A DNA stretch of 64,000 nucleotides from Nitrospiraceae bacterium (GTDB lineage: Bacteria; Nitrospirota; Thermodesulfovibrionia; Thermodesulfovibrionales; UBA1546). Below the pieces are notes generated by a model. It was not told the DNA's origin. It did not search any database and worked only from the letters and a program-made list of their open reading frames with translations. Made by a program: the position numbers and the translations under genes. Each line of letters opens with the position of its first letter. Positions within the stretch are counted from its first letter, which is position 1. The stretch is taken from assembly GCA_021373015.1 (NCBI GenBank), contig JAJFTJ010000005.1:289072-353071 (forward strand). The letters run 5' to 3'. Positions 1 through 64,000 of the stretch are shown here, in pieces.

Positions 1-11
1 AAAAGGGATTT

Positions 12-668
12 ATGGTATCACAAGAAAGAATAGACGAAGCGCTTGAGCTTCTCTGGCTGCTTGAAGAGGAGAAAAAGCCTGACTTCAACAGATTTAAGCT
101 GAGTTCAGACGATGAAAATTTTGAGGAATTATTGGCTGAATTAAAAAAACAGAAACTACTTATTGTGATAGATGATCATGGACTTAAGCTGACTGAAGAA
201 GGCCGCAAGCTTGCAAAAGACCTTATAAGAAGACACAGGCTGGCTGAACAGCTTTTCACGGAAGTATTTGAATTGCCTGAAAAATCTATTGAGGCAGATG
301 CCTGTAAAATGGAGCATATATTAAGTGAAAATCTGACAGAAAGAGTATGCACTTTTTTAGGGCATCCGCCTAAATGTCCTCATGGAAAGCCAATTCCAAG
401 AGGTGAATGCTGCAAAAAATACAAGATTGAGATTGAACCTCTTGTTGTAAGGCTGACTGATTTTGAAGTCGGGGTAAAAGGAAGGATTGTGTTTATCGTC
501 TCAGCTGAGACATCAAGGTTAAACAAACTGAGCTCTATGGGGATATCAGCAGGAAGCATTATTAAGCTTTTACAGAAAAAACCATCCTATGTTATACAGA
601 TTGATGAGGCGACAATAGCTGTTGATCCTGAAATTGCAAAAGAGATTTTTGTCAAAAAAACTACTTAG
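12..668 (+). CDS. DtxR/MntR-family metal-dependent transcriptional regulator with FeoA-like C-terminus
   Basis: Predicted Fe- or Mn-responsive repressor of 218 residues. The N-terminal ~75 residues form a winged-helix region (GLKLTEEGRKLAKDL is the wing/helix typical of the family). The dimerisation/metal domain follows (RRHRLAEQLF to about residue 118, with the conserved E-x-x-H-x-x-S pattern in CKMEHILSENL). A C-terminal SH3/FeoA-like domain starts near 145 (VVRLTDFEVGVKGRIVFI). A Cys-rich linker (CPHGKPIPRGECC) may also hold metal. The start has a GGGA ribosome-binding site 6 bases upstream, but the window edge hides the promoter. The family assignment is firm; the metal and targets are not visible. 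The gene reads in the same direction as miaB, 49 bases downstream. Confidence 0.85.
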   Translation: MVSQERIDEALELLWLLEEEKKPDFNRFKLSSDDENFEELLAELKKQKLLIVIDDHGLKLTEEGRKLAKDLIRRHRLAEQLFTEVFELPEKSIEADACKMEHILSENLTERVCTFLGHPPKCPHGKPIPRGECCKKYKIEIEPLVVRLTDFEVGVKGRIVFIVSAETSRLNKLSSMGISAGSIIKLLQKKPSYVIQIDEATIAVDPEIAKEIFVKKTT

Positions 669-717
669 AACATTCAGAAACTTGCCTAGAGTAATGTCTA
701 CATGTTAAATTTCATTT

Positions 718-2013
718 ATGTCTGATAAAAAAGTCTATATCCACACATTTGGCTGTCAAATGAATGTTCATGATTCTGAGAAGATGGCAGGCCTTCTTCT
801 GGAAGAAGGGTATAAACTTACAGAAGCGCCTAGAGATGCAGATATTGTGATATTTAACACTTGCAGTATAAGGGAAAAAGCTGAGCAGAAATTCAGAAGC
901 GAACTTGGCAGGATGAAGAATCTAAAAAAAAGGAATCCAGGGCTTAAAATTGCTGTAGCTGGATGTATGGCGCAACAGCATGGCAAGACATTATCAAAAA
1001 ATAATTCACATGTAGATTATGTATTTGGTCCGCAAAACATTCAAAAATTAAAAGAAATAATAAAAACAAATGGACCGGTAATTTCGATTGAAGATAATCC
1101 TGAAATCGAATACACAGACCTTCCTGTATCAAGAAACGACAAGTACAGATCATGGGTTTCTATAATGTATGGCTGCAACAATTTTTGCAGTTACTGTATT
1201 GTTCCGTACACAAGGGGCAGGGAGAAAAGCAGGCCAAGCAAAAACATCTTAACAGAGATATCTTCTTTAGCTGAAAATGGTGTAAAGGAGATTACACTTT
1301 TAGGACAGAATGTTAATTCATACAAAAGCGATCTTGATTTTCCAGAACTTCTTAAAAAGATAGATTTGATTTCGGGAATAGAAAGAATAAGATTTGTAAC
1401 ATCACATCCCAGAGATCTTTCAGACAACCTTATATTGTGCATTAAAGAGCTGCCAAAAGTTTGTGAACACTTACATCTGCCCCTGCAATCCGGGTCAAGC
1501 AGGATATTAAAGTTAATGAACAGGGGTTATTCTTTTGAAGAATATATGGCTAAAATCAATAAACTCAAGACAACTATCCCTGAAATATCTATTACAACAG
1601 ATATAATTGCCGGGTTTCCTTCAGAAACAGATGAAGATCATGCTGCAACGATGAATGCCCTTAAGAACATTGAATACGATGGTATTTTTGCTTTCAACTT
1701 CTCAACAAGACATGGCACAAAAGCATCAGAAATGGATAAGCATGTTCCAGATAATATAAAATCCGAAAGGCTGTATCAGATACTTGAGCTTCAGGACAAG
1801 ATAACTTTGAAAAAAAATAAATCTCTTGTAGGAACAATTCAGGAAGCGCTTGTTGAAGAAACATATAATGTTGTGAGTGAAAATATGATTGCACGAACAA
1901 GATCAAATAAGATAGTTAATTTCCAAGGTGATAGATCTTTAGCAGGTAAAATTATTAATGTCGAAATAACAAAAGCATTGAAACACTCGCTTAAAGCAAT
2001 ACTTAAGGTGTAA
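718..2013 (+). CDS. miaB: tRNA-2-methylthio-N6-dimethylallyladenosine synthase MiaB
   Basis: Radical-SAM enzyme that converts i6A37 of tRNAs to ms2i6A, a cytoplasmic step that stabilises codon pairing. The 431-residue protein has the normal length. The N-terminal UPF0004 domain carries three auxiliary-cluster cysteines (C13, C49, C83). The radical-SAM CxxxCxxC motif is at C153, C157 and C160 (YGCNNFCSYC). A TRAM domain occupies roughly the last 65 residues. The stop codon abuts the start of mtaB (TAA|ATG), so the two methylthiotransferases are surely co-translated. No strong ribosome-binding site precedes the ATG. Confidence 0.95.
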   Translation: MSDKKVYIHTFGCQMNVHDSEKMAGLLLEEGYKLTEAPRDADIVIFNTCSIREKAEQKFRSELGRMKNLKKRNPGLKIAVAGCMAQQHGKTLSKNNSHVDYVFGPQNIQKLKEIIKTNGPVISIEDNPEIEYTDLPVSRNDKYRSWVSIMYGCNNFCSYCIVPYTRGREKSRPSKNILTEISSLAENGVKEITLLGQNVNSYKSDLDFPELLKKIDLISGIERIRFVTSHPRDLSDNLILCIKELPKVCEHLHLPLQSGSSRILKLMNRGYSFEEYMAKINKLKTTIPEISITTDIIAGFPSETDEDHAATMNALKNIEYDGIFAFNFSTRHGTKASEMDKHVPDNIKSERLYQILELQDKITLKKNKSLVGTIQEALVEETYNVVSENMIARTRSNKIVNFQGDRSLAGKIINVEITKALKHSLKAILKV

Positions 2014-3255
2014 ATGAAAATTTCAGTATTGACCCTCGGATGTAAGGTAAATCAGACTGAAAGCAGTATGATCGAAAGTGCTCTAAAAAAAACCGGACAT
2101 GAAATAGTAAATATTTCCAACAGCCCTGATATTTGCGTCATCAATACATGCACAGTCACTTTAAAAAGCGATTATCATTCAAGACAGTTAATTAGAAAGG
2201 CTAACAGGGCAGGGGCAAGAGTATATGTAACAGGCTGTTACTCTGAACTAAATGAGGCGTTAGTCAAAGAAATGAAAGGCGTAGAGGCAGTGATTCAAAA
2301 CAGAAAAAAGCTTGATATTATAAGCATATTGTCTCCTAATATGTTATATAATGCTTTAGATTATGAAACATGTTCCAGAAGCAGATTCTTTGTTAAGGTT
2401 CAAGACGGATGCAATAATTCATGCAGTTATTGCTCCATTCCAATGGCTAGGGGCTCTTCTAGAAGCATTGAACCAGAAACCATATTAAAACAGATCAATA
2501 ATGCTGTAGCATCTGGTTACAAAGAAATTGTACTTACTGGTATTCATCTTGGCATGTATGGAAAAGACTTCAATGAACACATGAGATTGTCAGACCTGCT
2601 GACAAAAATACTAAATGGCTCTAAAATTAACAGAATTCGCTTGAGTTCATTAGAAATCAATGAACTGGATGAGCCACTGATTGAATTAATGCAAGATTCG
2701 AGGATATGTAATCATCTGCATATACCATTACAAAGCGGCAGCAAAAAAACATTGCGCCTCATGAACAGACAATATACACCAGAGCACTTTAGAGAAAAAA
2801 TAGAGATTATTTACAAAAAATTCACGGGCATTTCTATTGGGACAGATGTTATAGTCGGGTTTCCGGGAGAATTGGAATCAGAATTTCATGAAACCCATGA
2901 TATGCTTGAGCAATTGCCATTTTCTTATATCCACATCTTCCCTTTTTCAGAACGTCCAAACACAAAGGCATCAATCATGCCAGATAAAATTATATCTACT
3001 GTTAAAAAAACCCGTGTACAAAAATTAAATGAACTCAACAAGCAAAAAAAATCAAAGTATATGACTTCCCAAATTGGAAAAACACTGCAAACTCTCATTG
3101 AAAATAAAACTTACAATGATAAGTGCATTGGCACAACAAGTAATTACTTGAAAATTCATATACCGATAAATACAAATCTCTGCGGAACCTTGCTATTAGT
3201 CAGGGTAGAAGGAGTAAAAAACAATACGCTTTTTGGAAGCCCAATAATCATCTGA
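2014..3255 (+). CDS. mtaB: tRNA t6A37 methylthiotransferase MtaB
   Basis: Second methylthiotransferase, 413 residues, predicted to convert t6A37 to ms2t6A. It has the same architecture as MiaB: auxiliary cysteines C10, C46 and C75, and radical-SAM C133, C137 and C140 (DGCNNSCSYC). The N-terminus (LTLGCKVNQTES) is the typical MtaB/YqeV signature rather than MiaB or RimO. It starts directly at the miaB stop. It is the last host gene before the dif site and prophage. Confidence 0.92.
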   Translation: MKISVLTLGCKVNQTESSMIESALKKTGHEIVNISNSPDICVINTCTVTLKSDYHSRQLIRKANRAGARVYVTGCYSELNEALVKEMKGVEAVIQNRKKLDIISILSPNMLYNALDYETCSRSRFFVKVQDGCNNSCSYCSIPMARGSSRSIEPETILKQINNAVASGYKEIVLTGIHLGMYGKDFNEHMRLSDLLTKILNGSKINRIRLSSLEINELDEPLIELMQDSRICNHLHIPLQSGSKKTLRLMNRQYTPEHFREKIEIIYKKFTGISIGTDVIVGFPGELESEFHETHDMLEQLPFSYIHIFPFSERPNTKASIMPDKIISTVKKTRVQKLNELNKQKKSKYMTSQIGKTLQTLIENKTYNDKCIGTTSNYLKIHIPINTNLCGTLLLVRVEGVKNNTLFGSPIII

Positions 3256-3389
3256 AACTATTTGATATTAAAAGATTTTTTAACTGCCTAAAACTCAATC
3301 AAAACCGTACAACCCCAGCAATGACTTAGCATAGAAGTGGTTTTTACCGTGTTTAATAACAGCTTATCAACAGTTTGTGTTTAAACCCT

Positions 3390-3417
3390 ATGTCTGATAA
3401 GATATATTATGTTAAAT
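3390..3417 (+). other. dif/attL: XerCD recombination site at the left end of the prophage
   Basis: A 28-bp site laid out as an 11-bp XerC arm (3390-3400), a 6-bp centre (gatata, 3401-3406) and an 11-bp XerD arm (3407-3417, ttatgttaaat). The XerD arm is identical to that of the Escherichia coli dif site, and the XerC arm ends in the same ATAA. The same centre and XerD arm recur at 9846-9862. It lies between two convergent host genes, as expected for a chromosomal dif. XerCD use is inferred from this match. Confidence 0.85.
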
Positions 3418-3448
3418 GTGATTAATCTTTTAAAAAGGGGGTTCTTCC

Positions 3449-3859
3449 GTGGCTTTGAGATTGGAAAACACAGGAAAGCATTATGTTTTATATGATTCTG
3501 ATAAATTGGTTGCAAAGTTTACACGTCTTGATTTTCGGGATGTTCTTGAGGGTTTGGATTTATCACCGCAGTTTATAGGTCATGTTCTAAAAATGCTTAA
3601 TCGTCTTTATCCTTTGCCTTCTTTGCCTGTTAATGAGCCTCAGCAGGTATCTGATGTACATTCATTGGGTTATGTTATGGAATATCTGACAGTTAAAGGT
3701 TACCGAGTTTATAGCCCTTCTCCATTTTCGGATGCTGAACTTGTTTCTTTTGTTAAGTCTCGTGGTTATTTTGTTGAGCCTGTTGCGAACTTTTTTTATT
3801 TAAAAAGTTGTCTTAACAATTTATCAGAGGTTGAGAATGAGAATAAATCAGAAATATAA
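3449..3859 (+). CDS. Prophage protein of unknown function, 136 aa
   Basis: First gene after attL. It starts with GTG behind a polyG ribosome-binding site (3437-3441). The product is soluble-looking with no membrane segment; its middle part (VSDVHSLGYVMEYLTVKGYRVYSP) suggests a small alpha/beta domain. I recognise no family. By position, next to a small OB-like protein, it may belong to the replication/early module. Its end overlaps the next gene by 23 bases, so translation is probably coupled. Confidence 0.65.
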   Translation: MALRLENTGKHYVLYDSDKLVAKFTRLDFRDVLEGLDLSPQFIGHVLKMLNRLYPLPSLPVNEPQQVSDVHSLGYVMEYLTVKGYRVYSPSPFSDAELVSFVKSRGYFVEPVANFFYLKSCLNNLSEVENENKSEI

Positions 3860-4073
3860 ATTTTCATTATCTGAAAGTCAACAAAATGTTGAAAAGATAC
3901 TTACTTCTGGTGGTTTTCAGTTTTCTTCTTTTCGTGGTAATCACCTATTCGGTAGGTCAGGTGATTTGACATGTCTTTTGTGTCCTTCTGGCACTGTTAC
4001 TTTTAGGCTTAATCATTCTTCTTCGAGGAATGTTGAAAGTAAAAAAAAAAAAAGATTTAAAGGGGGTTTATGA
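3837..4073 (+). CDS. Small prophage protein of unknown function, 78 aa
   Basis: The ATG at 3837 is chosen because the AGAGG motif at 3826-3830 sits at correct spacing from it; an in-frame TTG at 3831 would lie too close. The protein is basic (C-terminal KKKKRF tail) and rich in Ser and Phe, with two cysteines in TCLLC. No family is recognised. It overlaps the previous gene by 23 bases and shares an ATGA overlap with the next, so the three genes form one translation-coupled block. DNA binding is possible from charge alone but unproven. Confidence 0.6.
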   Translation: MRINQKYKFSLSESQQNVEKILTSGGFQFSSFRGNHLFGRSGDLTCLLCPSGTVTFRLNHSSSRNVESKKKKRFKGGL

Positions 4074-4267
4074 AAGTTGAGATTAAGGGAAAAGTTATTT
4101 CTACTGGTAGCACAAAGAAAGGTGGTAGTTTTGCAAATGTTTTGTGTTCTCGTCCTGACGGTACTGGTTCAGATGTTGTGTTTCTTCTGACGAAAAAACC
4201 AGTTCCAGTTAATACTGACATTGTTGCTTTTGCAAACGTTCGGGTTCAGTTCGCAGTGGAGGTATAA
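4070..4267 (+). CDS. Probable single-stranded DNA-binding protein of the phage, 65 aa
   Basis: Compact 65-residue protein with alternating beta-strand character (VEIKGKVISTG, SFANVLCSRPDG, DVVFLLTKKPV, VAFANVRVQFAVEV), as expected of a small OB-type barrel. Inoviruses encode a small ssDNA-binding protein (gpV in Ff) between the replication genes and the coat genes, and this gene sits directly before the small coat genes. Size, position and strand pattern support the call; no sequence motif proves it. It has a strong AAAGGGGG ribosome-binding site 3 bases before the ATG. Confidence 0.45.
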   Translation: MKVEIKGKVISTGSTKKGGSFANVLCSRPDGTGSDVVFLLTKKPVPVNTDIVAFANVRVQFAVEV

Positions 4268-4273
4268 TCTAAA

Positions 4274-4696
4274 GTGGGTAAGTATAGATCTTTATTCTCG
4301 TCCGTTGTTTTGTTTTTGCTATGCTTGCCCACTATTTCTTATTCTTTACCTTCTTCTGGTTTTTATGATTTTACTTGTCCTTTAAATGGTCAATCTGTTG
4401 GTTCTTTTCGTCTTGTTAATTTAACTTCTAATAGATATGAAATGTATTTTACAACTTCAAGTGTCTCAAAAACGGTTATTGTTTTTCCTTCTACAAATTT
4501 TATTGTTAATCTTCGTGGCGATTCAATAAATCATATTTTGAAAGTTTCATATGGTACAGATGTTGCTTGGAATTCTTATGCATTAACGGCTTTGTCTTGT
4601 GTTTCTGAGTCTTCATCACCAAATATTTTGCTGTATTGCGTTGGTGCTTCGTGTGCCATGTTGTTTTGTCTTTTTCTTTATAAAATATTTTCTTAG
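4274..4696 (+). CDS. Prophage secreted/membrane protein with signal peptide and C-terminal anchor, 140 aa
   Basis: Starts with GTG, 11 bases after GGAGG (4258-4262). There is a signal peptide (SLFSSVVLFLLCLPTISYS, cleavage near residue 24), a ~90-residue beta-rich ectodomain, and a C-terminal transmembrane helix (ILLYCVGASCAMLFCLFLY). The topology matches a minor virion or envelope protein. I recognise no family. It lies immediately upstream of the tiny hydrophobic coat gene and was probably transcribed with it. Confidence 0.65.
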   Translation: MGKYRSLFSSVVLFLLCLPTISYSLPSSGFYDFTCPLNGQSVGSFRLVNLTSNRYEMYFTTSSVSKTVIVFPSTNFIVNLRGDSINHILKVSYGTDVAWNSYALTALSCVSESSSPNILLYCVGASCAMLFCLFLYKIFS

Positions 4697-4703
4697 GGGG
4701 TTT

Positions 4704-4805
4704 ATGGATATTCTACTTTTAGGTTTTTGGGGTTTTGTAAAAATCGGCGCTATTTTGCTTGGCGCTTTTGTTGTAATTCGGATTGCAAAAACACTTTTAA
4801 CATAA
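4704..4805 (+). CDS. Tiny hydrophobic phage protein, 33 aa (pVII/pIX-like)
   Basis: Only 33 residues, almost all one membrane helix (FWGFVKIGAILLGAFVVIRI), ending in a short basic tail. The ATG at 4704 is preceded by AGGGGG with 3-base spacing; the longer upstream frame lacks a site. Ff phage pVII and pIX are 33 and 32 residues and lie just before the major coat gene, exactly as here. The assignment rests on size, hydrophobicity and gene order. Confidence 0.6.
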   Translation: MDILLLGFWGFVKIGAILLGAFVVIRIAKTLLT

Positions 4806-4806
4806 G

Positions 4807-4841
4807 TTTTAGCGCTAAAACACGGATACTTTGTGTTCGTG
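4807..4841 (+). repeat. Perfect 14-bp palindrome plus a 9-bp hairpin before the major coat gene
   Basis: A perfect palindrome, ttttagcgctaaaa, occupies 4807-4820. It is followed at once by a hairpin with arms 4821-4829 and 4833-4841 (nine pairs, three of them G:U) and a TTT loop. It lies in the 60-base gap before the coat gene. Possible roles are transcript processing, attenuation or operator binding; the sequence does not decide between them. Confidence 0.55.
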
Positions 4842-4865
4842 AAAAATTTTAGAAAGGGGGTTTGT

Positions 4866-4997
4866 ATGGACTGGACAGAGATAGCTGCTGGTATATCGAG
4901 CCAGATAACAACAGGTTTGCCTGCTTTTACTATCCTTATCGGGCTAGTAGTGGGTATTCCTCTTGCGTGGAGACTTATACGCAAGATAACAAAGTAG
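4866..4997 (+). CDS. Major coat protein of the filamentous phage, 43 aa, without signal peptide
   Basis: 43 residues with the classic inovirus coat layout: an acidic/amphipathic N-terminus (MDWTEIAAGISSQITTGL), one membrane helix (AFTILIGLVVGIPLAW) and a positively charged C-terminus (RLIRKITK) that would contact DNA. There is no leader peptide. This resembles the 44-residue leaderless Pf3 coat rather than the M13 type. AAAGGGGG lies just upstream. A hairpin precedes the gene and a strong inverted repeat follows it, consistent with high expression from its own transcript. Confidence 0.75.
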   Translation: MDWTEIAAGISSQITTGLPAFTILIGLVVGIPLAWRLIRKITK

Positions 4998-5005
4998 TTT
5001 AAATT

Positions 5006-5046
5006 CTTCCCTCTGTTCGTGTTTTTTCTTTACGTTCAGAGGGAAG
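5006..5046 (+). terminator. Strong hairpin after the coat gene, probable terminator
   Basis: Perfect 10-bp arms (cttccctctg at 5006-5015, cagagggaag at 5037-5046) enclose a 21-base loop that can form three further inner pairs and contains a T6 run. It lies 8 bases after the coat stop codon, where filamentous phages carry their major terminator. There is no long T-run after the stem, so termination efficiency is uncertain. Confidence 0.6.
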
Positions 5047-5068
5047 TAAAAATCTAAAGGGGGTTATT

Positions 5069-5419
5069 GTGAAATTTTTTTCTTTTTTCTTATTGTTGTT
5101 TTTGTTTGTTCCTGTTCTTGCGAGTGCTGAATGTTCTGCAGAGTTCAATCCTTCTGGGTTTGACGATTTGATGTCTCAATTTCGTTCATCTTTTCCTATT
5201 AATCTTGTGGCAGTTGCATATAATTTTTTGGATGAAATGTCTGCTGTTGAGCCCATATCTCTTTCTGAGGTTGAGCTAACAATGACAGGATTAACAATTC
5301 GTCCCTTTTCTTTTTTGTCTCTTGGTGTCTTTGATGTTTTTTTTACTTTTCTTCGTATTGCTCTTATAGCTTTACTTATCTTTCAAATTGTTAGACATCT
5401 TCTGGAGTATGTAATATGA
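5069..5419 (+). CDS. Phage secreted protein with C-terminal anchor, paralogue of the pIII-like C-terminal domain, 116 aa
   Basis: GTG start behind AAAGGGGG. The signal peptide is FFLLLFLFVPVLASA and the C-terminal membrane helix FTFLRIALIALLIFQIVRHLL. The mature part (GFDDLMSQFRSSFPINLV) lines up with the last ~85 residues of the pIII-like protein at 5769-7076 (SFDDVINNLNSAFPFSVL, then an anchor with LVRFLLRVL). The two may cap the same virion end, or one may derive from the other. Its end overlaps the next gene by ATGA. Confidence 0.65.
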   Translation: MKFFSFFLLLFLFVPVLASAECSAEFNPSGFDDLMSQFRSSFPINLVAVAYNFLDEMSAVEPISLSEVELTMTGLTIRPFSFLSLGVFDVFFTFLRIALIALLIFQIVRHLLEYVI

Positions 5420-5790
5420 AAAAAATAATTGTTCTTTGTCTTTGTTTGTTTCTTCTTCCTGGTTGCTTTAGCGTCTCGGATGCTTTTCAGTGGATTTCTG
5501 ATTTTTTCTCTGCATATTTAAGTGATTTTGTTTGTTTGATTATTACTGCTTTTTTTGATTTTTTAAATCAGTTGGCAGGTCAATTGAATTCTTTCCTGTC
5601 TGGTTTGCTTAATTTGCTTCCACAATATCAGCCTCCTTCGTTTCATATTTCTGATTTTATGTTTATTCAATATGCAGCTTATTTCTTGCCAATTTCAGAA
5701 GGTGCTACTCTCATAAAATATTTCATTGCTTTTTATTCTTCTTTTTGGGTTGGAAGGGTGATACTTCGTTGGTTAAAGATCTTAAAATAA
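5416..5790 (+). CDS. Hydrophobic phage minor coat protein, pVI-like (DUF2523-like), 124 aa
   Basis: Very hydrophobic protein starting with a lipoprotein-type leader (CLCLFLLPGC, lipobox cysteine near residue 17). Two or three more membrane segments follow, the last ending in a basic tail (FYSSFWVGRVILRWLKILK). Length, hydrophobic profile and position next to the adsorption protein match pVI/DUF2523 proteins that anchor the adsorption complex. No motif proves it. It overlaps the previous gene by 4 bases and the next by 22. Confidence 0.5.
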   Translation: MKKIIVLCLCLFLLPGCFSVSDAFQWISDFFSAYLSDFVCLIITAFFDFLNQLAGQLNSFLSGLLNLLPQYQPPSFHISDFMFIQYAAYFLPISEGATLIKYFIAFYSSFWVGRVILRWLKILK

Positions 5791-7076
5791 AGATAATTAT
5801 TTTTATTTTAATATCTTTTTTGTCTTCTGTTTCTTTTGCAGAAGATTGCACTCCATATTTTAATTTTTCGCCTACTTCGTTTCCTACTGATTACACTTTG
5901 TTTTGGAAGGGTTCATCTTTTTCTTACGACTCTACCTTTCAGGGTTCTTCGTCTTTTCCTTTTCGTATTGATGATTTTAATTATTATGGATTGGTCTACA
6001 GAGTGCCTGTCGTTGTTGCTTTGAATTTTACTACTTATATGCAAACTCCAACAAATGGGAAGTTTATTTTTCGTCTTTTTCCTTATGCAGGTGATACTGG
6101 TACTTATCCTATGTCTGATATAGATGCTTTTTTGTCTGCTTCTTTTCCTCAATGTGACGGTTATCAAAAGATGGCTACTCAATCTTTTAAGATGGTTACA
6201 GACTCTGTTTTGTTTTATTCTTCCGATTGTGCTGTTGGGTATAAAAATCAAAATGGCTCTTGCAGTAAGATGTTTAATGTTTTTGCAGGTGTATTGACAG
6301 GTTATAAACCTGATCCAATACCCTGTGTGCCTTTCTCTTGTTCTTCTGGCTCATATTTCAGTCCGTCTGATTGCAGTTGTCTTCCTTGTGTTAATACTCT
6401 TGGCTCTTGTGAGGTGTATGGCTCGGAGTGTAACCCTGAGACAAAGCCTGTTGAATATAGGTTTAATTATTTTACTACTTGTGAGGGTGTGGAGGCAGGC
6501 AAGGTTTTGCTAACTTTCGAGCATAAATTTTTTTATGATGGTCAAGAAGTAGAAGAAGAATGTTTTAGTAATCCTCATTCAGTTATTAAAGTAGAAAAAT
6601 ATGATATTGAAACTGATGAGACTACTTTTGTGGAGTTGCAGGACATAACCCACGTTGAAAGTTTGGTTGTTGATATAGGTCTGCGTTATTCTTTTAATTA
6701 TTCCTATTTTTTGCCACCTTCTATTATTTCCGAGAATGATATTAGTCCTTTTTATTTTAGTTGTTCTTCTGGTTGCAATCCTTTTTTTGACTCATCCTCT
6801 TTTGATGATGTTATTAATAATCTTAATTCTGCTTTTCCTTTTTCTGTTCTTTTTTGGATTTCTGATTTTTTCGATTTTTCCCCAGATGATTTTGTACCCT
6901 TTGTATTATCTGTACCTTTTTTTGGAGCTATAGAGTTGACTTTTCCTGATTTGTCTTGGTTTAGGATGTTTTTGTTACTTTATCTTGTTTTTTGTCTTGT
7001 GCGTTTTCTTCTTCGTGTTCTTGGCATTGGCGGAATAATAGGCGGTGGTGGTGGTGGTGGTCCGGTATGTACATGA
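5769..7076 (+). CDS. pIII-like adsorption protein of the phage, 435 aa
   Basis: The TTG at 5769 is chosen: GGAAGGG (5752-5758) lies 10 bases upstream and it leads directly into a signal peptide (IKIIIFILISFLSSVSFA). A frame extension to 5745 is possible but adds polar residues. The ectodomain has a Cys-rich block near the middle (CVPFSCSSGSYFSPSDCSC). The C-terminus has an FDD..SAFP segment, a membrane anchor (FLLLYLVFCLVRFLLRVL) and a seven-glycine run from (GGT)n codons. Size, topology and position fit the pIII host-attachment and release protein. The binding domains are unlike any I know, as usual for this fast-evolving class. Confidence 0.65.
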   Translation: MVKDLKIKIIIFILISFLSSVSFAEDCTPYFNFSPTSFPTDYTLFWKGSSFSYDSTFQGSSSFPFRIDDFNYYGLVYRVPVVVALNFTTYMQTPTNGKFIFRLFPYAGDTGTYPMSDIDAFLSASFPQCDGYQKMATQSFKMVTDSVLFYSSDCAVGYKNQNGSCSKMFNVFAGVLTGYKPDPIPCVPFSCSSGSYFSPSDCSCLPCVNTLGSCEVYGSECNPETKPVEYRFNYFTTCEGVEAGKVLLTFEHKFFYDGQEVEEECFSNPHSVIKVEKYDIETDETTFVELQDITHVESLVVDIGLRYSFNYSYFLPPSIISENDISPFYFSCSSGCNPFFDSSSFDDVINNLNSAFPFSVLFWISDFFDFSPDDFVPFVLSVPFFGAIELTFPDLSWFRMFLLLYLVFCLVRFLLRVLGIGGIIGGGGGGGPVCT

Positions 7077-7100
7077 TAAAAAAATTAAAGGGGTTATGAA

Positions 7101-7250
7101 ATGATAAAAAAGCTAGATGCAAGATGTTTGAGTTGTTTTGAAAGAAAACGTAAATTTAAGTGTGAAGGTTTTGAGTCTGGTAAGTATCTTTTTCTTGCTT
7201 GCTGGGTTGAAAAGCCAAAAATACAAAAAAAAAAGTTTAAAACGGCTTAG
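7101..7250 (+). CDS. Small basic Cys-containing phage protein, 49 aa
   Basis: Short frame with an AAAGGGG site 7 bases before the ATG. The 49-residue product is lysine/arginine-rich and carries CLSC at residues 9-12 plus cysteines at 21 and 34. These could hold one zinc ion in a treble-clef or ribbon-like knuckle. It lies between the adsorption protein and the Zot gene. A DNA- or RNA-binding regulator is plausible, but no family is recognised. Confidence 0.5.
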   Translation: MIKKLDARCLSCFERKRKFKCEGFESGKYLFLACWVEKPKIQKKKFKTA

Positions 7251-7344
7251 CCAGATCGTTTAGGTTGCTTCAAACTGCACTGGCATGATGTTTGGTATCT
7301 GGTCTTTTTGAGTTTTTAAAAATAAAAACAAAAGGGGGTTAAAC

Positions 7345-8253
7345 ATGGTTGTTCATGTTGTTGGTCGTCTCGGTTCTGGGAAAACTCTTTGGGCTGTTAC
7401 AAAAATTATTGATACTCTCATTTACACTGACAAGGTGGTTTATACAAATATTCGCCTTGTTGATTTTTGGGATTATGTCCTCGCTCAGTATGTTTCAAAG
7501 GGGTTGTTTTCTTTTGTAAAATTTTTTCTTTCGCCTATGCCTACGCTTCGTTTGTTTCGTTTGTTCCTTGCTAAATCTTATAGCTCTAGATATATTTATT
7601 CTTCTACTCTTGATACAGCAGTTGAGTTGTGTTTCTCTTTGGGCTCAGCTCAAGAATCCTCTCGTCTTTTTATTTGGGATGAAATTCATCTTGATTTGAA
7701 CGCGAGGCAATGGAAGGATACAAGCATGCGTCTTGTTCAGTTTTTTTCAATGTCAAGAAAACTTGGCTTTGATATAATTATTGTCTCTCAGCTTCGGGGT
7801 GCTGTTGATAGGCAAATGAGAGAATTGGCTGATATATCCTATGAGCTTAAGAACCTTCGTCATTTTGCTCCTTTTGGTCTTCGTCTTTTTCCTAATCTTG
7901 GTTTACTTGTTAAACGATGGGCTAACAAGGGCATGGAAACAGAAGGCAAAACTGTTTTTGTCGGTGCAGGAATTGTAAGGTTTGGCGGTGTGTATGTAAA
8001 ATTTTATGATACTAAGCAGCTTTTGACTGATAAAAATCTTCCCTCTCCTCATCTTTGGTTTACTTCTTTAAAGGATCCTTGTCTTTCTTGTTCTTTTTTT
8101 ACTTTCTATTCTCAATACAAAAATTTTATTGATATGTATTATCCGCCTGATTTGAATTATATCAAACCTTTTTCTCGTCGTTTAATTAACAAGGAGGTCG
8201 GTGGTATAACTTTTAAAAGTTATTTGTCTCCTGATGAAAATAAATCTAATTAA
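7345..8253 (+). CDS. zot: Zot/pI-like phage assembly ATPase, 302 aa
   Basis: Inner-membrane-associated ATPase that drives filamentous phage assembly and extrusion. Walker A is at residues 7-14 (GRLGSGKT) and Walker B at 108-113 (LFIWDE), followed by the Zot-type HLDLNAR..W and sensor-like IIIVSQLRG. Unlike typical pI/Zot, no clear transmembrane helix and periplasmic tail follow the ATPase domain; the C-terminal ~60 residues contain CLSC and are soluble-looking. It starts behind AAAGGGGG. The family call is firm. Confidence 0.88.
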   Translation: MVVHVVGRLGSGKTLWAVTKIIDTLIYTDKVVYTNIRLVDFWDYVLAQYVSKGLFSFVKFFLSPMPTLRLFRLFLAKSYSSRYIYSSTLDTAVELCFSLGSAQESSRLFIWDEIHLDLNARQWKDTSMRLVQFFSMSRKLGFDIIIVSQLRGAVDRQMRELADISYELKNLRHFAPFGLRLFPNLGLLVKRWANKGMETEGKTVFVGAGIVRFGGVYVKFYDTKQLLTDKNLPSPHLWFTSLKDPCLSCSFFTFYSQYKNFIDMYYPPDLNYIKPFSRRLINKEVGGITFKSYLSPDENKSN

Positions 8254-8579
8254 GATAGTGTGGCAGTACCAGAGGCAGCAAGCGGTTTGCGCTAGCTCCG
8301 CGCTGCCTCTCCCTGCCCTATCCTCGACTGCGTTATTCTTTGTAGGAGCCTCTCATTCTCGACAAGCCATAACAAGACACCCCTTAAGGGCAACCACGCT
8401 AAAAGAGAACTTGACGGCTTTGTATGCGGTTCTTTTGGGGCATATAGGCAGTCTTTAACGCTTCAAGCTCTTGATTTGCTTCTGGTAGCCCTAAGAAAGG
8501 GATTTAGTAATATATGTTATATAAGTCATACCAATTTTTTGTATTTTTACTGAATATCTTTGTTTTTCGGGGGGTTGTG
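8254..8579 (+). other. Phage intergenic region: probable replication origin and packaging signal
   Basis: A 326-bp non-coding stretch between zot and rep. It is richer in G+C and in inverted repeats than the T-rich genes around it. It holds the hairpin at 8271-8310, a perfect palindrome cccttaaggg (8381-8390), a bulged hairpin 8401-8410/8429-8436, and a small stem 8489-8492/8498-8501. Inoviruses keep their plus/minus origins and packaging signal in one such structured gap beside rep. The nick site cannot be fixed from sequence alone. Confidence 0.6.
8271..8310 (+). repeat. Large hairpin in the phage intergenic region
   Basis: Arms agaggcagc (8271-8279) and gctgcctct (8302-8310) pair perfectly. 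After a two-base AA bulge an inner stem gcgg (8282-8285)/ccgc (8298-8301) continues, closing a 12-base loop. This 13-bp GC-rich structure is the strongest in the element and a good candidate for packaging signal or Rep-binding origin hairpin. Confidence 0.65.
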
Positions 8580-9299
8580 ATGTCTCGTAAAAGTTTATTT
8601 GCTTCGTCTCAGTTCTTGCGTTTACGGCATAAAGAGACCGGTGAGGAGTTTGAGGTTGATTTATCTAAGGCAAGGTATGACAGAATTTCTAAAGGGTTTC
8701 TGAACAAGATAAAATTTTCTTCTAATAAGGTTGTTAAACATATAACCTTAACTCAGAGGCGAGAGTCCTATTCTCCTCGTTTTTTAAATCATTTTTTTAA
8801 TTGTATGCGTAAGCGTTATGGTTCTTTGATTTATATTTGGACAGCAGAGATACAGGAAAAGCGTTTGATGAGGTATGGCGATAAGGTTTTGCACTGGCAT
8901 ATAATCATGGCTTTTGAATATGAGACAGAGTTTACGAAAGAAGATATTTTAAAGATACAAAGTTACTGGAAACATGGCAATGCTGATATACGCCATGTTA
9001 AATCTCTTTCAGTCGGTTATCTTATGAAGTATGTAGGCAAGGCTCTTGGTCTTGATTCGGCAATGCGCCGTATAGGCAGTTCACGAATAGAGGCTTTTTA
9101 TCGTCAATCTTTATCTGCTCTTTGTAAGGCTGTTCAGTTTTTTGGCTCTGTTTCTGAGCTTTTTGATTATTACTGGTATCGCGGGCGTGCTTTTCTTTAT
9201 GAGGATAATGTTTACAAGCGTGGGCGGTGTTATATATACTATCCTCGTAAATTATGGGAAGTTGTTTTTAATTCAAATTCGAATGGGGGGTTGATATGA
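8580..9299 (+). CDS. rep: Rolling-circle replication initiator (HUH endonuclease), 239 aa
   Basis: Nicks the phage origin and stays covalently attached to start rolling-circle replication. The three family motifs are visible: motif I KHITLTQ (residues 53-59), the HUH motif LHWHIIMAF with metal ligands H105 and H107, and motif III GYLMKYVGK with Y147 as likely nucleophile and Y151/K154 conserved, as in phage Reps. The ATG at 8580 is chosen because GGGGGGTT lies 5 bases upstream; upstream in-frame codons encode a stray hydrophobic stretch. It overlaps the DUF2726 gene by ATGA. Confidence 0.85.
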   Translation: MSRKSLFASSQFLRLRHKETGEEFEVDLSKARYDRISKGFLNKIKFSSNKVVKHITLTQRRESYSPRFLNHFFNCMRKRYGSLIYIWTAEIQEKRLMRYGDKVLHWHIIMAFEYETEFTKEDILKIQSYWKHGNADIRHVKSLSVGYLMKYVGKALGLDSAMRRIGSSRIEAFYRQSLSALCKAVQFFGSVSELFDYYWYRGRAFLYEDNVYKRGRCYIYYPRKLWEVVFNSNSNGGLI

Positions 9300-9787
9300 A
9301 TTCTTCGCTAGTTTTTTTGTTTGTTTTTTTTCTTTTTGTTTTGCTTTACTTTTTTTATCGTTCTCGTCTTGGGGTTGTGAAATTAGATTCTTATTTTTGT
9401 CGTGGTTCTTTGTTGTCAAAAGCTGAACTCTCTTTTTATGAGTCTCTTCTTTCTTCTCTTTCTGGTTTGCCTTATGTTGTTTTTGTTAAAGTTCGTTTGC
9501 TTGATGTAGTATCGCCTAAAGGCAAAAGTCTTGTTGCGTTTAATAAAATAAAAGCAAAGCATCTTGATTTTATTTTATGTGATATTAAAAATATTTCTCC
9601 TTGTCTTGCTGTTGAGCTCAATGATTCTAGTCATTTGTCGTTTGATAGAAAAAAGCGTGATGAATTTCTTTCTTCTGTTTTGCAGTCTGCAAAGCTCCCT
9701 TTGTTAGTTTTTCCTGCAAAGCGTGTATATGATTCAAAGCAAATAAATGTAAAAATAATGAGCATTTTGAATAAGCCAGTAATATAG
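9296..9787 (+). CDS. Membrane-anchored DUF2726-like (PD-(D/E)XK-fold) protein, 163 aa
   Basis: N-terminal membrane helix (LVFLFVFFLFVLLYFFY, residues 5-21) followed by a DUF2726-type domain. Its core shows the family pattern: H89-L-D91-F-I-L-C-D96, then LAVELND (E107, N109, D110), SSH113, and R-K-K-R-D-E-F, ending in LPLLVFP. DUF2726 belongs to restriction-endonuclease-like folds, so a nuclease activity is possible. Translation is coupled to rep by ATGA. Its role in a filamentous phage is unknown; it could process DNA, exclude other phages or be a passenger gene. Confidence 0.6.
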   Translation: MNSSLVFLFVFFLFVLLYFFYRSRLGVVKLDSYFCRGSLLSKAELSFYESLLSSLSGLPYVVFVKVRLLDVVSPKGKSLVAFNKIKAKHLDFILCDIKNISPCLAVELNDSSHLSFDRKKRDEFLSSVLQSAKLPLLVFPAKRVYDSKQINVKIMSILNKPVI

Positions 9788-9834
9788 CGTCTATAAAAAT
9801 ATTTAATAGGTTTTTTGTGTTTTTTTTATTGACA

Positions 9835-9862
9835 TTTTCTGATTTGATATATTATGTTAAAT
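9835..9862 (+). other. attR: second dif-like site at the right end of the prophage
   Basis: The XerD arm (9852-9862, ttatgttaaat) and centre (9846-9851, gatata) are identical to attL. The XerC arm (9835-9845) matches only in its tctgat part and ends TT where attL and E. coli dif have AA. A good host-like XerC arm on the left and a degenerate, phage-like one on the right is what strand exchange at the centre would leave. Confidence 0.8.
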
Positions 9863-9878
9863 TATAGGATAGGATTGA

Positions 9879-10988
9879 TCATAGAGTTACGAGCTCATAT
9901 CTACTGCTGCCAAGCCCCAGCCTTTCAGCATTCTCAATCTGTAGCTTATAAGGCTTCTCAGAAAGCGCAAACAGGATATCCGCTGCATCAGAACCTTCAA
10001 TGGCTGACTCAGGAAGAGGCTTAGCCTTTAATAGCAAATCAATTGTTGCCTGCTCTATTGCAACAATGTCATCGGATATCAGTATCCCTTGATCCTGCAT
10101 AACCGGCACATCAGCTGTTGGCATGCAATCACATTCAGGCTGTATCTCGGTTAAAAAATTTATATATAAAACCTTTCCTGGCTTGAATGTGCTTAAGACA
10201 GCTTTCGCTGATTCTGCGAGCGCTGCCATGAATCTTTTGTCATCTTCAGGTAATTTCAAAGCCCCAGCAGGACAAACTCGAGTACACCGTCCGCATCTCC
10301 AGCAATCAATCGTTTTATAGGTAAACAATTCATCCTTGAACTCAATCAGCTGTAATGGGCATATATCCTGACACTGATAGCATAATGTGCATTTACCAGA
10401 ATCCCATGCTAATCGGCCTTCTCCTATGGTGTGCATTGCACCTCTTCCACACTTCCAGCCGCTATGGCGATGAGAGGAGCTGACACCGCCCATTGCTACA
10501 TTCTTTATTGCACCGCCATAACCAGCCTGAATATGTCCTTTTACATGTGAACAGACTACCATAGCAGGAACATCATGAATAACACTTGCAACAGCTATCT
10601 CGCCAAGAATTGTGCCTGCTTTTACCATAATGTTGTCATATCCATAAAGTCCGTCTCCAAGAATCACAGGCGCACCTACAGATAAGTGATTTATACCATT
10701 CTGATTTGCAACTTCGAGGTAATCAAGCCCTTTAATCCTAACCGTGTCAACAATAAAAGGTTTTGCACCATTTGCCTTTAGTTTTTCTACAACTTTCCTC
10801 AAAAAAATCGGCCTGATAATCCTGTGTGCACCTTCAGACCCAAAATGAGTTTTAACAGCAACCCACTCATTTTTTTCAAAATATTTCATCAGTTTAATTT
10901 CTTCAAGTAATTGTTCAAGTTTTCCTGGCATGCTATTGTTATATTGCCATTTTTTTGATCTTGCTGATACAAAGTAAACCTTTGACAT
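9879..10988 (-). CDS. DUF362 domain protein with two [4Fe-4S] ferredoxin clusters
   Basis: 369 residues. The DUF362 domain spans about residues 1-185 (VAVKTHFGSEGAHRIIRP; SHVKGHIQAGYGGAIKN). Two bacterial-ferredoxin motifs follow at roughly 200-245 (CTLCYQCQDICP and CWRCGRCTRVCP), each ligating a 4Fe-4S cluster. Such proteins are common in anaerobes and presumed to act in electron transfer; no reaction is established. A GAGG site lies 6 bases before the ATG. It is the first host gene right of the prophage, and its stop lies only 16 bp from attR. Confidence 0.82.
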   Translation of the reverse strand: MSKVYFVSARSKKWQYNNSMPGKLEQLLEEIKLMKYFEKNEWVAVKTHFGSEGAHRIIRPIFLRKVVEKLKANGAKPFIVDTVRIKGLDYLEVANQNGINHLSVGAPVILGDGLYGYDNIMVKAGTILGEIAVASVIHDVPAMVVCSHVKGHIQAGYGGAIKNVAMGGVSSSHRHSGWKCGRGAMHTIGEGRLAWDSGKCTLCYQCQDICPLQLIEFKDELFTYKTIDCWRCGRCTRVCPAGALKLPEDDKRFMAALAESAKAVLSTFKPGKVLYINFLTEIQPECDCMPTADVPVMQDQGILISDDIVAIEQATIDLLLKAKPLPESAIEGSDAADILFALSEKPYKLQIENAERLGLGSSRYELVTL

Positions 10989-11037
10989 TCTAACCTCGAT
11001 TTAAAAATTTTATTTTCTAAGTTAAACTGAATGCAGA

Positions 11038-11220
11038 TTAAAACATAAGGCCTTTTTCTGTCTTAAAATCCTTGATGTTTGTTGTTATCCAGTCAAGGTC
11101 ATATGACTGTCCGCAGTTTGAACAAACCAAGCATATCTTGATCTTGCCTTTTGTTCGTTTAAAAAAAATGTTAAACCCTTTTTGATAATTACAGTTTATA
11201 CATTCTCTTAATTCATCCAT
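11038..11220 (-). CDS. Small zinc-ribbon-like protein, 60 aa
   Basis: Two cysteine pairs, CINC near the N-terminus and CLVCSNC in the middle, suggest a single zinc ribbon. The ATG at 11220 is preferred over a longer frame inside nadE because AGGAG lies 8 bases before it. It begins directly after the nadE stop codon, so it is co-transcribed. The function is not recognised. Confidence 0.6.
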   Translation of the reverse strand: MDELRECINCNYQKGFNIFFKRTKGKIKICLVCSNCGQSYDLDWITTNIKDFKTEKGLMF

Positions 11221-11221
11221 G

Positions 11222-12841
11222 TTAATAACTCCTGTATTTATTTGTAATAGGAAATCTTCTATCCTTTCCAAATGCTTTAGGCGTTATCTTAATTCCAGGC
11301 GGAGATTGTCTCCTCTTGTATTCACTTTTATTAACCATTTTAATAACTCTCTCAACACATTCCTTGTCGTATCCTTCTGAAATAATATCCTCAAAGCTTT
11401 TGTCATCTTCGATATATGCTTTAAGTATTGGATCAAGCAAAGCATACGGCGGTAAGGTGTCCGAGTCTTTCTGCTCTGGCTTCAGTTCTGCGGAGGGATC
11501 CTTTGTTATTACTCTGTTTGGTATTGCCGCCCTGCCCTCATTAAAATTTTTCCATCTGCATAAATCATATACAAGGGTTTTTGGGACATCTTTTATAACA
11601 GCAAATCCTCCTGCCATATCTCCGTAAAGAGTGGCATAACCAACGCTCATTTCAGATTTATTGCCAGTTGTAAGAACCAACCACCCAAACTTATTAGAAA
11701 AAGCCATGAGAATATTGCCTCTGATTCTAGCCTGAAGATTCTCTTCAGTTATATCCACGGTAGTCTTGTTGAATTCTACGTTTAGAATCTTAAGATAACT
11801 TTTGAATATTGCATCTATAGGTACTTCTAAGATTTTTATACATAGATTTTTAGCAAGTTCCTTTGCATCTTCATTGCTCTCTTTTGATGTGAATTTAGAC
11901 GGCATAAAAACACCGATCACATTTTCCCTGCCTATTGCATCAGCAGCAATTGATGCAACAAGCGCTGAATCTATCCCGCCGCTGATCCCTATTACAACTT
12001 TTTTAAAATCATTTTTTTTAACATAGTCGCTTGTCCCAAGCACAAGTGCCTTGTAAACTTCTTCTTCAATCGACAATTTGCAAGCGGAGATATTTTCAAT
12101 TACTTCCATTGGGAATGTTAAATCCTTAACAACCATCTCTTCTTCAAACTGTCTCGCCCTTGCTATTGTCAATCCCTTTTCATTTACTATTAAGCTGCCT
12201 CCATCAAAAACCAGCTCGTCTTGGCCGCCAACTGTATTGAGATATGCAATAACAACCTTGTTTTCGCTTGCCCTTGATGAGAGCATTTGTTCTCTTAAAA
12301 GAATCTTGCCCATATGATAGGGCGATGCGCTTATATTAAAAATAAGTTTTGCACCTTGAGCTGCTTGAGATTTTACAGGCCCCTGCTCACTCCATATGTC
12401 CTCACATATATTAATTCCTATAGTTATATCTTCAGTTTTATATACTGGGGTGCTTGTTCCAGCCTTAAAATAACGAAATTCATCAAAAACCCCATAGTTA
12501 GGGAGATATGTTTTGTGATATTTACCAATCAAAACTTGATTGCTGAGAATTGCAGCTGAATTATAAATTCCATTATTGCTGTCAATAAAACCGATTATTG
12601 CAGTTATATTGTCAGTATTTTTGTTTATGCGATCAAGGGCATTGAGATTGTCATTAATAAAATGTTTTTTAAGGAGAAGATCTTCTGGGGGATAACCTGT
12701 TATTGCAAGTTCAGGAAAAACGACTATTTTGGCTCCAAATTGTTTTGCCTTTTCCATGTAATCGCATATTTTGGATGTATTGCCTTCAATATCTCCAACA
12801 ATTGGATTAATCTGTGCAAGCGCAATGCGTAATGTCTTCAT
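11222..12841 (-). CDS. nadE: Glutamine-dependent NAD+ synthetase NadE
   Basis: Converts deamido-NAD+ to NAD+ with ammonia released from glutamine. The 539-residue two-domain protein has an N-terminal nitrilase/CN-hydrolase glutaminase (residues 1-250; PELAITGYPPEDL holds the catalytic Glu, the Lys is in YHKTYLPNYG, and the catalytic Cys is in NICEDIW). The C-terminal synthetase carries the ATP P-loop GISGGIDSAL. The gene is followed immediately by the zinc-ribbon gene and diverges from the TauE gene across a 53-bp promoter gap. Confidence 0.94.
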   Translation of the reverse strand: MKTLRIALAQINPIVGDIEGNTSKICDYMEKAKQFGAKIVVFPELAITGYPPEDLLLKKHFINDNLNALDRINKNTDNITAIIGFIDSNNGIYNSAAILSNQVLIGKYHKTYLPNYGVFDEFRYFKAGTSTPVYKTEDITIGINICEDIWSEQGPVKSQAAQGAKLIFNISASPYHMGKILLREQMLSSRASENKVVIAYLNTVGGQDELVFDGGSLIVNEKGLTIARARQFEEEMVVKDLTFPMEVIENISACKLSIEEEVYKALVLGTSDYVKKNDFKKVVIGISGGIDSALVASIAADAIGRENVIGVFMPSKFTSKESNEDAKELAKNLCIKILEVPIDAIFKSYLKILNVEFNKTTVDITEENLQARIRGNILMAFSNKFGWLVLTTGNKSEMSVGYATLYGDMAGGFAVIKDVPKTLVYDLCRWKNFNEGRAAIPNRVITKDPSAELKPEQKDSDTLPPYALLDPILKAYIEDDKSFEDIISEGYDKECVERVIKMVNKSEYKRRQSPPGIKITPKAFGKDRRFPITNKYRSY

Positions 12842-12894
12842 AGATAAATAATAATTTAAGGCTTCAACTTTGTAAAGTTAAGTTATAATATCAC

Positions 12895-13821
12895 ATGGAT
12901 TTTTTATATGTATTTTTCTCTGTTTCGTCAGTAAAGACATATGCCTTCATACCGTTCTTTGCCGGCATGCTGATTTCATTTTTTACATCCATGGCAGGAA
13001 TTGCAGGGGCATTTCTTTTACTGCCATTCCAGATGTTCTTCTTTAATTTTTCAGGGCCTTCGGCAAGCGCCACTAATTTTATTTTTAATATTATCGCCAC
13101 TCCTGGCGGTATTTACCGCTACATAAAAGAAGGCAGAATGGTCTGGCCTCTTGCTTTAACAATAACTATCGGAACACTGCCTGGCATTTTTATAGGTTAT
13201 TATATTCGAATATTTTATCTGTCTGACACAAAGAGTTTTAGTGTTTTTGTAGGGCTGGTGCTCCTTTATATAAGCGTAATAATTTTACATGGAGTTTTAT
13301 TTAAAAAAACAGATTGTGAAGAGAACATCTCGAAACAAAAGAAGCAGCAGTTTATTTCAGAAAAAGACTTAGTCGTTAAAACAACTCAATTTAATGCTTC
13401 AAAAATTGAGTATGAGTTCTGCAATAAGCAATATTCATTCAGTACTGTTTCAATGATATCAGCATCTTTAATTATAGGCATTGCTGGTGGAGCTTATGGA
13501 ATTGGCGGTGGAGCAATGATATCTCCAATATGCATAGCACTTTTTAGGCTGCCTGTGCACACAGTTGCAGGAGCTTCATTATTAGGAGCTTTTTTAGCCT
13601 CAGCAGCAGGGGTAATTTTTTACAGCACTGTTCCATTGCAAACAGATATTCAAACAGCACCTGACTGGCCATTAGGGCTTATTTTTGGAATTGGAGGGCT
13701 TATAGGCATGTATACCGGAGCAAGACTTCAGAAATATGTTCCAGAACATATAATAAAACCAGTGCTGGGAATATTTATTTTTTTAATAGCTCTTAGATGT
13801 ATTTTACAGGTCTTGCTATAG
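12895..13821 (+). CDS. TauE/SafE-family sulfite/anion exporter
   Basis: Polytopic membrane protein of 308 residues with about eight helices, showing the two homologous TauE halves. Each has a Gly-rich first helix (FTSMAGIAGAFLLLPFQ; IAGGAYGIGGGAMISPIC) followed by a PVHTVAGAS-type loop. The family exports sulfite, sulfoacetate or other organic anions; the substrate here is unknown. It lies 11 bases upstream of a haem-sensor diguanylate cyclase, and the two probably form an operon. Confidence 0.8.
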   Translation: MDFLYVFFSVSSVKTYAFIPFFAGMLISFFTSMAGIAGAFLLLPFQMFFFNFSGPSASATNFIFNIIATPGGIYRYIKEGRMVWPLALTITIGTLPGIFIGYYIRIFYLSDTKSFSVFVGLVLLYISVIILHGVLFKKTDCEENISKQKKQQFISEKDLVVKTTQFNASKIEYEFCNKQYSFSTVSMISASLIIGIAGGAYGIGGGAMISPICIALFRLPVHTVAGASLLGAFLASAAGVIFYSTVPLQTDIQTAPDWPLGLIFGIGGLIGMYTGARLQKYVPEHIIKPVLGIFIFLIALRCILQVLL

Positions 13822-13832
13822 TAGAATAATTC

Positions 13833-15068
13833 ATGGCAAGAGAATCAAAAATTTATAAAACATTCATTTATTCAACAAGCATTGTTATCGCTGTCATTTT
13901 ATCAGGCATGTTCTGGTTTATCACTGTAAGGATCCAAGAACTGATTAATGAAGAAAAACTCGCGCAGGCGCGGACACTATTCAACGGCATTGTATTAACC
14001 AGAAAATGGAATGCACATTACGGCGGTGTATATGTTGAAAAAAAGAAAGGCGTTGAATCAAATCCCTATTTAGATAATCCTGACATCCAGGCAGCTAATG
14101 GGAAAAGTTATACGAATAAAAATCCTGCATTAATGACAAGAGAAATATCAGAATATGCTGAAAAAGAAGGACTATTCAAGTTTCGCATTACAAGCCTCAA
14201 ACTTCTCAATCCAAACAACAAGCCGGATTCTTTTGAAACAGATGCCCTGTTTCGCTTTGAGAGAGGAGAAATTGAATTTTATAAAAATGAGTTCATAAAC
14301 AACAGAATTCATTTCAGGTACATGGCTCCTCTTTTGATAGAAGAATCGTGCTTGCAATGTCATGCAAAACAAAGATATAAAATAGGCGAAATAAGAGGTG
14401 GAATCAGCGTAACGTTTGATATTGAAGAGGTTCAGAAAAAGCTTAAATCAAATGCGACCAAAATGACTATCTTTGCTGTATTAACTATCTCGTTATTGTT
14501 AACACTTATCTATATCTTTACAGAAAGACTTATGAAAAAGATACTTAAGGGTCAAAGGAAAATCAGGGAGTTAGCAACAACAGATGACCTGACAACAATA
14601 CACAACAGACGACATTTGATGACAAGATTCGCAGAAGAGTTTGAAAGAGCCAAAAGATTAAAAAAGAATTTAAGCGGGATTATTGTTGATATAGATAATT
14701 TTAAATCAGTCAATGATAAATCCGGTCATCTTGTCGGAGATAAAATTTTAATCTCTGTTGCCAGCAGAATAAAAAATTCAGTTCGTATATACGACATACT
14801 CGGACGTTACGGAGGAGATGAATTTTTTATTGTCCTGCCTGACGCCAAACTCGAAGAAGCCATGGTTATAGCAGAAAAAATAAGATTAAAAATAAAGGAA
14901 CCCTTTCACCTTGAAAAAGAACCTGCGCATAATCTTAATATTACCGTAAGCATAGGCGTTTCAAGCCTCTCGTCTGTTGATAAAACCCTAGATGATATTA
15001 TCAAAAAAGCTGATGATGGACTCTATAAAGCAAAAAAACTTGGAAGAGACAGAACTGAAACAATATAA
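13833..15068 (+). CDS. Membrane diguanylate cyclase with periplasmic DUF3365/Tll0287-like haem-binding sensor
   Basis: 411 residues: membrane helix at 11-31, periplasmic domain to ~210 ending in a c-type haem motif CLQCH (173-177), second helix 211-230, then a GGDEF domain. The active-site GGDEF (327-331) is intact and an inhibitory RxxD site (RIYD, 318-321) lies exactly five residues before it, so product inhibition is expected. It likely makes cyclic di-GMP in response to redox state or gas ligand at the haem. The upstream TauE exporter suggests a link to sulfur-anion stress. Confidence 0.82.
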   Translation: MARESKIYKTFIYSTSIVIAVILSGMFWFITVRIQELINEEKLAQARTLFNGIVLTRKWNAHYGGVYVEKKKGVESNPYLDNPDIQAANGKSYTNKNPALMTREISEYAEKEGLFKFRITSLKLLNPNNKPDSFETDALFRFERGEIEFYKNEFINNRIHFRYMAPLLIEESCLQCHAKQRYKIGEIRGGISVTFDIEEVQKKLKSNATKMTIFAVLTISLLLTLIYIFTERLMKKILKGQRKIRELATTDDLTTIHNRRHLMTRFAEEFERAKRLKKNLSGIIVDIDNFKSVNDKSGHLVGDKILISVASRIKNSVRIYDILGRYGGDEFFIVLPDAKLEEAMVIAEKIRLKIKEPFHLEKEPAHNLNITVSIGVSSLSSVDKTLDDIIKKADDGLYKAKKLGRDRTETI

Positions 15069-15109
15069 AAACTTATTAAGTCTAAACCCTTTTGCAGCAT
15101 TGAGGCAAG

Positions 15110-15481
15110 TTATTTATCAAGTACAACACATGCAACTCCGTATTCTTTTTCATGACTCAGACTAAGAAGAACACCGTTGATTCCTTTGTTTTTTAAAAAC
15201 CCCCCAAGTTTTCCGTTCATATTTATACAAGGCTTTCCGTTTTCTGCATTTATTATTTCGACATCAGTAAGCGGGATTGCTATTTCAGCACCAATAGCTT
15301 TTATAAAAGCTTCTTTAGCAGCAAAACGAACAGCAAAAGAAAGATGAGGATTCTTCTTCTCATAACAATAATTAATCTCAACTTTTGTGAAAACTTTTTT
15401 AAGAAACCTGCCCCCCCATTTCTCAACTACAGATTTCATTCGTTCAATTTTTACAATGTCTATCCCAATGCCATAAATCAT
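15110..15481 (-). CDS. acpS: Holo-[acyl-carrier-protein] synthase AcpS
   Basis: Transfers 4'-phosphopantetheine from CoA to acyl carrier protein. The 123-residue protein has the standard length; GIGIDIVKIERM at the N-terminus supplies the Mg-binding Asp, and FAAKEAFIKAIG holds the second catalytic motif. Its start overlaps the pdxJ stop by ATGA, the common pdxJ-acpS arrangement. Confidence 0.93.
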   Translation of the reverse strand: MIYGIGIDIVKIERMKSVVEKWGGRFLKKVFTKVEINYCYEKKNPHLSFAVRFAAKEAFIKAIGAEIAIPLTDVEIINAENGKPCINMNGKLGGFLKNKGINGVLLSLSHEKEYGVACVVLDK

Positions 15482-16188
15482 CTTTTTATTATTTCCTTCA
15501 TCTCTTTTACTGCCCTTTCAATTCCAACTAGCACAGCTCTGGAGATAATACTATGTCCTATGTATAAGCCCCTCAAGTCATTAATATCTGCGATTTGCCT
15601 GACATTGGAATAATCAAGACCATGTCCGGCATTAGCCTTTAAACCAAGAGTCATACTGTCTCTGACTGCTTTTTTTATTTTTATGAGTTCTTTTTCTTTT
15701 CTTTCTCCTTTTGCGTTTGCATAAAGACCTGTATGTATTTCAACCATCTGAGCCCCAATGTCTTTAGATACATCTACATCATCAATCAATGGATTTACAA
15801 AAAGACTTACTGGTATGCCTGCGTCATTAATCACACTTACAATATTTTTTAACCTTGTTTTTTGCTTTTGTACATCCAATCCGCCTTCTGTAGTAAGCTC
15901 CTCTCTTTTTTCAGGCACAAGGGTAACAAGATCAGGTTTTGTCCTTATGGCAATCTCTACCATCTCCTTTGTAGCAGCCATCTCAAGATTCAATTCCAGA
16001 AGCACAACCTCTCTAAGAATCCTTAAATCTCTGTCTTTTATATGCCTTCTATCTTCTCTTAGATGTACTGTAATCCCATCAGCTCCGCCAAGTACTGACA
16101 TGGTTGCTGCCATTACAGGATCGGGTTCAAAAGCATTCCTTGTATTTCTTACGGTTGCAACATGATCAACATTAACTCCAAGAATCAT
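15478..16188 (-). CDS. pdxJ: Pyridoxine 5'-phosphate synthase PdxJ
   Basis: Condenses 1-deoxyxylulose 5-phosphate with 3-amino-2-oxopropyl phosphate in vitamin B6 synthesis. The 236-residue TIM barrel shows N-terminal GVNVDHVATVRNTR, DGITVHLREDRRHI, and HAGHGLDYSNV (GLKANAGHGL). It follows a 117-bp gap after the SurA-like gene and likely has its own promoter there, with an AAGGAG site before the ATG. Confidence 0.94.
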   Translation of the reverse strand: MILGVNVDHVATVRNTRNAFEPDPVMAATMSVLGGADGITVHLREDRRHIKDRDLRILREVVLLELNLEMAATKEMVEIAIRTKPDLVTLVPEKREELTTEGGLDVQKQKTRLKNIVSVINDAGIPVSLFVNPLIDDVDVSKDIGAQMVEIHTGLYANAKGERKEKELIKIKKAVRDSMTLGLKANAGHGLDYSNVRQIADINDLRGLYIGHSIISRAVLVGIERAVKEMKEIIKR

Positions 16189-16305
16189 TTATCTTTCTCC
16201 TTATAAGTATAAAATACTACCCCTAAATACTCGTGTAATGCAATTGTTGTTTTGTTTGTTTGAAGCATTAGATGTTCCTGCCGCCTATATTTTTCATCTT
16301 TAAGT

Positions 16306-16824
16306 TTATTTTTGTTCGTTTAGCTGTATTTTTATGTATGCTTTTGATTTCAGGTCTTCTATATGTTTTTTGAGCCTTAAGTTAACTTCATTTTCAATTA
16401 TATAATTTTCAATCTTATCCCTTACTTCATCTAAAGGAGAGTTGCCGAACTCTTTTTTGTTTTTTTCAAAAAAATCTTTGATGTCTTCTTCTGTCACCTT
16501 GATAAATGTTCTTAGTTTCAACTCTATATATTCCTGAAGTACTGCATCTTTTGTTGGCGCTTCAATTCTAAGTTTTTTCGCTTCTCTCAAAAGCAATATT
16601 CTGTTGATTGATGTGTTAAGAACTTCTTCAATCGTTATATCAGATTTAATTTTTTTAGTGTCCTTATAGGTCTCTTCAAGCTCGCTAAGCAGTATTGCCC
16701 TATCGTCAACAAATGCAACAATTCTGTCAATGAGCTCGCTATGTGCAGTACAACACAAAACAAAGAACAAAAAACCAAAAACAAATAAAATATAATTCTT
16801 ATTCAAAAGACATCTCCTTAACAA
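16306..16824 (-). CDS. SurA N-domain-like periplasmic chaperone without PPIase domain, 172 aa
   Basis: Signal peptide (ILFVFGFLFFVLCCTAHS) followed by a SurA-type start (ELIDRIVAFVDDRAILLSELEE) and a helical chaperone region. It lacks any parvulin (rotamase) domain, so it is roughly 40% of SurA length. It lies 9 bases after the Omp85 gene, which fits a role in guiding outer-membrane proteins through the periplasm to that machine. The chaperone role is inferred from similarity and position. Confidence 0.75.
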   Translation of the reverse strand: MLRRCLLNKNYILFVFGFLFFVLCCTAHSELIDRIVAFVDDRAILLSELEETYKDTKKIKSDITIEEVLNTSINRILLLREAKKLRIEAPTKDAVLQEYIELKLRTFIKVTEEDIKDFFEKNKKEFGNSPLDEVRDKIENYIIENEVNLRLKKHIEDLKSKAYIKIQLNEQK

Positions 16825-16833
16825 TCATATCAA

Positions 16834-19488
16834 TTAAAATGCATGGCCAATACTGAAATGTATTGCTCCTGAACTCTCTCCTGTTTCTCTTTGAAGTTTG
16901 TATCCATAATCAAGTCTTACCGGTCCAACAGGGGTATAATAGCGAAGTCCAAGTCCTGTAGTATATTTCAGACCTGATAGGTTCATATCATTAGCCCTTG
17001 CCCAAACATTACCGCCATCAAGAAACGTAACTATACCAAAACTTTTCGTGATTGAGGTTCTCAATTCAAAATTTGCAAGAAAGAATGCATTACCACCGAT
17101 AGGGGAATTATTGGTCCCCTTGGGTCCAAGCATGTCTTGCTCATAACCGCGAACTGTCGTGCGTCCGCCAAGAAAAAACCTTTCAACTAAAGGCAAGTCA
17201 GTCGTGTCTCCATAACCTTCTGCAATACCGGTCTTAAGAGATGCTGCTAAAACAAAGGTTCTGCTTATCTCTTGATAGGCGCTAAAATTTAAAATAATTT
17301 TTATAAAATCCGTTTGTGAAAAAATGTAATTTGATGCTGCCTTCAGGGATATTCCGGCGAGCATTCCCTTTCTTGGGTCAAATGGATTATCTCTGGAATC
17401 ATAAGCTATCCCCGGCCTTATAGAACTAATTACAAGGGTGCCTGTATCCTCTTTTGTCAAAATCACATCCGGCATTACATCATATGTTTTTACTAAAGAA
17501 AAATCATAAAAAAGTTCACTTTTAAATTTATCAGTGAACTTCTTTTCAAATCCAGCGCTTGCGCTATATCTTTCAATTTTATACAGAATATCTTTTGTTT
17601 CGAAATTTTTTTCTGTTTTACTTTCTTTCAGAAATATAACTCTAAATGGCGTATCGGATTCTAAAAACCATGGCTCAATATAATTTACGATAAACCTTTC
17701 TTCCAGGGTGCTTAGCTCTGTCCTGAATGATATCAGACGGTTCATGCCAAAGAGATTTCTATAACTTATTTCAAAAAATCCCCTTTGTTTTTCATAGTCT
17801 CCATAACCCAGACCAAAATCAACAGCACCGGCATTTCCTTCCTTCAATTTGATATGAGTGTCTTTAATATTGTCATCCCTGTCTATAGACTCCATGTCAA
17901 CATCATTAAAAAGACCAAGTTTATACAACCGCTGGCGTGTTTTATTCAAAAGACCATAACTAAAAGGAGAACCTCTTTCAAATCTTATTTCTCTTTTTAT
18001 TACCTCATAGTTTGTTGTTGAATTTCCGCTAATCACAGTTGAGCCGAAAAAAGCAGGTGGTTTTTCACTGATCTCAAAAATAATTTTTACTCCTTTATCT
18101 GAAATCTCCTGTTTTATATCAATCTTTGTGTTTACAAAACCGCGATTCCCATATAAATCTATAATCTTGTATCTTGTGTCTGAAACATCCACTTCATTGT
18201 AAGGATCTCCTGGTTTTAGCAGAATAGCTTTATTAATCTCGTCTTTTGTGACAAGTTTGGAACCTTTTATTTCAATGCTCTCGATAGAGATTCTCGCATT
18301 TTCATTTATAACAATATATATATCTGCCAAGTTATCTTTAATTTTAATTTCAGGATCGCTTATGTTTACATCCAGATAACCAAGCGCATTATACAGCTCT
18401 GTAAGTGTTTTCACGTCGGGATCAATAAAATCCGAGTTATACAACTCCCCCTCTCTCAGAGACATAATCTCCTTGAGTTTCGTGGCAGGCAGTGTTATGC
18501 CCTTAAATTCAACATTATTAATTGTGATTTGCCGTCCTTCATGTATAAAGAAACTGATTTTAATAATATTTTCAGTTTTAGAAATAACAGGTGCGACCTG
18601 CACTGAAGGATAGCCATGGGTGTGATATAAAGAACTTATTCTAGAAACTACTTCTTCAACAAGGTCATCCCTGAAATCCTCTGCATCGAAAAAAGGAACT
18701 TCTTTAATTAATTCTTTTGCACTCACAGAGTCATTTCCCAAAAACAATATTTCGATTCTATTGCCAGGGTTAACATCAATGCCTAATTCTCCATCTGAAG
18801 AAAAATGATACGGACCCACAGAAGGATTGATGTAATTATTATTTTTGTAATATGTTTTAATTCTGTCCAGGTCTTTGCTGACTTTAGTCTGATCATATAT
18901 GTCGCCTTCAGTTAATTTCATTAAATCTCTTGCTTCTGTTGGGCCATAAATAACAATACTTTTTATTATCTCAGGCACGCCTTCATTTATAGTCAAAAAA
19001 AGATTAACACGGTATGGATTTTTTGTTTTTTTCGTAAACATCTTTATATCTGCGTGAGGGAATCCTCTCTGAGATAGGGATTTTTTAAGCTCTGTCACTG
19101 AACGCTCTATCAAGTCATATCTCATTGACTGACCTTCCTTAAAATAAAAATCTCCAAGAATGGTTTTTTTCTTTATGCGGTCATTACCAGTAATATATAT
19201 ATTGTCAATAATATCTCTTTCTCTGGCATTTATCTTTAATATTGATTTGTCGGAATCAAATTCTACGGATATGTCTTCGAATATTCCCTTGCGAAATGCA
19301 AGCCTTATCCCGTTTCGGATAGCAGCAGAGTTAAGTTCAATATTCTCTTTTATATTAAGGATGTCAAGGAATTCTTCCCTGCTTATTGAATATAAACCCT
19401 GAATATCTATCTTCTTGATAACAGCACAATCTGCCTGAACAGGGATAAAAAACACTAATATGATAGAAAAAATTATTATTCTAATCAT
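16834..19488 (-). CDS. bamA: Omp85-family outer-membrane protein assembly factor (BamA/TamA-like), about seven POTRA repeats
   Basis: 884 residues: signal peptide, a long periplasmic arm, and a 16-strand beta barrel from about 555 ending in the outer-membrane C-terminal Phe (HFSIGHAF). I count about seven POTRA-like units, starting near 22, 93, 171, 245, 325, 405 and 485 (repeating I-x-x-I-x-I-x-G-x, as in IIDNIYITGN and RISIESIEIKG), against five in E. coli BamA and three in TamA. The barrel has the RGY motif (TTVRGYEQD). It overlaps tamB by ATGA and precedes a SurA-like chaperone. It could serve as BamA, TamA or both. Confidence 0.85.
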   Translation of the reverse strand: MIRIIIFSIILVFFIPVQADCAVIKKIDIQGLYSISREEFLDILNIKENIELNSAAIRNGIRLAFRKGIFEDISVEFDSDKSILKINARERDIIDNIYITGNDRIKKKTILGDFYFKEGQSMRYDLIERSVTELKKSLSQRGFPHADIKMFTKKTKNPYRVNLFLTINEGVPEIIKSIVIYGPTEARDLMKLTEGDIYDQTKVSKDLDRIKTYYKNNNYINPSVGPYHFSSDGELGIDVNPGNRIEILFLGNDSVSAKELIKEVPFFDAEDFRDDLVEEVVSRISSLYHTHGYPSVQVAPVISKTENIIKISFFIHEGRQITINNVEFKGITLPATKLKEIMSLREGELYNSDFIDPDVKTLTELYNALGYLDVNISDPEIKIKDNLADIYIVINENARISIESIEIKGSKLVTKDEINKAILLKPGDPYNEVDVSDTRYKIIDLYGNRGFVNTKIDIKQEISDKGVKIIFEISEKPPAFFGSTVISGNSTTNYEVIKREIRFERGSPFSYGLLNKTRQRLYKLGLFNDVDMESIDRDDNIKDTHIKLKEGNAGAVDFGLGYGDYEKQRGFFEISYRNLFGMNRLISFRTELSTLEERFIVNYIEPWFLESDTPFRVIFLKESKTEKNFETKDILYKIERYSASAGFEKKFTDKFKSELFYDFSLVKTYDVMPDVILTKEDTGTLVISSIRPGIAYDSRDNPFDPRKGMLAGISLKAASNYIFSQTDFIKIILNFSAYQEISRTFVLAASLKTGIAEGYGDTTDLPLVERFFLGGRTTVRGYEQDMLGPKGTNNSPIGGNAFFLANFELRTSITKSFGIVTFLDGGNVWARANDMNLSGLKYTTGLGLRYYTPVGPVRLDYGYKLQRETGESSGAIHFSIGHAF

Positions 19489-22400
19489 TTAAACTCAAAC
19501 CTGAATTTAATGTCACCGCCAACGCTTCCTCTTTCGTCTTTAGCTCCAATTAATGACACATTTTTCCCAAGCAAATATTCCAATGACAATATTTGTTCTT
19601 CTGTCGAGCCAACAGCTGACGAGTAAGTAACAAAAAGCCTGTCGCCTAAAAGTTTTTTCGAAACAGTAATTCTTGGACCTATAGTACCAGTTGTTTTAGA
19701 AATATAAGGGTCTATCTGAATTCTGTCAAATCCTGTTAAATTTTTCATTCTGTCCTCAATAATATCCTGGGTCTTCCCGGTTAGAAAACCTGCTGCCTCA
19801 CCAGCTCCTATACCGCCTTCCAGCCCTTTTGTTTGTTTTCCTATCTGACCTACTGTAAGCAAGCTGAGAATATCTGTCTCTTCCAACGGCGGATCAGAAA
19901 CTAAAGACAAAGTGAACCTCTCTATCTGACCTTCTAATGAAAGATTAATGTTATAACCCTTAACACTTGTCTGGGCAACAATCTCCATCAACGGATTTAT
20001 CCTGTTGGGATCAGTAAAATCAGCGCTAGCACTAAGCACTTTAAATTCATTATTCCTGAAGTATACCTTGCCGCCTTTTGATTCGATTCTCCCGAAGAGC
20101 AAGGGATGCCCTACAGTCCCCCTTAGAACAGTATCAACTTTCAGCTGTGTTCGTGCAATATTATTATCAACAATAATATTATTTTCTCCTGATATCTTTA
20201 TATTAAGGCCTGCTTTTTCAAATCTTGTTAATTCTGTTTTTGTTTTTTCTTTGGGCTTTGCCTTCAGAAGCCAGCTTTTCCATTCAACCCTTTCTTTGTA
20301 GCTGGCCCTGTTCAATCTTAAATCACCAGTGATTTTTTGCAAATCAAGCGTCCCTTTATAAAAGATACTTCCATTAAAATTAGCCAAGAAATCTTTAGAG
20401 ATAGCTGTAGTGATATTTTCAAGTTTTGTATCGAGATAAAATCTTTTTATTTCAAAACCGTTCAAGTATATAAAACCTGAAGCGTTAATGTTTCCTCCGC
20501 CAATCTTGCCTGAAAGCCTTTGCATGGTTATCTTGTCTTCATCAAAATAAAAATTACCTTCTATAGAACTTATTCTTTGGTGAAATTCCCTTAACGCAAA
20601 TTGACCATCGGTTATCCAGAGACTTCCGTTTAGATGTGGTTTTCCCCATTCACCGGTAATACTCAAAGTGAACTCAGAGTCGCCTCTTAGCACAGAAATA
20701 TTTCGTGAAAAGGCCTTGAGAGGAGAAAGCGAAGAACTGCCTTCCAGTGCAATGTTGTATGAGCGCCCGATTTCAATATTCCCGCTCGTATTGAATGCAG
20801 ATGTTCCGCTCCTTATTTCAAACACTGGGAAAGTAATTTTTTTATTCGAGATTCCAAATTCCAGAGCTGTTATGTTTGAAAAACTTTGGCCGAACAGAGC
20901 AATATTGATCTGATCTATTACTGCAGAGCCAGAAATAGTATTTCTTGTCCCTGACAGCTCAGCGTGTCCTTTTAAGTTGAGCAATAAATCGTCAGGAACA
21001 TCCTTAAGGAATTCAACAAGCATGAAATCATATCTTCCGCTACCCACATCAATATTAATATTCCACGGCAGTTTCTCATCCAGATAAGCTTTCCCGATTA
21101 TTTTTATTTTTTTATTGAAAAGAGATATATCTACATTTACAATTTTATTTTTTACAAAAGCGCTTATCATTCCGCTGCCGAGCGGTTTCCCTTTAAAGGT
21201 TCCTCCTGAAAGTGTCGAAGTAAAATTTATTTCAGGATTGTCTAATGTGCCCTTTCCATCGGATACTATACGGAATATTGAGTCAGATGGGAGACATTTA
21301 ATTCCAAAATCCTTTAGCACTAATTTTTCCGAGAATAATTTATATGAAAAATTTTTGTTATCATTCATTCTCCCGCTGAATGACAAGAGAGAGCCATTTT
21401 TCTTTACTACTGCATTATCGATGACCACATTTTTGTGATCATACTTAAATCCTGTTGATACTGAATCAATCTGCATCGAATACAAATCAAGCTCAGAAGC
21501 AGCTGCATAACCGGAAAACTCAGGATTGGAACCTTCGCCTTTTATCTTAATATCAGCTTTAACTCTGCCCTTAACAGGGAGCTTTTTATAAAAAATCTCG
21601 GTTAGCTTTTCTAAATCTGCGTTATTCATAGAAACTGACAGATTATAAAAAGGCTGATTAAAATCAAAAAGATTTTTCGCATGATCGAATCTTATATTCC
21701 CGGTAATAATGTACAGCTGATTTTTGCTTTCTGCAGTCAATTCTGATATTTCTAGAAGTTTTTTTCTATAAGATATTTCGCTGAAAACATTTCCGATAAA
21801 TAATTTGTCAAGATAAACTGAATTTAACTTCAAAAAACCCTTCAAAAGAGGATCGTCAAAAGTGCCAAGTATTTTAAATGCTGCTTCTCCGATTCCTTGT
21901 GTTCTGGTGAAATATGGTGATGATATATCCAACATATCGTCTGTTTTCAGATTACCGTCAAGATTCAGGATAGAAGCAGAAAGGGTGATACTGCCTTTAA
22001 TATCAATAGATGTCCTGTCTGTGTTTGCAACTACATCGTCTAAGGTTAGTGTATCGCCAAGAACTTTATACTTGCCCTTTATTTTTTTAATTCTGCTGGC
22101 GAAATCTTTACCAGTCTTGCTGGATTCATAATCAAACCATCCAACAGGATTGAACTCTGTATCTGAGGTATATAACTCTCCCTTAGCTCTGCCTTCTGAA
22201 AAACCCGGGGATAACCCTACAAGCTTGAATGCAGAAGGACCATCTACATCCTCAAACTTGACCTTAAGGGTGTAATGCTGTATATCAGGCATCTTAAGCA
22301 GCAGCTCTGCTTCTCCCTTGCCGCCGTATAGCTCGCCCTTCCCTTCTTTAAAATTCAAATATCCATCTTTGTAAATAACCTTACACTTAAGATCTGTTAT

Positions 22401-23405
22401 ATCTACATCAAAAAGATTCCCATTTCTAAGTCTTGCCTCACCTTCGCCCTTAATATCAGACAGTGCTCCGCTTATTTTCGTATCTACTGTAAGCCAGCCT
22501 TCCAATCTTTCCTTTATTTTAAACATCTCCATTATTGTCTGGAGATAAAAGCTGCCCTTTATTTTAAAATCTACAAAAGGCTTGCCTTCCTCAAGCTTTA
22601 CGTAGCCTCTTGCAGAAATTTTACCCTCGCCTCTATTTTTAAGATTCAAAACTTTTTTTATAGAGTCAATCAAAAGATCAGCATTTGTTTTAAATAACCC
22701 GCTGTTCTCCATTGAATAGTATCCTTCACTCTTAATTTCTGACCCATTAATTCGCAGGCTCAAATTCCTTACATCAATATTCTCATCCTTGAAAAGCAAC
22801 ATTGTGTTAAGTTCGTATCTGAGATCAGGAATATTTTCTGCATTAATACTGAATTCTTTTATCTTGGCTTTTAAAATCGGAACTTCGTCGAATACAAATT
22901 CGCCGCTCAGTCCCTTGCCGTTCAAGACAGTGTCATATTCAGGATAATCAAAAACAAATATTCCTTCCTGAACTTGCATCAGATTCAGTTTTATCTTGAA
23001 TTTGCTTTTTATTTTTTTATTTATATATTCTTTAATTTTTCCAGATATGTCATCGATCTGTTCTTCATCAGTCCAAATTTCCGGTTTTTTAATCACAATT
23101 TTTTTAATCGAAATCTCTTTTTTCAGGATATTTGACAGCCCTATATATGCCTTTGCTCTTTCAGCAGTTAAGATTTTATTTCCTTTTTCATCAAAGACCT
23201 TGAGTCCTTTGGCCTCGATAAACAACGGGAAAATATTAAGGTATATCTGTTGTGCTATTACTTTTCTTCCTGTAATATTTTCAAGTTCAGGAAGGATTGC
23301 TTTCTTAAATGCATTTGATATGTATGGACCTCTCAAAATAAAGATAACTGTAAACAGCAGCAAAAAGCCGGTTGATATATAAATTATCTTTTTAGTTTTT
23401 CCCAT
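19485..23405 (-). CDS. tamB: TamB-family (AsmA-like) inner-membrane to outer-membrane bridging protein, 1306 aa
   Basis: Single N-terminal membrane helix (IIYISTGFLLLFTVIFIL), a very long beta-taco periplasmic region, and a C-terminal DUF490/TamB domain (about 960-1306, with TDILSLLTVGQIG and GTIGPRITVSKKLLGDRLFVTYSS) that contacts the Omp85 partner. TamB-type proteins help assemble outer-membrane proteins and carry phospholipids across the periplasm. The Omp85 gene directly downstream (ATGA overlap) is the expected partner. It overlaps glnD by 22 bases. Confidence 0.88.
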   Translation of the reverse strand: MGKTKKIIYISTGFLLLFTVIFILRGPYISNAFKKAILPELENITGRKVIAQQIYLNIFPLFIEAKGLKVFDEKGNKILTAERAKAYIGLSNILKKEISIKKIVIKKPEIWTDEEQIDDISGKIKEYINKKIKSKFKIKLNLMQVQEGIFVFDYPEYDTVLNGKGLSGEFVFDEVPILKAKIKEFSINAENIPDLRYELNTMLLFKDENIDVRNLSLRINGSEIKSEGYYSMENSGLFKTNADLLIDSIKKVLNLKNRGEGKISARGYVKLEEGKPFVDFKIKGSFYLQTIMEMFKIKERLEGWLTVDTKISGALSDIKGEGEARLRNGNLFDVDITDLKCKVIYKDGYLNFKEGKGELYGGKGEAELLLKMPDIQHYTLKVKFEDVDGPSAFKLVGLSPGFSEGRAKGELYTSDTEFNPVGWFDYESSKTGKDFASRIKKIKGKYKVLGDTLTLDDVVANTDRTSIDIKGSITLSASILNLDGNLKTDDMLDISSPYFTRTQGIGEAAFKILGTFDDPLLKGFLKLNSVYLDKLFIGNVFSEISYRKKLLEISELTAESKNQLYIITGNIRFDHAKNLFDFNQPFYNLSVSMNNADLEKLTEIFYKKLPVKGRVKADIKIKGEGSNPEFSGYAAASELDLYSMQIDSVSTGFKYDHKNVVIDNAVVKKNGSLLSFSGRMNDNKNFSYKLFSEKLVLKDFGIKCLPSDSIFRIVSDGKGTLDNPEINFTSTLSGGTFKGKPLGSGMISAFVKNKIVNVDISLFNKKIKIIGKAYLDEKLPWNINIDVGSGRYDFMLVEFLKDVPDDLLLNLKGHAELSGTRNTISGSAVIDQINIALFGQSFSNITALEFGISNKKITFPVFEIRSGTSAFNTSGNIEIGRSYNIALEGSSSLSPLKAFSRNISVLRGDSEFTLSITGEWGKPHLNGSLWITDGQFALREFHQRISSIEGNFYFDEDKITMQRLSGKIGGGNINASGFIYLNGFEIKRFYLDTKLENITTAISKDFLANFNGSIFYKGTLDLQKITGDLRLNRASYKERVEWKSWLLKAKPKEKTKTELTRFEKAGLNIKISGENNIIVDNNIARTQLKVDTVLRGTVGHPLLFGRIESKGGKVYFRNNEFKVLSASADFTDPNRINPLMEIVAQTSVKGYNINLSLEGQIERFTLSLVSDPPLEETDILSLLTVGQIGKQTKGLEGGIGAGEAAGFLTGKTQDIIEDRMKNLTGFDRIQIDPYISKTTGTIGPRITVSKKLLGDRLFVTYSSAVGSTEEQILSLEYLLGKNVSLIGAKDERGSVGGDIKFRFEFK

Positions 23406-25861
23406 ATTGAAGAAACCAGATCAAAAGTTTTAATCCCATCAAGTTTTTTGCCAGCATCCTGTATGTAAAATGTATCCTGAGCAATACCTAGTTCAGTATT
23501 TATTTTAGCAGATATGATATTCAGCCCTTTTTCTAGAAAAAGATTTGATACATCATATAAAAGTCCCAACCTGTCTGTAGAAAAAAATTCAGCTATTGTA
23601 CTGTCACTGGAAGTCTCATTATCTATCTCTACAAACACCCCGAATATGCTAACAGATTCTTTACGTGAATATGTTAGATCAAAAATTAAATCCTCAAAGA
23701 TAGAGGTTCTCAATCCCTTCTTAATAGTATCATCCATCCCATCCCACCACAGCTCTTTCCAGTTTGAAATTTGAATCTTATCGATAACAAGACCATTCGT
23801 CCCGGTATATAGCCTTGCACTAACAATATTAAGCCATTTTGATGATAGAAATCCCACAATTTTTGAGAAAAGACCTGGCCTATCCCACGTTGCAATAATT
23901 ATCTCTGTTAATGAATCAGTTTTGGAATTAATCTCAACTGTAAAAATATCATTTTTTAATTGAGAAACAAGTTTAAAATCAGAATATACCTTTTCTATGG
24001 ATGTTGAGATCATATATCTGTCAGGCATCTGTTTAATGAATTTGTCTAATTCTTTTTTATCTGTGCCAATGTATGAAGATAATATTTTATTAATATGTTT
24101 CTGGGTATTCCTTCTTATGCCCTTGAGATAGTTAAGTGTATGATCAAACAGATCGTTTAAGAGATATGCCTTCCATTCGGTCCAGAATCCTGGGTTAACA
24201 GCAGACATGTCAGCATAAGTCATAAGATATATTGACTTAAGACTTTCTTCGTCACTAACTGCATCAGCAAATTGAGATATTAGTTCAGTATCTTCTATTT
24301 CTCTTTTTAAGGCTAATAAAGACATCAGAATATGATTCTTCACGAGAAATTCTATCCTCTGTCGTTTATCAGTCCGGATGTTAAACCGCTCTAAAATATT
24401 TTTTATTATTCTGTATCCTTCTCCTTGATGATATCTCCCTGCTGCCTTTCCAATATCATGGAAAAGAAGCGCCATAAACAATATTTCTTTTTCTTCAAGT
24501 CCATTAATTATTTTCGAAAGATATTCAAGGTTTTTGAATTTTGTGTTTCTCAAAAGCTCGAGATTTTTTATAGCAATAAGAGTATGCTCATCAACAGTAT
24601 ATCTGTGATAAGGTTCATACACAACAAGCGATCTCAGCGCTCCGAATTCAGGTATGAATCTTCCAAGCACTCCTGTTTCATGCATAAGATTAAGAGTTTC
24701 ATAGACTCTATCACTCTTCAAAATTTTGATAAAGCAGGCTGCTGCCCTAGAAGAATTCCTGATTTTTTTATTTATTAAAAAAAGATTCTGCTTTATTTCA
24801 TATCTGAGGCTTTTACTGAAGTCCCTGCCTGTCTTAGAAAAAACATAATATGCTTCAATTATTCTCCATGGTTCTTTTCTGAACAAATCCTGCTGATAAT
24901 GTGCAATTACATTGGTGCATAGATAAAAATTGTCAGTTATGCGTTTCTTTATAAGACTATTAAAAAATCTCCTTTGCACAAAAAACTTCTTAGCAACACA
25001 TGCTTCTATCAGACTTTTTGTAACCGCTTTAATAACATTTGCCTTAAGATAAAAATACCTCATAAATCTTTCTGAACCAAGAAATTTTTTAGAATCTCTA
25101 AATCCAAGTTTAAGAGCAACACTGGATTGCAGATTAAAAGAAAGAGAATCATTTTTTCTTTCATTGATGATATGAAGGCAAAATCGGATTTTCAGAAGAA
25201 AATCATAAGCCTTGAGGAACCTTCTTAATTCATTCTTCTCTATTACGCCTGCAAGCTGCTCAAGCTTGTTAAGTCTTAATACAACATTCGAAAGCCATAG
25301 TGCTGTATGCACATCCCTAAGACAGCCCTGTCCTTCTTTTATGTTTGGTTCGAGCAAAAAAACAGAACCTCCGTAATCAATATGCCTTTTAGCCATTTCT
25401 GAAAGTTTTGCTTTTATAAAACTTTTTTGATTCTTATATGCTATTTCCGAATAAACTTTATCAGTAAAATAGTCATAAAGCTCTTTGTCTCCTGCAATAA
25501 ATCTGGATTCAAGCAAAGATGTATGAGTGCGAATGTCTTTCTTGGCTTCTATAATGCACTCTTCAGCAGTTCTGAATGAATGGCCGACTGTCAGCCCCTT
25601 ATCCCACAGCTGATAAAGAACTGTTTCAACTTTTTTTGAATCAGATTTGTCTTTTGCGAAAAACATTATATCAATATCAGAAAAAGGAGCGAGTTCTGCC
25701 CTGCCATATCCGCCAACTGCAATAAGCACAATAGGGTTTTTTGATTTGATTGAATTGAAGATATTGATGAGAAGATCGTCTGTTTTTTTTGTGTATAAAG
25801 CAGTTAATTCTCTGCCGTTTGATTTATCAAACAGTTCACTGATCTCACTGAGAAGGTCCAT
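23384..25861 (-). CDS. glnD: Bifunctional uridylyltransferase/uridylyl-removing enzyme GlnD
   Basis: Main glutamine sensor that uridylylates and deuridylylates PII proteins. 825 residues: nucleotidyltransferase domain with GGYGRAELAPFSDIDIMF near residues 48-65, GlnD linker domain, HD phosphohydrolase (HTLIAIKNLE, FHDIGKA) about 425-475, and two C-terminal ACT domains (WDRPGLFSKIVGFL; TDRLGLLYDVSNLF) that bind glutamine. It is close downstream of amt and an oligopeptide-binding lipoprotein, consistent with nitrogen control. No PII gene is in the window. Confidence 0.93.
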   Translation of the reverse strand: MDLLSEISELFDKSNGRELTALYTKKTDDLLINIFNSIKSKNPIVLIAVGGYGRAELAPFSDIDIMFFAKDKSDSKKVETVLYQLWDKGLTVGHSFRTAEECIIEAKKDIRTHTSLLESRFIAGDKELYDYFTDKVYSEIAYKNQKSFIKAKLSEMAKRHIDYGGSVFLLEPNIKEGQGCLRDVHTALWLSNVVLRLNKLEQLAGVIEKNELRRFLKAYDFLLKIRFCLHIINERKNDSLSFNLQSSVALKLGFRDSKKFLGSERFMRYFYLKANVIKAVTKSLIEACVAKKFFVQRRFFNSLIKKRITDNFYLCTNVIAHYQQDLFRKEPWRIIEAYYVFSKTGRDFSKSLRYEIKQNLFLINKKIRNSSRAAACFIKILKSDRVYETLNLMHETGVLGRFIPEFGALRSLVVYEPYHRYTVDEHTLIAIKNLELLRNTKFKNLEYLSKIINGLEEKEILFMALLFHDIGKAAGRYHQGEGYRIIKNILERFNIRTDKRQRIEFLVKNHILMSLLALKREIEDTELISQFADAVSDEESLKSIYLMTYADMSAVNPGFWTEWKAYLLNDLFDHTLNYLKGIRRNTQKHINKILSSYIGTDKKELDKFIKQMPDRYMISTSIEKVYSDFKLVSQLKNDIFTVEINSKTDSLTEIIIATWDRPGLFSKIVGFLSSKWLNIVSARLYTGTNGLVIDKIQISNWKELWWDGMDDTIKKGLRTSIFEDLIFDLTYSRKESVSIFGVFVEIDNETSSDSTIAEFFSTDRLGLLYDVSNLFLEKGLNIISAKINTELGIAQDTFYIQDAGKKLDGIKTFDLVSSIWEKLKR

Positions 25862-25882
25862 GCATTATGATACTACAGAATC

Positions 25883-27478
25883 TTATGGCGTGTACCAATC
25901 CATTTTATTCTTCGGCACGCGCCAGTGTATAAAGTCATACCATATCCCCAATGGAGCTTTCTCAACGCCTTTAAATCGTTTATGAAGTACCGGTAGAGCA
26001 TCAGGCACATAAAGAAAGGTGTAAGGCTGATCTTCAGCAAGTATCTCATGAATTCTGTGATAAATTTTTTTTCTTTTCTCTATGTCAAACACATGTCTTC
26101 CTTTTATCAAAAGTCTGTCAACCTCCTCATTCTTATATGAGATAAAATTAAATTCTCCCTCTTTTATTTTTGACGAATGCCATATGTCGTACAGATCAGG
26201 ATCTCTGGATAATGACCATCCCATAATAACGGCCTCAAATTTCTTTTTATCTATGAACTCATGCAGCATAGCCTGCCATTCCAGAACATTAATATTCATT
26301 TCAACACCGATTTGGATAAGATTTTCCTTCATTATCTGAGCAGTTTTTATTCTTGCATCATTGCCTTGATTTACTAAGAGTGTGAATGAAAAAATTTTTC
26401 CGTCTTTCTCAAGTAGTCCGCTTTTTCCTTTTTTCCATCCTGCTTCGGCAAATAATTCAAGCGATTTGCCGGGATTATATTCCAGGTCTTTTACATCTTG
26501 ATTGTATGCCCATGATTCAGGAGGGAAAGGTCCTGTGCAAGGACTTCCATAACCAAGAAGAACTCCGTCTATAATATCCTTCTTGTTAATTGCATATGTA
26601 ATAGCCTGCCTGATCCTCTTGTCTGCAAACTTGGGATCAAGCAGATTATATCCAAGATATGTATAACCAAAAGACGGGTATCTGAATCCTTGAAAATATT
26701 TTTTAAAAAAATCTGTTCGTGCGTGAAGTTTAAATTGGGGAGGAGTCAAGTTCATAACATCTATTCCGCCGAACTTTAGTTCGAGAAACATCGTTGAATT
26801 ATCAGGTATAATCCTTGTTACGTATTTATCTATGCCTGCTCTTCCCTCAAAATACCTGTCAAAAGCTTCTAGAACAATCTTTTGACCTGTAACCCATTCC
26901 TTAAGTTTGTATGGTCCAGTTCCTATTGGATTTCTATTGTAATATTGGGAACTTATGTCTTTTCCATCAAGTATATGTTTAGGTATAATTCCCATGCCCC
27001 ATGACTCTAATGCAGACGCATAAGGCTCTTTATAAGTGACTCTAACAGTATATCTGTCAAGAGCTTTGACTTTGTCAACAGGCCCGTAATTGCTGACATA
27101 TGGTGTTGGAACTTTTGGATTTGTAACAGTGTTGTAAGTAAAGACTACATCGTCTGATGTTAATTCAATTCCGTCATGCCAGAGTACACCTTTTCTCAAA
27201 TAAAAAGTTATCTGAAGACCACTGGGAGATATATCCCATGAATGTGCCAAGTCACCAGTTATATTTATATTCTTGTCGTATTTTGTTAATCCGTTAAATA
27301 TTCTGTTGCTTATGTCACCAGAAGCACTGTCAGATGCAAGCAAAGGCAGTAATCTCTTTGCATCAGCAAGCGATCCTATTGTTATAGCATCGGGATTTTT
27401 GACCTCTGGTTCGTTAGCGCAAGAATAAATCGAAACTACTAATATCAGACCTGCGATTAACCTGCAAGTTATACTCAT
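25883..27478 (-). CDS. Peptide/nickel-type ABC transporter substrate-binding lipoprotein (SBP family 5)
   Basis: 531 residues with a lipoprotein signal (LIAGLILVVSIYSC, lipid-modified Cys about residue 20) and the family-5 binding fold (DAKRLLPLLASD; LAHSWDISPSGLQITFYLRK; RQAITYAINKKDIID). It probably captures di- or oligopeptides in the periplasm. No permease or ATPase genes are nearby, so it must use a transporter encoded elsewhere. Its place between amt and glnD suggests nitrogen scavenging. Confidence 0.85.
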   Translation of the reverse strand: MSITCRLIAGLILVVSIYSCANEPEVKNPDAITIGSLADAKRLLPLLASDSASGDISNRIFNGLTKYDKNINITGDLAHSWDISPSGLQITFYLRKGVLWHDGIELTSDDVVFTYNTVTNPKVPTPYVSNYGPVDKVKALDRYTVRVTYKEPYASALESWGMGIIPKHILDGKDISSQYYNRNPIGTGPYKLKEWVTGQKIVLEAFDRYFEGRAGIDKYVTRIIPDNSTMFLELKFGGIDVMNLTPPQFKLHARTDFFKKYFQGFRYPSFGYTYLGYNLLDPKFADKRIRQAITYAINKKDIIDGVLLGYGSPCTGPFPPESWAYNQDVKDLEYNPGKSLELFAEAGWKKGKSGLLEKDGKIFSFTLLVNQGNDARIKTAQIMKENLIQIGVEMNINVLEWQAMLHEFIDKKKFEAVIMGWSLSRDPDLYDIWHSSKIKEGEFNFISYKNEEVDRLLIKGRHVFDIEKRKKIYHRIHEILAEDQPYTFLYVPDALPVLHKRFKGVEKAPLGIWYDFIHWRVPKNKMDWYTP

Positions 27479-27508
27479 AACATATATTTTAGCACAGACC
27501 AGAAAGCC

Positions 27509-28831
27509 TTATGAGGTATAGCCGCTTTCTTCATGCTGACTTAAGTCAAGACCCATAACCTCGTCTTCCTCAGAAATTCTCAAACCTATTGTCAGGTCTA
27601 AAAACTTAAGAAGTCCCAGAGTTATAGCAAACGAATATACAGCAACCACTGCTATAGCTAGAAACTGAATCCAAAGCTGATTTGTATTACCGAAAAACAA
27701 TCCGTCTGCTCCAGTTGAATTTATAAGTTTCTGCGCAAACAAGCCTGCGCCGATTGTCCCGATAATGCCTCCAATTCCATGAACTCCAAAAGCATCCAGA
27801 GAATCGTCATAACCAAGCTTTCCTTTTTTACTCAATGCAAAATAACACCCTGCTCCTGCTAACAAACCTATTGCAAGCGCTGGCATTGGACCAACAAAAC
27901 CTGAAGCTGGTGTTATAGTTGCAAGTCCTGCAATAGAACCGGTTGCTGCACCTAGCATTGTTGGTTTTCCCCTATGAAGCCACTCTACAATTACCCATGC
28001 AAGAGTTGCTGACACAGCAGCAATATGTGTAGTAACAAAAGCAATTGTGCTTAATCCTCCTGATGCAAGAGCGCTGCCTCCGTTAAAACCAAACCAGCCA
28101 AACCATAACAAACCAGTTCCGAGCACTGTCATCGGGAGATTATGAGGCGCCATTGTCTCGCGCATATATCCTTTTCTCTTGCCAATAACTATAGCTGCTG
28201 CAAGCGCTGAGATACCTGATGTTATATGAACAACAACTCCTCCTGCAAAATCCAGCACACCAAGATTTTTTAGCCATCCGCCATTGCCCCATACCCAGTG
28301 CGCAACAGGGTCATAGACAATAGTTGACCAGAAAAGAGTGAAAACGAGGAAAGCAGAAAACTTCATTCGTTCTGCAAAAGCTCCGCTTATTAGAGCCGGG
28401 GTTATTACTGCAAACATAGCCTGATATATCATAAAAGCCATATGAGGCACCGTAGGAGCATAGTCTGGGTTCGGGCTGATTCCCACATTATTCAGGCTGA
28501 ACCATTCAAGATTACCGATAATTCCTTTCACATCAGGACCAAAAGAAAGACTGTAACCGATAAAAATCCACTGAATTGTAACAACAGCTATGGCAATGAA
28601 ACTATGCATTATTGTGCCAAGTACATTTTTTCGTCTCACCATACCGCCATAAAAAAGCGCAAGGCCTGGTGTCATTAACATAACAAGCGCTGTTGATGTA
28701 AGCACCCATGCTGTATCGCCTGTATTTATATTTGAGATTGAGGCTGCTGCATTCTGTGCTGACTGCTCAGCAAATGCATTCCCTATTGAAAAAAAACAAG
28801 CTATCACTAGAACCGCAAGTATAGTTTTCAT
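27509..28831 (-). CDS. amt: Ammonium transporter Amt
   Basis: 440 residues: signal peptide (TILAVLVIACFFSIGNAFA) and eleven membrane helices of the Amt/Rh family, with AFAERMKF, VYDPVAHWVWG (conserved Asp and pore-associated His) and FGVHGIGGIIG (second pore His). The C-terminal tail EVMGLDLSQHEE is the PII (GlnK) contact segment. The ATG at 28831 is chosen over an upstream TTG because GGAGGT lies 5 bases before it. A sigma-54 promoter precedes the gene, so it is likely induced by nitrogen limitation. Confidence 0.93.
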   Translation of the reverse strand: MKTILAVLVIACFFSIGNAFAEQSAQNAAASISNINTGDTAWVLTSTALVMLMTPGLALFYGGMVRRKNVLGTIMHSFIAIAVVTIQWIFIGYSLSFGPDVKGIIGNLEWFSLNNVGISPNPDYAPTVPHMAFMIYQAMFAVITPALISGAFAERMKFSAFLVFTLFWSTIVYDPVAHWVWGNGGWLKNLGVLDFAGGVVVHITSGISALAAAIVIGKRKGYMRETMAPHNLPMTVLGTGLLWFGWFGFNGGSALASGGLSTIAFVTTHIAAVSATLAWVIVEWLHRGKPTMLGAATGSIAGLATITPASGFVGPMPALAIGLLAGAGCYFALSKKGKLGYDDSLDAFGVHGIGGIIGTIGAGLFAQKLINSTGADGLFFGNTNQLWIQFLAIAVVAVYSFAITLGLLKFLDLTIGLRISEEDEVMGLDLSQHEESGYTS

Positions 28832-28870
28832 TATTGACCTCCACAATATTCTTTTTTAATTATCATTAAT

Positions 28871-28887
28871 TGCAGGTATCGTGCCAG
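28871..28887 (-). promoter_or_regulatory. Sigma-54 (RpoN) promoter upstream of amt
   Basis: The minus strand reads CTGGCACGATACCTGCA, matching 16 of 17 positions of the -24/-12 consensus YTGGCACGRNNNTTGCW (C instead of T at the first base of TTGC). Spacing between the GG and GC elements is correct. Its -12 end lies 40 bases before the amt start codon, giving a leader of roughly 28 bases. An NtrC-type activator would be required; no clear enhancer was identified in the 120 bp beyond it. Confidence 0.75.
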
Positions 28888-29011
28888 AAGAAAATTGAAG
28901 TGAAACAAGGAGTTTTGCAGGTGAATTCAAAATATTTGTATGAAATAAAAGCATTCATTGTCTAAATTTTAAGCAGAAAAGAAAATAGGAACTGTTGAAA
29001 TTATTTTTGTA

Positions 29012-29161
29012 TCAGAGCTCTTTGTCTGATGTCTTGTCTGAGGTTCCCGACCTCTTTGGAGATTTAGGTATTCAGGTCTGTATTCCTAGTTTAGGAAAAA
29101 CAACAAACTGCAAAACCAGCCAGAGAACTATGATTTCTAATATCACCAGCCAATCGCTCAT
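29012..29161 (-). CDS. Candidate small membrane selenoprotein (in-frame TGA at codon 30), 49 aa
   Basis: The ATG overlaps the secG stop (TAATG), so translation is coupled. The first 29 codons give one membrane helix (WLVILEIIVLWLVLQFVVF) followed by PKLGIQT. An in-frame TGA (29072-29074) comes next, then 19 more codons (IPKSPKRSG...) to a second TGA. Starting 17 bases after the first TGA, the mRNA can form GAGGU-CGGGA-ACCUC, placing GGU about where bacterial SECIS loops lie. If TGA is a plain stop the product is a 29-residue peptide. No selABC genes are in the window, so this is a hypothesis. Confidence 0.45.
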
Positions 29162-29517
29162 TATTTTTGAGCTGGGACTGCAGGTGTCTGTTGCTGCTGT
29201 GGTTGCACAGGCTGAAAACCTCCGCCCTGGGCTGCCGGAGTCTGTACAGGCATATCAGCCTTTGCAGGTATATTTTTAATAACAGAACTGCCTTTTGATG
29301 AAATAATTGCAAGCATCAGGGACGTCAGCATAAAAACTACTGCAGCAATTGTCGTAATCTTGCTGAAAAAAGTTGCTGCGCCGCGGCTTCCAAAAAGTGT
29401 CTGGCTTGAACCGCCAAATGCAGCTCCGAGTTCTGCGCCTTTACCGCTCTGAAGCAGAACGATAAATATTAAAAACAATGATACAACTATATGTGCTATC
29501 AAAAGCAATGCTGTCAT
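29161..29517 (-). CDS. secG: Protein-export membrane protein SecG
   Basis: Auxiliary subunit of the SecYEG translocon. Two membrane helices (LLIAHIVVSLFLIFIVLLQ; TTIAAVVFMLTSLMLAIIS) flank the family signature SGKGAELGAAFGGSSQTLFGSRGA. The C-terminal ~35 residues are Pro/Gln-rich and dispensable-looking. It overlaps tpiA by ATGA, the common tpiA-secG pairing. Confidence 0.93.
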   Translation of the reverse strand: MTALLLIAHIVVSLFLIFIVLLQSGKGAELGAAFGGSSQTLFGSRGAATFFSKITTIAAVVFMLTSLMLAIISSKGSSVIKNIPAKADMPVQTPAAQGGGFQPVQPQQQQTPAVPAQK

Positions 29518-30263
29518 TTTACCCCCATAAATTTAACTATCCTTGTAAAGGTTCCCGGCTTTAGGCTAGCTCCGCCAACAAGTGCGCCATCCACATCATT
29601 GCAGGACATCAGCGCATCTACATTTTCCGGAGTAACACTGCCGCCATATATTATACGGATTTCATCAGCTTTTTTTCCATACAAAATTTTCAGCCTAGCT
29701 CTTATATGTGCATGAGCTTCCTGCGCCTGTTCAATTGTGGCTGTTTTACCAGTGCCTATTGCCCATATAGGCTCATATGCAGTTACAATATTATCAGAGC
29801 TTATATTCTTCAGCCCATTTTCTATCTGCCTGTTTAATACCTCAAAAGTCTCGCCCGACTCTCTCTGTTCCAGAGACTCTCCGATGCACATTATAACTTT
29901 AAGTCCATTTTTGTTTGATGCACTAACCTTCTTGTTTACAATTTCGTCTGTCTCATTGAAATACTGTCGCCTTTCTGAGTGGCCCACAATAACATACGTG
30001 CAACCGCAGCTCAAAAGCATTGCAGGAGATATCTCGCCTGTGAATGCGCCTTTTTCTTCATAGAAAATATTTTGAGCAGCAAGTTTTATATTTGTATCTC
30101 TTACTAGTTCAGACGCAATGCTAAGAGATGTGAAAGAAGGTGCTATTATTATTTCCCTGTCAGTTAAATTATTTACAGAAGGTATAAATTCCCTGAAGTA
30201 TTCCTTGGTCTCGTTGATTGTTTTATTCATCTTCCAGTTTGCAGAAATAAAAGGTTTACGCAT
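29514..30263 (-). CDS. tpiA: Triosephosphate isomerase TpiA
   Basis: Interconverts dihydroxyacetone phosphate and glyceraldehyde 3-phosphate. The 249-residue TIM barrel has N-terminal NWKMNKT, catalytic His in VIGHSERR-type motif (VIVGHSERRQYF), catalytic Glu in VTAYEPIWAIGTGKTAT, and phosphate loop IIYGGSV. A divergent promoter region is shared with cspA. Confidence 0.96.
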   Translation of the reverse strand: MRKPFISANWKMNKTINETKEYFREFIPSVNNLTDREIIIAPSFTSLSIASELVRDTNIKLAAQNIFYEEKGAFTGEISPAMLLSCGCTYVIVGHSERRQYFNETDEIVNKKVSASNKNGLKVIMCIGESLEQRESGETFEVLNRQIENGLKNISSDNIVTAYEPIWAIGTGKTATIEQAQEAHAHIRARLKILYGKKADEIRIIYGGSVTPENVDALMSCNDVDGALVGGASLKPGTFTRIVKFMGVK

Positions 30264-30375
30264 TGTCTCTCTCCTGTAAAAATAAAAAGGTTTTTATCAT
30301 ATATCACAAGTAGAAATACCATATCTCACCTGAATATGTCAAAAAACAACCATATTTCATTGCAGTCAATTTTTC

Positions 30376-30404
30376 TTGACAATGAAAAATCTAAATGCTA
30401 TAAA
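30376..30404 (+). promoter_or_regulatory. Sigma-70-type promoter of cspA
   Basis: TTGACA (30376-30381) and TATAAA (30399-30404) are separated by 17 bases. The predicted transcript start near 30411 gives a ~37-base leader ending in the strong AAGGAGGG site (30430-30437) before the ATG. The leader is short compared with the long cold-shock leaders of E. coli cspA. Confidence 0.75.
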
Positions 30405-30447
30405 AGTCTATAATTTTTATTTTCATTTCAAGGAGGGATAAAGAAGC

Positions 30448-30651
30448 ATGTCTTTCGAGGGAAAAGTTAAGTGGTTTAATGAGAGCAAGGGATTCGGCTT
30501 CATCCAGCAGGAAAACGGTCCAGATGTATTTGTCCATTATTCTTCTATTGCAAGTGAAGGATTTAAGACGCTTGCAGAAGGTCAGAGGGTTAAATTTGAT
30601 ATAGTAGAGGGCGAACGCGGCCCAAAAGCTTCAAATGTAGAAAAGTTCTAA
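30448..30651 (+). CDS. cspA: Cold-shock-domain protein CspA family
   Basis: 67-residue OB-fold RNA chaperone with both RNA-binding motifs: KGFGFIQ (RNP1) and VFVHYSSI (RNP2). It has its own promoter and intrinsic terminator, so it is a monocistronic, probably highly expressed gene. Confidence 0.95.
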
Positions 30652-30667
30652 TATTCTCGATCGTAAT

Positions 30668-30697
30668 AAAAGGTCTGCATTTATTTGCAGACCTTTT
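30668..30697 (+). terminator. Intrinsic terminator after cspA
   Basis: Twelve-base arms (aaaaggtctgca, 30668-30679; tgcagacctttt, 30686-30697) with a 6-base loop, followed on the plus strand by further T residues. It is a textbook rho-independent terminator 17 bases after the cspA stop. Confidence 0.85.
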
Positions 30698-30727
30698 TAA
30701 TCTTTTTATAAAATCAAGAGGAGAAAA

Positions 30728-31654
30728 ATGAGAAGCAAAGTATCAGTTATAGGCGCTGGGAATGTAGGCGCATCAACAGCGCAGCTTATTGCTCAATCAG
30801 GACTTGCCGATGTTGTTCTTTTTGATATTGCAGAAGGCATACCGCAAGGCAAGGCATTAGACATAGCCGAGGCATGTCCTTTATGGAATTCACATGTATC
30901 AGTGAAAGGAACAAACAGTTACACTGACACTAAAAATTCTGATATCATCGTAATTACTGCCGGCTTGCCAAGAAAACCCAACATGTCACGTGATGATCTG
31001 CTTCATGCAAATGCTGCTGTTATCAAGGCGGTAGCATCAGAAATTGCAAAAACATCATTAAACGGGATTATCATAGTTGTGACAAATCCAATGGATGTTA
31101 TGGCTCATCTGGCATGGAAAACAACAGGATTTAAACAGAATCGTATTATTGGAATGGGAGGGATACTTGATTCAGCCAGGCTCAGAACATTTATTGCATG
31201 GGAAATGAAGACATCGCCGGAAGATATTGAAGCTCTTGTGCTTGGAGGACATGGTGACCAGATGGTGCCGCTCCCAAGATTCACAACAGTAAAAGGTATA
31301 CCCATAACAGAGCTTTTTAACAAAGATGCGATTGAAGCCTTAATAAAACGAACAAGAAGCGGCGGAGCTGAAATAGTCAGCCTTTTAAAGGCAGGAAGCG
31401 CTTATTATGCCCCTGCTGCAGCTACATTTCAGATGGTCAAATCAATCCTAAATGATGAAAAAAGAATACTGCCCTGTGCTGTACTCCTCAACGGCGAATA
31501 TGGTGAAAAAAACATACACATAGGTGTTCCGGTAATACTTGGCAGAGATGGAGCAGAAAAGGTGATAGAAATAAAATTATCTCAAGAAGAAAAAACAGAA
31601 TTTAAGTCATCATGCGATGCAGTTAGAGATATGATCTTAAAAATAACAGGATAA
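30728..31654 (+). CDS. mdh: Malate dehydrogenase
   Basis: NAD-dependent malate/oxaloacetate interconversion. The 308-residue LDH/MDH-family protein has a Rossmann motif (GAGNVGASTAQLI), NAD/substrate loop (TAGLPRKPNMSRDDLL with Arg pair typical of malate specificity), VTNPMDVMAHL, and catalytic His in VLGGHGDQMVPLPR. It reads directly into ndk 12 bases later. Confidence 0.93.
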   Translation: MRSKVSVIGAGNVGASTAQLIAQSGLADVVLFDIAEGIPQGKALDIAEACPLWNSHVSVKGTNSYTDTKNSDIIVITAGLPRKPNMSRDDLLHANAAVIKAVASEIAKTSLNGIIIVVTNPMDVMAHLAWKTTGFKQNRIIGMGGILDSARLRTFIAWEMKTSPEDIEALVLGGHGDQMVPLPRFTTVKGIPITELFNKDAIEALIKRTRSGGAEIVSLLKAGSAYYAPAAATFQMVKSILNDEKRILPCAVLLNGEYGEKNIHIGVPVILGRDGAEKVIEIKLSQEEKTEFKSSCDAVRDMILKITG

Positions 31655-31666
31655 CAGAGGATAAAA

Positions 31667-32080
31667 ATGGAAAAAACCTTATCAATAGTAAAGCCTGACG
31701 GAGTTAAAAAAAACGTGATTGGAGAAATAATATCAAGATTTGAAAAAAAAGGATTGAGAATCGCAGCACTGAGAATGTTGAAACTCTCGAAAGATGATGC
31801 AAAAAACTTTTATATTGTCCACAAGGAAAAACCTTTTTACAACGCACTTACAGATTTTATGTCTGAAGGTCATATAGTTGTTATGGTTATTGAAGCTGAA
31901 AATGCTATATCAAGGGTTCGTGATATCATGGGAGCAACAAATCCTGCAAATGCTGCTCCCGGAACAATAAGAAAAGATTTTGCTTCTGATATTGAACGCA
32001 ACATAGTTCACGGTTCAGATTCAAAGGAATCAGCTTCTTATGAGATCCCGTTCTTTTTTTCGAGTCTGGAAATTAGATAG
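31667..32080 (+). CDS. ndk: Nucleoside diphosphate kinase
   Basis: Phosphorylates NDPs to NTPs. 137 residues with the N-terminal [13 protein letters not shown] and the active-site histidine in RNIVHGSDS. The usual family length and an intact catalytic motif make the call firm. Co-transcribed with mdh. Confidence 0.95.
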
Positions 32081-32151
32081 ATAACTCACTACTATCAGAG
32101 CTTGCAAATAAGCAGATAGATGCAGTAATATTATAAGCAGGGTTAAAAAAA

Positions 32152-32409
32152 ATGTACTTTATTTTTTGTAACAAAAAGACCTCTCTCTTATTTGCAGGCT
32201 TTGCTCTAATCACAATAGCAGGATTAGGCGTAATCCTATACGATGATGACCTTACTGATACAAACTGTCCGCCTGATATTGCTGCAAAATATTCTGCTGT
32301 TGTTTACCACAACGAAGGAATTCTGTATGTAAGCGTATTATCTAAAACTGAAATTTATCATTTTTTATATAAGAATCCCTCTTTAAATAGAGCTCCGCCA
32401 ACCGCATAA
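32152..32409 (+). CDS. Small membrane-anchored hypothetical protein, 85 aa
   Basis: One N-terminal membrane helix (LLFAGFALITIAGLGVILY) followed by a short polar domain with an isolated cysteine in DTNCPPDIA. An AGGG motif lies about 10 bases before the ATG. No family is recognised. It sits between ndk and tatA on the same strand; frame length and composition look genuine but evidence is thin. Confidence 0.5.
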   Translation: MYFIFCNKKTSLLFAGFALITIAGLGVILYDDDLTDTNCPPDIAAKYSAVVYHNEGILYVSVLSKTEIYHFLYKNPSLNRAPPTA

Positions 32410-32468
32410 TCCTAATTTATTTTTATTCAGACTTTTTATATTTAGCAAAAATTTTCACAGGAGGTACC

Positions 32469-32648
32469 ATGTTCGGATTAGGAATGCCCGAAATTATTGT
32501 TGTTCTCGTTATTGCATTGCTGGTTTTTGGACCAAGCAAGCTTCCGTCACTTGGCAAAAGCCTTGGTGAAGCAATAAGGGGATTCAAAAAAGGTATGGAA
32601 GAAGTTGCATCTGATACAGATGGCAAGAAAAAGATAGAAGGCAAATAG
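32469..32648 (+). CDS. tatA: Twin-arginine translocase subunit TatA/TatE
   Basis: 59 residues: N-terminal membrane helix (MPEIIVVLVIALLVFGPSKL with the conserved FGPxKLP hinge), amphipathic helix (GKSLGEAIRGFKKGMEE) and charged tail. It forms the pore-like component of the Tat pathway for folded proteins. AGGAGG sits 4 bases before the ATG. No tatC is seen in the window. Confidence 0.93.
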   Translation: MFGLGMPEIIVVLVIALLVFGPSKLPSLGKSLGEAIRGFKKGMEEVASDTDGKKKIEGK

Positions 32649-32681
32649 TTTTTATGAACGCCTCTTTCAAAAAAAAATTAT

Positions 32682-32765
32682 GTAATAACCGTTTTTGTTT
32701 CTAATCCCAACATGTGTTGTTTTTAGATTTCTGTTTGTCTCGTCTATAACAAAAACGGTTATTAC
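32682..32765. repeat. 18-bp perfect inverted repeat enclosing 48 bp
   Basis: The arms at 32682-32699 (gtaataaccgtttttgtt) and 32748-32765 are perfect reverse complements, an 84-bp unit between tatA and clpC. No frame of substance lies inside. It could be a miniature inverted-repeat element, a transcript hairpin or a regulatory site; I saw no second copy in the window. Confidence 0.6.
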
Positions 32766-32801
32766 CATAGAATCTATTAAATCACCTAACAAATGACGAT
32801 G

Positions 32802-32831
32802 TTGACTTTCAGACTTTAAAACAGCAATAAT
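32802..32831 (+). promoter_or_regulatory. Possible promoter of clpC
   Basis: TTGACT (32802-32807) and AATAAT (32826-32831) are 18 bases apart, 37 bases before the clpC start, with AAGGAG just before the ATG. The match is fair rather than strong. No CIRCE or CtsR-like repeat was recognised. Confidence 0.4.
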
Positions 32832-32867
32832 TAAATCAAGGCAGCTTCTTAGAAGGAGCTTATAACT

Positions 32868-35306
32868 ATGTTTGAAAAGTTCACAGAACGCGGAAGAAAA
32901 GTAATTATCTACGCAAGAGAAGAAGCCGAGAAACGTCAAAACGACTATCTTGGAACTGAACATCTCATTTTAGCCCTCCTCAGAGAAGAAGACGGAATAA
33001 GCGCTGTTATTATAAAAAAAATGGGAATTTCCATAGAAGAAACCCGCATGGAAATTGAAAGAAAACTTCCATACGGAACAAATTTGCTTACATTCGGAGA
33101 TATCCCATTTACACCTCGTGCAAAAAAAGTTCTTGAACTCTCTGTTGAAGAAGCGCGTCTCATCGGCCACGGATATATAGGAAGCGAACATCTGCTTCTG
33201 GGAATTCTCAGGGAAGATGAAGGTATTGCAGGAAGAACTCTCCGCGGGCTTGGCGCTAATCTCCTTGCTGCAAGACAGCTCGCAATTAATCTTTCAATGC
33301 GCGCCCAGCCACACACTATTAAAGAAAGAAGCACTACCCCTGCCCTTGATGAGTTTGGCAGAGATCTTACGCTTATGGCAAAAGAAGAGAAATTAGATCC
33401 GGTTATTGGAAGAGAGGATGAGATAGAACGCGTTCTTCAAATACTCGGCAGACGAATAAAAAATAATCCTGTAATCATTGGCGAGCCTGGCGTAGGAAAA
33501 ACAGCAATAGTTGAAGGGCTTTCACAAAAAATTATCACTGGCGACGTGCCTGAAAATCTTTTGAACAAGCGAATTATATCTCTTGACCTCGGCGCTCTCA
33601 TTGCCGGAACAAAATATCGAGGACAATTCGAGGAAAGATTAAAAATCGTAATGAAAGAAATCGCTCATTCAGACAATATCATTCTTTTTATAGATGAATT
33701 ACATACACTGGTCGGAGCTGGTGCGGCAGAAGGTTCTGTGGATGCATCAAGCATGTTAAAACCCGCCTTGTCCAGAGGCGAAATGCAGTGTATAGGCGCA
33801 ACAACGCCTGACGAATACAGGAAACACATTGAAAAAGACGGTGCACTTGAAAGAAGATTCCAGCCCATATATATTGAACCTCCAACAATTAATGAAACCA
33901 TACAAATACTAAATGGGCTAAAGAGCAGATATGAAAACCACCACAAGATAAAAATCAGCGATGAAGCCGTAGTGTCTGCAGCCAAACTCTCCGACAGATA
34001 TATTACAGAAAGATATCTGCCTGATAAGGCGATTGATGTTATTGATGAAACAGGCGCCAGGGTAAAACTTAAACGCTACACACCTCCCTGTGAGCTTAAA
34101 GACCTGGAGCAGGAGATTTCAAGACTTTCCAGAGAAAAGAATTTATACGTAAAACTTCATGATGTTGAGAAAGCTGCAGGAGTCCGCATTGAAGAAGACA
34201 AGCTTAAAAAAATACACGAACACATAACAAAACAATGGAAAAATAATTTAACTAAAGACATTCCTTTTGTTATGGAAGATGATATTACCTACACTGTCTC
34301 GAAGATGACAGGCATCCCCTTGCTCAGGCTTGAAGAGAAAGAATCTGAAAAGCTATTGAGGATGGAAGATTCGCTTCACTCAAGAATTATAGCGCAGCAC
34401 CCTGCAATCAAGGCTGTTTCTAAGGCAATAAGACGATCGAGAGCTGGATTAAAAAGCAGAAATAAACCAATAGGTTCATTCTTCTTTTTGGGACCTACTG
34501 GAGTTGGGAAAACAGAATTAGCAAAAGCCCTGGCTGGATTCATGTTCAATGACGAAAATGCGCTAGTAAAAATCGACATGTCAGAGTATATGGAGAAATT
34601 CAATGTTTCTAAGATAACAGGCGCTCCTCCCGGATATGTGGGATATGAAGAAGGCGGTCAGCTTACAGAAAAAATAAGAAAAAAACCATATTCCGTAGTT
34701 CTCTTCGATGAGATAGAAAAAGCTCATCCTGACGTGTTCAATATTCTGCTTCAGGTATTAGATGAAGGAGTTCTGACTGACAGCTATGGCCGAAAAGTTG
34801 ATTTTAAAAATACTGTAATAATAATGACCTCGAATGTAGGCGCAAGGATCATAGAAAAATCAACACCTATGGGCTTCCAGAAAACCACTAATGAGGATTT
34901 GTATCAGAAGATTAAAGATAATGTTCTCAATGAACTCAAGAGGACTTTTAATCCTGAATTTCTCAATCGTGTGGATGAGATAGTTGTTTTCCATCCCTTA
35001 GAAAAAGAACATCTGCTCTCAATTATTGACCTGCTGATACAAGAAACCAACAAACAGCTGATTGAACAAGGACTCTTAATTGATGTAGATCAGGCAGTAA
35101 AAGAATGGATACTGAAAAACAATTATCAGCCTAATTACGGTGCAAGGCCTATGAGAAGAGCTGTCCGGAAAGTTATTGAGGATCCACTCTCAGAAGAACT
35201 TTTGAAGGGCAGATTTAAAAATATAAATAAAATAAAAGTTATTATCGAGGCTGAAACCCCGACCTTTATTGAGGCAGAAGAATCCCAGGTGCTTTCCGGT
35301 GTATAA
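32868..35306 (+). CDS. clpC: ATP-dependent Clp protease ATPase subunit ClpC
   Basis: 812-residue AAA+ unfoldase that feeds substrates to ClpP. The N-terminal Clp repeat domain ([34 protein letters not shown]), first ATPase with GEPGVGKT near residue 205, a short middle segment, and second ATPase with GPTGVGKT near 543 and [13 protein letters not shown]. The LGF-type ClpP-binding loop appears as GFQK. ClpC-type length and N-domain distinguish it from ClpA and ClpB. Confidence 0.92.
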
Positions 35307-35343
35307 GACACCCTCTTGATTAATTTTTAATTCGGAGCAAAAG

Positions 35344-35874
35344 ATGAATAAAAAAGGAATAATACTAATAGCCATACTTGCAGCTGGAGTGTCTTTGTTT
35401 CTTTTTATTGCTGCAAAAAATAATTTATACGTTAAACAACCTATTGCAGTGGGGTTAGCTGCGCCTGAGATATCGCTGATTGACGCAGCGAGTAAAAAAA
35501 GACTTGCTCCAGAAGATCTAAAAGGCAAAGTATTATTTGTCAGTTTCTGGGCATCATGGTGCCAGCCCTGCAAGGATGAAATGCCATCACTTAACTTGCT
35601 TAATAATGAATTCAAAAACAATAATGACTTCAAGATGCTGACAATACTATACAGGGATAATCCCAAAGATGCGTTTGCTTATCTTAAAAAATATGACTTC
35701 AACCTCCCTGTGCTGATTGATATTGATAACTATGCTGCAAAAGCATATGGATTAACAGGAGTGCCAGAGACATATATTGTTGATAAAAGCGGGGTCCTTG
35801 CACAAAAAATAATTGGGCCTTACAAATGGGATTCTCCTGATGTATTTGCATTTATAACAAAACTTCTCGATTAA
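35344..35874 (+). CDS. TlpA-like membrane-anchored thioredoxin
   Basis: 176 residues: an N-terminal membrane anchor (IILIAILAAGVSLFLFIAA) and a periplasmic thioredoxin fold with the redox motif WASWCQPC and the cis-Pro loop GVPETYIVD. It likely reduces disulfides in periplasmic proteins, for example during cytochrome c maturation. It lies downstream of clpC and 10 bases before a DUF4416 gene. Confidence 0.88.
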   Translation: MNKKGIILIAILAAGVSLFLFIAAKNNLYVKQPIAVGLAAPEISLIDAASKKRLAPEDLKGKVLFVSFWASWCQPCKDEMPSLNLLNNEFKNNNDFKMLTILYRDNPKDAFAYLKKYDFNLPVLIDIDNYAAKAYGLTGVPETYIVDKSGVLAQKIIGPYKWDSPDVFAFITKLLD

Positions 35875-35884
35875 AAAAATCTCT

Positions 35885-36403
35885 ATGGCTAAAATAAAAT
35901 CTCCCGCACCTGCACTTCTTTTTTGCGGCATCTTATATTCTGATGAAACCAATTTTATTGAGTCCAAAGAATTATTGATCAAGCTTTTTGGTTATCTGTC
36001 AATGGAGACGCAGCCATATAGGTGGAACTATTCTGATCATTATAAAGAAGAGATGGGATTGGATATTATGAGAACGTTTCTTTTTTTCGAAAAATTAATT
36101 AATCCAGGAGAACTTGCAGAGATCAAGACTAGGACGAACAAGATTGAAGAAATGCTGTCTGTAAATAATAGAAGAAAAGTAAATATAGACCCTGGGTATC
36201 TCACATTACACAACGTAGTGCTTGCAACAACAAAAAATTACTCACACAGAATTTACATAGGCAAAGGAATATACGCAGAAACCACACTTATCTATAAAAA
36301 GGGCGAGACATATATTCCGTCAATATTCACATATTCAGATTATCAGAACGAAAAAACTGTTCAGATGTTTGAAAAAGCACGTGAATTAGTAAAAAAAGCA
36401 TAA
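35885..36403 (+). CDS. DUF4416 family protein, 172 aa
   Basis: Matches the DUF4416 pattern: an N-terminal PAPALLFCGILYSDE, TQPYRWNYSDHYKEEMG, and NIDPGYLTLHNVVLATTKNYSHRIYIGKGI. The family is conserved in Nitrospirota, deltaproteobacteria and Aquificota and has no known reaction. The gene converges on proB across 16 bases. Confidence 0.82.
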   Translation: MAKIKSPAPALLFCGILYSDETNFIESKELLIKLFGYLSMETQPYRWNYSDHYKEEMGLDIMRTFLFFEKLINPGELAEIKTRTNKIEEMLSVNNRRKVNIDPGYLTLHNVVLATTKNYSHRIYIGKGIYAETTLIYKKGETYIPSIFTYSDYQNEKTVQMFEKARELVKKA

Positions 36404-36419
36404 GGAAAATACTGGTCAA

Positions 36420-37517
36420 TCACAGTAGAACCAGATTATCACGATGTATAACTTCATCAGAATATCTATAACCAAGTATTATTTCGATATCAGAGGTTTT
36501 CTTGCCTTTGATCTTTTTTATTTCTGATGAAGAATAGTTTGCTATGCCTTTAGCAATGCGTTTTTCGTTTTCATCAATACAATAAACAGCATCCCCTATT
36601 TCAAATTTACCGGTTACTGATAAAATCCCTGAAGGAAGAAGACTTTTACAATTTAAAACAAGCGCCTTAACAGCACCGGCATCAAGATTAATGCTGCCTT
36701 TTGCACGGCTTCCATCGACTATCCAATTTTTTTTCGCAGATCTCCTGCACTTTATCGGCGAAAATTCAGTGCCTTGCAATTCGCCTTTTACAACAGAGAG
36801 CATGATCCCTGCTTTTTTGCCATTAATTATATTTACAATAATTCCATTCTTAATAGCCATCTTTGCAGCAAGTATCTTTGAATACATTCCTCCTGTTCCC
36901 ACGGCGCTGCCGGTACTGCCTGCTGTTTTTTCTATTTCTGCTGTGATTTTCTCTACCCTGTTAATCAGGACGGAATTAGCAGTTCTGTTTGGATCTGAAG
37001 AATAAAGTCCATCCACATCAGAAAGTATTATCAGTCTTTCAGCATCAGCCAGACCTGCAACTAAAGCAGCAAGGTTGTCGTTATCCCCGAATTTTATTTC
37101 GTCTGTTGCAACTGTGTCATTCTCGTTTATTATTGGAACAATAGCATATGAGATCAATGTTAGAAGTGTGTTCTTGGAATTAATATATCTTTTTCGATCT
37201 GCAATATCATCTCTTGTAAGAAGAACCTGAGCTACTTTCTTTCCTAAGTCTCCAAAACTTTTCTCATAAGCCCACATCAAACTACTCTGTCCAACTGCTG
37301 CCGCAGCCTGTTTGAGCTGTATGTCTTTTGGTTTTTCCTTTAACCCCAGCTTAAACATACCTGCAGCAACAGCCCCTGATGATACAATCATAACCTCATA
37401 GCCCATTTTTATAAGCTCAGCTATGTCGGCAGTAATGACCGAGATGCGTTTTGTATCCAAGCCATTATTCCCATCAGTAAGAATATTGCTTCCTATTTTT
37501 ACAACGATTCTTTTCAT
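36420..37517 (-). CDS. proB: Glutamate 5-kinase ProB
   Basis: First step of proline synthesis. Amino-acid-kinase domain (VVKIGSNILTDG; VSSGAVAAGMF; PIINENDTVATDEIKFGDND; ILSDVDGLYSSDP) plus a C-terminal PUA domain from about 275. The ATG at 37517 is preferred to an upstream TTG. There is no ribosome-binding site, and a good -10 box lies only 7 bases before the ATG, so the mRNA may be leaderless. Confidence 0.93.
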   Translation of the reverse strand: MKRIVVKIGSNILTDGNNGLDTKRISVITADIAELIKMGYEVMIVSSGAVAAGMFKLGLKEKPKDIQLKQAAAAVGQSSLMWAYEKSFGDLGKKVAQVLLTRDDIADRKRYINSKNTLLTLISYAIVPIINENDTVATDEIKFGDNDNLAALVAGLADAERLIILSDVDGLYSSDPNRTANSVLINRVEKITAEIEKTAGSTGSAVGTGGMYSKILAAKMAIKNGIIVNIINGKKAGIMLSVVKGELQGTEFSPIKCRRSAKKNWIVDGSRAKGSINLDAGAVKALVLNCKSLLPSGILSVTGKFEIGDAVYCIDENEKRIAKGIANYSSSEIKKIKGKKTSDIEIILGYRYSDEVIHRDNLVLL

Positions 37518-37524
37518 TTGCAAA

Positions 37525-37554
37525 ATTATACATCACATATGCACTAGTTGTCAT
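37525..37554 (-). promoter_or_regulatory. Promoter of proB placing the transcript start at the start codon
   Basis: Minus strand ATGACA (37549-37554), 18-base spacer, TATAAT (37525-37530), then seven bases to the ATG. With the usual 6-7-base distance the transcript would begin at the first base of the start codon. Confidence 0.6.
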
Positions 37555-37622
37555 CTGATATCAAAAATTAATAATTCAGACTGATTTCTTGAAATATTGA
37601 GATAATTAATTTAGTATAGACG

Positions 37623-40238
37623 ATGATAAATATTATGCTTAAGAAGATTTTCGGAACAAAAAACGAGAGAGAACTAAAACGCCTTTGGCCTATAGTCGAT
37701 CAAATTAACAAATTCGAACCAGTGATTACTACCTTAACAGACAACCACCTAAAAGATAAAACTTTTGAGTTCAGAAAGAAACTGGAGCTTGGCGCTTCTT
37801 TAGATGAAATCCTTCCTGAGGCATTTGCAGTTGTCAGAGAAGTCTCCAGCAGAACACTAAAGATGAGGCACTTCGATGTACAACTTCTCGGTGGGATAGT
37901 GCTTCACGAAGGCAAAATCTCAGAAATGAAAACAGGCGAAGGAAAAACGCTTGTGGCAACGCTCTCTGTTTATCTTAATGCACTCGAAGGCAGAGGAGTC
38001 CATGTTGTTACTGTAAATGATTACCTGGCAAGGAGAGATGCAAACTGGATGTCTCCGATATACAATTTTCTCGGCCTTAGCGTTGGAGTTATTGTGCATG
38101 GGCTCACAGACGAACAGAGACAGACTCAATACAATTCAGATATTACTTATGGCACAAACAATGAGTTCGGTTTTGATTATCTCAGAGATAACATGAAATA
38201 TGATCTCTCTCAATATGTCCAGAGAGAGCTTAATTACGCAATAGTTGATGAGGTTGACAGCATCCTGATTGATGAAGCCAGAACTCCTCTTATTATCTCA
38301 GGGCCTTCTGAAGACTCAACTGACAAATATTATAAGATTGACAAGATAATACCAAGGCTTAAAAAAAATATCGATTACACAATTGATGAAAAAGCAAAGA
38401 CAGCTATTCTTACTGAAGAAGGCAATATAAAAGTCGAAGGACTTCTTAATTCAGGCAATCTATATGACCCTGAAAACATAGAGTTGGTTCATCACGTTCT
38501 GCAGGGTTTAAAGGCTCATACGCTATTTAGGAAAGATGTAGATTATATCGTCAAGGACGGAGAAGTAGTCATAGTTGACGAGTTCACAGGAAGGCTTATG
38601 CCTGGAAGACGCTGGAGCGACGGCCTTCATCAGGCAATCGAAGCCAAAGAAAACGTTAAGATAGAAAGTGAAAATCAGACTCTTGCAACAATAACATTCC
38701 AGAATTATTTCAGAATGTATAACAAACTTGCAGGCATGACAGGCACTGCTGATACCGAGGCAGAGGAATTCAGCAAGATATACAATTTGGATGTTGCGGT
38801 TATACCGACAAACAAACAAATGATAAGAGCTGACTATCCAGACATGGTTTACAAATCAGAAAAAGGTAAATTCAACGCTGTAGTTAATGAGATTGCAGAA
38901 TTGCACAAAAAAGGACAGCCTGTCTTGGTCGGCACAATCTCAATAGAAAAATCCGAGGTATTGAGCCAAATGCTGAAGAGAAAAGGAATCCCTCATTGTG
39001 TGCTTAATGCAAAATACCATGAGAAAGAGGCTGAGATAATAGCTCAGGCAGGCAGAAGCGGTTCTGTTACAATCGCAACAAACATGGCAGGACGAGGCAC
39101 AGACATTATTTTAGGCGGAAACATTGAGGGGCTTGCAAAACAGCTTATCCTTGAGAAAAAAGATTACACAGATGAAGATTACAAAAATGCCTTACAGAAG
39201 GCAGCTGATATCTGCAGCATAGACAGGACTAATGTAGTGAATGCAGGAGGAGTCCATATTCTCGGAACTGAAAGGCATGAGTCAAGAAGAATTGATAACC
39301 AGCTCAGAGGCCGTTCAGGACGACAGGGTGACCCGGGTTCATCAAGGTTTTATTTATCACTTGAGGATGATCTCATGAGAATCTTCGGCTCAGACAGAAT
39401 CTCGGGTATCATGACCAGATTGGGAATGGACGAAGACATGCCAATAGAAAACCGCATGGTAACAAGGGCTATAGAAAACGCACAAAAACGAGTTGAGGCT
39501 CACAACTTTGACCTAAGAAAACATTTAATAGAATATGATGATGTGATGAATAAACAGAGAACGGAAATATATTCCTTTAGAAAAGAACTGCTTCAAGGAA
39601 CAGATTTAAAAGAAAGAATCCATACAATGATAGAGGATACCGTTGACGAGTTAGTGTTCATATACTGTCCTGACGAAGCTCATCCTGAGGAATGGGACAC
39701 AAAAGGACTTCACGATGCAATTTACGGCACATTTTCGTTTTCATTTACTCTCGCTTCAAAAACAAAAGAAGAAGCGAGAGAATCTGTTATCTCTGCAATC
39801 AAACAGGCATACGAAAATAAAGAGTCAGAAATAGGAAACGAATTGATGCGGTATATTGAAAAGATGATACTGCTTCAGGTTGTTGATACTCAATGGAAAG
39901 ATCATCTTCTAGGAATGGACCACCTCAAAGAAGGCATTGGGTTAAGAGGATATGGACAGAGAGATCCACTCACTGAATATAAAAAAGAAGCATTTGAAGT
40001 CTTTGCAGACATGACAGACAGAATTTCGACAGAAGCATTGAGCAGAATATTTAAGGTTCAGGTCAGCAAGGAGGAACCAATAAGAAAGATTTCAAGAAAG
40101 CAGGAATTGGTATATAATCAGGGTGATGGTTCAGGGACAAAACAGCCCTTGCAAAAAGGCAGAAAAGTCGGAAGAAACGATTCTTGCCCCTGTGGAAGCG
40201 GCAAAAAATTTAAAAAATGCTGTGGTATAAATGCCTAA
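37623..40238 (+). CDS. secA: Preprotein translocase ATPase SecA
   Basis: 871-residue motor of the Sec pathway. Walker A in [16 protein letters not shown] near residue 100, [15 protein letters not shown] (DEAD-like box), the second ATPase half with NMAGRGTDI and [10 protein letters not shown], and a C-terminal zinc motif [13 protein letters not shown] that binds SecB or ribosomes. An alternative start four codons downstream (ATG at 37635) is possible. The end overlaps the next gene by 8 bases. Confidence 0.96.
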
Positions 40239-41628
40239 ACTATTTTTTATAGGACTAAGCTTCCCAAAAAAAGATTTTGAAGACCCCCTTTCAATAAAGG
40301 GGTTTGAAATTTTCAAATTCCGGTCAATAGACAATGCCCTTCCAAGAATAAATGACAGCATTAATGCAATAATAATTGAAAAAGAGCAGTACAAAAATCC
40401 ATCTTTTAAAAATTTCGTAAAAATCTCAGATGAAATACCAAAGATTATAATTTCCTCTGACTATTCTTCAAAAGGCTTAAGTTTATGGTTAAAGACACCT
40501 CTTTCATATCCATTATATAACCCCTCAAAAAATGAACTGGTTCGCCATGTTAAGTTTATCCTGAAGCAGAACTCGATCAATCTTGAAAATAAGGAACTGA
40601 AAAAAGACCTTTATATTGCTAAAAAAGAAATATCTTTTTTTGAAGAAGTCGGCAAGATTCTGACATCATCAAAAAATTTGAACACTATCCTTGTGACAAT
40701 AATGAATAAAACAAAAGATATGGTAGGCGCAGAAGCTTGGTCTGTGTTCTTGATAGACGAGGAAACTGGAGATCTGGTATTTGAACAGGCTGAATCCAAC
40801 AAGAAAACATCGAAGATGGAAAAATACAGATTAAAGCAAGGAGAAGGAATTGCAGGCTGGGTTGCAAAAGAAGGAATACCACTGATTGTACCTAATGTAG
40901 CAGAAGACTCCAGATTCTCTCCAGAAATAGACAGAAAAATACATTTCAAAACCAAATCTTTGATGTGTGTTCCGATAAGAAGCAAGGACAAAATGATAGG
41001 AGTTCTGGAGGTAGTAAATAAAGCTGATGACAAGACGTTCATTCAAGATGACCTAAACTTGCTCATGAGACTTATAGATCAGGCTGCCCTCACTCTAGAG
41101 AAGACTTCTTTATATCACAAAATGGAAGAACTTGTTATTACTGATGATCTTACAAAACTATTCAACACCAGATATCTTAATCGAACTCTAGATATGGAAA
41201 CCCATCGCTCAGACAGGTATAGAACATCTACCTCACTGATATTTATAGACATTGATTATTTCAAGCATATAAATGATGGACACGGCCATCTTGTAGGCAG
41301 TAAAATTCTTGTAGAAATGGGGCAGCTTATCATAAAAAATCTTAGAAGCATTGATATTGTGGCTCGTTATGGAGGGGATGAATTTGTTGTTGTTCTTCCT
41401 CAGACATCGCCAAAACACGCTGCACAGACTGCAGAGAGAATAAGAGCTTCAGTTGAACAAAATGTTTTTCTTAAAAAAGAAGGATACTCTTTTAAAATGA
41501 CTGCAAGTTTTGGTGTTGCATCATATCCAGAAAGCGCAAAGACCAAGGAAGACCTCCTGAGGCTAGCTGATGAAGCAATGTACAGAGTAAAATACACTAC
41601 ACGAAATGGAGTTTATGCAATCTCGTAA
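40231..41628 (+). CDS. GAF-domain diguanylate cyclase
   Basis: 465 residues with no membrane segment. A degenerate receiver-like N-terminal part (to ~115), a GAF sensor domain (about 130-290; [29 protein letters not shown]) and a GGDEF domain with intact GGDEF at 381-385 and RxxD inhibitory site (RSID) five residues before it. It should synthesise cyclic di-GMP under control of a small ligand. Overlap with secA and a 5-base gap to the MglA-like gene indicate one transcript. Confidence 0.85.
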
Positions 41629-41633
41629 AAATC

Positions 41634-42770
41634 ATGACACTTTTTAATTATGCAAAAAAAGAACTTACATTAAAGGTTGTATATTACGGCCCCGGTCTGA
41701 GCGGGAAGACAACAAATCTTCAGCACCTGCACTCTGCTTTAAAAGCTGACAAAAAAGGCAAGCTTATTTCACTCGCAACAGAGACTGACAGAACCCTGTT
41801 CTTTGATTTTCTTCCGATTGATCTCGGGAAGGTGAAAGATTTCACTATAAAATTCCAGTTATATACAGTTCCGGGACAGGTACGCTACAATGCTACAAGA
41901 AAGGTTGTGCTTAAGGGCGCTGATGCAGTTGTGTTTGTTGCTGATTCCCAGAAAGCCATGAGAGAAACTAATATTGATAGTTTTTCAAATATGCAGGAAA
42001 ATTTCATCCTTAACAACATAGATCCTGACGATATTCCAATAATATTGCAGTATAACAAACGAGATTTATACGACATACTGACAGTTAATGAATTAAACAG
42101 CGATCTGAACATGTCCGATTATACATACATTGAAGCAGAGGCTGTTAACGGCAAGGGAGTTCAGGAAACTTTTCAGGCAATAACCAAATTAATTCTAAAA
42201 AAGTTGTCTGATCAAAAACAGATACTTTTTTCTGCTCCAAAAGAACAGCCAGTTGAAGCTGTTATTGAGAAAACTCCCGAAGAAGAAATTATAGAAGAGC
42301 AGTATGTTGAAGACATACCAGCTTATGGCTCTGAAAAACCTTTGATTCTTTCAACCCGGCCTGAATTTGAAGACAACATTTACGAAGAGAAAAAGACTCA
42401 GAAGGACATAGAGGATGAATCACAAGAAACATCTAAAGAAAAACAAATAAAAGATAACAAACAGAAAGGGATCGACGAAAACGAAATAATAAAAGAAATA
42501 TATGAGATAGAAAAAAAATCTCAGGATTCATATAAAATGCATGTATCGGCTTTAGAGGAAACCCTTGCTTCGCAGGAAGAGAAACTGAACCTGATAATGG
42601 AGAAGCTCAAAGACATGAGCCAAGTTCTTATAAGCACCAGACTTGCTGTAAAAAACATCGCTGATCAACTTAAAGATTCCACAACCAAAAAACTAGCAGT
42701 CAATCCAGCTGACCTTTCTGAAGAAATACCACCAGACAAAAAGAAAAGGAACAGATTCTGGTCCAAATAA
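41634..42770 (+). CDS. MglA-like small GTPase with long coiled-coil C-terminal extension
   Basis: 378 residues. The N-terminal ~195 residues are a Ras-like MglA GTPase: P-loop GPGLSGKTTN, G3 variant TVPGQVRYNATR, base-recognition NKRD (QYNKRDLYD). MglA proteins set cell polarity or position of motility and secretion machines. The remaining ~180 residues are acidic and form a predicted coiled coil (KMHVSALEETLASQEEKLN), absent from classical MglA. Position after a GGDEF gene suggests a shared signalling role. No mglB is seen. Confidence 0.82.
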   Translation: MTLFNYAKKELTLKVVYYGPGLSGKTTNLQHLHSALKADKKGKLISLATETDRTLFFDFLPIDLGKVKDFTIKFQLYTVPGQVRYNATRKVVLKGADAVVFVADSQKAMRETNIDSFSNMQENFILNNIDPDDIPIILQYNKRDLYDILTVNELNSDLNMSDYTYIEAEAVNGKGVQETFQAITKLILKKLSDQKQILFSAPKEQPVEAVIEKTPEEEIIEEQYVEDIPAYGSEKPLILSTRPEFEDNIYEEKKTQKDIEDESQETSKEKQIKDNKQKGIDENEIIKEIYEIEKKSQDSYKMHVSALEETLASQEEKLNLIMEKLKDMSQVLISTRLAVKNIADQLKDSTTKKLAVNPADLSEEIPPDKKKRNRFWSK

Positions 42771-42805
42771 TCTGTCCCCTGTTTATTTCAGAGCATACTA
42801 CTGCA

Positions 42806-44491
42806 TTATTTATTATTTGTTTTATTCTCTGATGCTGGCCTGCCAGACTTCAATTGAATTTCACGATTTCTCAGAACTGCACGTTTTATTTTCCCGCTCA
42901 CAGTCTTTGGTAATTCGTCCATGAATTCAATCTCTCTTGGATATTTATAAGGAGCAGTACGTGACTTTACAAATTTCTGGATATCCTTGATTAGATCATC
43001 AGATGGTTTATACCCAGGAGCTAAAACAACAAATGCTTTTATAATCTCTCCGCGAACCGGATCGGGACTTGCAACAACAGCATTTTCAGCAACTGCAGGA
43101 TGCTCAAGAACAACACTTTCCACTTCAAAAGGGCCAATTCTATAGCCTGATGCCTTGATTATGTCATCCCCTCTTCCTACAAAATAATAATAACCATCTT
43201 CATCCTTATAGGCCTTATCGCCGGTGTTATACCAGCCATTGTGAAATACTCTTGCGTTTTCTTCGGGATCCTCAATATATCCCTCGAAAATACCTGCTGG
43301 CCTTTTTGGATTAGATTTTAAACATATATAGCCGACTTCACCTGTGTGTACAGAATTAAGATCTTCATCGAGAATATCTATATTGATATCAGGTACAGGC
43401 TTGCCCATTGAACCAGGCTTTACTGACATGAAAGAATAGTTTCCTACGAGAAGAGTGGATTCTGTCTGCCCATAGCCTTCTTGTATAACTTTTTTTGTAG
43501 CTTCCTGCCAGACTCTGATAACTTCAGGATTAAGGGGCTCGCCTGCAGATGTAAATCTTTTCAAGCCCGAATAATCATACTTCTTTAAGTCTTCCAATAT
43601 CAGCATTCTATACACTGTTGGAGGGCCGCAGAAAATGGTAATTCCTTTTGTTGTGAGTAATTTGAGAGTTAGGTCTGGATTAAACCTGCCCTCTGCATTA
43701 TGAACAAAAAGCGCTGTTCCTAAAACCCATTGCCCATACAATCCCCATGCTGATTTAGCCCACCCAGTATCAGAAACAACCCAAATAATATCGTCTTTTG
43801 TTGCTCCATGCCACAGCGCTGCTGTCCTTAAATGTCCAATTGGATATGAACATACATGCTGAACCATTTTAGGATATTTTGTAGTTCCCGATGTAAAATA
43901 AATTAAAAAAGGATCTCTTGATAATGTTTTCTCAATGTCATCAGGAGAAAGTTTGTCTGACGAATCTGAAGTTATTTTTTCATAACTACTCCAACTGCCT
44001 TGCTCGCTTCCAATAAGAATTTTATGTTTTACGCTGTAGTTTCCTAAATTATTACATGCCTCATCCACCTTGGTAAAATTAGCTGCGTTTGTAACAACCA
44101 CAGAAGCCTTGCCTTTTAAAAGTCTGTATTCAACATCTGCTGTTGACAGCATTACTGGAGCAGGCATGACAACAGCTCCAAGTTTATGACAACCAACAAG
44201 TATTGAATACCACTCAGGGATCCTTGGAAGCATAATTAAAACCCTGTCTCCCTTTTTAACACCAAGGTTTCTAAGCGCATTTGCAAAACGATTTGATGCA
44301 AGCGAAATATCCCTAAAGGTTAATTTATTTTCTTGTTCGCCGGTTGAACTGACCCAAAAAAGAGCAAGCTTTTTCTCATCTTCTGCCCAATGGTCGATTG
44401 CGTCAAATCCAAAATTAAAATATTCAGGAACTTCAAGCTTAAAATTTTTTTTGAGACCCTCATAATCATCCATCTTAAACGAAAAATTCAT
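42806..44491 (-). CDS. Acyl-CoA synthetase (AMP-forming), medium-chain/acetyl type
   Basis: ANL-superfamily ligase of 561 residues that activates a carboxylic acid through an acyl-AMP. Visible motifs: A3 YFTSGTTKYPKMVQH, A5 EGYGQTES, A7 YNTGDKAYKDEDGYY, and A10 lysine in PKTVSGKIKRAVLR. It resembles medium-chain acyl-CoA synthetases; the acid substrate is unknown. The ATG at 44491 is chosen: GGAGGC lies 8 bases upstream, while an upstream TTG is too close. Confidence 0.86.
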   Translation of the reverse strand: MNFSFKMDDYEGLKKNFKLEVPEYFNFGFDAIDHWAEDEKKLALFWVSSTGEQENKLTFRDISLASNRFANALRNLGVKKGDRVLIMLPRIPEWYSILVGCHKLGAVVMPAPVMLSTADVEYRLLKGKASVVVTNAANFTKVDEACNNLGNYSVKHKILIGSEQGSWSSYEKITSDSSDKLSPDDIEKTLSRDPFLIYFTSGTTKYPKMVQHVCSYPIGHLRTAALWHGATKDDIIWVVSDTGWAKSAWGLYGQWVLGTALFVHNAEGRFNPDLTLKLLTTKGITIFCGPPTVYRMLILEDLKKYDYSGLKRFTSAGEPLNPEVIRVWQEATKKVIQEGYGQTESTLLVGNYSFMSVKPGSMGKPVPDINIDILDEDLNSVHTGEVGYICLKSNPKRPAGIFEGYIEDPEENARVFHNGWYNTGDKAYKDEDGYYYFVGRGDDIIKASGYRIGPFEVESVVLEHPAVAENAVVASPDPVRGEIIKAFVVLAPGYKPSDDLIKDIQKFVKSRTAPYKYPREIEFMDELPKTVSGKIKRAVLRNREIQLKSGRPASENKTNNK

Positions 44492-44638
44492 TTTCAATGC
44501 CTCCTGGATTGTCTGCTAAATAGCTATCTATGTGTAATTTAAAGAATGTATATTTAAATATTTAGACCTCAGTTTGTCAAACAAAAAAATAAAATTAATG
44601 AAATTTAATAAAAATTTTGAGAAAATTATTGCAAAAAA

Positions 44639-44714
44639 TGGCTCCCGGGGAGGGATTCGAACCCCCGACAGGGTGGTTAACAGCCACCTGCTCTGCCGAC
44701 TGAGCTACCCGGGA
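44639..44714 (-). tRNA. tRNA-Asn (GTT anticodon), CCA encoded
   Basis: 76-nt cloverleaf on the minus strand: acceptor TCCCGGG/CCCGGGA, D-arm with AGCTCAGTCGGCAGAGC, anticodon stem GGTGG/CCACC with loop CTGTTAA (anticodon GTT), T-arm GGGGGTTCGAATCCC, discriminator G and encoded CCA. A consensus promoter lies 29 bases upstream. Confidence 0.97.
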
Positions 44715-44742
44715 ATATTTTGCTAGTTAAATGGAGGTTTTT

Positions 44743-44771
44743 ATTATATAAAAGAGATTCTATTCTGTCAA
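44743..44771 (-). promoter_or_regulatory. Consensus sigma-70 promoter of tRNA-Asn
   Basis: Minus strand TTGACA (44766-44771), 17-base spacer, TATAAT (44743-44748): both hexamers are perfect. The transcript would start near 44736, 22 bases before the mature tRNA, leaving a short leader for RNase P. Confidence 0.85.
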
Positions 44772-44791
44772 ACTTTTACCATGGGGTCAGC

Positions 44792-44820
44792 TTGACATTG
44801 ACTTTTGTTTTTAGTATGGT
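44792..44820 (+). promoter_or_regulatory. Promoter of the secreted lipoprotein-repeat gene
   Basis: TTGACA (44792-44797), 17-base spacer and TATGGT (44815-44820). It diverges from the tRNA promoter, the two -35 boxes being 20 bases apart. Confidence 0.55.
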
Positions 44821-44857
44821 TAGTTTATCTGTAAGAACTTAGAATAAAGGGGGGTTC

Positions 44858-45298
44858 ATGAAAAAATCTTTTATTTTTCTTCTCTTGCTTTTGTCTATGT
44901 TAATCAATGTATCAGTGGCAGAGAATGCCTACAGCGAATCAACAATCCAGCTTACAACAAAAGAAGGCATTGGTAATTTTATTGCTGATTCAAAGGGCAT
45001 GGCGCTTTACTATTTTACAAAAGATTCTCCAGGAGTAAGCGTTTGCGTTGAGGGCTGTCTTGAAAAATGGCCTATTTTTTATGCAGAAAAAATAGTTGTA
45101 GGAGCAGGATTAAAGGCAAAAGATTTCAACACAATTACCAGAGAAAACGGTAAAAAACAGACAACATTTAAGGGGTATCCCCTCTATTATTTCTTCAAAG
45201 ACAAAAACCCAGGTGATACATTCGGACAGGGAGTAAATAATGTCTGGTATGTTATAGACCCTAAGACCTTCAAACCAGAAGTTAAGGCTAAAAAATAG
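44858..45298 (+). CDS. Secreted repeat protein (lipoprotein_15/COG4315-like), 146 aa
   Basis: Signal peptide (FIFLLLLLSMLINVSVAENAYS) followed by two copies of the Yx(F/Y)xxD-type repeat (MALYYFTKDSPG; PLYYFFKDKNPGDTFGQGVNNVWYVI) with a single CVEGCLEKWP between them. The family is periplasmic or extracellular, of unknown function. An AAAGGGGGG site resembling those of the prophage precedes the ATG, but codon use is host-like. Confidence 0.8.
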   Translation: MKKSFIFLLLLLSMLINVSVAENAYSESTIQLTTKEGIGNFIADSKGMALYYFTKDSPGVSVCVEGCLEKWPIFYAEKIVVGAGLKAKDFNTITRENGKKQTTFKGYPLYYFFKDKNPGDTFGQGVNNVWYVIDPKTFKPEVKAKK

Positions 45299-45312
45299 TT
45301 TCGACACTCCAC

Positions 45313-45334
45313 ATGGGGGCTTTTAAGCCCCCAT
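45313..45334. repeat. 10-bp hairpin after the secreted repeat gene
   Basis: Arms atgggggctt (45313-45322) and aagcccccat (45325-45334) with a 2-base loop, 15 bases after the stop. The stem is strong but an A-run rather than a T-run follows on the plus strand, so it is at best a rho-independent-like pause or a 3'-end protecting hairpin. Confidence 0.55.
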
Positions 45335-45370
45335 AAAAAAATCAAATTCATCAATCGTTTGTTTTAATTT

Positions 45371-45541
45371 TCACCAGCATATTACTTTATCAAAGTAAAA
45401 TACATCATCTATTATTTTTTCATAAGGCACTTTCTTTTTAGACAAGTCAATAACCTTAACCTCATTATCTTTCATATGAACGCTTACAACTCGGTCTGAT
45501 AATTCTGTAGGTTCATCAATAAAAATATACAATATTTTCAT
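45371..45541 (-). CDS. Small protein coupled to a DsrE-like gene, 56 aa
   Basis: The ATG overlaps the stop of the DsrE-like gene (ATGA), so it is translated with it. The product is short and soluble with one terminal cysteine, ending in DKVICW. It could be a partner subunit in the way DsrH/TusB accompany DsrE/TusD, but similarity is not evident. The function is unknown. Confidence 0.55.
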   Translation of the reverse strand: MKILYIFIDEPTELSDRVVSVHMKDNEVKVIDLSKKKVPYEKIIDDVFYFDKVICW

Positions 45542-45840
45542 AGCACTATAACCCTGTCAGCCTCATGCACCATAAGAGCATTATCATACTGACTGCCCAT
45601 TACAATCCCTTCAGATACATTATCGATAGATAATCCCATTTCAACAGCATCCTGACTGCAGACAAAAACTTTAACGCTCTCAAATTTATGCACTAATTTA
45701 AAAACTTGATTGTTTATCAGATTTATACCCTTGTCCATTACAAAAATAATAACTTCATGCCCCTTTGATATGGCTGCACTTGTCATGCCCATAATATCAT
45801 CCAGATGTCTGTCAGTATTAACTAATATCCCGAGTTTCAT
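45538..45840 (-). CDS. DsrE-like sulfur-relay family protein, 100 aa
   Basis: A DsrE/TusD-type alpha/beta protein: MKLGILVNTDRHLDDIMGMTSAAISKGHEVIIFVMDKG and a cysteine in VFVCSQDAVEMGL, the position where family members carry the sulfur-handling Cys. It may pass persulfide sulfur between proteins in the cytoplasm. It overlaps the 56-residue partner gene downstream. Confidence 0.7.
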   Translation of the reverse strand: MKLGILVNTDRHLDDIMGMTSAAISKGHEVIIFVMDKGINLINNQVFKLVHKFESVKVFVCSQDAVEMGLSIDNVSEGIVMGSQYDNALMVHEADRVIVL

Positions 45841-45874
45841 ATTTTTAAAAATTTCGTGAATATTTTTTGATGTC

Positions 45875-46906
45875 TCAATGGTTAAATCGTTTCTCTATTG
45901 CATTTAATACATTCTCAACTTGAATCATCTTCATACATTTAACATCTTTGCATTTTCTTTTATAGCAGGGCAAACATTCGATTTCTGCTCTAAAAACAAA
46001 ATTACCTTTCCCATAGGGTCCTGTTTTTATGGGATTTGTAGGGCCGAAAACAGCAAATACAGGAACACCAAGTGCAACGGCAATATGCATCGGACCAGTA
46101 TCATTGCTTACAATAAATTCTGAATTTTTAATGATACCAATTAAATCACCAATATCAGTCTTGCCAGCAATTGATATCCCCTTATTCATAGATTTTTTTG
46201 ATATATCCGCAGCAACGTCTATATCAGCTTCTCCCCCGACAATAATTGACTTGAGTCGTAATTTTGAGGCTAGTTCGCCAAATCTATCAGCTGGCCATTT
46301 TTTTGTTTCCCATCTGGCTCCTGGAATAATGACAGCATATTTTTCGTTCTTAGGAATAATTTTTGATATATCAAATCTATTCTGTACAAATGGCAAATCA
46401 AAAGAAACATTACTTATGGGGCAGTCAAGAAACCCTGCTATTTTTAGATTCTTTTCAACTGCGTGTGAATTTAATTCAGTAATGACCTTATGTGTATAAA
46501 AAAGACTGCTTCCTTCTCTTGCATCTTTGAATCCAAGTCGTAACTTTGAACCGGTTAATGCTGTCAGTATCCCGCTTCTAAACAGTCCCTGAAGGTCTAT
46601 TATGATATCGAACTTTTCTTTTCTGAGATTTTTAACCAAAGAAATAATTTCACTGAATGTGTTATTAATGCTGTTAATTTTTTTCCATTTATCTTTATTA
46701 ATAATCCAAAGTTTGCTGATCATTGGATTGCCCTGCAGAATACCTTCAAGTCCTTTTGCTACCATCCAGTGGATTTCAGCTTTAGGAAATTTTTTGCTCA
46801 CAGAGGTTAAAAAAGGAAGGCTATGCACAATATCCCCAAGAGAGCTGGGCTTTATTATAAGAATTTTTTGAGGATCTTTTTTAAAAATCAAAGGCTTTAT
46901 GCCCAC
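45875..46906 (-). CDS. ADP-heptose:LPS heptosyltransferase (GT9)
   Basis: 343-residue glycosyltransferase of LPS core assembly at the inner membrane. Motifs: N-terminal ILIIKPSSLGDIVHSLPFL, DIIIDLQGLFRSGILT, VIIPGARWETKKWP, and the C-terminal ADP-heptose site SNDTGPMHIAVALGVPVFAVFGPTNP. Begins with GTG inside the end of the preceding ferritin-like gene (10-base overlap). Whether it is WaaC- or WaaF-type cannot be decided. Confidence 0.87.
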   Translation of the reverse strand: MGIKPLIFKKDPQKILIIKPSSLGDIVHSLPFLTSVSKKFPKAEIHWMVAKGLEGILQGNPMISKLWIINKDKWKKINSINNTFSEIISLVKNLRKEKFDIIIDLQGLFRSGILTALTGSKLRLGFKDAREGSSLFYTHKVITELNSHAVEKNLKIAGFLDCPISNVSFDLPFVQNRFDISKIIPKNEKYAVIIPGARWETKKWPADRFGELASKLRLKSIIVGGEADIDVAADISKKSMNKGISIAGKTDIGDLIGIIKNSEFIVSNDTGPMHIAVALGVPVFAVFGPTNPIKTGPYGKGNFVFRAEIECLPCYKRKCKDVKCMKMIQVENVLNAIEKRFNH

Positions 46907-47397
46907 GGAGTACCGCCGTCCACAATACTGTGTTCATCCCACATAAACCAGTTCCCAGTATCCAACATGAATGAATATGTATTAGAAAAAATATTATAAT
47001 GTTCCTCTTCCTCGCTGATCAGCCTTTTAAATAAAAGTTTTTCTTTTTCTTTTTTTGCCTCTGACAAGGCTTTTTTATAAAAATTTATTCCTTCATTCTC
47101 CATTGTCATAGAAACCTTGAATGCATCAAGTTCATAGTTAGTTGCCTCCACCCTTTTCAGCATCGCATCTTTCATTAATTCAAATATTGTTTTAATATTT
47201 CTCATGGGGGTGGTATCTGAATTAGATATATCCAAACCCTTAAATATTTTTGAAAGCATTTCAAGATGCCTTTCTTCATCAGCCATTATACTCAGAAACA
47301 TCTTTTTCCCTATGGGATTTTTTGTTTTGTCCGCTGCTTCTTTGTAAAATTTTATTGCATCAGTTTCCATTTTCACTGCCAATTCAATTGCAGTCAT
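46897..47397 (-). CDS. Ferritin-like/rubrerythrin-family diiron protein, 166 aa
   Basis: Four-helix bundle with paired E-x-x-H motifs: METDAIKFYKEAAD, ADEERHLEMLSKIF, MENEGINFYKKALSE, ISEEEEHYNIFSN, which would bind a diiron centre for peroxide reduction or iron handling. The ATG at 47397 is chosen because AGGAGG lies 7 bases upstream; the longer frame starts inside the previous gene. It lacks the rubredoxin domain of full rubrerythrin. Confidence 0.8.
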   Translation of the reverse strand: MTAIELAVKMETDAIKFYKEAADKTKNPIGKKMFLSIMADEERHLEMLSKIFKGLDISNSDTTPMRNIKTIFELMKDAMLKRVEATNYELDAFKVSMTMENEGINFYKKALSEAKKEKEKLLFKRLISEEEEHYNIFSNTYSFMLDTGNWFMWDEHSIVDGGTPWA

Positions 47398-47414
47398 TAC
47401 AAACCTCCTGTTAT

Positions 47415-47903
47415 TCAAACAGATAGCTTTCTCTTTAATGCGTTAAGATATTTTATATGTTTTATCTCCTGAGCCATCATTTCCTTAAAAACAACTTTAG
47501 CATTATTGTCTTGCGCTGAAATAGAAAACTTTCGATATAGATTATATGCCTTGCCTTCAATTTCAAGTGCAAGATTAAGCGTTTGATTCTCATCTATGAA
47601 AATATGTTTTTCAAGTCTTGCCTCAAGGTCTATCACCGGAATACCGGCCTCTGTAAAAGATGCATCTGCAGTGTCCTTAAAATTTTCAAAGCCGGTAATA
47701 TCCTTATCTTCGATAAGAGATTGATAGAGAAATTGGATAAAATGCATATGTTTTTCTTCAAATCCTGAGAGATCAGTGAATATTTTAACTACGCTCTTGT
47801 TTGTTGAATTCTGAGCTGCCTCAGAATAAAAATCTTTTGTGCCTTTTTCCATAAGATACGCTTCAATGAGCGACTGAATTAGATCTTCCTTTCCCGTAAG
47901 CAT
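47415..47903 (-). CDS. Second ferritin-like diiron protein, 162 aa
   Basis: Paralogue-like four-helix bundle: AYLMEKGTKDFYSEAAQ, GFEEKHMHFIQFLY, ALEIEGKAYNLYRKFS, MAQEIKHIKYLNALK, again with E and ExxH ligand pairs. It lies 17 bases upstream of the other ferritin-like gene on one transcript. Probably works in oxidative-stress defence with the SOD and nitroreductase genes just upstream. Confidence 0.72.
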   Translation of the reverse strand: MLTGKEDLIQSLIEAYLMEKGTKDFYSEAAQNSTNKSVVKIFTDLSGFEEKHMHFIQFLYQSLIEDKDITGFENFKDTADASFTEAGIPVIDLEARLEKHIFIDENQTLNLALEIEGKAYNLYRKFSISAQDNNAKVVFKEMMAQEIKHIKYLNALKRKLSV

Positions 47904-47923
47904 TATGTCTTTAACATACTCCT

Positions 47924-48553
47924 TTAATAAGAATTAAATTTCACAAAATCCTTCAAATCTCTTCTGTATGCCCTTGGAAGGAGATTGATCCCTCTTCTGA
48001 GATAACCCAATGCTATTAACATCGGGATAACCGTGTCCCGTGGAATATTGAACTCTTTTTTTACGCTGTCTTCATCGAAACCATCCATAGGATGTGTTTC
48101 CAATCCTAATCCTTTTGCTGCAACCATAAGATTCATTGCAAAAAGCGATGTATTTTTTACTGCAAAGATTTTCCTTTTAATGCTGTCTTTCTCTCCATAA
48201 AGATTTTTGACCATTCCTCTATATGTGTCTTTCATATCAGGTTTAATATATCCAAGCTTTTCCCAGTTATCAAGCACCGTCTCCAGGTTTTCTTCAACTG
48301 CATTCGGGTCAGCAACAACAATAAGCACAATCGAAGCTTCTTCAATTTTAGGCTGGTTGAACGCACATTTTCTCAGGATTTTTTTCCTTTCTGTGTCATT
48401 AACTGCTACAATTTTCCATGGTTGAAGGTTTAAAGATGAAGGAGCAAGATTCGCCAGTTCAAACAGTTCTTTTAATTTGTCCTCTGATATTTTCTTGTTT
48501 TCTTCAAAGAAATTAATCGATCGCCTATTCTTGATCGCCTCAATGACATCCAT
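47924..48553 (-). CDS. Nitroreductase-family FMN oxidoreductase
   Basis: 209 residues with NTR-fold marks: AIKNRRSINFFEENKKI (phosphate-binding Arg), LANLAPSSLNLQPWKIVAV (FMN loop) and GFDEDSVKKEFNIP near the C-terminus. Uses NAD(P)H to reduce nitro or quinone compounds, but the natural substrate is unknown. It is in the minus-strand redox cluster between SOD and the ferritin-like genes. Confidence 0.87.
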   Translation of the reverse strand: MDVIEAIKNRRSINFFEENKKISEDKLKELFELANLAPSSLNLQPWKIVAVNDTERKKILRKCAFNQPKIEEASIVLIVVADPNAVEENLETVLDNWEKLGYIKPDMKDTYRGMVKNLYGEKDSIKRKIFAVKNTSLFAMNLMVAAKGLGLETHPMDGFDEDSVKKEFNIPRDTVIPMLIALGYLRRGINLLPRAYRRDLKDFVKFNSY

Positions 48554-48579
48554 AGCACCTCCATTGTATAAAATACAGT

Positions 48580-49155
48580 TTATTTTAATCTTGACTCTGC
48601 TGCATCCCAGTCAATGTTTTTAAAAAATGCTTCTATATAATCAATCCTCTTAAGTCCATAATCAAGCATAAATGCGTGCTCAAACAAATCCATTACCAAT
48701 AACGGATTGCATCCAGCAGGATGAGCAACATCATGCTCATTTATCCAGAAATTTATCATTCTACCTGAAATTTTATCCTCATATAAAACTGCCCACCCTA
48801 TTCCCCTCATAGTGCCAGTTGCCTTAAAATCCTTTTCCCATGCTTCATAACTGCCGAAGTTCTCAATAAGTTTCTTAAATATTTTTTTATTTTTATCTGT
48901 TTTGCTGCCGCCGAGATTTTCAAAATAATATTCATGAAGTCTCATTCCGTTGAATTCCCAGCCAAGTCTTCTTTTAAGTTCTGTAAATTCAGGAAGTCCT
49001 GTCTTGCCATCTTTAAGCATCTGATCCAGCGTATCCAACAACTTGTTTGTATTAGTCACGTATCCCTGATAAAGTGTAAAATGATTTTTTAAAAGTGTTT
49101 CGCTTAATCCTTCCATTCCTACTAATTTTGAATAATCTTTCGCTGTGTATGGCAT
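48580..49155 (-). CDS. sodB: Fe/Mn superoxide dismutase
   Basis: 191 residues: N-terminal ligand His in LKNHFTLYQGYV, MRLHEYYFENLGG, and the C-terminal metal motif DLFEHAFMLDYG giving Asp and His ligands. The N-terminal region (TLYQGYVTNTN) departs from canonical SODs, as in the divergent SODs of anaerobes. Superoxide removal fits the clustered nitroreductase and ferritin-like genes. The metal cannot be told from sequence. Confidence 0.88.
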   Translation of the reverse strand: MPYTAKDYSKLVGMEGLSETLLKNHFTLYQGYVTNTNKLLDTLDQMLKDGKTGLPEFTELKRRLGWEFNGMRLHEYYFENLGGSKTDKNKKIFKKLIENFGSYEAWEKDFKATGTMRGIGWAVLYEDKISGRMINFWINEHDVAHPAGCNPLLVMDLFEHAFMLDYGLKRIDYIEAFFKNIDWDAAESRLK

Positions 49156-49287
49156 ATTATCTGTCTCCTTTTTGTTCTTTGTCAGGCATGAATTAAAAAC
49201 ATATCATGAAAAACTCAAAGTTTTCTTAATCAAATTTATTTCTCGTTCGCCTACATTCTTAAACAGGAGATTTAATCCCAAAAACAA

Positions 49288-49312
49288 ACAGGGAGAGAAT
49301 TTCTCTCCCTGT
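49288..49312 (-). terminator. Intrinsic terminator of the micropeptide transcript
   Basis: Eleven-base arms (acagggagaga at 49288-49298, tctctccctgt at 49302-49312) with a 3-base loop, followed on the minus strand by TTTGTTTTT. A strong rho-independent terminator. Confidence 0.85.
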
Positions 49313-49413
49313 AATACAGCTATTTACAGCTTATTTCTGTGAAAAAAATACGCAGCATTTTCAAAGTCTTCATATGCTTTCCCTTTTAAACTAAAGACCC
49401 TTTTTGTAAAAGA

Positions 49414-49476
49414 CTAGCATGAGCTCTTGCACTTGCAAGTTGTAGCTGATTTCTTTGTGATTTTTACTATCTTCAT
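49414..49476 (-). CDS. 20-aa Cys-rich micropeptide; frame continues past a TAG to 49324
   Basis: A strong site (GGGAGGTGA) lies 6 bases before the ATG. The peptide MKIVKITKKSATTCKCKSSC ends at TAG (49414-49416). The same frame then runs 29 further codons that look coding (GKAYEDFENAAYFFHRNKL) to TAA at 49324. The unit is framed by a strong promoter and a terminator, so it is a real, well-expressed gene, possibly a modified (RiPP-like) or metal-binding peptide. Amber readthrough, a recent nonsense mutation or a sequence error could explain the extension. Confidence 0.55.
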   Translation of the reverse strand: MKIVKITKKSATTCKCKSSC

Positions 49477-49548
49477 AAAATTCACCTCCCTTTTTATTTG
49501 TTAAACATTCTAGAAAAACCCGGTCATAATTAACCAATCATATTTAAA

Positions 49549-49576
49549 AGTATACCATACAAAAAACATGTGTCAA
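49549..49576 (-). promoter_or_regulatory. Strong promoter of the micropeptide gene
   Basis: Minus strand TTGACA (49571-49576), 16-base spacer and TATACT (49549-49554). The predicted start near 49542 gives a leader of about 65 bases. Confidence 0.75.
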
Positions 49577-49677
49577 ATACAATCCGCACTCTACAATCCT
49601 CACTCAAGTAACTCTTGAATAAAATACCCTGTAACCCTTATAATTATTCAAATTTTGGAAACTAATAAAAGGATAAA

Positions 49678-50862
49678 ATGACAGGATATAAGAAAAAATT
49701 TAAGCTATTATTGCCTGTAATCATATTTATTATTTTTCAGATAACATCCTTTTTATCATTCGCTGATGATCAACCTTTAAAAAAATCGGAAGTTAAAGAT
49801 ATCAAACACTGGTCAGCAAAAGGATATACAAGGGTTGTTGTTGAGTTTTCTGAACCGATAACTTATATCTCAAAGCGCATATCTGGGCCTGACAGACTAT
49901 ATTTTGATCTGCAAAATACAAAGATATCCAAAGAAATAAACACTGCACTTCCTGTTGGCGACGGCATACTTAAGACAGTTCGCGCTGGCCAATTCAACAG
50001 CGAGACTGTCCGAGTTGTTCTTGACCTTGAGGAAATAGATGACTTCCATTCTTTTTTTATGGATGATCCTGCGAAACTTGTAATCGATGTTTATGGCACA
50101 ACAAAAAAAACAAAACAGCCGGCACAAAAACCTGAAATAAGTCCTATAATTATCGTGATCGATCCAGGGCATGGAGGCCATGATCCCGGAGCTGTCGGAG
50201 GGAAAGGGCTTTATGAAAAAGATGTAGTCCTTGATATTGGGCTTAAGCTAAAAAAGGTTCTATCAGAAAATAAGAATATAAAAGTTTATATGACAAGAGA
50301 CAGAGATGTATTTATCCCTTTAGTAGAGAGAACAGCTTTTGCAAATACTAAAAATGCCGACCTTTTTGTATCCATACATGCAAATGCAAGTCCTTCCCGC
50401 AATGCAAAAGGAGTTGAAACCTATCTCCTGAATTGGACTACTGACAATGAAGCTATAAGGGTCTCTGCAAGAGAAAATGCCATATCAGTTAAAAAAATGA
50501 AGGAACACATGAACAGATATAAAAGCGATGTTGATAAGATAGTGGGTGATTTCAAAAGAGGCTTAAAAAGAGATGAATCCATTAAACTTGCAGGGCATAT
50601 ACATAAAACACTTGTATCAACCCTTGACGAAAACTACAGCAAGACTAAAGATCTTGGCGTAAAAAATGCGCTTTTTTTTGTATTGTTCGGAGCAAAAATG
50701 CCTTCTGTATTGGCAGAAGTTTCATTTATAAGCAATCCTGTTGAGGAAAAACTGCTCAAGAAAGATTCTTACAGAGGAGATATCGCAAAAGCTCTGGCAA
50801 AAGGCATTCATACTTATCTATCTAAAAATTCTGCGGATCAAAAAATAGCTAAACTAAGGTAA
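49678..50862 (+). CDS. amiC: N-acetylmuramoyl-L-alanine amidase with AMIN domain (AmiC-like)
   Basis: Periplasmic zinc hydrolase that splits peptidoglycan at division. 394 residues: signal peptide (LLLPVIIFIIFQITSFLSFA), AMIN targeting domain (about 40-140; TRVVVEFSEPITYI), and Amidase_3 domain (VIDPGHGGHDPGAVG, LYEKDVVLDIG, SIHANASPS, LAEVSFISNPVEE) with zinc-ligand His and Glu residues. Directly followed by an EcfT-like gene. Confidence 0.9.
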   Translation: MTGYKKKFKLLLPVIIFIIFQITSFLSFADDQPLKKSEVKDIKHWSAKGYTRVVVEFSEPITYISKRISGPDRLYFDLQNTKISKEINTALPVGDGILKTVRAGQFNSETVRVVLDLEEIDDFHSFFMDDPAKLVIDVYGTTKKTKQPAQKPEISPIIIVIDPGHGGHDPGAVGGKGLYEKDVVLDIGLKLKKVLSENKNIKVYMTRDRDVFIPLVERTAFANTKNADLFVSIHANASPSRNAKGVETYLLNWTTDNEAIRVSARENAISVKKMKEHMNRYKSDVDKIVGDFKRGLKRDESIKLAGHIHKTLVSTLDENYSKTKDLGVKNALFFVLFGAKMPSVLAEVSFISNPVEEKLLKKDSYRGDIAKALAKGIHTYLSKNSADQKIAKLR

Positions 50863-50864
50863 CC

Positions 50865-51473
50865 TTGCAGCCTCAAATAAAAATATTAATTTACATCTGC
50901 TTTATCATTTCACTTTTTATCATACAGAAACTTGCGTTTTATTTGTTTGCCTTATTAATAATTTTCATTTTGCTTTCAAGGATTCAAATTTCATCCCTTA
51001 AAAAAGGAGGCTTCACAATAGGACTTTTCATCCTATTTACATTTATAAGCAATTTATTTTACAGCCAAGGAAAGATAATTTACAGCACTGGTTCAATATT
51101 CATAACAGAAGAAGCCATAAAAATTGCGACAATACGTTCATCAAGGATATTTCTTATGGTTGCCGGAGCTAAGATACTGACAGCAGGCATACCTTTGGAA
51201 ACATTGCTCAGCTCTGTAGCAGCTATATTCAAGCCTTTTAAAAAACTCAGACTGCCAGTAGATGAGTTTTTCTCGACAATGAGTCTTTCTGTAAAATGCA
51301 TTCCTGCATTAGAAAAATATTTTACAGAAAACTTCAAAAATACCAGCGAGGGCATTAAAAAAGGCAATGTTTTTTTAAAAGCCAAAATTTTATCACAATC
51401 TCTTATTCCAATGTTCATTGAGACATTGCAAAAACCTGAAGTCTTTTTCGAGGATACAAATGTCAACTTTTGA
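50865..51473 (+). CDS. EcfT/CbiQ-like transmembrane protein, orphan
   Basis: TTG start 2 bases after the amidase stop, with AAGG upstream. 202 residues: four or five helices at the N-terminal half and a CbiQ-like coupling region (SRIFLMVAGAKILTAG, with LPVDEFFSTMSLSVKCIPALEKYF) that in ECF transporters contacts the ATPases. No ATPase or substrate component is nearby, so it may pair with distant modules. Function beyond family is uncertain. Confidence 0.65.
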   Translation: MQPQIKILIYICFIISLFIIQKLAFYLFALLIIFILLSRIQISSLKKGGFTIGLFILFTFISNLFYSQGKIIYSTGSIFITEEAIKIATIRSSRIFLMVAGAKILTAGIPLETLLSSVAAIFKPFKKLRLPVDEFFSTMSLSVKCIPALEKYFTENFKNTSEGIKKGNVFLKAKILSQSLIPMFIETLQKPEVFFEDTNVNF

Positions 51474-53043
51474 TCTGCTTATTAAAAACAGTATTGTATT
51501 CGACGGCACAGGGGAAAAACCTTTTAATGCCGATATCGGAATAATCAAAAATAAAATTGCACTTATAGAAAAATCAATTCCGAATTCAAGCGCCAAAAAA
51601 ATCATAGATACAAAAGGGCTCGCTGTCTCGCCGGGATTTATTGATACACATTCACACTCTGAATTTACTATTCTTGCTGACCCGCGAGCAGAAGGGAAAA
51701 TATCTCAGGGTGTTACAACAGAAATAAACGGCAACTGCGGCATGTCAGCCGCTCCTTTATTGAAAGAGGCATTCGAACATAGAGAGAAAGACCTTAAAGA
51801 ACTTGGGATAAAAGAACGATGGAAAAGTTTAAAAGAATATCTAAACATTTTAAGAAAAAAAGGAACTGCTCTTAATTTTGCCACACTGGCAGGGCATGGT
51901 AATATCCGTGCATCTGTAATCGGTTATAAAGACACTGCCTATAATTCAAGAACAATTAGCAGAATGCAGAACATTCTCAAAGAGACATTGAGACAGGGAG
52001 CAATAGGCATATCAACAGGCCTGATCTATCCGCCAGGAATTTATTCTGACACAGAAGAACTTATGCAGCTTACAAAAAAAATGCCTAAAAATAAAAAAAT
52101 TTATACATCACATATGAGAAGTGAAGGCAACAGACTCATAGAATCAATAAGTGAAATAATACGTATAGGAAGAGAAGGGAGAACGAAAATTCATATATCC
52201 CATATAAAAACAAGCGGGAAAAATAACTGGCACAAGATTAATTCTGCAATATCTCTAATAGAACATGCGCGGTCTGAAGGAATTAAAATTACATGCGACA
52301 GATATCCTTATACTGCATCAAGCACAGACCTTGACACAATACTTCCATCATGGACATATGACGGAGGAACAGAACAGGAGATCACAAGGCTGAAAAAAAA
52401 ATTAATCAGAGAGAACATAAAAAAACAGATCATTGCATTGCATCCTGATAATGACTATTGGGAAAGGGTAAGCATATCAAGCATTTCAACTAAAAAAAAT
52501 AAATGGATGGAAGGAAAAACACTCCATTATATTTCAAAAAAAATTAAAAAAGATTACATAGAAACTTTGTTCCAGATTCTTCTGGAAGAAAAGCTCAGAG
52601 TCAGCGCAATATTTTCCACTATGAATGAAGACAATCTCATAAGATTCCTTTCTCTGCCTTACACAATGATAGGTTCAGACAGCTCTGCACGGTGTTCATC
52701 AGGGATAACATCACACGGCAAGCCCCATCCAAGAGGGTTTGGGACATTTCCCAGATTTTTAGGCAGGTATGTCAGAGATAAAAAACTCATGGAGATGAGC
52801 AAGGCTATTCATAAAATAACGATGTTATCGGCTGATACATTCGGGATTAAGAATAGAGGTGTGATTAAAAAAAATGCATTTGCAGATATAGTTATTTTTG
52901 ACCTTGAAAAAATCATTGATAAAGCAACTTTTGTCAAACCTTTTCTGAAATCAGAAGGAATACATCATGTTATAGTCAACGGTGGAATTGCTTATACTGA
53001 AGGGAAATTAACAAATGAAATGTCAGGAATGATTCTGATATAA
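51460..53043 (+). CDS. N-acyl-D-amino-acid deacylase/D-aminoacylase (amidohydrolase)
   Basis: 527-residue metallo-amidohydrolase. N-terminal metal site FIDTHSHSEF, EINGNCGMS with Cys ligand typical of D-aminoacylases, YTSHMRSEGN, HISHIKTSGK, and the C-terminal metal Asp in IGSDSSARCSSG. Hydrolyses N-acyl-D-amino acids, perhaps recycling D-amino acids from peptidoglycan released by the adjacent amidase. The ATG at 51460 is chosen over upstream in-frame codons; it overlaps the EcfT gene by 14 bases. Confidence 0.85.
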   Translation: MSTFDLLIKNSIVFDGTGEKPFNADIGIIKNKIALIEKSIPNSSAKKIIDTKGLAVSPGFIDTHSHSEFTILADPRAEGKISQGVTTEINGNCGMSAAPLLKEAFEHREKDLKELGIKERWKSLKEYLNILRKKGTALNFATLAGHGNIRASVIGYKDTAYNSRTISRMQNILKETLRQGAIGISTGLIYPPGIYSDTEELMQLTKKMPKNKKIYTSHMRSEGNRLIESISEIIRIGREGRTKIHISHIKTSGKNNWHKINSAISLIEHARSEGIKITCDRYPYTASSTDLDTILPSWTYDGGTEQEITRLKKKLIRENIKKQIIALHPDNDYWERVSISSISTKKNKWMEGKTLHYISKKIKKDYIETLFQILLEEKLRVSAIFSTMNEDNLIRFLSLPYTMIGSDSSARCSSGITSHGKPHPRGFGTFPRFLGRYVRDKKLMEMSKAIHKITMLSADTFGIKNRGVIKKNAFADIVIFDLEKIIDKATFVKPFLKSEGIHHVIVNGGIAYTEGKLTNEMSGMILI

Positions 53044-53078
53044 TCTTCAATAATTCGTAAAAATATGGAGGAGGGATC

Positions 53079-53696
53079 ATGAGCAAAAAAATAATTTTAG
53101 CGTCTTTGATTTTTGTCTTTATGTTTTGTTTCAGTGCTTATGCAGTAGATATAACAGGCACATGGCAGGGCAATGACGGAGGCCAGTACTACATTAGACA
53201 ACTAGGGAACACTATCTGGTGGTACGGTGAAAATTCTCCAAACAGTCCTTCATGGTCAAATGTTTCGCATGGTTCCATAAGCGGGAATATGCTCAATCTT
53301 CAATGGGCAGATGTTCCAAAAGGCAGAATGATGAACAGCGGCACTCTTCTGCTTGAGTTGATAAATGAAGGGAAAATAGTTGCAAAACAAAAAACAGGCG
53401 GATTCGGCGGTTCAGAATGGACAAAAAAAGGATATATTCCTCCTCAGCAGCCCCAGACAAAAGGATTCAATAACCCAATGTACAAAGGGCACAGGGTTGA
53501 TATATGTCTGAACTGGGGAACAGGATGTGAAAAACCGGCAGCAGACAGATTCTGTAAAGAGATGGGCTTTAGACAGGCAAAATCATGGAAAGTTGCATGG
53601 GATATCGGCCATATCACACCAACAATAGTTATCGGAGACAATAAGATATGCAACCAGCAGTATTGCGATGGTTTTTCTTTTATTGAGTGTCAGTAA
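53079..53696 (+). CDS. Secreted hypothetical protein with beta-rich N-domain and Cys-rich C-domain, 205 aa
   Basis: Signal peptide (IILASLIFVFMFCFSAYA), then ITGTWQGNDGGQYYIRQLG, a lipocalin-like or META-like beta region, and a C-terminal ~70 residues with six cysteines (VDICLNWGTGCEKPAADRFC; ICNQQYCDGFSFIEC), probably disulfide-bonded. GGAGG precedes the ATG. The C-terminal part resembles small secreted modules seen beside other signal peptides; no function is known. Its stop overlaps the convergent obg end by 17 bases. Confidence 0.7.
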   Translation: MSKKIILASLIFVFMFCFSAYAVDITGTWQGNDGGQYYIRQLGNTIWWYGENSPNSPSWSNVSHGSISGNMLNLQWADVPKGRMMNSGTLLLELINEGKIVAKQKTGGFGGSEWTKKGYIPPQQPQTKGFNNPMYKGHRVDICLNWGTGCEKPAADRFCKEMGFRQAKSWKVAWDIGHITPTIVIGDNKICNQQYCDGFSFIECQ

Positions 53697-54684
53697 GTTT
53701 AGCGGCAAGATAAGCCAGAAGCTTATTAATGCCCTTACCAGTAGCAGAGGAAATCTCGAAAAAATCGAGCTTGTGTTTTTTGCAGTATTTTGCAAGTTTG
53801 TCTAGTTTTTCTTTGCTGCCGCTTATGTCAATTTTAGCAGCAACAACTGCTTGAGGTTTTTCAAGGAGCTTGGGACTGTAAAGTTCAAGCTCCTTATTTA
53901 TTTTGTCAAAGTTCTTAACAGGGTCGTCTTCTGACATTTCTGACACATCAACAAGATGAAGCAGTATCGATGTTCTTTCAACATGTCTTAAAAACTGGAA
54001 GCCAAGTCCAGCGCCTTTGTGTGCGCCTTCGATTAATCCCGGGATATCTGCAACAACAAAACTTCTATAATTCTTAAGTTTTACAACTCCGAGATTTGGG
54101 ACTAATGTTGTGAATGGATAATCTGCAATCTTTGGCTTTGCAGACGAGATAACTGATATCAAAGTTGATTTGCCTGCATTTGGTAATCCTATTAATCCTA
54201 CATCTGCAAGCAGTTTTAATTCTATAATCAAATCTCTTGCTTCGCCCTCTTCTCCGGGCTGTGCAAATTTCGGAGCCTGCCTCACAGCAGTCGCAAAATG
54301 CGAATTTCCTTGTCCGCCTCTTCCGCCTTTTGCAATAACAGCATCCATTCCTTCTTTATCAAGATCTGCAAGAACTTCTTCCGTGTTTTTGTTCTTGATT
54401 ATAGTTCCAACCGGCACAGGTATAATTCTATCCTCTCCATCTTTTCCGTGCATTTTCTGCCCCATGCCGTGTCCGCCCCTGCCTGCTTTATACTCGCGCT
54501 GATATCTCAGATCAAGGAGCGTATTTAATTCCCTGCTTGCCCTGAAGATTATGTGCCCGCCTCTTCCGCCGTCTCCGCCGTCAGGACCGCCTCTTGGAAC
54601 ATATTTCTCCCTCCTGAAGCTTACGCATCCCTTGCCGCCGTCTCCAGCCTTAACATTAACTGTCACATAATCAACAAATTGCAT
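53680..54684 (-). CDS. obgE: Obg GTPase (ribosome assembly)
   Basis: Essential GTPase of large-subunit maturation. 334 residues: N-terminal glycine-rich Obg domain (GDGGKGCVSFRREKYVPRGG; GGRGGHIIFRA) to ~158, then GTPase domain with GLPNAGKSTL, DIPGLIEGAHKG, and a non-canonical base-recognition AAKIDI. No C-terminal OCT domain. rplU/rpmA, often upstream, are not adjacent. Confidence 0.94.
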   Translation of the reverse strand: MQFVDYVTVNVKAGDGGKGCVSFRREKYVPRGGPDGGDGGRGGHIIFRASRELNTLLDLRYQREYKAGRGGHGMGQKMHGKDGEDRIIPVPVGTIIKNKNTEEVLADLDKEGMDAVIAKGGRGGQGNSHFATAVRQAPKFAQPGEEGEARDLIIELKLLADVGLIGLPNAGKSTLISVISSAKPKIADYPFTTLVPNLGVVKLKNYRSFVVADIPGLIEGAHKGAGLGFQFLRHVERTSILLHLVDVSEMSEDDPVKNFDKINKELELYSPKLLEKPQAVVAAKIDISGSKEKLDKLAKYCKKHKLDFFEISSATGKGINKLLAYLAAKLTDTQ

Positions 54685-54818
54685 AATATGTATCGTAACA
54701 TTTTAAATAAATCAAGGTTGATAATTCTAAATTCTGGAATTGAGCTGAAAAATAAAAGATGAATAAAGGTTAAGAAAAGAACCAGCTTCAATATTTTGAA
54801 TCGAGCAAGAATCGGTTT

Positions 54819-55727
54819 CTACGGCGGGCATTTTGCACAGACAGATGTAAACAGTGCTGTGCTTAAATATCTGTCTCCTCTATCCGGCAGAAGCACAACA
54901 ATTGTTCCGCTTTTCATTTCTTTTGCTTTTTTTAATCCAGCCCACATTGCAGCTCCGCTGCTCATCCCTGCAAAAAGGCCTTCTGTTACAGCAAGCAAGC
55001 GGGTTGTGTTAAATGCATCATCATCTTCAATACTCCATTTTTCATCAAGACGCTTAGGGTCAAATATTTTAGGCACAATGCATTCTGTCATGTTCTTCAA
55101 GCCCTGAATCCTATGACCAATCACAGGCTCAACTCCAAGTATGGTTATATTGCTGTTATATTCCTTTAGTCTTTTGCCTGCCCCCATCAAAGTGCCTGTT
55201 GTGCCCATGCCTGCAATAAAAACATTAACCTCGCCGTTAGTCTGTTCATATATTTCCTTGCCTGTTGTTTCGTAATGGGCTCTTATGTTGGCATCGTTGT
55301 CAAACTGATTAGGCATGAAATAGATTGATCTGTCTTCGTCATATGTTTTGTGTGCCAGTCTTATTGCTCCGTCAGTGCCCTCATTCCCAGGGCTTAATAT
55401 GACCTCAGCTCCAAAGGCCTCAAGAATCCTTCTTCTTTCTATACTGACGCATGCAGGCATCACAAGTTTTACCTTATAGCCCTTTGCGCTTCCTACCATT
55501 GCCAGTCCTATCCCAGTGTTTCCAGAAGTTGCCTCGAGTATTATTGAACCGCTCTTGAGATGTCCTTGTTTTTCAGCGGTCATGATCATGTAATATGCTA
55601 TTCTGTCTTTTACAGAACCGCCGGGATTATTTCCCTCGAGCTTAACGTAAAGATTTACATTTGGATTTGGATTTATCTTGTCAAGTTTTACAAGAGGGGT
55701 ATTTCCTATAGAATCAACAATGCCCAC
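54819..55727 (-). CDS. cysM: Cysteine synthase, CysM/CysK type
   Basis: PLP enzyme of 302 residues. PLP-lysine in NPGGSVKDR, phosphate loop EATSGNTGIG, substrate-binding GMGTTGTLMGAG and SSGAAMW near the C-terminus. CysM-like SIERRRILEAFGAE suggests a sulfur-donor preference different from plain sulfide. Its stop-start neighbour is lysC (1-base overlap). A MoaD-like sulfur carrier in the same operon could supply thiocarboxylate as in CysO-CysM systems. Confidence 0.87.
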   Translation of the reverse strand: MGIVDSIGNTPLVKLDKINPNPNVNLYVKLEGNNPGGSVKDRIAYYMIMTAEKQGHLKSGSIILEATSGNTGIGLAMVGSAKGYKVKLVMPACVSIERRRILEAFGAEVILSPGNEGTDGAIRLAHKTYDEDRSIYFMPNQFDNDANIRAHYETTGKEIYEQTNGEVNVFIAGMGTTGTLMGAGKRLKEYNSNITILGVEPVIGHRIQGLKNMTECIVPKIFDPKRLDEKWSIEDDDAFNTTRLLAVTEGLFAGMSSGAAMWAGLKKAKEMKSGTIVVLLPDRGDRYLSTALFTSVCAKCPP

Positions 55728-56953
55728 TAAGCTTTCCCCTCAGCAAGATTGAATGTCTCATGCAGAATTCTGACTGCAAGTTCTGCGTATTTCGCCTCTA
55801 TAAGGCAGGATACTTTTATCTCGGATGTGCTGATTGCCATTATATTCACTTTGTGCTCTGCAAGAGCAGCGAACATCTTTGCCGCAACTCCGGAATGTGT
55901 CCTCATTCCGACCCCGACAATCGAAATCTTCGCTATATCATCTCTCATCAAAACTGTTTTTGCCCCGAATTCTTTTGCAATATTTTCTGTTATTTTCAAG
56001 GCTTTTTTGCTGTCTGTCCTTGGAACTGTGAAAGAAATATCAGTTGCCTTGTTATCACTGCTTATGTTCTGCACTATCATGTCAACCACTATGCTTGCAT
56101 CTGCAACTGCATTAAATATTTTTGCTGCTATCCCTGGTTTGTCAGGAACTCCCAGCAACGTGATCTTTGCCTGATTTTTATCGTATGCAACTCCTGATAC
56201 TGCTACCTCTTCCATATCTTTATCCTCCTTGGTAACGAGTGTGCCTGGATTATCATTAAAGCTGGATTTAACAACAACAGGAACATCAAATTTCATAGCG
56301 AACTCCACAGATCTTGTCTGTAGTACTTTAGCGCCTAAACTTGCCAGTTCAAGCATCTCTTCGTAAGTTATCTTATTCAGTTTTCTTGCTTCAGGAACTA
56401 TGTTCGGATCTGTTGTGTAAACGCCGTCAACATCAGTGTATATCTCGCAGAGATCAGCATTTAAAGCAGATGCTATTGCAACTGCAGAAAGGTCTGAGCC
56501 TCCTCTGCCAAGTGTTGTAACATTTTCATCTTCGGTAATTCCCTGAAAACCTGCAACAACTATTATATAGCCTTCTTCGAGAGCTTTTTTAGCCTTTTCT
56601 CCGTTTATCTTTGCAATCTTCGCTTTTGTATGTACATCGTCTGTTATTATTCCCATCTGTCTGCCTGTAAGAGCCATTGCTTTGCAACCGCGTTCTTCTA
56701 TTGCCATTGCAGTCAGGGCAGTTGTGACTCTTTCTCCTGTTGAAAGAAGAAGATCCATCTCTCTTTCGTTTGGATTGGATGAAACTTTATTAGCGAGTCC
56801 TATTAATTTGTCTGTTTCTCCTGACATTGCAGACACAACAACCACAACCTTATTGCCCTGTTTTGCAGTCTTTACAACGCGGTCTGCAACAGCCTTTATT
56901 CTGTCAATATTTGCGACTGATGTTCCTCCGTATTTTTGAACAATGAGCATCAA
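55727..56953 (-). CDS. lysC: Aspartate kinase
   Basis: 408 residues: kinase domain ([53 protein letters not shown]) followed by two ACT domains ([37 protein letters not shown]) that give feedback inhibition by threonine or lysine. First step of the aspartate amino-acid family. It sits 1 base after the phosphoglycerate-mutase-like gene. Confidence 0.95.
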
Positions 56954-56954
56954 A

Positions 56955-58163
56955 TCACCCCTTTATAAAATAATCCATCAGCGTATGTCCATTATCTATG
57001 ATCTTTATATCTTTTTTCTTTGCAATAGATTCATCATAAGATACATTTTTATTTCTCCTTGTCTGCCTGCTGTCAAATATCACAAAAGGAACCGGGTCTG
57101 AAGAATGAGTTCTTAATTCAATAGGCGTTGGATGGTCAGGCATAAGCAGAATGCGGTAATCTTTAAATTTTTTTAAACCACGCATGACAGTGCCGACAAC
57201 AAACTTATCAAAATCTTCGATTGCCTTCACTTTGTCTTTGTAGTTTCCTGAATGCCCTGCTTCATCAGGCGCCTCAACATGAATGTAAACTAGATCAACC
57301 TTTTCAAGTGCTTTCAATGAAGCTTCTGCCTTGCCGATATAATTAGTATCGATCCACCCTGTTAATCCGGGTACATTCAGAATTTCGAAACCAGCGTATA
57401 TCCCTAATCCTTTTGTTAAATCAACAGCTGAGACCAAGGCTCCATCTAAAGAATATTTTTCTTTGAATGCTGGTATCTGCGGTTTTTTCCCCTGTCCCCA
57501 AAGCCATATACTGTTGGCAGGTTTTTTGCCTTGTTTTATCCTGTTTTTATTTACGCTGTGGTTTTTCAGAACAACAACAGATTTGTACATTAATTCTCTT
57601 AATACTTCTTCTCCACGACCAACAGGAAGATAATCGCATATCTGCTTGCCAAGTATGTCATGAGGAGGGATGCATTCTACTTCGGATTCTCCTCCTGACC
57701 ACACCATGAGATGTCTGTAACTGACGCCTTTATAAAATTTTATATCTGATGTTCCTAAACTTTTATCTACTTCATTTAACAAAACTCCAGCTTCATCAGT
57801 AGATATATGGCCGCTGCTATGATCATCCATCACAGCCATTGTGTTGTCAGCATTGTATTTTAGCGTAACAAGATTGCATCTGTAGGCAACATCATTATCT
57901 TTAAGATCAATTCCTATGCTTGCTGCCTCAAGCGGAGCCCTTCCCGAATAAAATTTCTCTGGATCATAACCAAGTATGCTAAGATTTGCAATGTCAGAAC
58001 CGGGCTGTAATCCTTCAGGGATTGTGCTGACCATTCCGATCGTGCCCTCAGACGCAAGAGTGTCCATATTCGGTGTCGATGCTGCCTGAAGAGGAGTTTT
58101 GCTGCCGAGTTCGGTTATTGGCCTGTCAGCCATACCGTCGCCAATAATCACTGCATATTTCAT
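56955..58163 (-). CDS. apgM: ApgM-type cofactor-independent phosphoglycerate mutase family protein; possible homoserine kinase analogue
   Basis: Alkaline-phosphatase-superfamily enzyme of 402 residues with archaeal-type iPGM motifs: [12 protein letters not shown] (metal Asp), [23 protein letters not shown] (active-site Ser), and the C-terminal metal site [10 protein letters not shown]. Between threonine synthase and aspartate kinase, it may act as homoserine kinase, a role predicted for this subgroup from gene context. Sequence alone cannot separate the two activities. Confidence 0.85.
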
Positions 58164-58179
58164 AAATATTTATTTGGCC

Positions 58180-59268
58180 TTATAAAATTTTTTCGACAAC
58201 TCTTTCGACTTCGTTAATATCAGCCTTAACTTTTAATGGTTCTTTCGTAACTCTGAAAACAGTATCTGGATCTTTTAGTCCATGACCTGTTAGCGTGCAT
58301 ACAACTGTGTCTTCTGCCTTGAAATATCCCTCTTGGTAAAGCTTAATGACTCCTGCAAGTGATGCAGCAGATGCTGGTTCGCAGAATATTCCTTCAGTTG
58401 ATGCAATAAGACTGTAAGCTGTAAGTATCTCATCATCTGTTACAGCATCTATTCTTCCCCCTGATTCATCTCGCGCTGCAACAGCGCTCTTCCAGCTTGC
58501 AGGATTACCTATTCTGATTGCAGTTGCTATGGTCTCAGGCCTTTCTATTGGATGACCTTTCACAATCGGTGCAGAACCTGCTGCCTGAAAACCAAGCATG
58601 ACAGGAAGAGAAGAAATCTTTCCTGAGTTTTTATACTGTTTATATCCATTCCAGTAAGCGGTAATATTTCCGGCATTGCCGACAGGAAGAGCATGATACT
58701 TTGGAGCAAAACCGAGCTGGTCGCAAACTTCAAAAGCAGCTGATTTCTGTCCCTCAAGCCTGAACGGATTAATCGAATTAACAAGCGTAATAGGATATTT
58801 TGTTACAAGAGCTTTAACGATATTTAATGCATCGTCAAAATTGCCTTCGATCTGTATAACCACTGAACCATGCACCAGCGCCTGCGCAAGCTTTCCCATT
58901 GCAATCTTTCCCTGAGGGATAAGAACTATTGCCTTTATTCCAGCTCTAGCTGCATATGCGGCTGCTGATGCTGAGGTGTTTCCCGTTGAAGCGCACATAA
59001 CAGCCTTTGTTCCGCTCTCAATCGCCTTTGAGAGCGCAAGCGTCATTCCCCTGTCTTTAAAAGAACCAGTAGGATTAGCGCCCTCGAATTTAAAAAATAT
59101 CTCAAGGTCTAACCCAATTTTGCTTCTTAGATTAACAGCCTTAATCAATGGAGTATTGCCTTCATTAAGAGTTATAACAGGCGTATTGCTTCCAACAGGA
59201 AGATATCCCCTGTACTCCTCGATGATTCCTCTCCATAAATTTTTTAAACTCTTAGCTTCTGTAACCAT
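58180..59268 (-). CDS. thrC: Threonine synthase
   Basis: PLP enzyme of 362 residues converting phosphohomoserine to threonine. PLP-lysine in [13 protein letters not shown], phosphate-binding [25 protein letters not shown]. No zinc ribbon at the N-terminus, unlike the paralogue at 59844-61088. Sits between the NIL-domain gene and the ApgM-like gene on one transcript. Confidence 0.93.
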
Positions 59269-59321
59269 AAATCTCCTTGGTGAACTCCATATTCAACAAA
59301 CTGCCAGACAAATTCTGACAG

Positions 59322-59558
59322 CTACTCAACAATATCTCCCTCGACAAGTTCTGTCTCAATGCCGTGATCTTTAAGATATTTAATTCCTTTATTGAGGTTT
59401 TCTTCTTTCCCGTCAAGTTCAAGAACCATTTCTCCAACTGTCTCAGTAACCCTTGCACGTCTTATGTTTGGCGTTACATCGTATTTTTTTGCCATAGTGA
59501 AAATTACCGGTTCTTTAATAAGGGTCTGAGGAAATGTCAACTTCACGCGCCTCTTCAT
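59322..59558 (-). CDS. NIL-domain protein, 78 aa
   Basis: ACT-like NIL fold: RRVKLTFPQTLIKEPVIFTMAKK, VTPNIRRARVTETVGEMVLELDG, GIKYLKDHGIETELVEGD. The domain is known from MetN and from anaerobic homocysteine-synthesis proteins. The ATG at 59558 is preferred because GGGAGGATTT precedes it; the upstream in-frame codons lie inside the preceding gene. Co-transcribed with the MoaD-like carrier. Confidence 0.8.
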   Translation of the reverse strand: MKRRVKLTFPQTLIKEPVIFTMAKKYDVTPNIRRARVTETVGEMVLELDGKEENLNKGIKYLKDHGIETELVEGDIVE

Positions 59559-59568
59559 AAATCCTCCC

Positions 59569-59844
59569 TTACATTCCACCTGCAATAGCAGGTATTATCG
59601 AAACTTCATCGCCGTCTTTAATTGTTGTGTTTTCTGCATCAAGGAATCTGATATCTTCTTCATTTACATATATATTCACAAATCTTCTTATCTTGCCGCT
59701 CTCGGATATCCTCTCGGCTAATCCAGGAAATTTTTTATCGAGGTCTTGTACAAAATCAATTATTGTTCCTGCGCTGCCCTCGACCTCCTCTTTGCCGTGT
59801 GTTAGTTTTTGTAATGGTGTAGGAATCTTGACCTTTATTGACAT
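59569..59844 (-). CDS. MoaD/ThiS-like sulfur-carrier protein ending Gly-Gly-Met
   Basis: 91-residue beta-grasp protein (VKIPTPLQKLTHGKEEV; IRRFVNIYVNEEDIRF; DGDEVSIIPAIAGG). The C-terminal GG is where a thiocarboxylate would be made, but the frame ends GGM*, so one residue must be removed first. Cluster neighbours (threonine synthase paralogue, NIL protein, cysM) point to sulfur insertion into an amino acid. TAATG overlap couples it to the gene upstream. Confidence 0.85.
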   Translation of the reverse strand: MSIKVKIPTPLQKLTHGKEEVEGSAGTIIDFVQDLDKKFPGLAERISESGKIRRFVNIYVNEEDIRFLDAENTTIKDGDEVSIIPAIAGGM

Positions 59845-61088
59845 TATTTTCCTCCTATCTTTTTCAGCACCTCTTCAAAAGAAGAGAGATTTGGTTTTAT
59901 ATAATGTGGCGAAACCATATGCCCGGTTAATGCCTCCTGTGTCTTAAGACCATTGCCTGTAATACAGATAACGGTTGTCTCATCTTTTGCTATCTTTCCT
60001 GTTTCAATCAGTTTCTTTGTGCATGCAACTGTCACGCCCCCTGCTGTTTCTGCAAATATGCCTTCTGTCTTTGCAAGAAGTTTTATTCCGTCTATTATCT
60101 CTTTGTCTGACACGTCCTCTCCATAACCGCCTGTCTCTTTAACTGCCTGCGCAGCATAAAACCCGTCAGCAGGATTGCCTATTGCAAGTGATTTCGCAAC
60201 AGTGTTAGGCTTTACAGGCTTTATAACATCAGATCCTTTTTTTATTGCAACTGATATAGGAGAACAGCCTGTTGCCTGCGCAGCAAAGACCTTTGTATCA
60301 AGTTCCTTTATAATCCCTATTTTTTTGAACTCTTTAAATGATTTCCATATCTTAGTTAAAAGCGAACCGCTTGCGCATGGGACAACGACATTGTCAGGAG
60401 CTTCCCATCCTAACTGCTCAATTATCTCAAAGCCCATTGTCTTAGAGCCTTCAGCATAGAACGGCCTGATATTAATATTTACAAAAGCCCACTTGTATTT
60501 ATTTGCTATTTCACTGCAGAGCCTGTTAACTTCATCATAATTGCCGTCAACAGCAATAAGATTAGGCTCATAAACAAGAGACGCTACTATTTTACTTGCC
60601 TCAAGAGATGCAGGGATAAACACAAATCTTTTGAATCCTGATTCAGCGCCGTGCGCAGAAACAGAATGTGCAAGATTGCCTGTAGAAGCACATGCAACTG
60701 TATCGAATCCAAACTCTTTAGCCTTTGTGAGAGCAACTGCAACAACCCTGTCCTTGAATGACAGGGTAGGATGCGCAACAGTATCATCTTTTATATAAAG
60801 ATCCTTTATTCCAAAAAACTTAGCAAGATTTTTTGCCTTTATCAGGGGAGTAAATCCCGATGACAGACCAACCTGCGGCTCGCCGTCGATAGGAAGCAGT
60901 TCCTTATAACGCCATAAGTTTTGTTCTCTCTTTTCGATTCGTTTTCGTGTTAAAACACGCTTTATATTTTTATAGTCATAAACAGCCTCTAATGGGCCGA
61001 AACAAAATTCACAAACATATATGGGAGCAATCGAATATTCTCTTCCGCATTCTCTGCATTTCAGACCGCTTATATATCCCATATGCAC
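59844..61088 (-). CDS. Threonine synthase paralogue with N-terminal zinc ribbon
   Basis: 414 residues with an N-terminal zinc-ribbon (CRECGREYSIAPIYVCEFC, residues ~10-28) and a PLP fold: PLP-lysine in HPTLSFKDRV, ACASTGNLAHSV, GSLLTKIW. It is longer and distinct from the thrC at 58180. Being coupled to a MoaD-like carrier, it may make a sulfur amino acid from phosphohomoserine instead of threonine; plain threonine synthase remains possible. Confidence 0.82.
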   Translation of the reverse strand: MHMGYISGLKCRECGREYSIAPIYVCEFCFGPLEAVYDYKNIKRVLTRKRIEKREQNLWRYKELLPIDGEPQVGLSSGFTPLIKAKNLAKFFGIKDLYIKDDTVAHPTLSFKDRVVAVALTKAKEFGFDTVACASTGNLAHSVSAHGAESGFKRFVFIPASLEASKIVASLVYEPNLIAVDGNYDEVNRLCSEIANKYKWAFVNINIRPFYAEGSKTMGFEIIEQLGWEAPDNVVVPCASGSLLTKIWKSFKEFKKIGIIKELDTKVFAAQATGCSPISVAIKKGSDVIKPVKPNTVAKSLAIGNPADGFYAAQAVKETGGYGEDVSDKEIIDGIKLLAKTEGIFAETAGGVTVACTKKLIETGKIAKDETTVICITGNGLKTQEALTGHMVSPHYIKPNLSSFEEVLKKIGGK

Positions 61089-61181
61089 CTCCTTATTAAA
61101 TTTGAAGTTGAAAATGAGGTATTATTTTACTCCAAATCAAAGAAAAAATTAAAGGATTGGTTTAACGTTTGTTTTTCAATG

Positions 61182-61214
61182 CATAAATGGCGGAAATCAT
61201 TCCCGCCATTTATG
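61182..61214. repeat. 12-bp inverted repeat hairpin
   Basis: Perfect arms cataaatggcgg (61182-61193) and ccgccatttatg (61203-61214) with a 9-base loop, in the gap between the threonine-synthase-paralogue operon and the secreted protein gene. No T-run follows on either strand, so it is a hairpin of unknown function, perhaps ending the transcript of the gene at 61246-61923. Confidence 0.6.
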
Positions 61215-61245
61215 TCAAATTATCAGGATATAATTATCTGCTTTT

Positions 61246-61923
61246 TTAATCGCCGTTCGGATTTTTCTTTTTGACTGGAGAAAGTGCGAATTCCATCATT
61301 CCTGCTCCAACAATATTCATCTCCTGACCTTTTTCCCAAGGGCTGTTGATTTTAACATTGATCTTTTCTACCTTCATGCGGAGTTTGTCCAGTTTCATGA
61401 AATAACTCCAGCATTCTGATTTTGTTGCTGTGTCTTCAAAAGTAAATCTGTATCTGTAACGCATTACGTATTGTTTAGGCTGCGGGAACCAGCTGTTTGT
61501 AATGCGGCATGTTTTCGGAGCATCAGCAAAAATTATATGCGGCATCTGAAACAGAGGGAAAGCGCTGTTATACTGCATGTCTCCAAGTTCCATCCACCCG
61601 TTTATAATAATCACTGAATCTTTCTCGCCAGTTCTAATTTTGTCATTATTGTCTTTTATCCCCGAAGTATTGCCGGTGATTCCTTCAATCTTAAAATCAG
61701 CATTAAAAACTTCTCTTTTCCCAACACCAGTAGAAAGCATCTTAGCATCTACCTTAGAATCCTTTTTAAGCGCTTTGGTTGCTGGAGTTTGTTTTGATTT
61801 TGTTAAAGGCTGCGATTTTGTAGCAGGTACAATTTTTTGCTCATCTTCGCAAATACCTAAGCCAGGAGTCAGAAAAATAATCAAGATAGCTGCAGCAGCC
61901 AAAAATGAAAGTATTTTACTCAT
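61246..61923 (-). CDS. Secreted hypothetical protein with lysine-rich linker, 225 aa
   Basis: Signal peptide (ILSFLAAAAILIIFLTPGLGIC) followed by a low-complexity Lys/Thr linker (~30-70) and a globular domain with several aromatic residues (GWMELGDMQYNSAFPLFQMP). The ATG at 61923 has AAGGAGG 8 bases upstream; an in-frame ATG at 61929 sits too close to it. No family is recognised. Confidence 0.65.
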   Translation of the reverse strand: MSKILSFLAAAAILIIFLTPGLGICEDEQKIVPATKSQPLTKSKQTPATKALKKDSKVDAKMLSTGVGKREVFNADFKIEGITGNTSGIKDNNDKIRTGEKDSVIIINGWMELGDMQYNSAFPLFQMPHIIFADAPKTCRITNSWFPQPKQYVMRYRYRFTFEDTATKSECWSYFMKLDKLRMKVEKINVKINSPWEKGQEMNIVGAGMMEFALSPVKKKNPNGD

Positions 61924-62103
61924 AAACATTCCCTCCTTATTATCTGAGACATGTTTTATTGGATTGCATGCCTTATTTTAATTTCGAGGATACCATAATC
62001 TTCGTAAGATAGCCAAGATTAATCAGCGGTAAATTCTTTGTTCATTTGGGGAATGAAATCGCATATTGTAGATATGCGTACAAATTTCAAGATTACTACT
62101 TCT

Positions 62104-62449
62104 TGGTGGAGGCGCGGGGAATTGAACCCCGGTCCGAAAGCACTATTCTCAGGCATCTACATGTTTATCCTGTTTATTAAATTTCGGATGATAAACTGCC
62201 AACAGGCAGGCTCTTCATCATCCAATCTCCTTTAGGTCTCGTCTCAGATTCAGGAGAATAATCCTTGACCAGCCTGCTGTCCGACGCTATCCCCAGAACA
62301 CAGGCGATCCCGGAGTAGCGTGCTGCTTTAATTAAGCAGCGAGTGCCAGTTCGTTGTTGGCGTTTGTGTTTTTTCCACCTTTTAACGTGCTGATGGATCC
62401 ACGACATGCAACCTGAGCCTCATAACCCCCGTCGAGCCCTTTCGCCCCC
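62104..62449 (-). ncRNA. ssrA: tmRNA (ssrA)
   Basis: 346-nt transfer-messenger RNA. The 5' end GGGGGCG pairs with the 3' CGCCTCC, followed by ACCA. The 3' T-arm region is GGTTCAATTCCCCGCGCC-like. The tag reading frame ends in NANNELALAA followed by TAA, with the stop in the loop of a short hairpin (GCTGC/GCAGC). The exact resume codon is not certain. It rescues stalled ribosomes with SmpB, encoded ~600 bp away. Confidence 0.95.
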
Positions 62450-62687
62450 GAAAGATAGAAGCTGTAATAGTATTATAACATTTAAAGAAAATTGAAGGAT
62501 TAAAAATAAACTGTAAATATCAAAACAGTTGATACTAAAATAAACAATTTATCTGTTCTGAATAATACTTACATTCAACAGGAAGTTAATAATTAATGCC
62601 ACAGCAAACACAGTCATTTTTAAATTCATGCCTGCTGTGGCATCCCAGAGGAAACGCTAAATTAAAAATAACTTAATCACCAATATT
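62450..62687. other. Non-coding gap upstream of ssrA with an 11-bp inverted repeat
   Basis: Contains TATAAT-like sequence on the minus strand about 22 bases before the tmRNA, presumably its promoter, and an inverted repeat atgccacagca (62596-62606)/tgctgtggcat (62633-62643) with a 26-base loop, which may end the transcript of the membrane-protein gene at 62688-62861. I see no credible coding frame. Confidence 0.5.
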
Positions 62688-62861
62688 TTACTTGCGTTTA
62701 TTGACAACAAAGCCTATAACACCAAGTACAATCGAAATCACAGCAATTACTTTAGTTGCTACTGGACCGCAAGCAATGCAGGTTATGCCTTCCGGGGTGA
62801 ACATCAATCCGCCGATAATAATTACCCATGCCCAAGTTAAAGGACCTATTAATTTTGCCAT
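62688..62861 (-). CDS. Small two-helix membrane protein with CxxC, 57 aa
   Basis: AAAAGGAGAAAG precedes the ATG. Two membrane helices (LTWAWVIIIGGLMF and VIAVISIVLGVIGFVV) flank a short loop with CIACGP, whose two cysteines could form a disulfide or hold a metal. It lies between ssrA and smpB on the same strand. No family recognised. Confidence 0.6.
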   Translation of the reverse strand: MAKLIGPLTWAWVIIIGGLMFTPEGITCIACGPVATKVIAVISIVLGVIGFVVNKRK

Positions 62862-63057
62862 AATTCTTTCTCCTTTTGTTATCTGAATTCAGAAAATTAA
62901 TTTGTAAAAATTTTGTGACCATATTACCAGCTAAAATAAAAACCATCACCTCCTTTTTAACATTGTTTTCTGAATCTTTATAGTTTATACATCGAAAAAT
63001 TCTTATAAAACTTTAGTGGAAAGATTTCTGTATTGCGCTAACCGTAATGGGGAAAAA

Positions 63058-63507
63058 CTATCGATTTCTGCTTTTCATCGCCTTGTCAATTTCTCTTTTT
63101 GCCTCGCGCTCTTTGATTGATTCGCGTTTCTCATACTGTTTCTTGCCTTTTGCAAGACCGATCTCAACCTTTGCAACAGATTTTTTGAAATATACTTTAA
63201 GCGGAATAAGTGAATAACCCTTTTGTGCAACCTTCCCCTGGAGTCTCTCTATCTCTTTCTTGTGCAGAAGAAGTTTTCTTGTACGCAAAGGCTCATGATT
63301 CATTATATTGCCATGTGAGTAAGGACTGATATGGCAGTTAAAAAGAAATGCCTCATCATTTTTTATCAGGACATAGCTGTCCTTGAGATTTCCCTTGCCG
63401 TCTCTTAAAGACTTTACTTCAGTGCCGAGCAGAGATATCCCTGCTTCAATAGTCTCCTCAATATGGTAATCATGAAAAGCCTTCCTATTCTGGCAGATAA
63501 TATTCAT
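63058..63507 (-). CDS. smpB: SsrA-binding protein SmpB
   Basis: 149-residue partner of tmRNA. N-terminal [32 protein letters not shown] and YLLIPL-type barrel ([27 protein letters not shown]) and the basic C-terminal tail ([16 protein letters not shown]) that reaches the decoding site. The start at 63507 or 63513 (two codons more) cannot be separated; further upstream codons are not SmpB-like. Confidence 0.94.
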
Positions 63508-63583
63508 GTGCATATGATACCATGATAAAAAAATTTCTTTACACCATCTAGTATGAATCCTATAATAACTCAGAAAAATAACC

Positions 63584-64000
63584 ATGAGCCAACAAGAAGA
63601 GCTTTTAGAAGTTACAGACGACAAAGGCAGGGTGATTTCCCTTGCTCCAAGATCACAAATCCACGGGAATCCTTCTCTCATTCACCGCGTTGTCCATGTT
63701 CTTGTGTTCAACAACAAAGGAGAGCTTCTTTTACAGAAACGCTCTATTAATAAAGATGTTGCCCCCGGCAAATGGGACACCTCAGTTGGAGGACATGTAA
63801 ATCCAAAAGAAGAACTGATAGATGCAGCAAAAAGAGAGATGAAGGAAGAGCTGGGAATAGAAAGATACGAACTTGATTTTTTATATTCTTATACTCACTC
63901 AAACTATTATGAAACAGAATTGGTACATACATACTCCTGCAATTACAATGATAATATTATGTTCGATAAATACGAGATAGACAAAGTCAAAATATGGAGC
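63584..64000 (+). CDS. Nudix hydrolase (YfcD/IPP-isomerase-like), 3' end cut off by the window
   Basis: Partial gene: starts at ATG 63584 and runs off the right edge. Nudix box [20 protein letters not shown] plus ELGIE is intact, with WDTSVGGHV before it. The N-terminal region ([19 protein letters not shown]) resembles YfcD-type Nudix proteins. It diverges from smpB across a ~70-bp gap. Confidence 0.85.

Follow-up and report, generated by a model that had tools for sequence, protein, structure and literature searches.

In the E. coli fdhF SECIS, a GGU lies in the loop, and among eukaryotic selenoproteins SELENOK and SELENOS are small single-pass membrane proteins with selenocysteine (Sec) in a charged tail near the C-terminus. 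About 119 prokaryotic selenoprotein families or subfamilies have been catalogued, and for nearly all selenoenzymes Cys homologues exist and are the more abundant form, according to a 2026 review (PMC13188914). The bacterial SECIS (bSECIS) model has a loop of 3-9 nt, a stem of at least 4 bp, a distance of 16-37 nt from the UGA, and G in the first two loop positions, as G then G or U (PMC13188914).

Here we describe a short open reading frame (ORF) that very probably encodes a selenoprotein, located on the minus strand of a 64,000-nucleotide stretch of DNA from a Nitrospiraceae bacterium; the whole of this stretch is referred to as the window. The features are as follows.

29161-29517, minus strand: secG, from the ORF list; its end overlaps the start of the predicted selenoprotein by one base (TAATG), the final A of its TAA stop being the A of the ATG at 29161.
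29012-29161, minus strand: predicted selenoprotein ORF, 49 codons plus stop (UGA at 29014-29012), from the sequence, its translation and the homologues in 137 genomes, whose UGA occupies the same column.
29096-29152, minus strand: predicted single transmembrane helix, approximately residues 4-22, from hydropathy and charge counts in 79 members.
29072-29074, minus strand: in-frame UGA, codon 30, predicted to be read as selenocysteine, in the motif P-[KR]-x-G-[VI]-x-T-U; invariant in all homologues.
29040-29054, minus strand: putative bSECIS hairpin with a 5-bp stem (GAGGU/ACCUC) and loop CGGGA (29049-29045), the loop 22 nt past the UGA; from covariation in 47 relatives, a control comparison and the published model.

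The ORF translates as MSDWLVILEIIVLWLVLQFVVFPKLGIQT, TGA (29074-29072), IPKSPKRSGTSDKTSDKEL and a second TGA (29014-29012). A sequence-only reading had described a frame opening at the secG stop, with a membrane helix followed by PKLGIQT just before a TGA and 19 more codons after it; sequence and translation agree. We infer translational coupling from secG to this ORF.

Results

Conservation of the UGA and of the codons past it

In a translated search, most of 60 related genomes contain a homologue with TGA at the same place. Profile searches of 230 genomes from the same bacterial class and 296 from the phylum identified 137 and 78 carriers, respectively, and every real homologue contains a single in-frame UGA at the identical column (137 of 137 carriers for the class and all 78 for the phylum). 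Three stopless matches in the class search (18-20 bits) are short fragments from genomes that also carry the true gene. A scan of 84,980 species with one query sequence returned only one close relative, which does not imply absence elsewhere. The plasmid and phage collections gave no match to the family. The family consensus is M-S-D-W-L-...-VW-VLQ-VVFP[KR]LG[VI]PTU followed by a short tail such as GVNPKGSGTPKKKC, with P at -7 from Sec in 79 of 80 members, G at -4 in 78 of 80, and a size of roughly 43-61 residues.

At this locus an ORF finder returns exactly a membrane peptide of 29 residues that terminates at the UGA, and such a peptide, with the conserved hairpin behind it acting as a regulatory or stability element, is an alternative to the selenoprotein reading. 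Several observations argue against it. Neither UAA nor UAG replaces the internal stop in any of 137 genomes, whereas at the ends of these ORFs the three stop codons are evenly mixed (UAG 27, UGA 26, UAA 26); thus, the invariance of the internal UGA does not reflect a stop-codon preference, and UGA is not reassigned. In addition, the codons past the UGA are constrained. Among close pairs (those with at least 75% identity over the N-terminal half), pN/pS past the UGA is 0.46 in frame versus 1.02 and 1.33 off frame, and beyond the hairpin on its 3′ side the differences at codon positions 1, 2 and 3 are 0.31, 0.25 and 0.50. This third-position excess is a protein pattern, and by this measure the 3′ half of the ORF codes for protein; conservation of that half, the lack of which the earlier reading had named as refuting, is therefore present at the amino-acid level. 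Finally, 71 of 79 tails contain a Cys, at either of two alternative places. Although the hairpin in the window is unexceptional when taken alone, as described below, the likelihood of a terminated peptide is very slight, and we favour a selenoprotein whose translation continues past codon 30.

The downstream hairpin

The hairpin GAGGU-CGGGA-ACCUC begins 17 nt past the TGA with a GGU at +20 to +22, confirming what had been read from the sequence, and its 5 bp, CGGGA loop and 22-nt distance fall within the loop, stem and spacing rules of the published model. In isolation it is no better than chance, with 469 of 2000 shuffles at least as stable, and at -6.0 kcal/mol the segment from the window misses the published threshold of -7.5 kcal/mol, which many relatives pass and which is a search threshold rather than a biological requirement. 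Because the hairpin in isolation is unremarkable, the case rests on comparison with relatives.

Across the 47 members that share a register, six base pairs starting 13-14 nt past the UGA are paired in 86% of cells versus 65% in shuffled alignments, doubly changed cells number 63 versus 16 expected, and the covariation score is 0.658 versus 0.243, with 0 of 500 shuffles as high. Sliding the pairing partner by 1-3 columns abolishes the signal. The hairpin starts approximately 14-17 nt past the UGA in most members; its loop, CG(G/U)G, is conserved among relatives, most often starting CGUG or CGGG, and its stem varies in sequence. Model-conforming hairpins with E <= -4 are found past the Sec UGA in 50 of 80 cases versus past terminal stops in 9 of 79 (p = 1.2e-11); with E <= -2 the counts are 65 of 80 and 13 of 79. 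Comparable spacing is seen for the hairpins that follow the UGA of fdhA in the genome of the window and the UGA of those DsbC-like genes in relatives that contain one. The likeness to the fdhF SECIS drawn in the sequence-only reading is not quite right, because the GGU here sits in the 5′ arm of the stem rather than in the loop. A search of the region with Rfam returned nothing real.

Selenocysteine machinery and decoding of the UGA

The window's genome contains SelA (611 bits), SelB (383 bits) and tRNA-Sec (69 bits), the machinery whose presence in the host had been proposed as a check, together with an fdhA with an internal UGA. A second formate-dehydrogenase-like gene of this genome (G000:C7:98898-101756) has an internal TGA in its match. 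Across the phylum sample, SelB is above the cut-off in 75 of 78 carriers versus 52 of 218 non-carriers, an association that is confounded with phylogeny and that shows a modest contrast within the order alone. Two carriers below the SelB cut-off have tRNA-Sec, one with SelA (G195) and one without (G045). In the third genome, a 92% complete draft (G257, locus L139), the UGA gene and its tail are intact, with none of SelA, SelB or tRNA-Sec over the cut-off; contigs missing from the draft or a recent loss of the genes may account for this.

The coding evidence indicates that the UGA is read through, which would also be expected if it were decoded as a residue other than Sec, such as Trp or Cys, via readthrough or a local code change. 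However, 26 of these ORFs themselves terminate with UGA, the hairpin conforms to the bSECIS model, and SelB is present in nearly all carriers; we consider decoding as a non-Sec residue extremely improbable. Reading the UGA as Sec is supported by its conservation in 137 carriers, the downstream constraint and a compensated hairpin at the expected distance, as well as by the Sec machinery in the genome and the near-universal presence of SelB among carriers. These five lines agree with the earlier suggestion that this TGA may be Sec. We predict that SelB and tRNA-Sec decode codon 30 as selenocysteine, directed by the downstream hairpin, and on comparative sequence evidence the ORF almost certainly encodes a selenoprotein.

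Several observations run the other way, among them the weakness of the window's hairpin on its own and the carriers G257 and G045, which lack SelA and SelB above the cut-off. Homologues with Cys at this position had been put forward as strong support, and none was found at the Sec column among the 230 class or 296 phylum genomes; in family-free genomes, wherever secG and the region behind it could be read, neither a Cys homologue nor anything similar follows that gene directly. Because nearly all selenoenzymes have Cys homologues (PMC13188914), this absence counts against the selenoprotein reading. For the genomes searched, the family appears to be Sec-only.

Protein architecture

The most hydrophobic 19-residue stretch stops 7 residues short of Sec in 77 of 79 members and is the single hydrophobic segment. 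Lys and Arg residues average 0.08 ahead of the helix, against 2.43 within the 15 residues that follow, and they are more numerous after the helix than before it in 78 of 79 members. Because these residues are concentrated after the helix, the positive-inside rule places the charged tail, with Sec at its start, probably in the cytoplasm.

A Cys follows Sec in 71 of 79 members, at U+8 in 31 and further on in 41, mostly near the C-terminus, with one member having both; no Cys precedes Sec in 2286 residues of the 79 members. One Cys at either of two places, and never before Sec, is the pattern of a resolving partner, which suggests a Sec-Cys redox pair. Sec and the tail Cys could form a reversible selenenylsulfide, and the protein would then be a membrane-anchored thiol/selenol redox element acting, for example, in peroxide reduction or in disulfide exchange with a partner. 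Judging from these sequence patterns, we consider the chances of a redox role to be evenly balanced. The Sec-Cys pair in this form does not apply to the window's member, since its tail, like those of seven other members, is without Cys.

These eight members also fit an alternative in which the protein is a selenoprotein whose Sec has a structural role or is a ligand for metal or metalloid ions, without Cys cycling; a link to metals is on record for several prokaryotic selenoproteins (PMC13188914). The placement of a single Cys at one of two positions in nearly all the remaining members speaks against this alternative, as does the gene's immediate surroundings, where no metal or arsenic genes were recognised among near neighbours. 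We regard a metal-binding or structural Sec as rather unlikely.

Gene neighbours

At 80 loci, the upstream neighbour is rplQ in 64, secG in 9, a DsbC-like gene in 5 and located elsewhere in 2. Most of the rplQ-adjacent genes overlap rplQ or nearly touch it. The stop-start overlap with secG in the window is matched by similar spacing in most of the 9 related genomes, and on this basis the protein could be an accessory of the SecYEG translocon. However, the gene follows rplQ in 64 of 80 members and a DsbC-like gene in another 5, making a SecYEG accessory highly unlikely. Coupling to secG, as first read from the sequence, thus stands as the local arrangement of the window's own lineage, but not as a general feature, and a partnership with secG as a general rule is ruled out by the neighbour counts. 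Downstream on the minus strand (window positions 25883-28846) are an ammonium-transporter-like gene and a peptide-binding-protein-like gene; relatives of the latter lie directly behind the selenoprotein gene or secG in some related genomes.

In the 5 genomes with a DsbC-like gene directly upstream, the active-site motif of the encoded protein is UPxC in 4 (UPYC, UPHC, UPFC) and CPFC in 1. This mostly UGA-containing protein is a possible partner in one lineage. On sequence grounds we consider a Dsb partnership doubtful, and it is disfavoured because the periplasm, where a DsbC-like protein would reside, is out of reach of a cytoplasmic tail. The DsbC-like protein is probably secreted, contains an N-terminal CxxCH-like motif and has an active-site UGA (UPxC) in several relatives; it scores far below the NCBIfam DsbC cut-off. 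Its loci are L187 and L188 (genomes G045 and G238), L189, L190, L192 and L194, and the copies in the window's genome (L191 and L198) have no internal stop.

Discussion

Taken together, the results suggest a tentative model, one that we consider somewhat less likely to hold than to fail, in which Sec-obligate membrane micro-selenoproteins are a hallmark of one bacterial class. The juxtamembrane Sec and the tail Cys would form a membrane-anchored selenol/thiol switch, the synthesis of which is tied to rplQ by stop-start overlap in most carriers and which works with a Sec-containing DsbC-like protein in one lineage. If this model is true, the lack of any surviving Cys version would be accounted for, since the chemistry would require selenium.

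Searches with NCBIfam 20.0 (28 members) and Pfam-A (45 members), including their selenoprotein models, gave no meaningful match when judged by the curated cut-offs, and a PDB search returned nothing real. None of the 119 families in the 2026 catalogue can be recognised as this small membrane selenoprotein (PMC13188914), and no report of the family was found in the limited collection of papers searched. By these comparisons, this is a new selenoprotein family with a known decoding mechanism, unusual in its size, its membrane anchoring and its absent Cys forms. Many selenoenzymes belong to a known fold and nearly all have Cys homologues; the new family has neither. Having fewer than 60 residues and an internal stop, it readily escapes annotation, which points to small membrane proteins of the Sec-only kind as a blind spot. 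Lacking any Cys form, the family also offers a clean case for what selenium does that sulfur cannot.

Comparison with known systems places the family apart from each of them. DsbC/DsbG-like thiol:disulfide proteins, directly upstream in one lineage and mostly with an active-site UPxC, are neighbours and not relatives, because a 44-aa protein is too small for a thioredoxin fold. The KCU-star family (DUF466, NF033934) and other C-terminal Cys/Sec families (PMC13188914, Table 1) resemble it in being short, and some of the tails here finish with K-K-C beside a UGA. Membership of KCU-star was rejected, as there is no NCBIfam profile match and the codon past KKC is UAA or UAG in several members, which marks it as a true stop. 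Bacterial selenoproteins that use SelB and an in-frame bSECIS, such as FdhF/FdhA, share the in-frame UGA, the close hairpin and the Sec machinery of the host; in contrast to these, the new family consists of predicted single-pass membrane proteins of approximately 43-61 aa with no Cys form found and no library homology. The resemblance to SELENOK and SELENOS would be architectural, with no homology claimed: all are small, and the bacterial proteins are likewise predicted to be single-pass, with Sec in a charged and, here, probably cytoplasmic tail. In the bacterial family, however, Sec lies 7 residues from the membrane rather than near the C-terminus, and its decoding would be bacterial.
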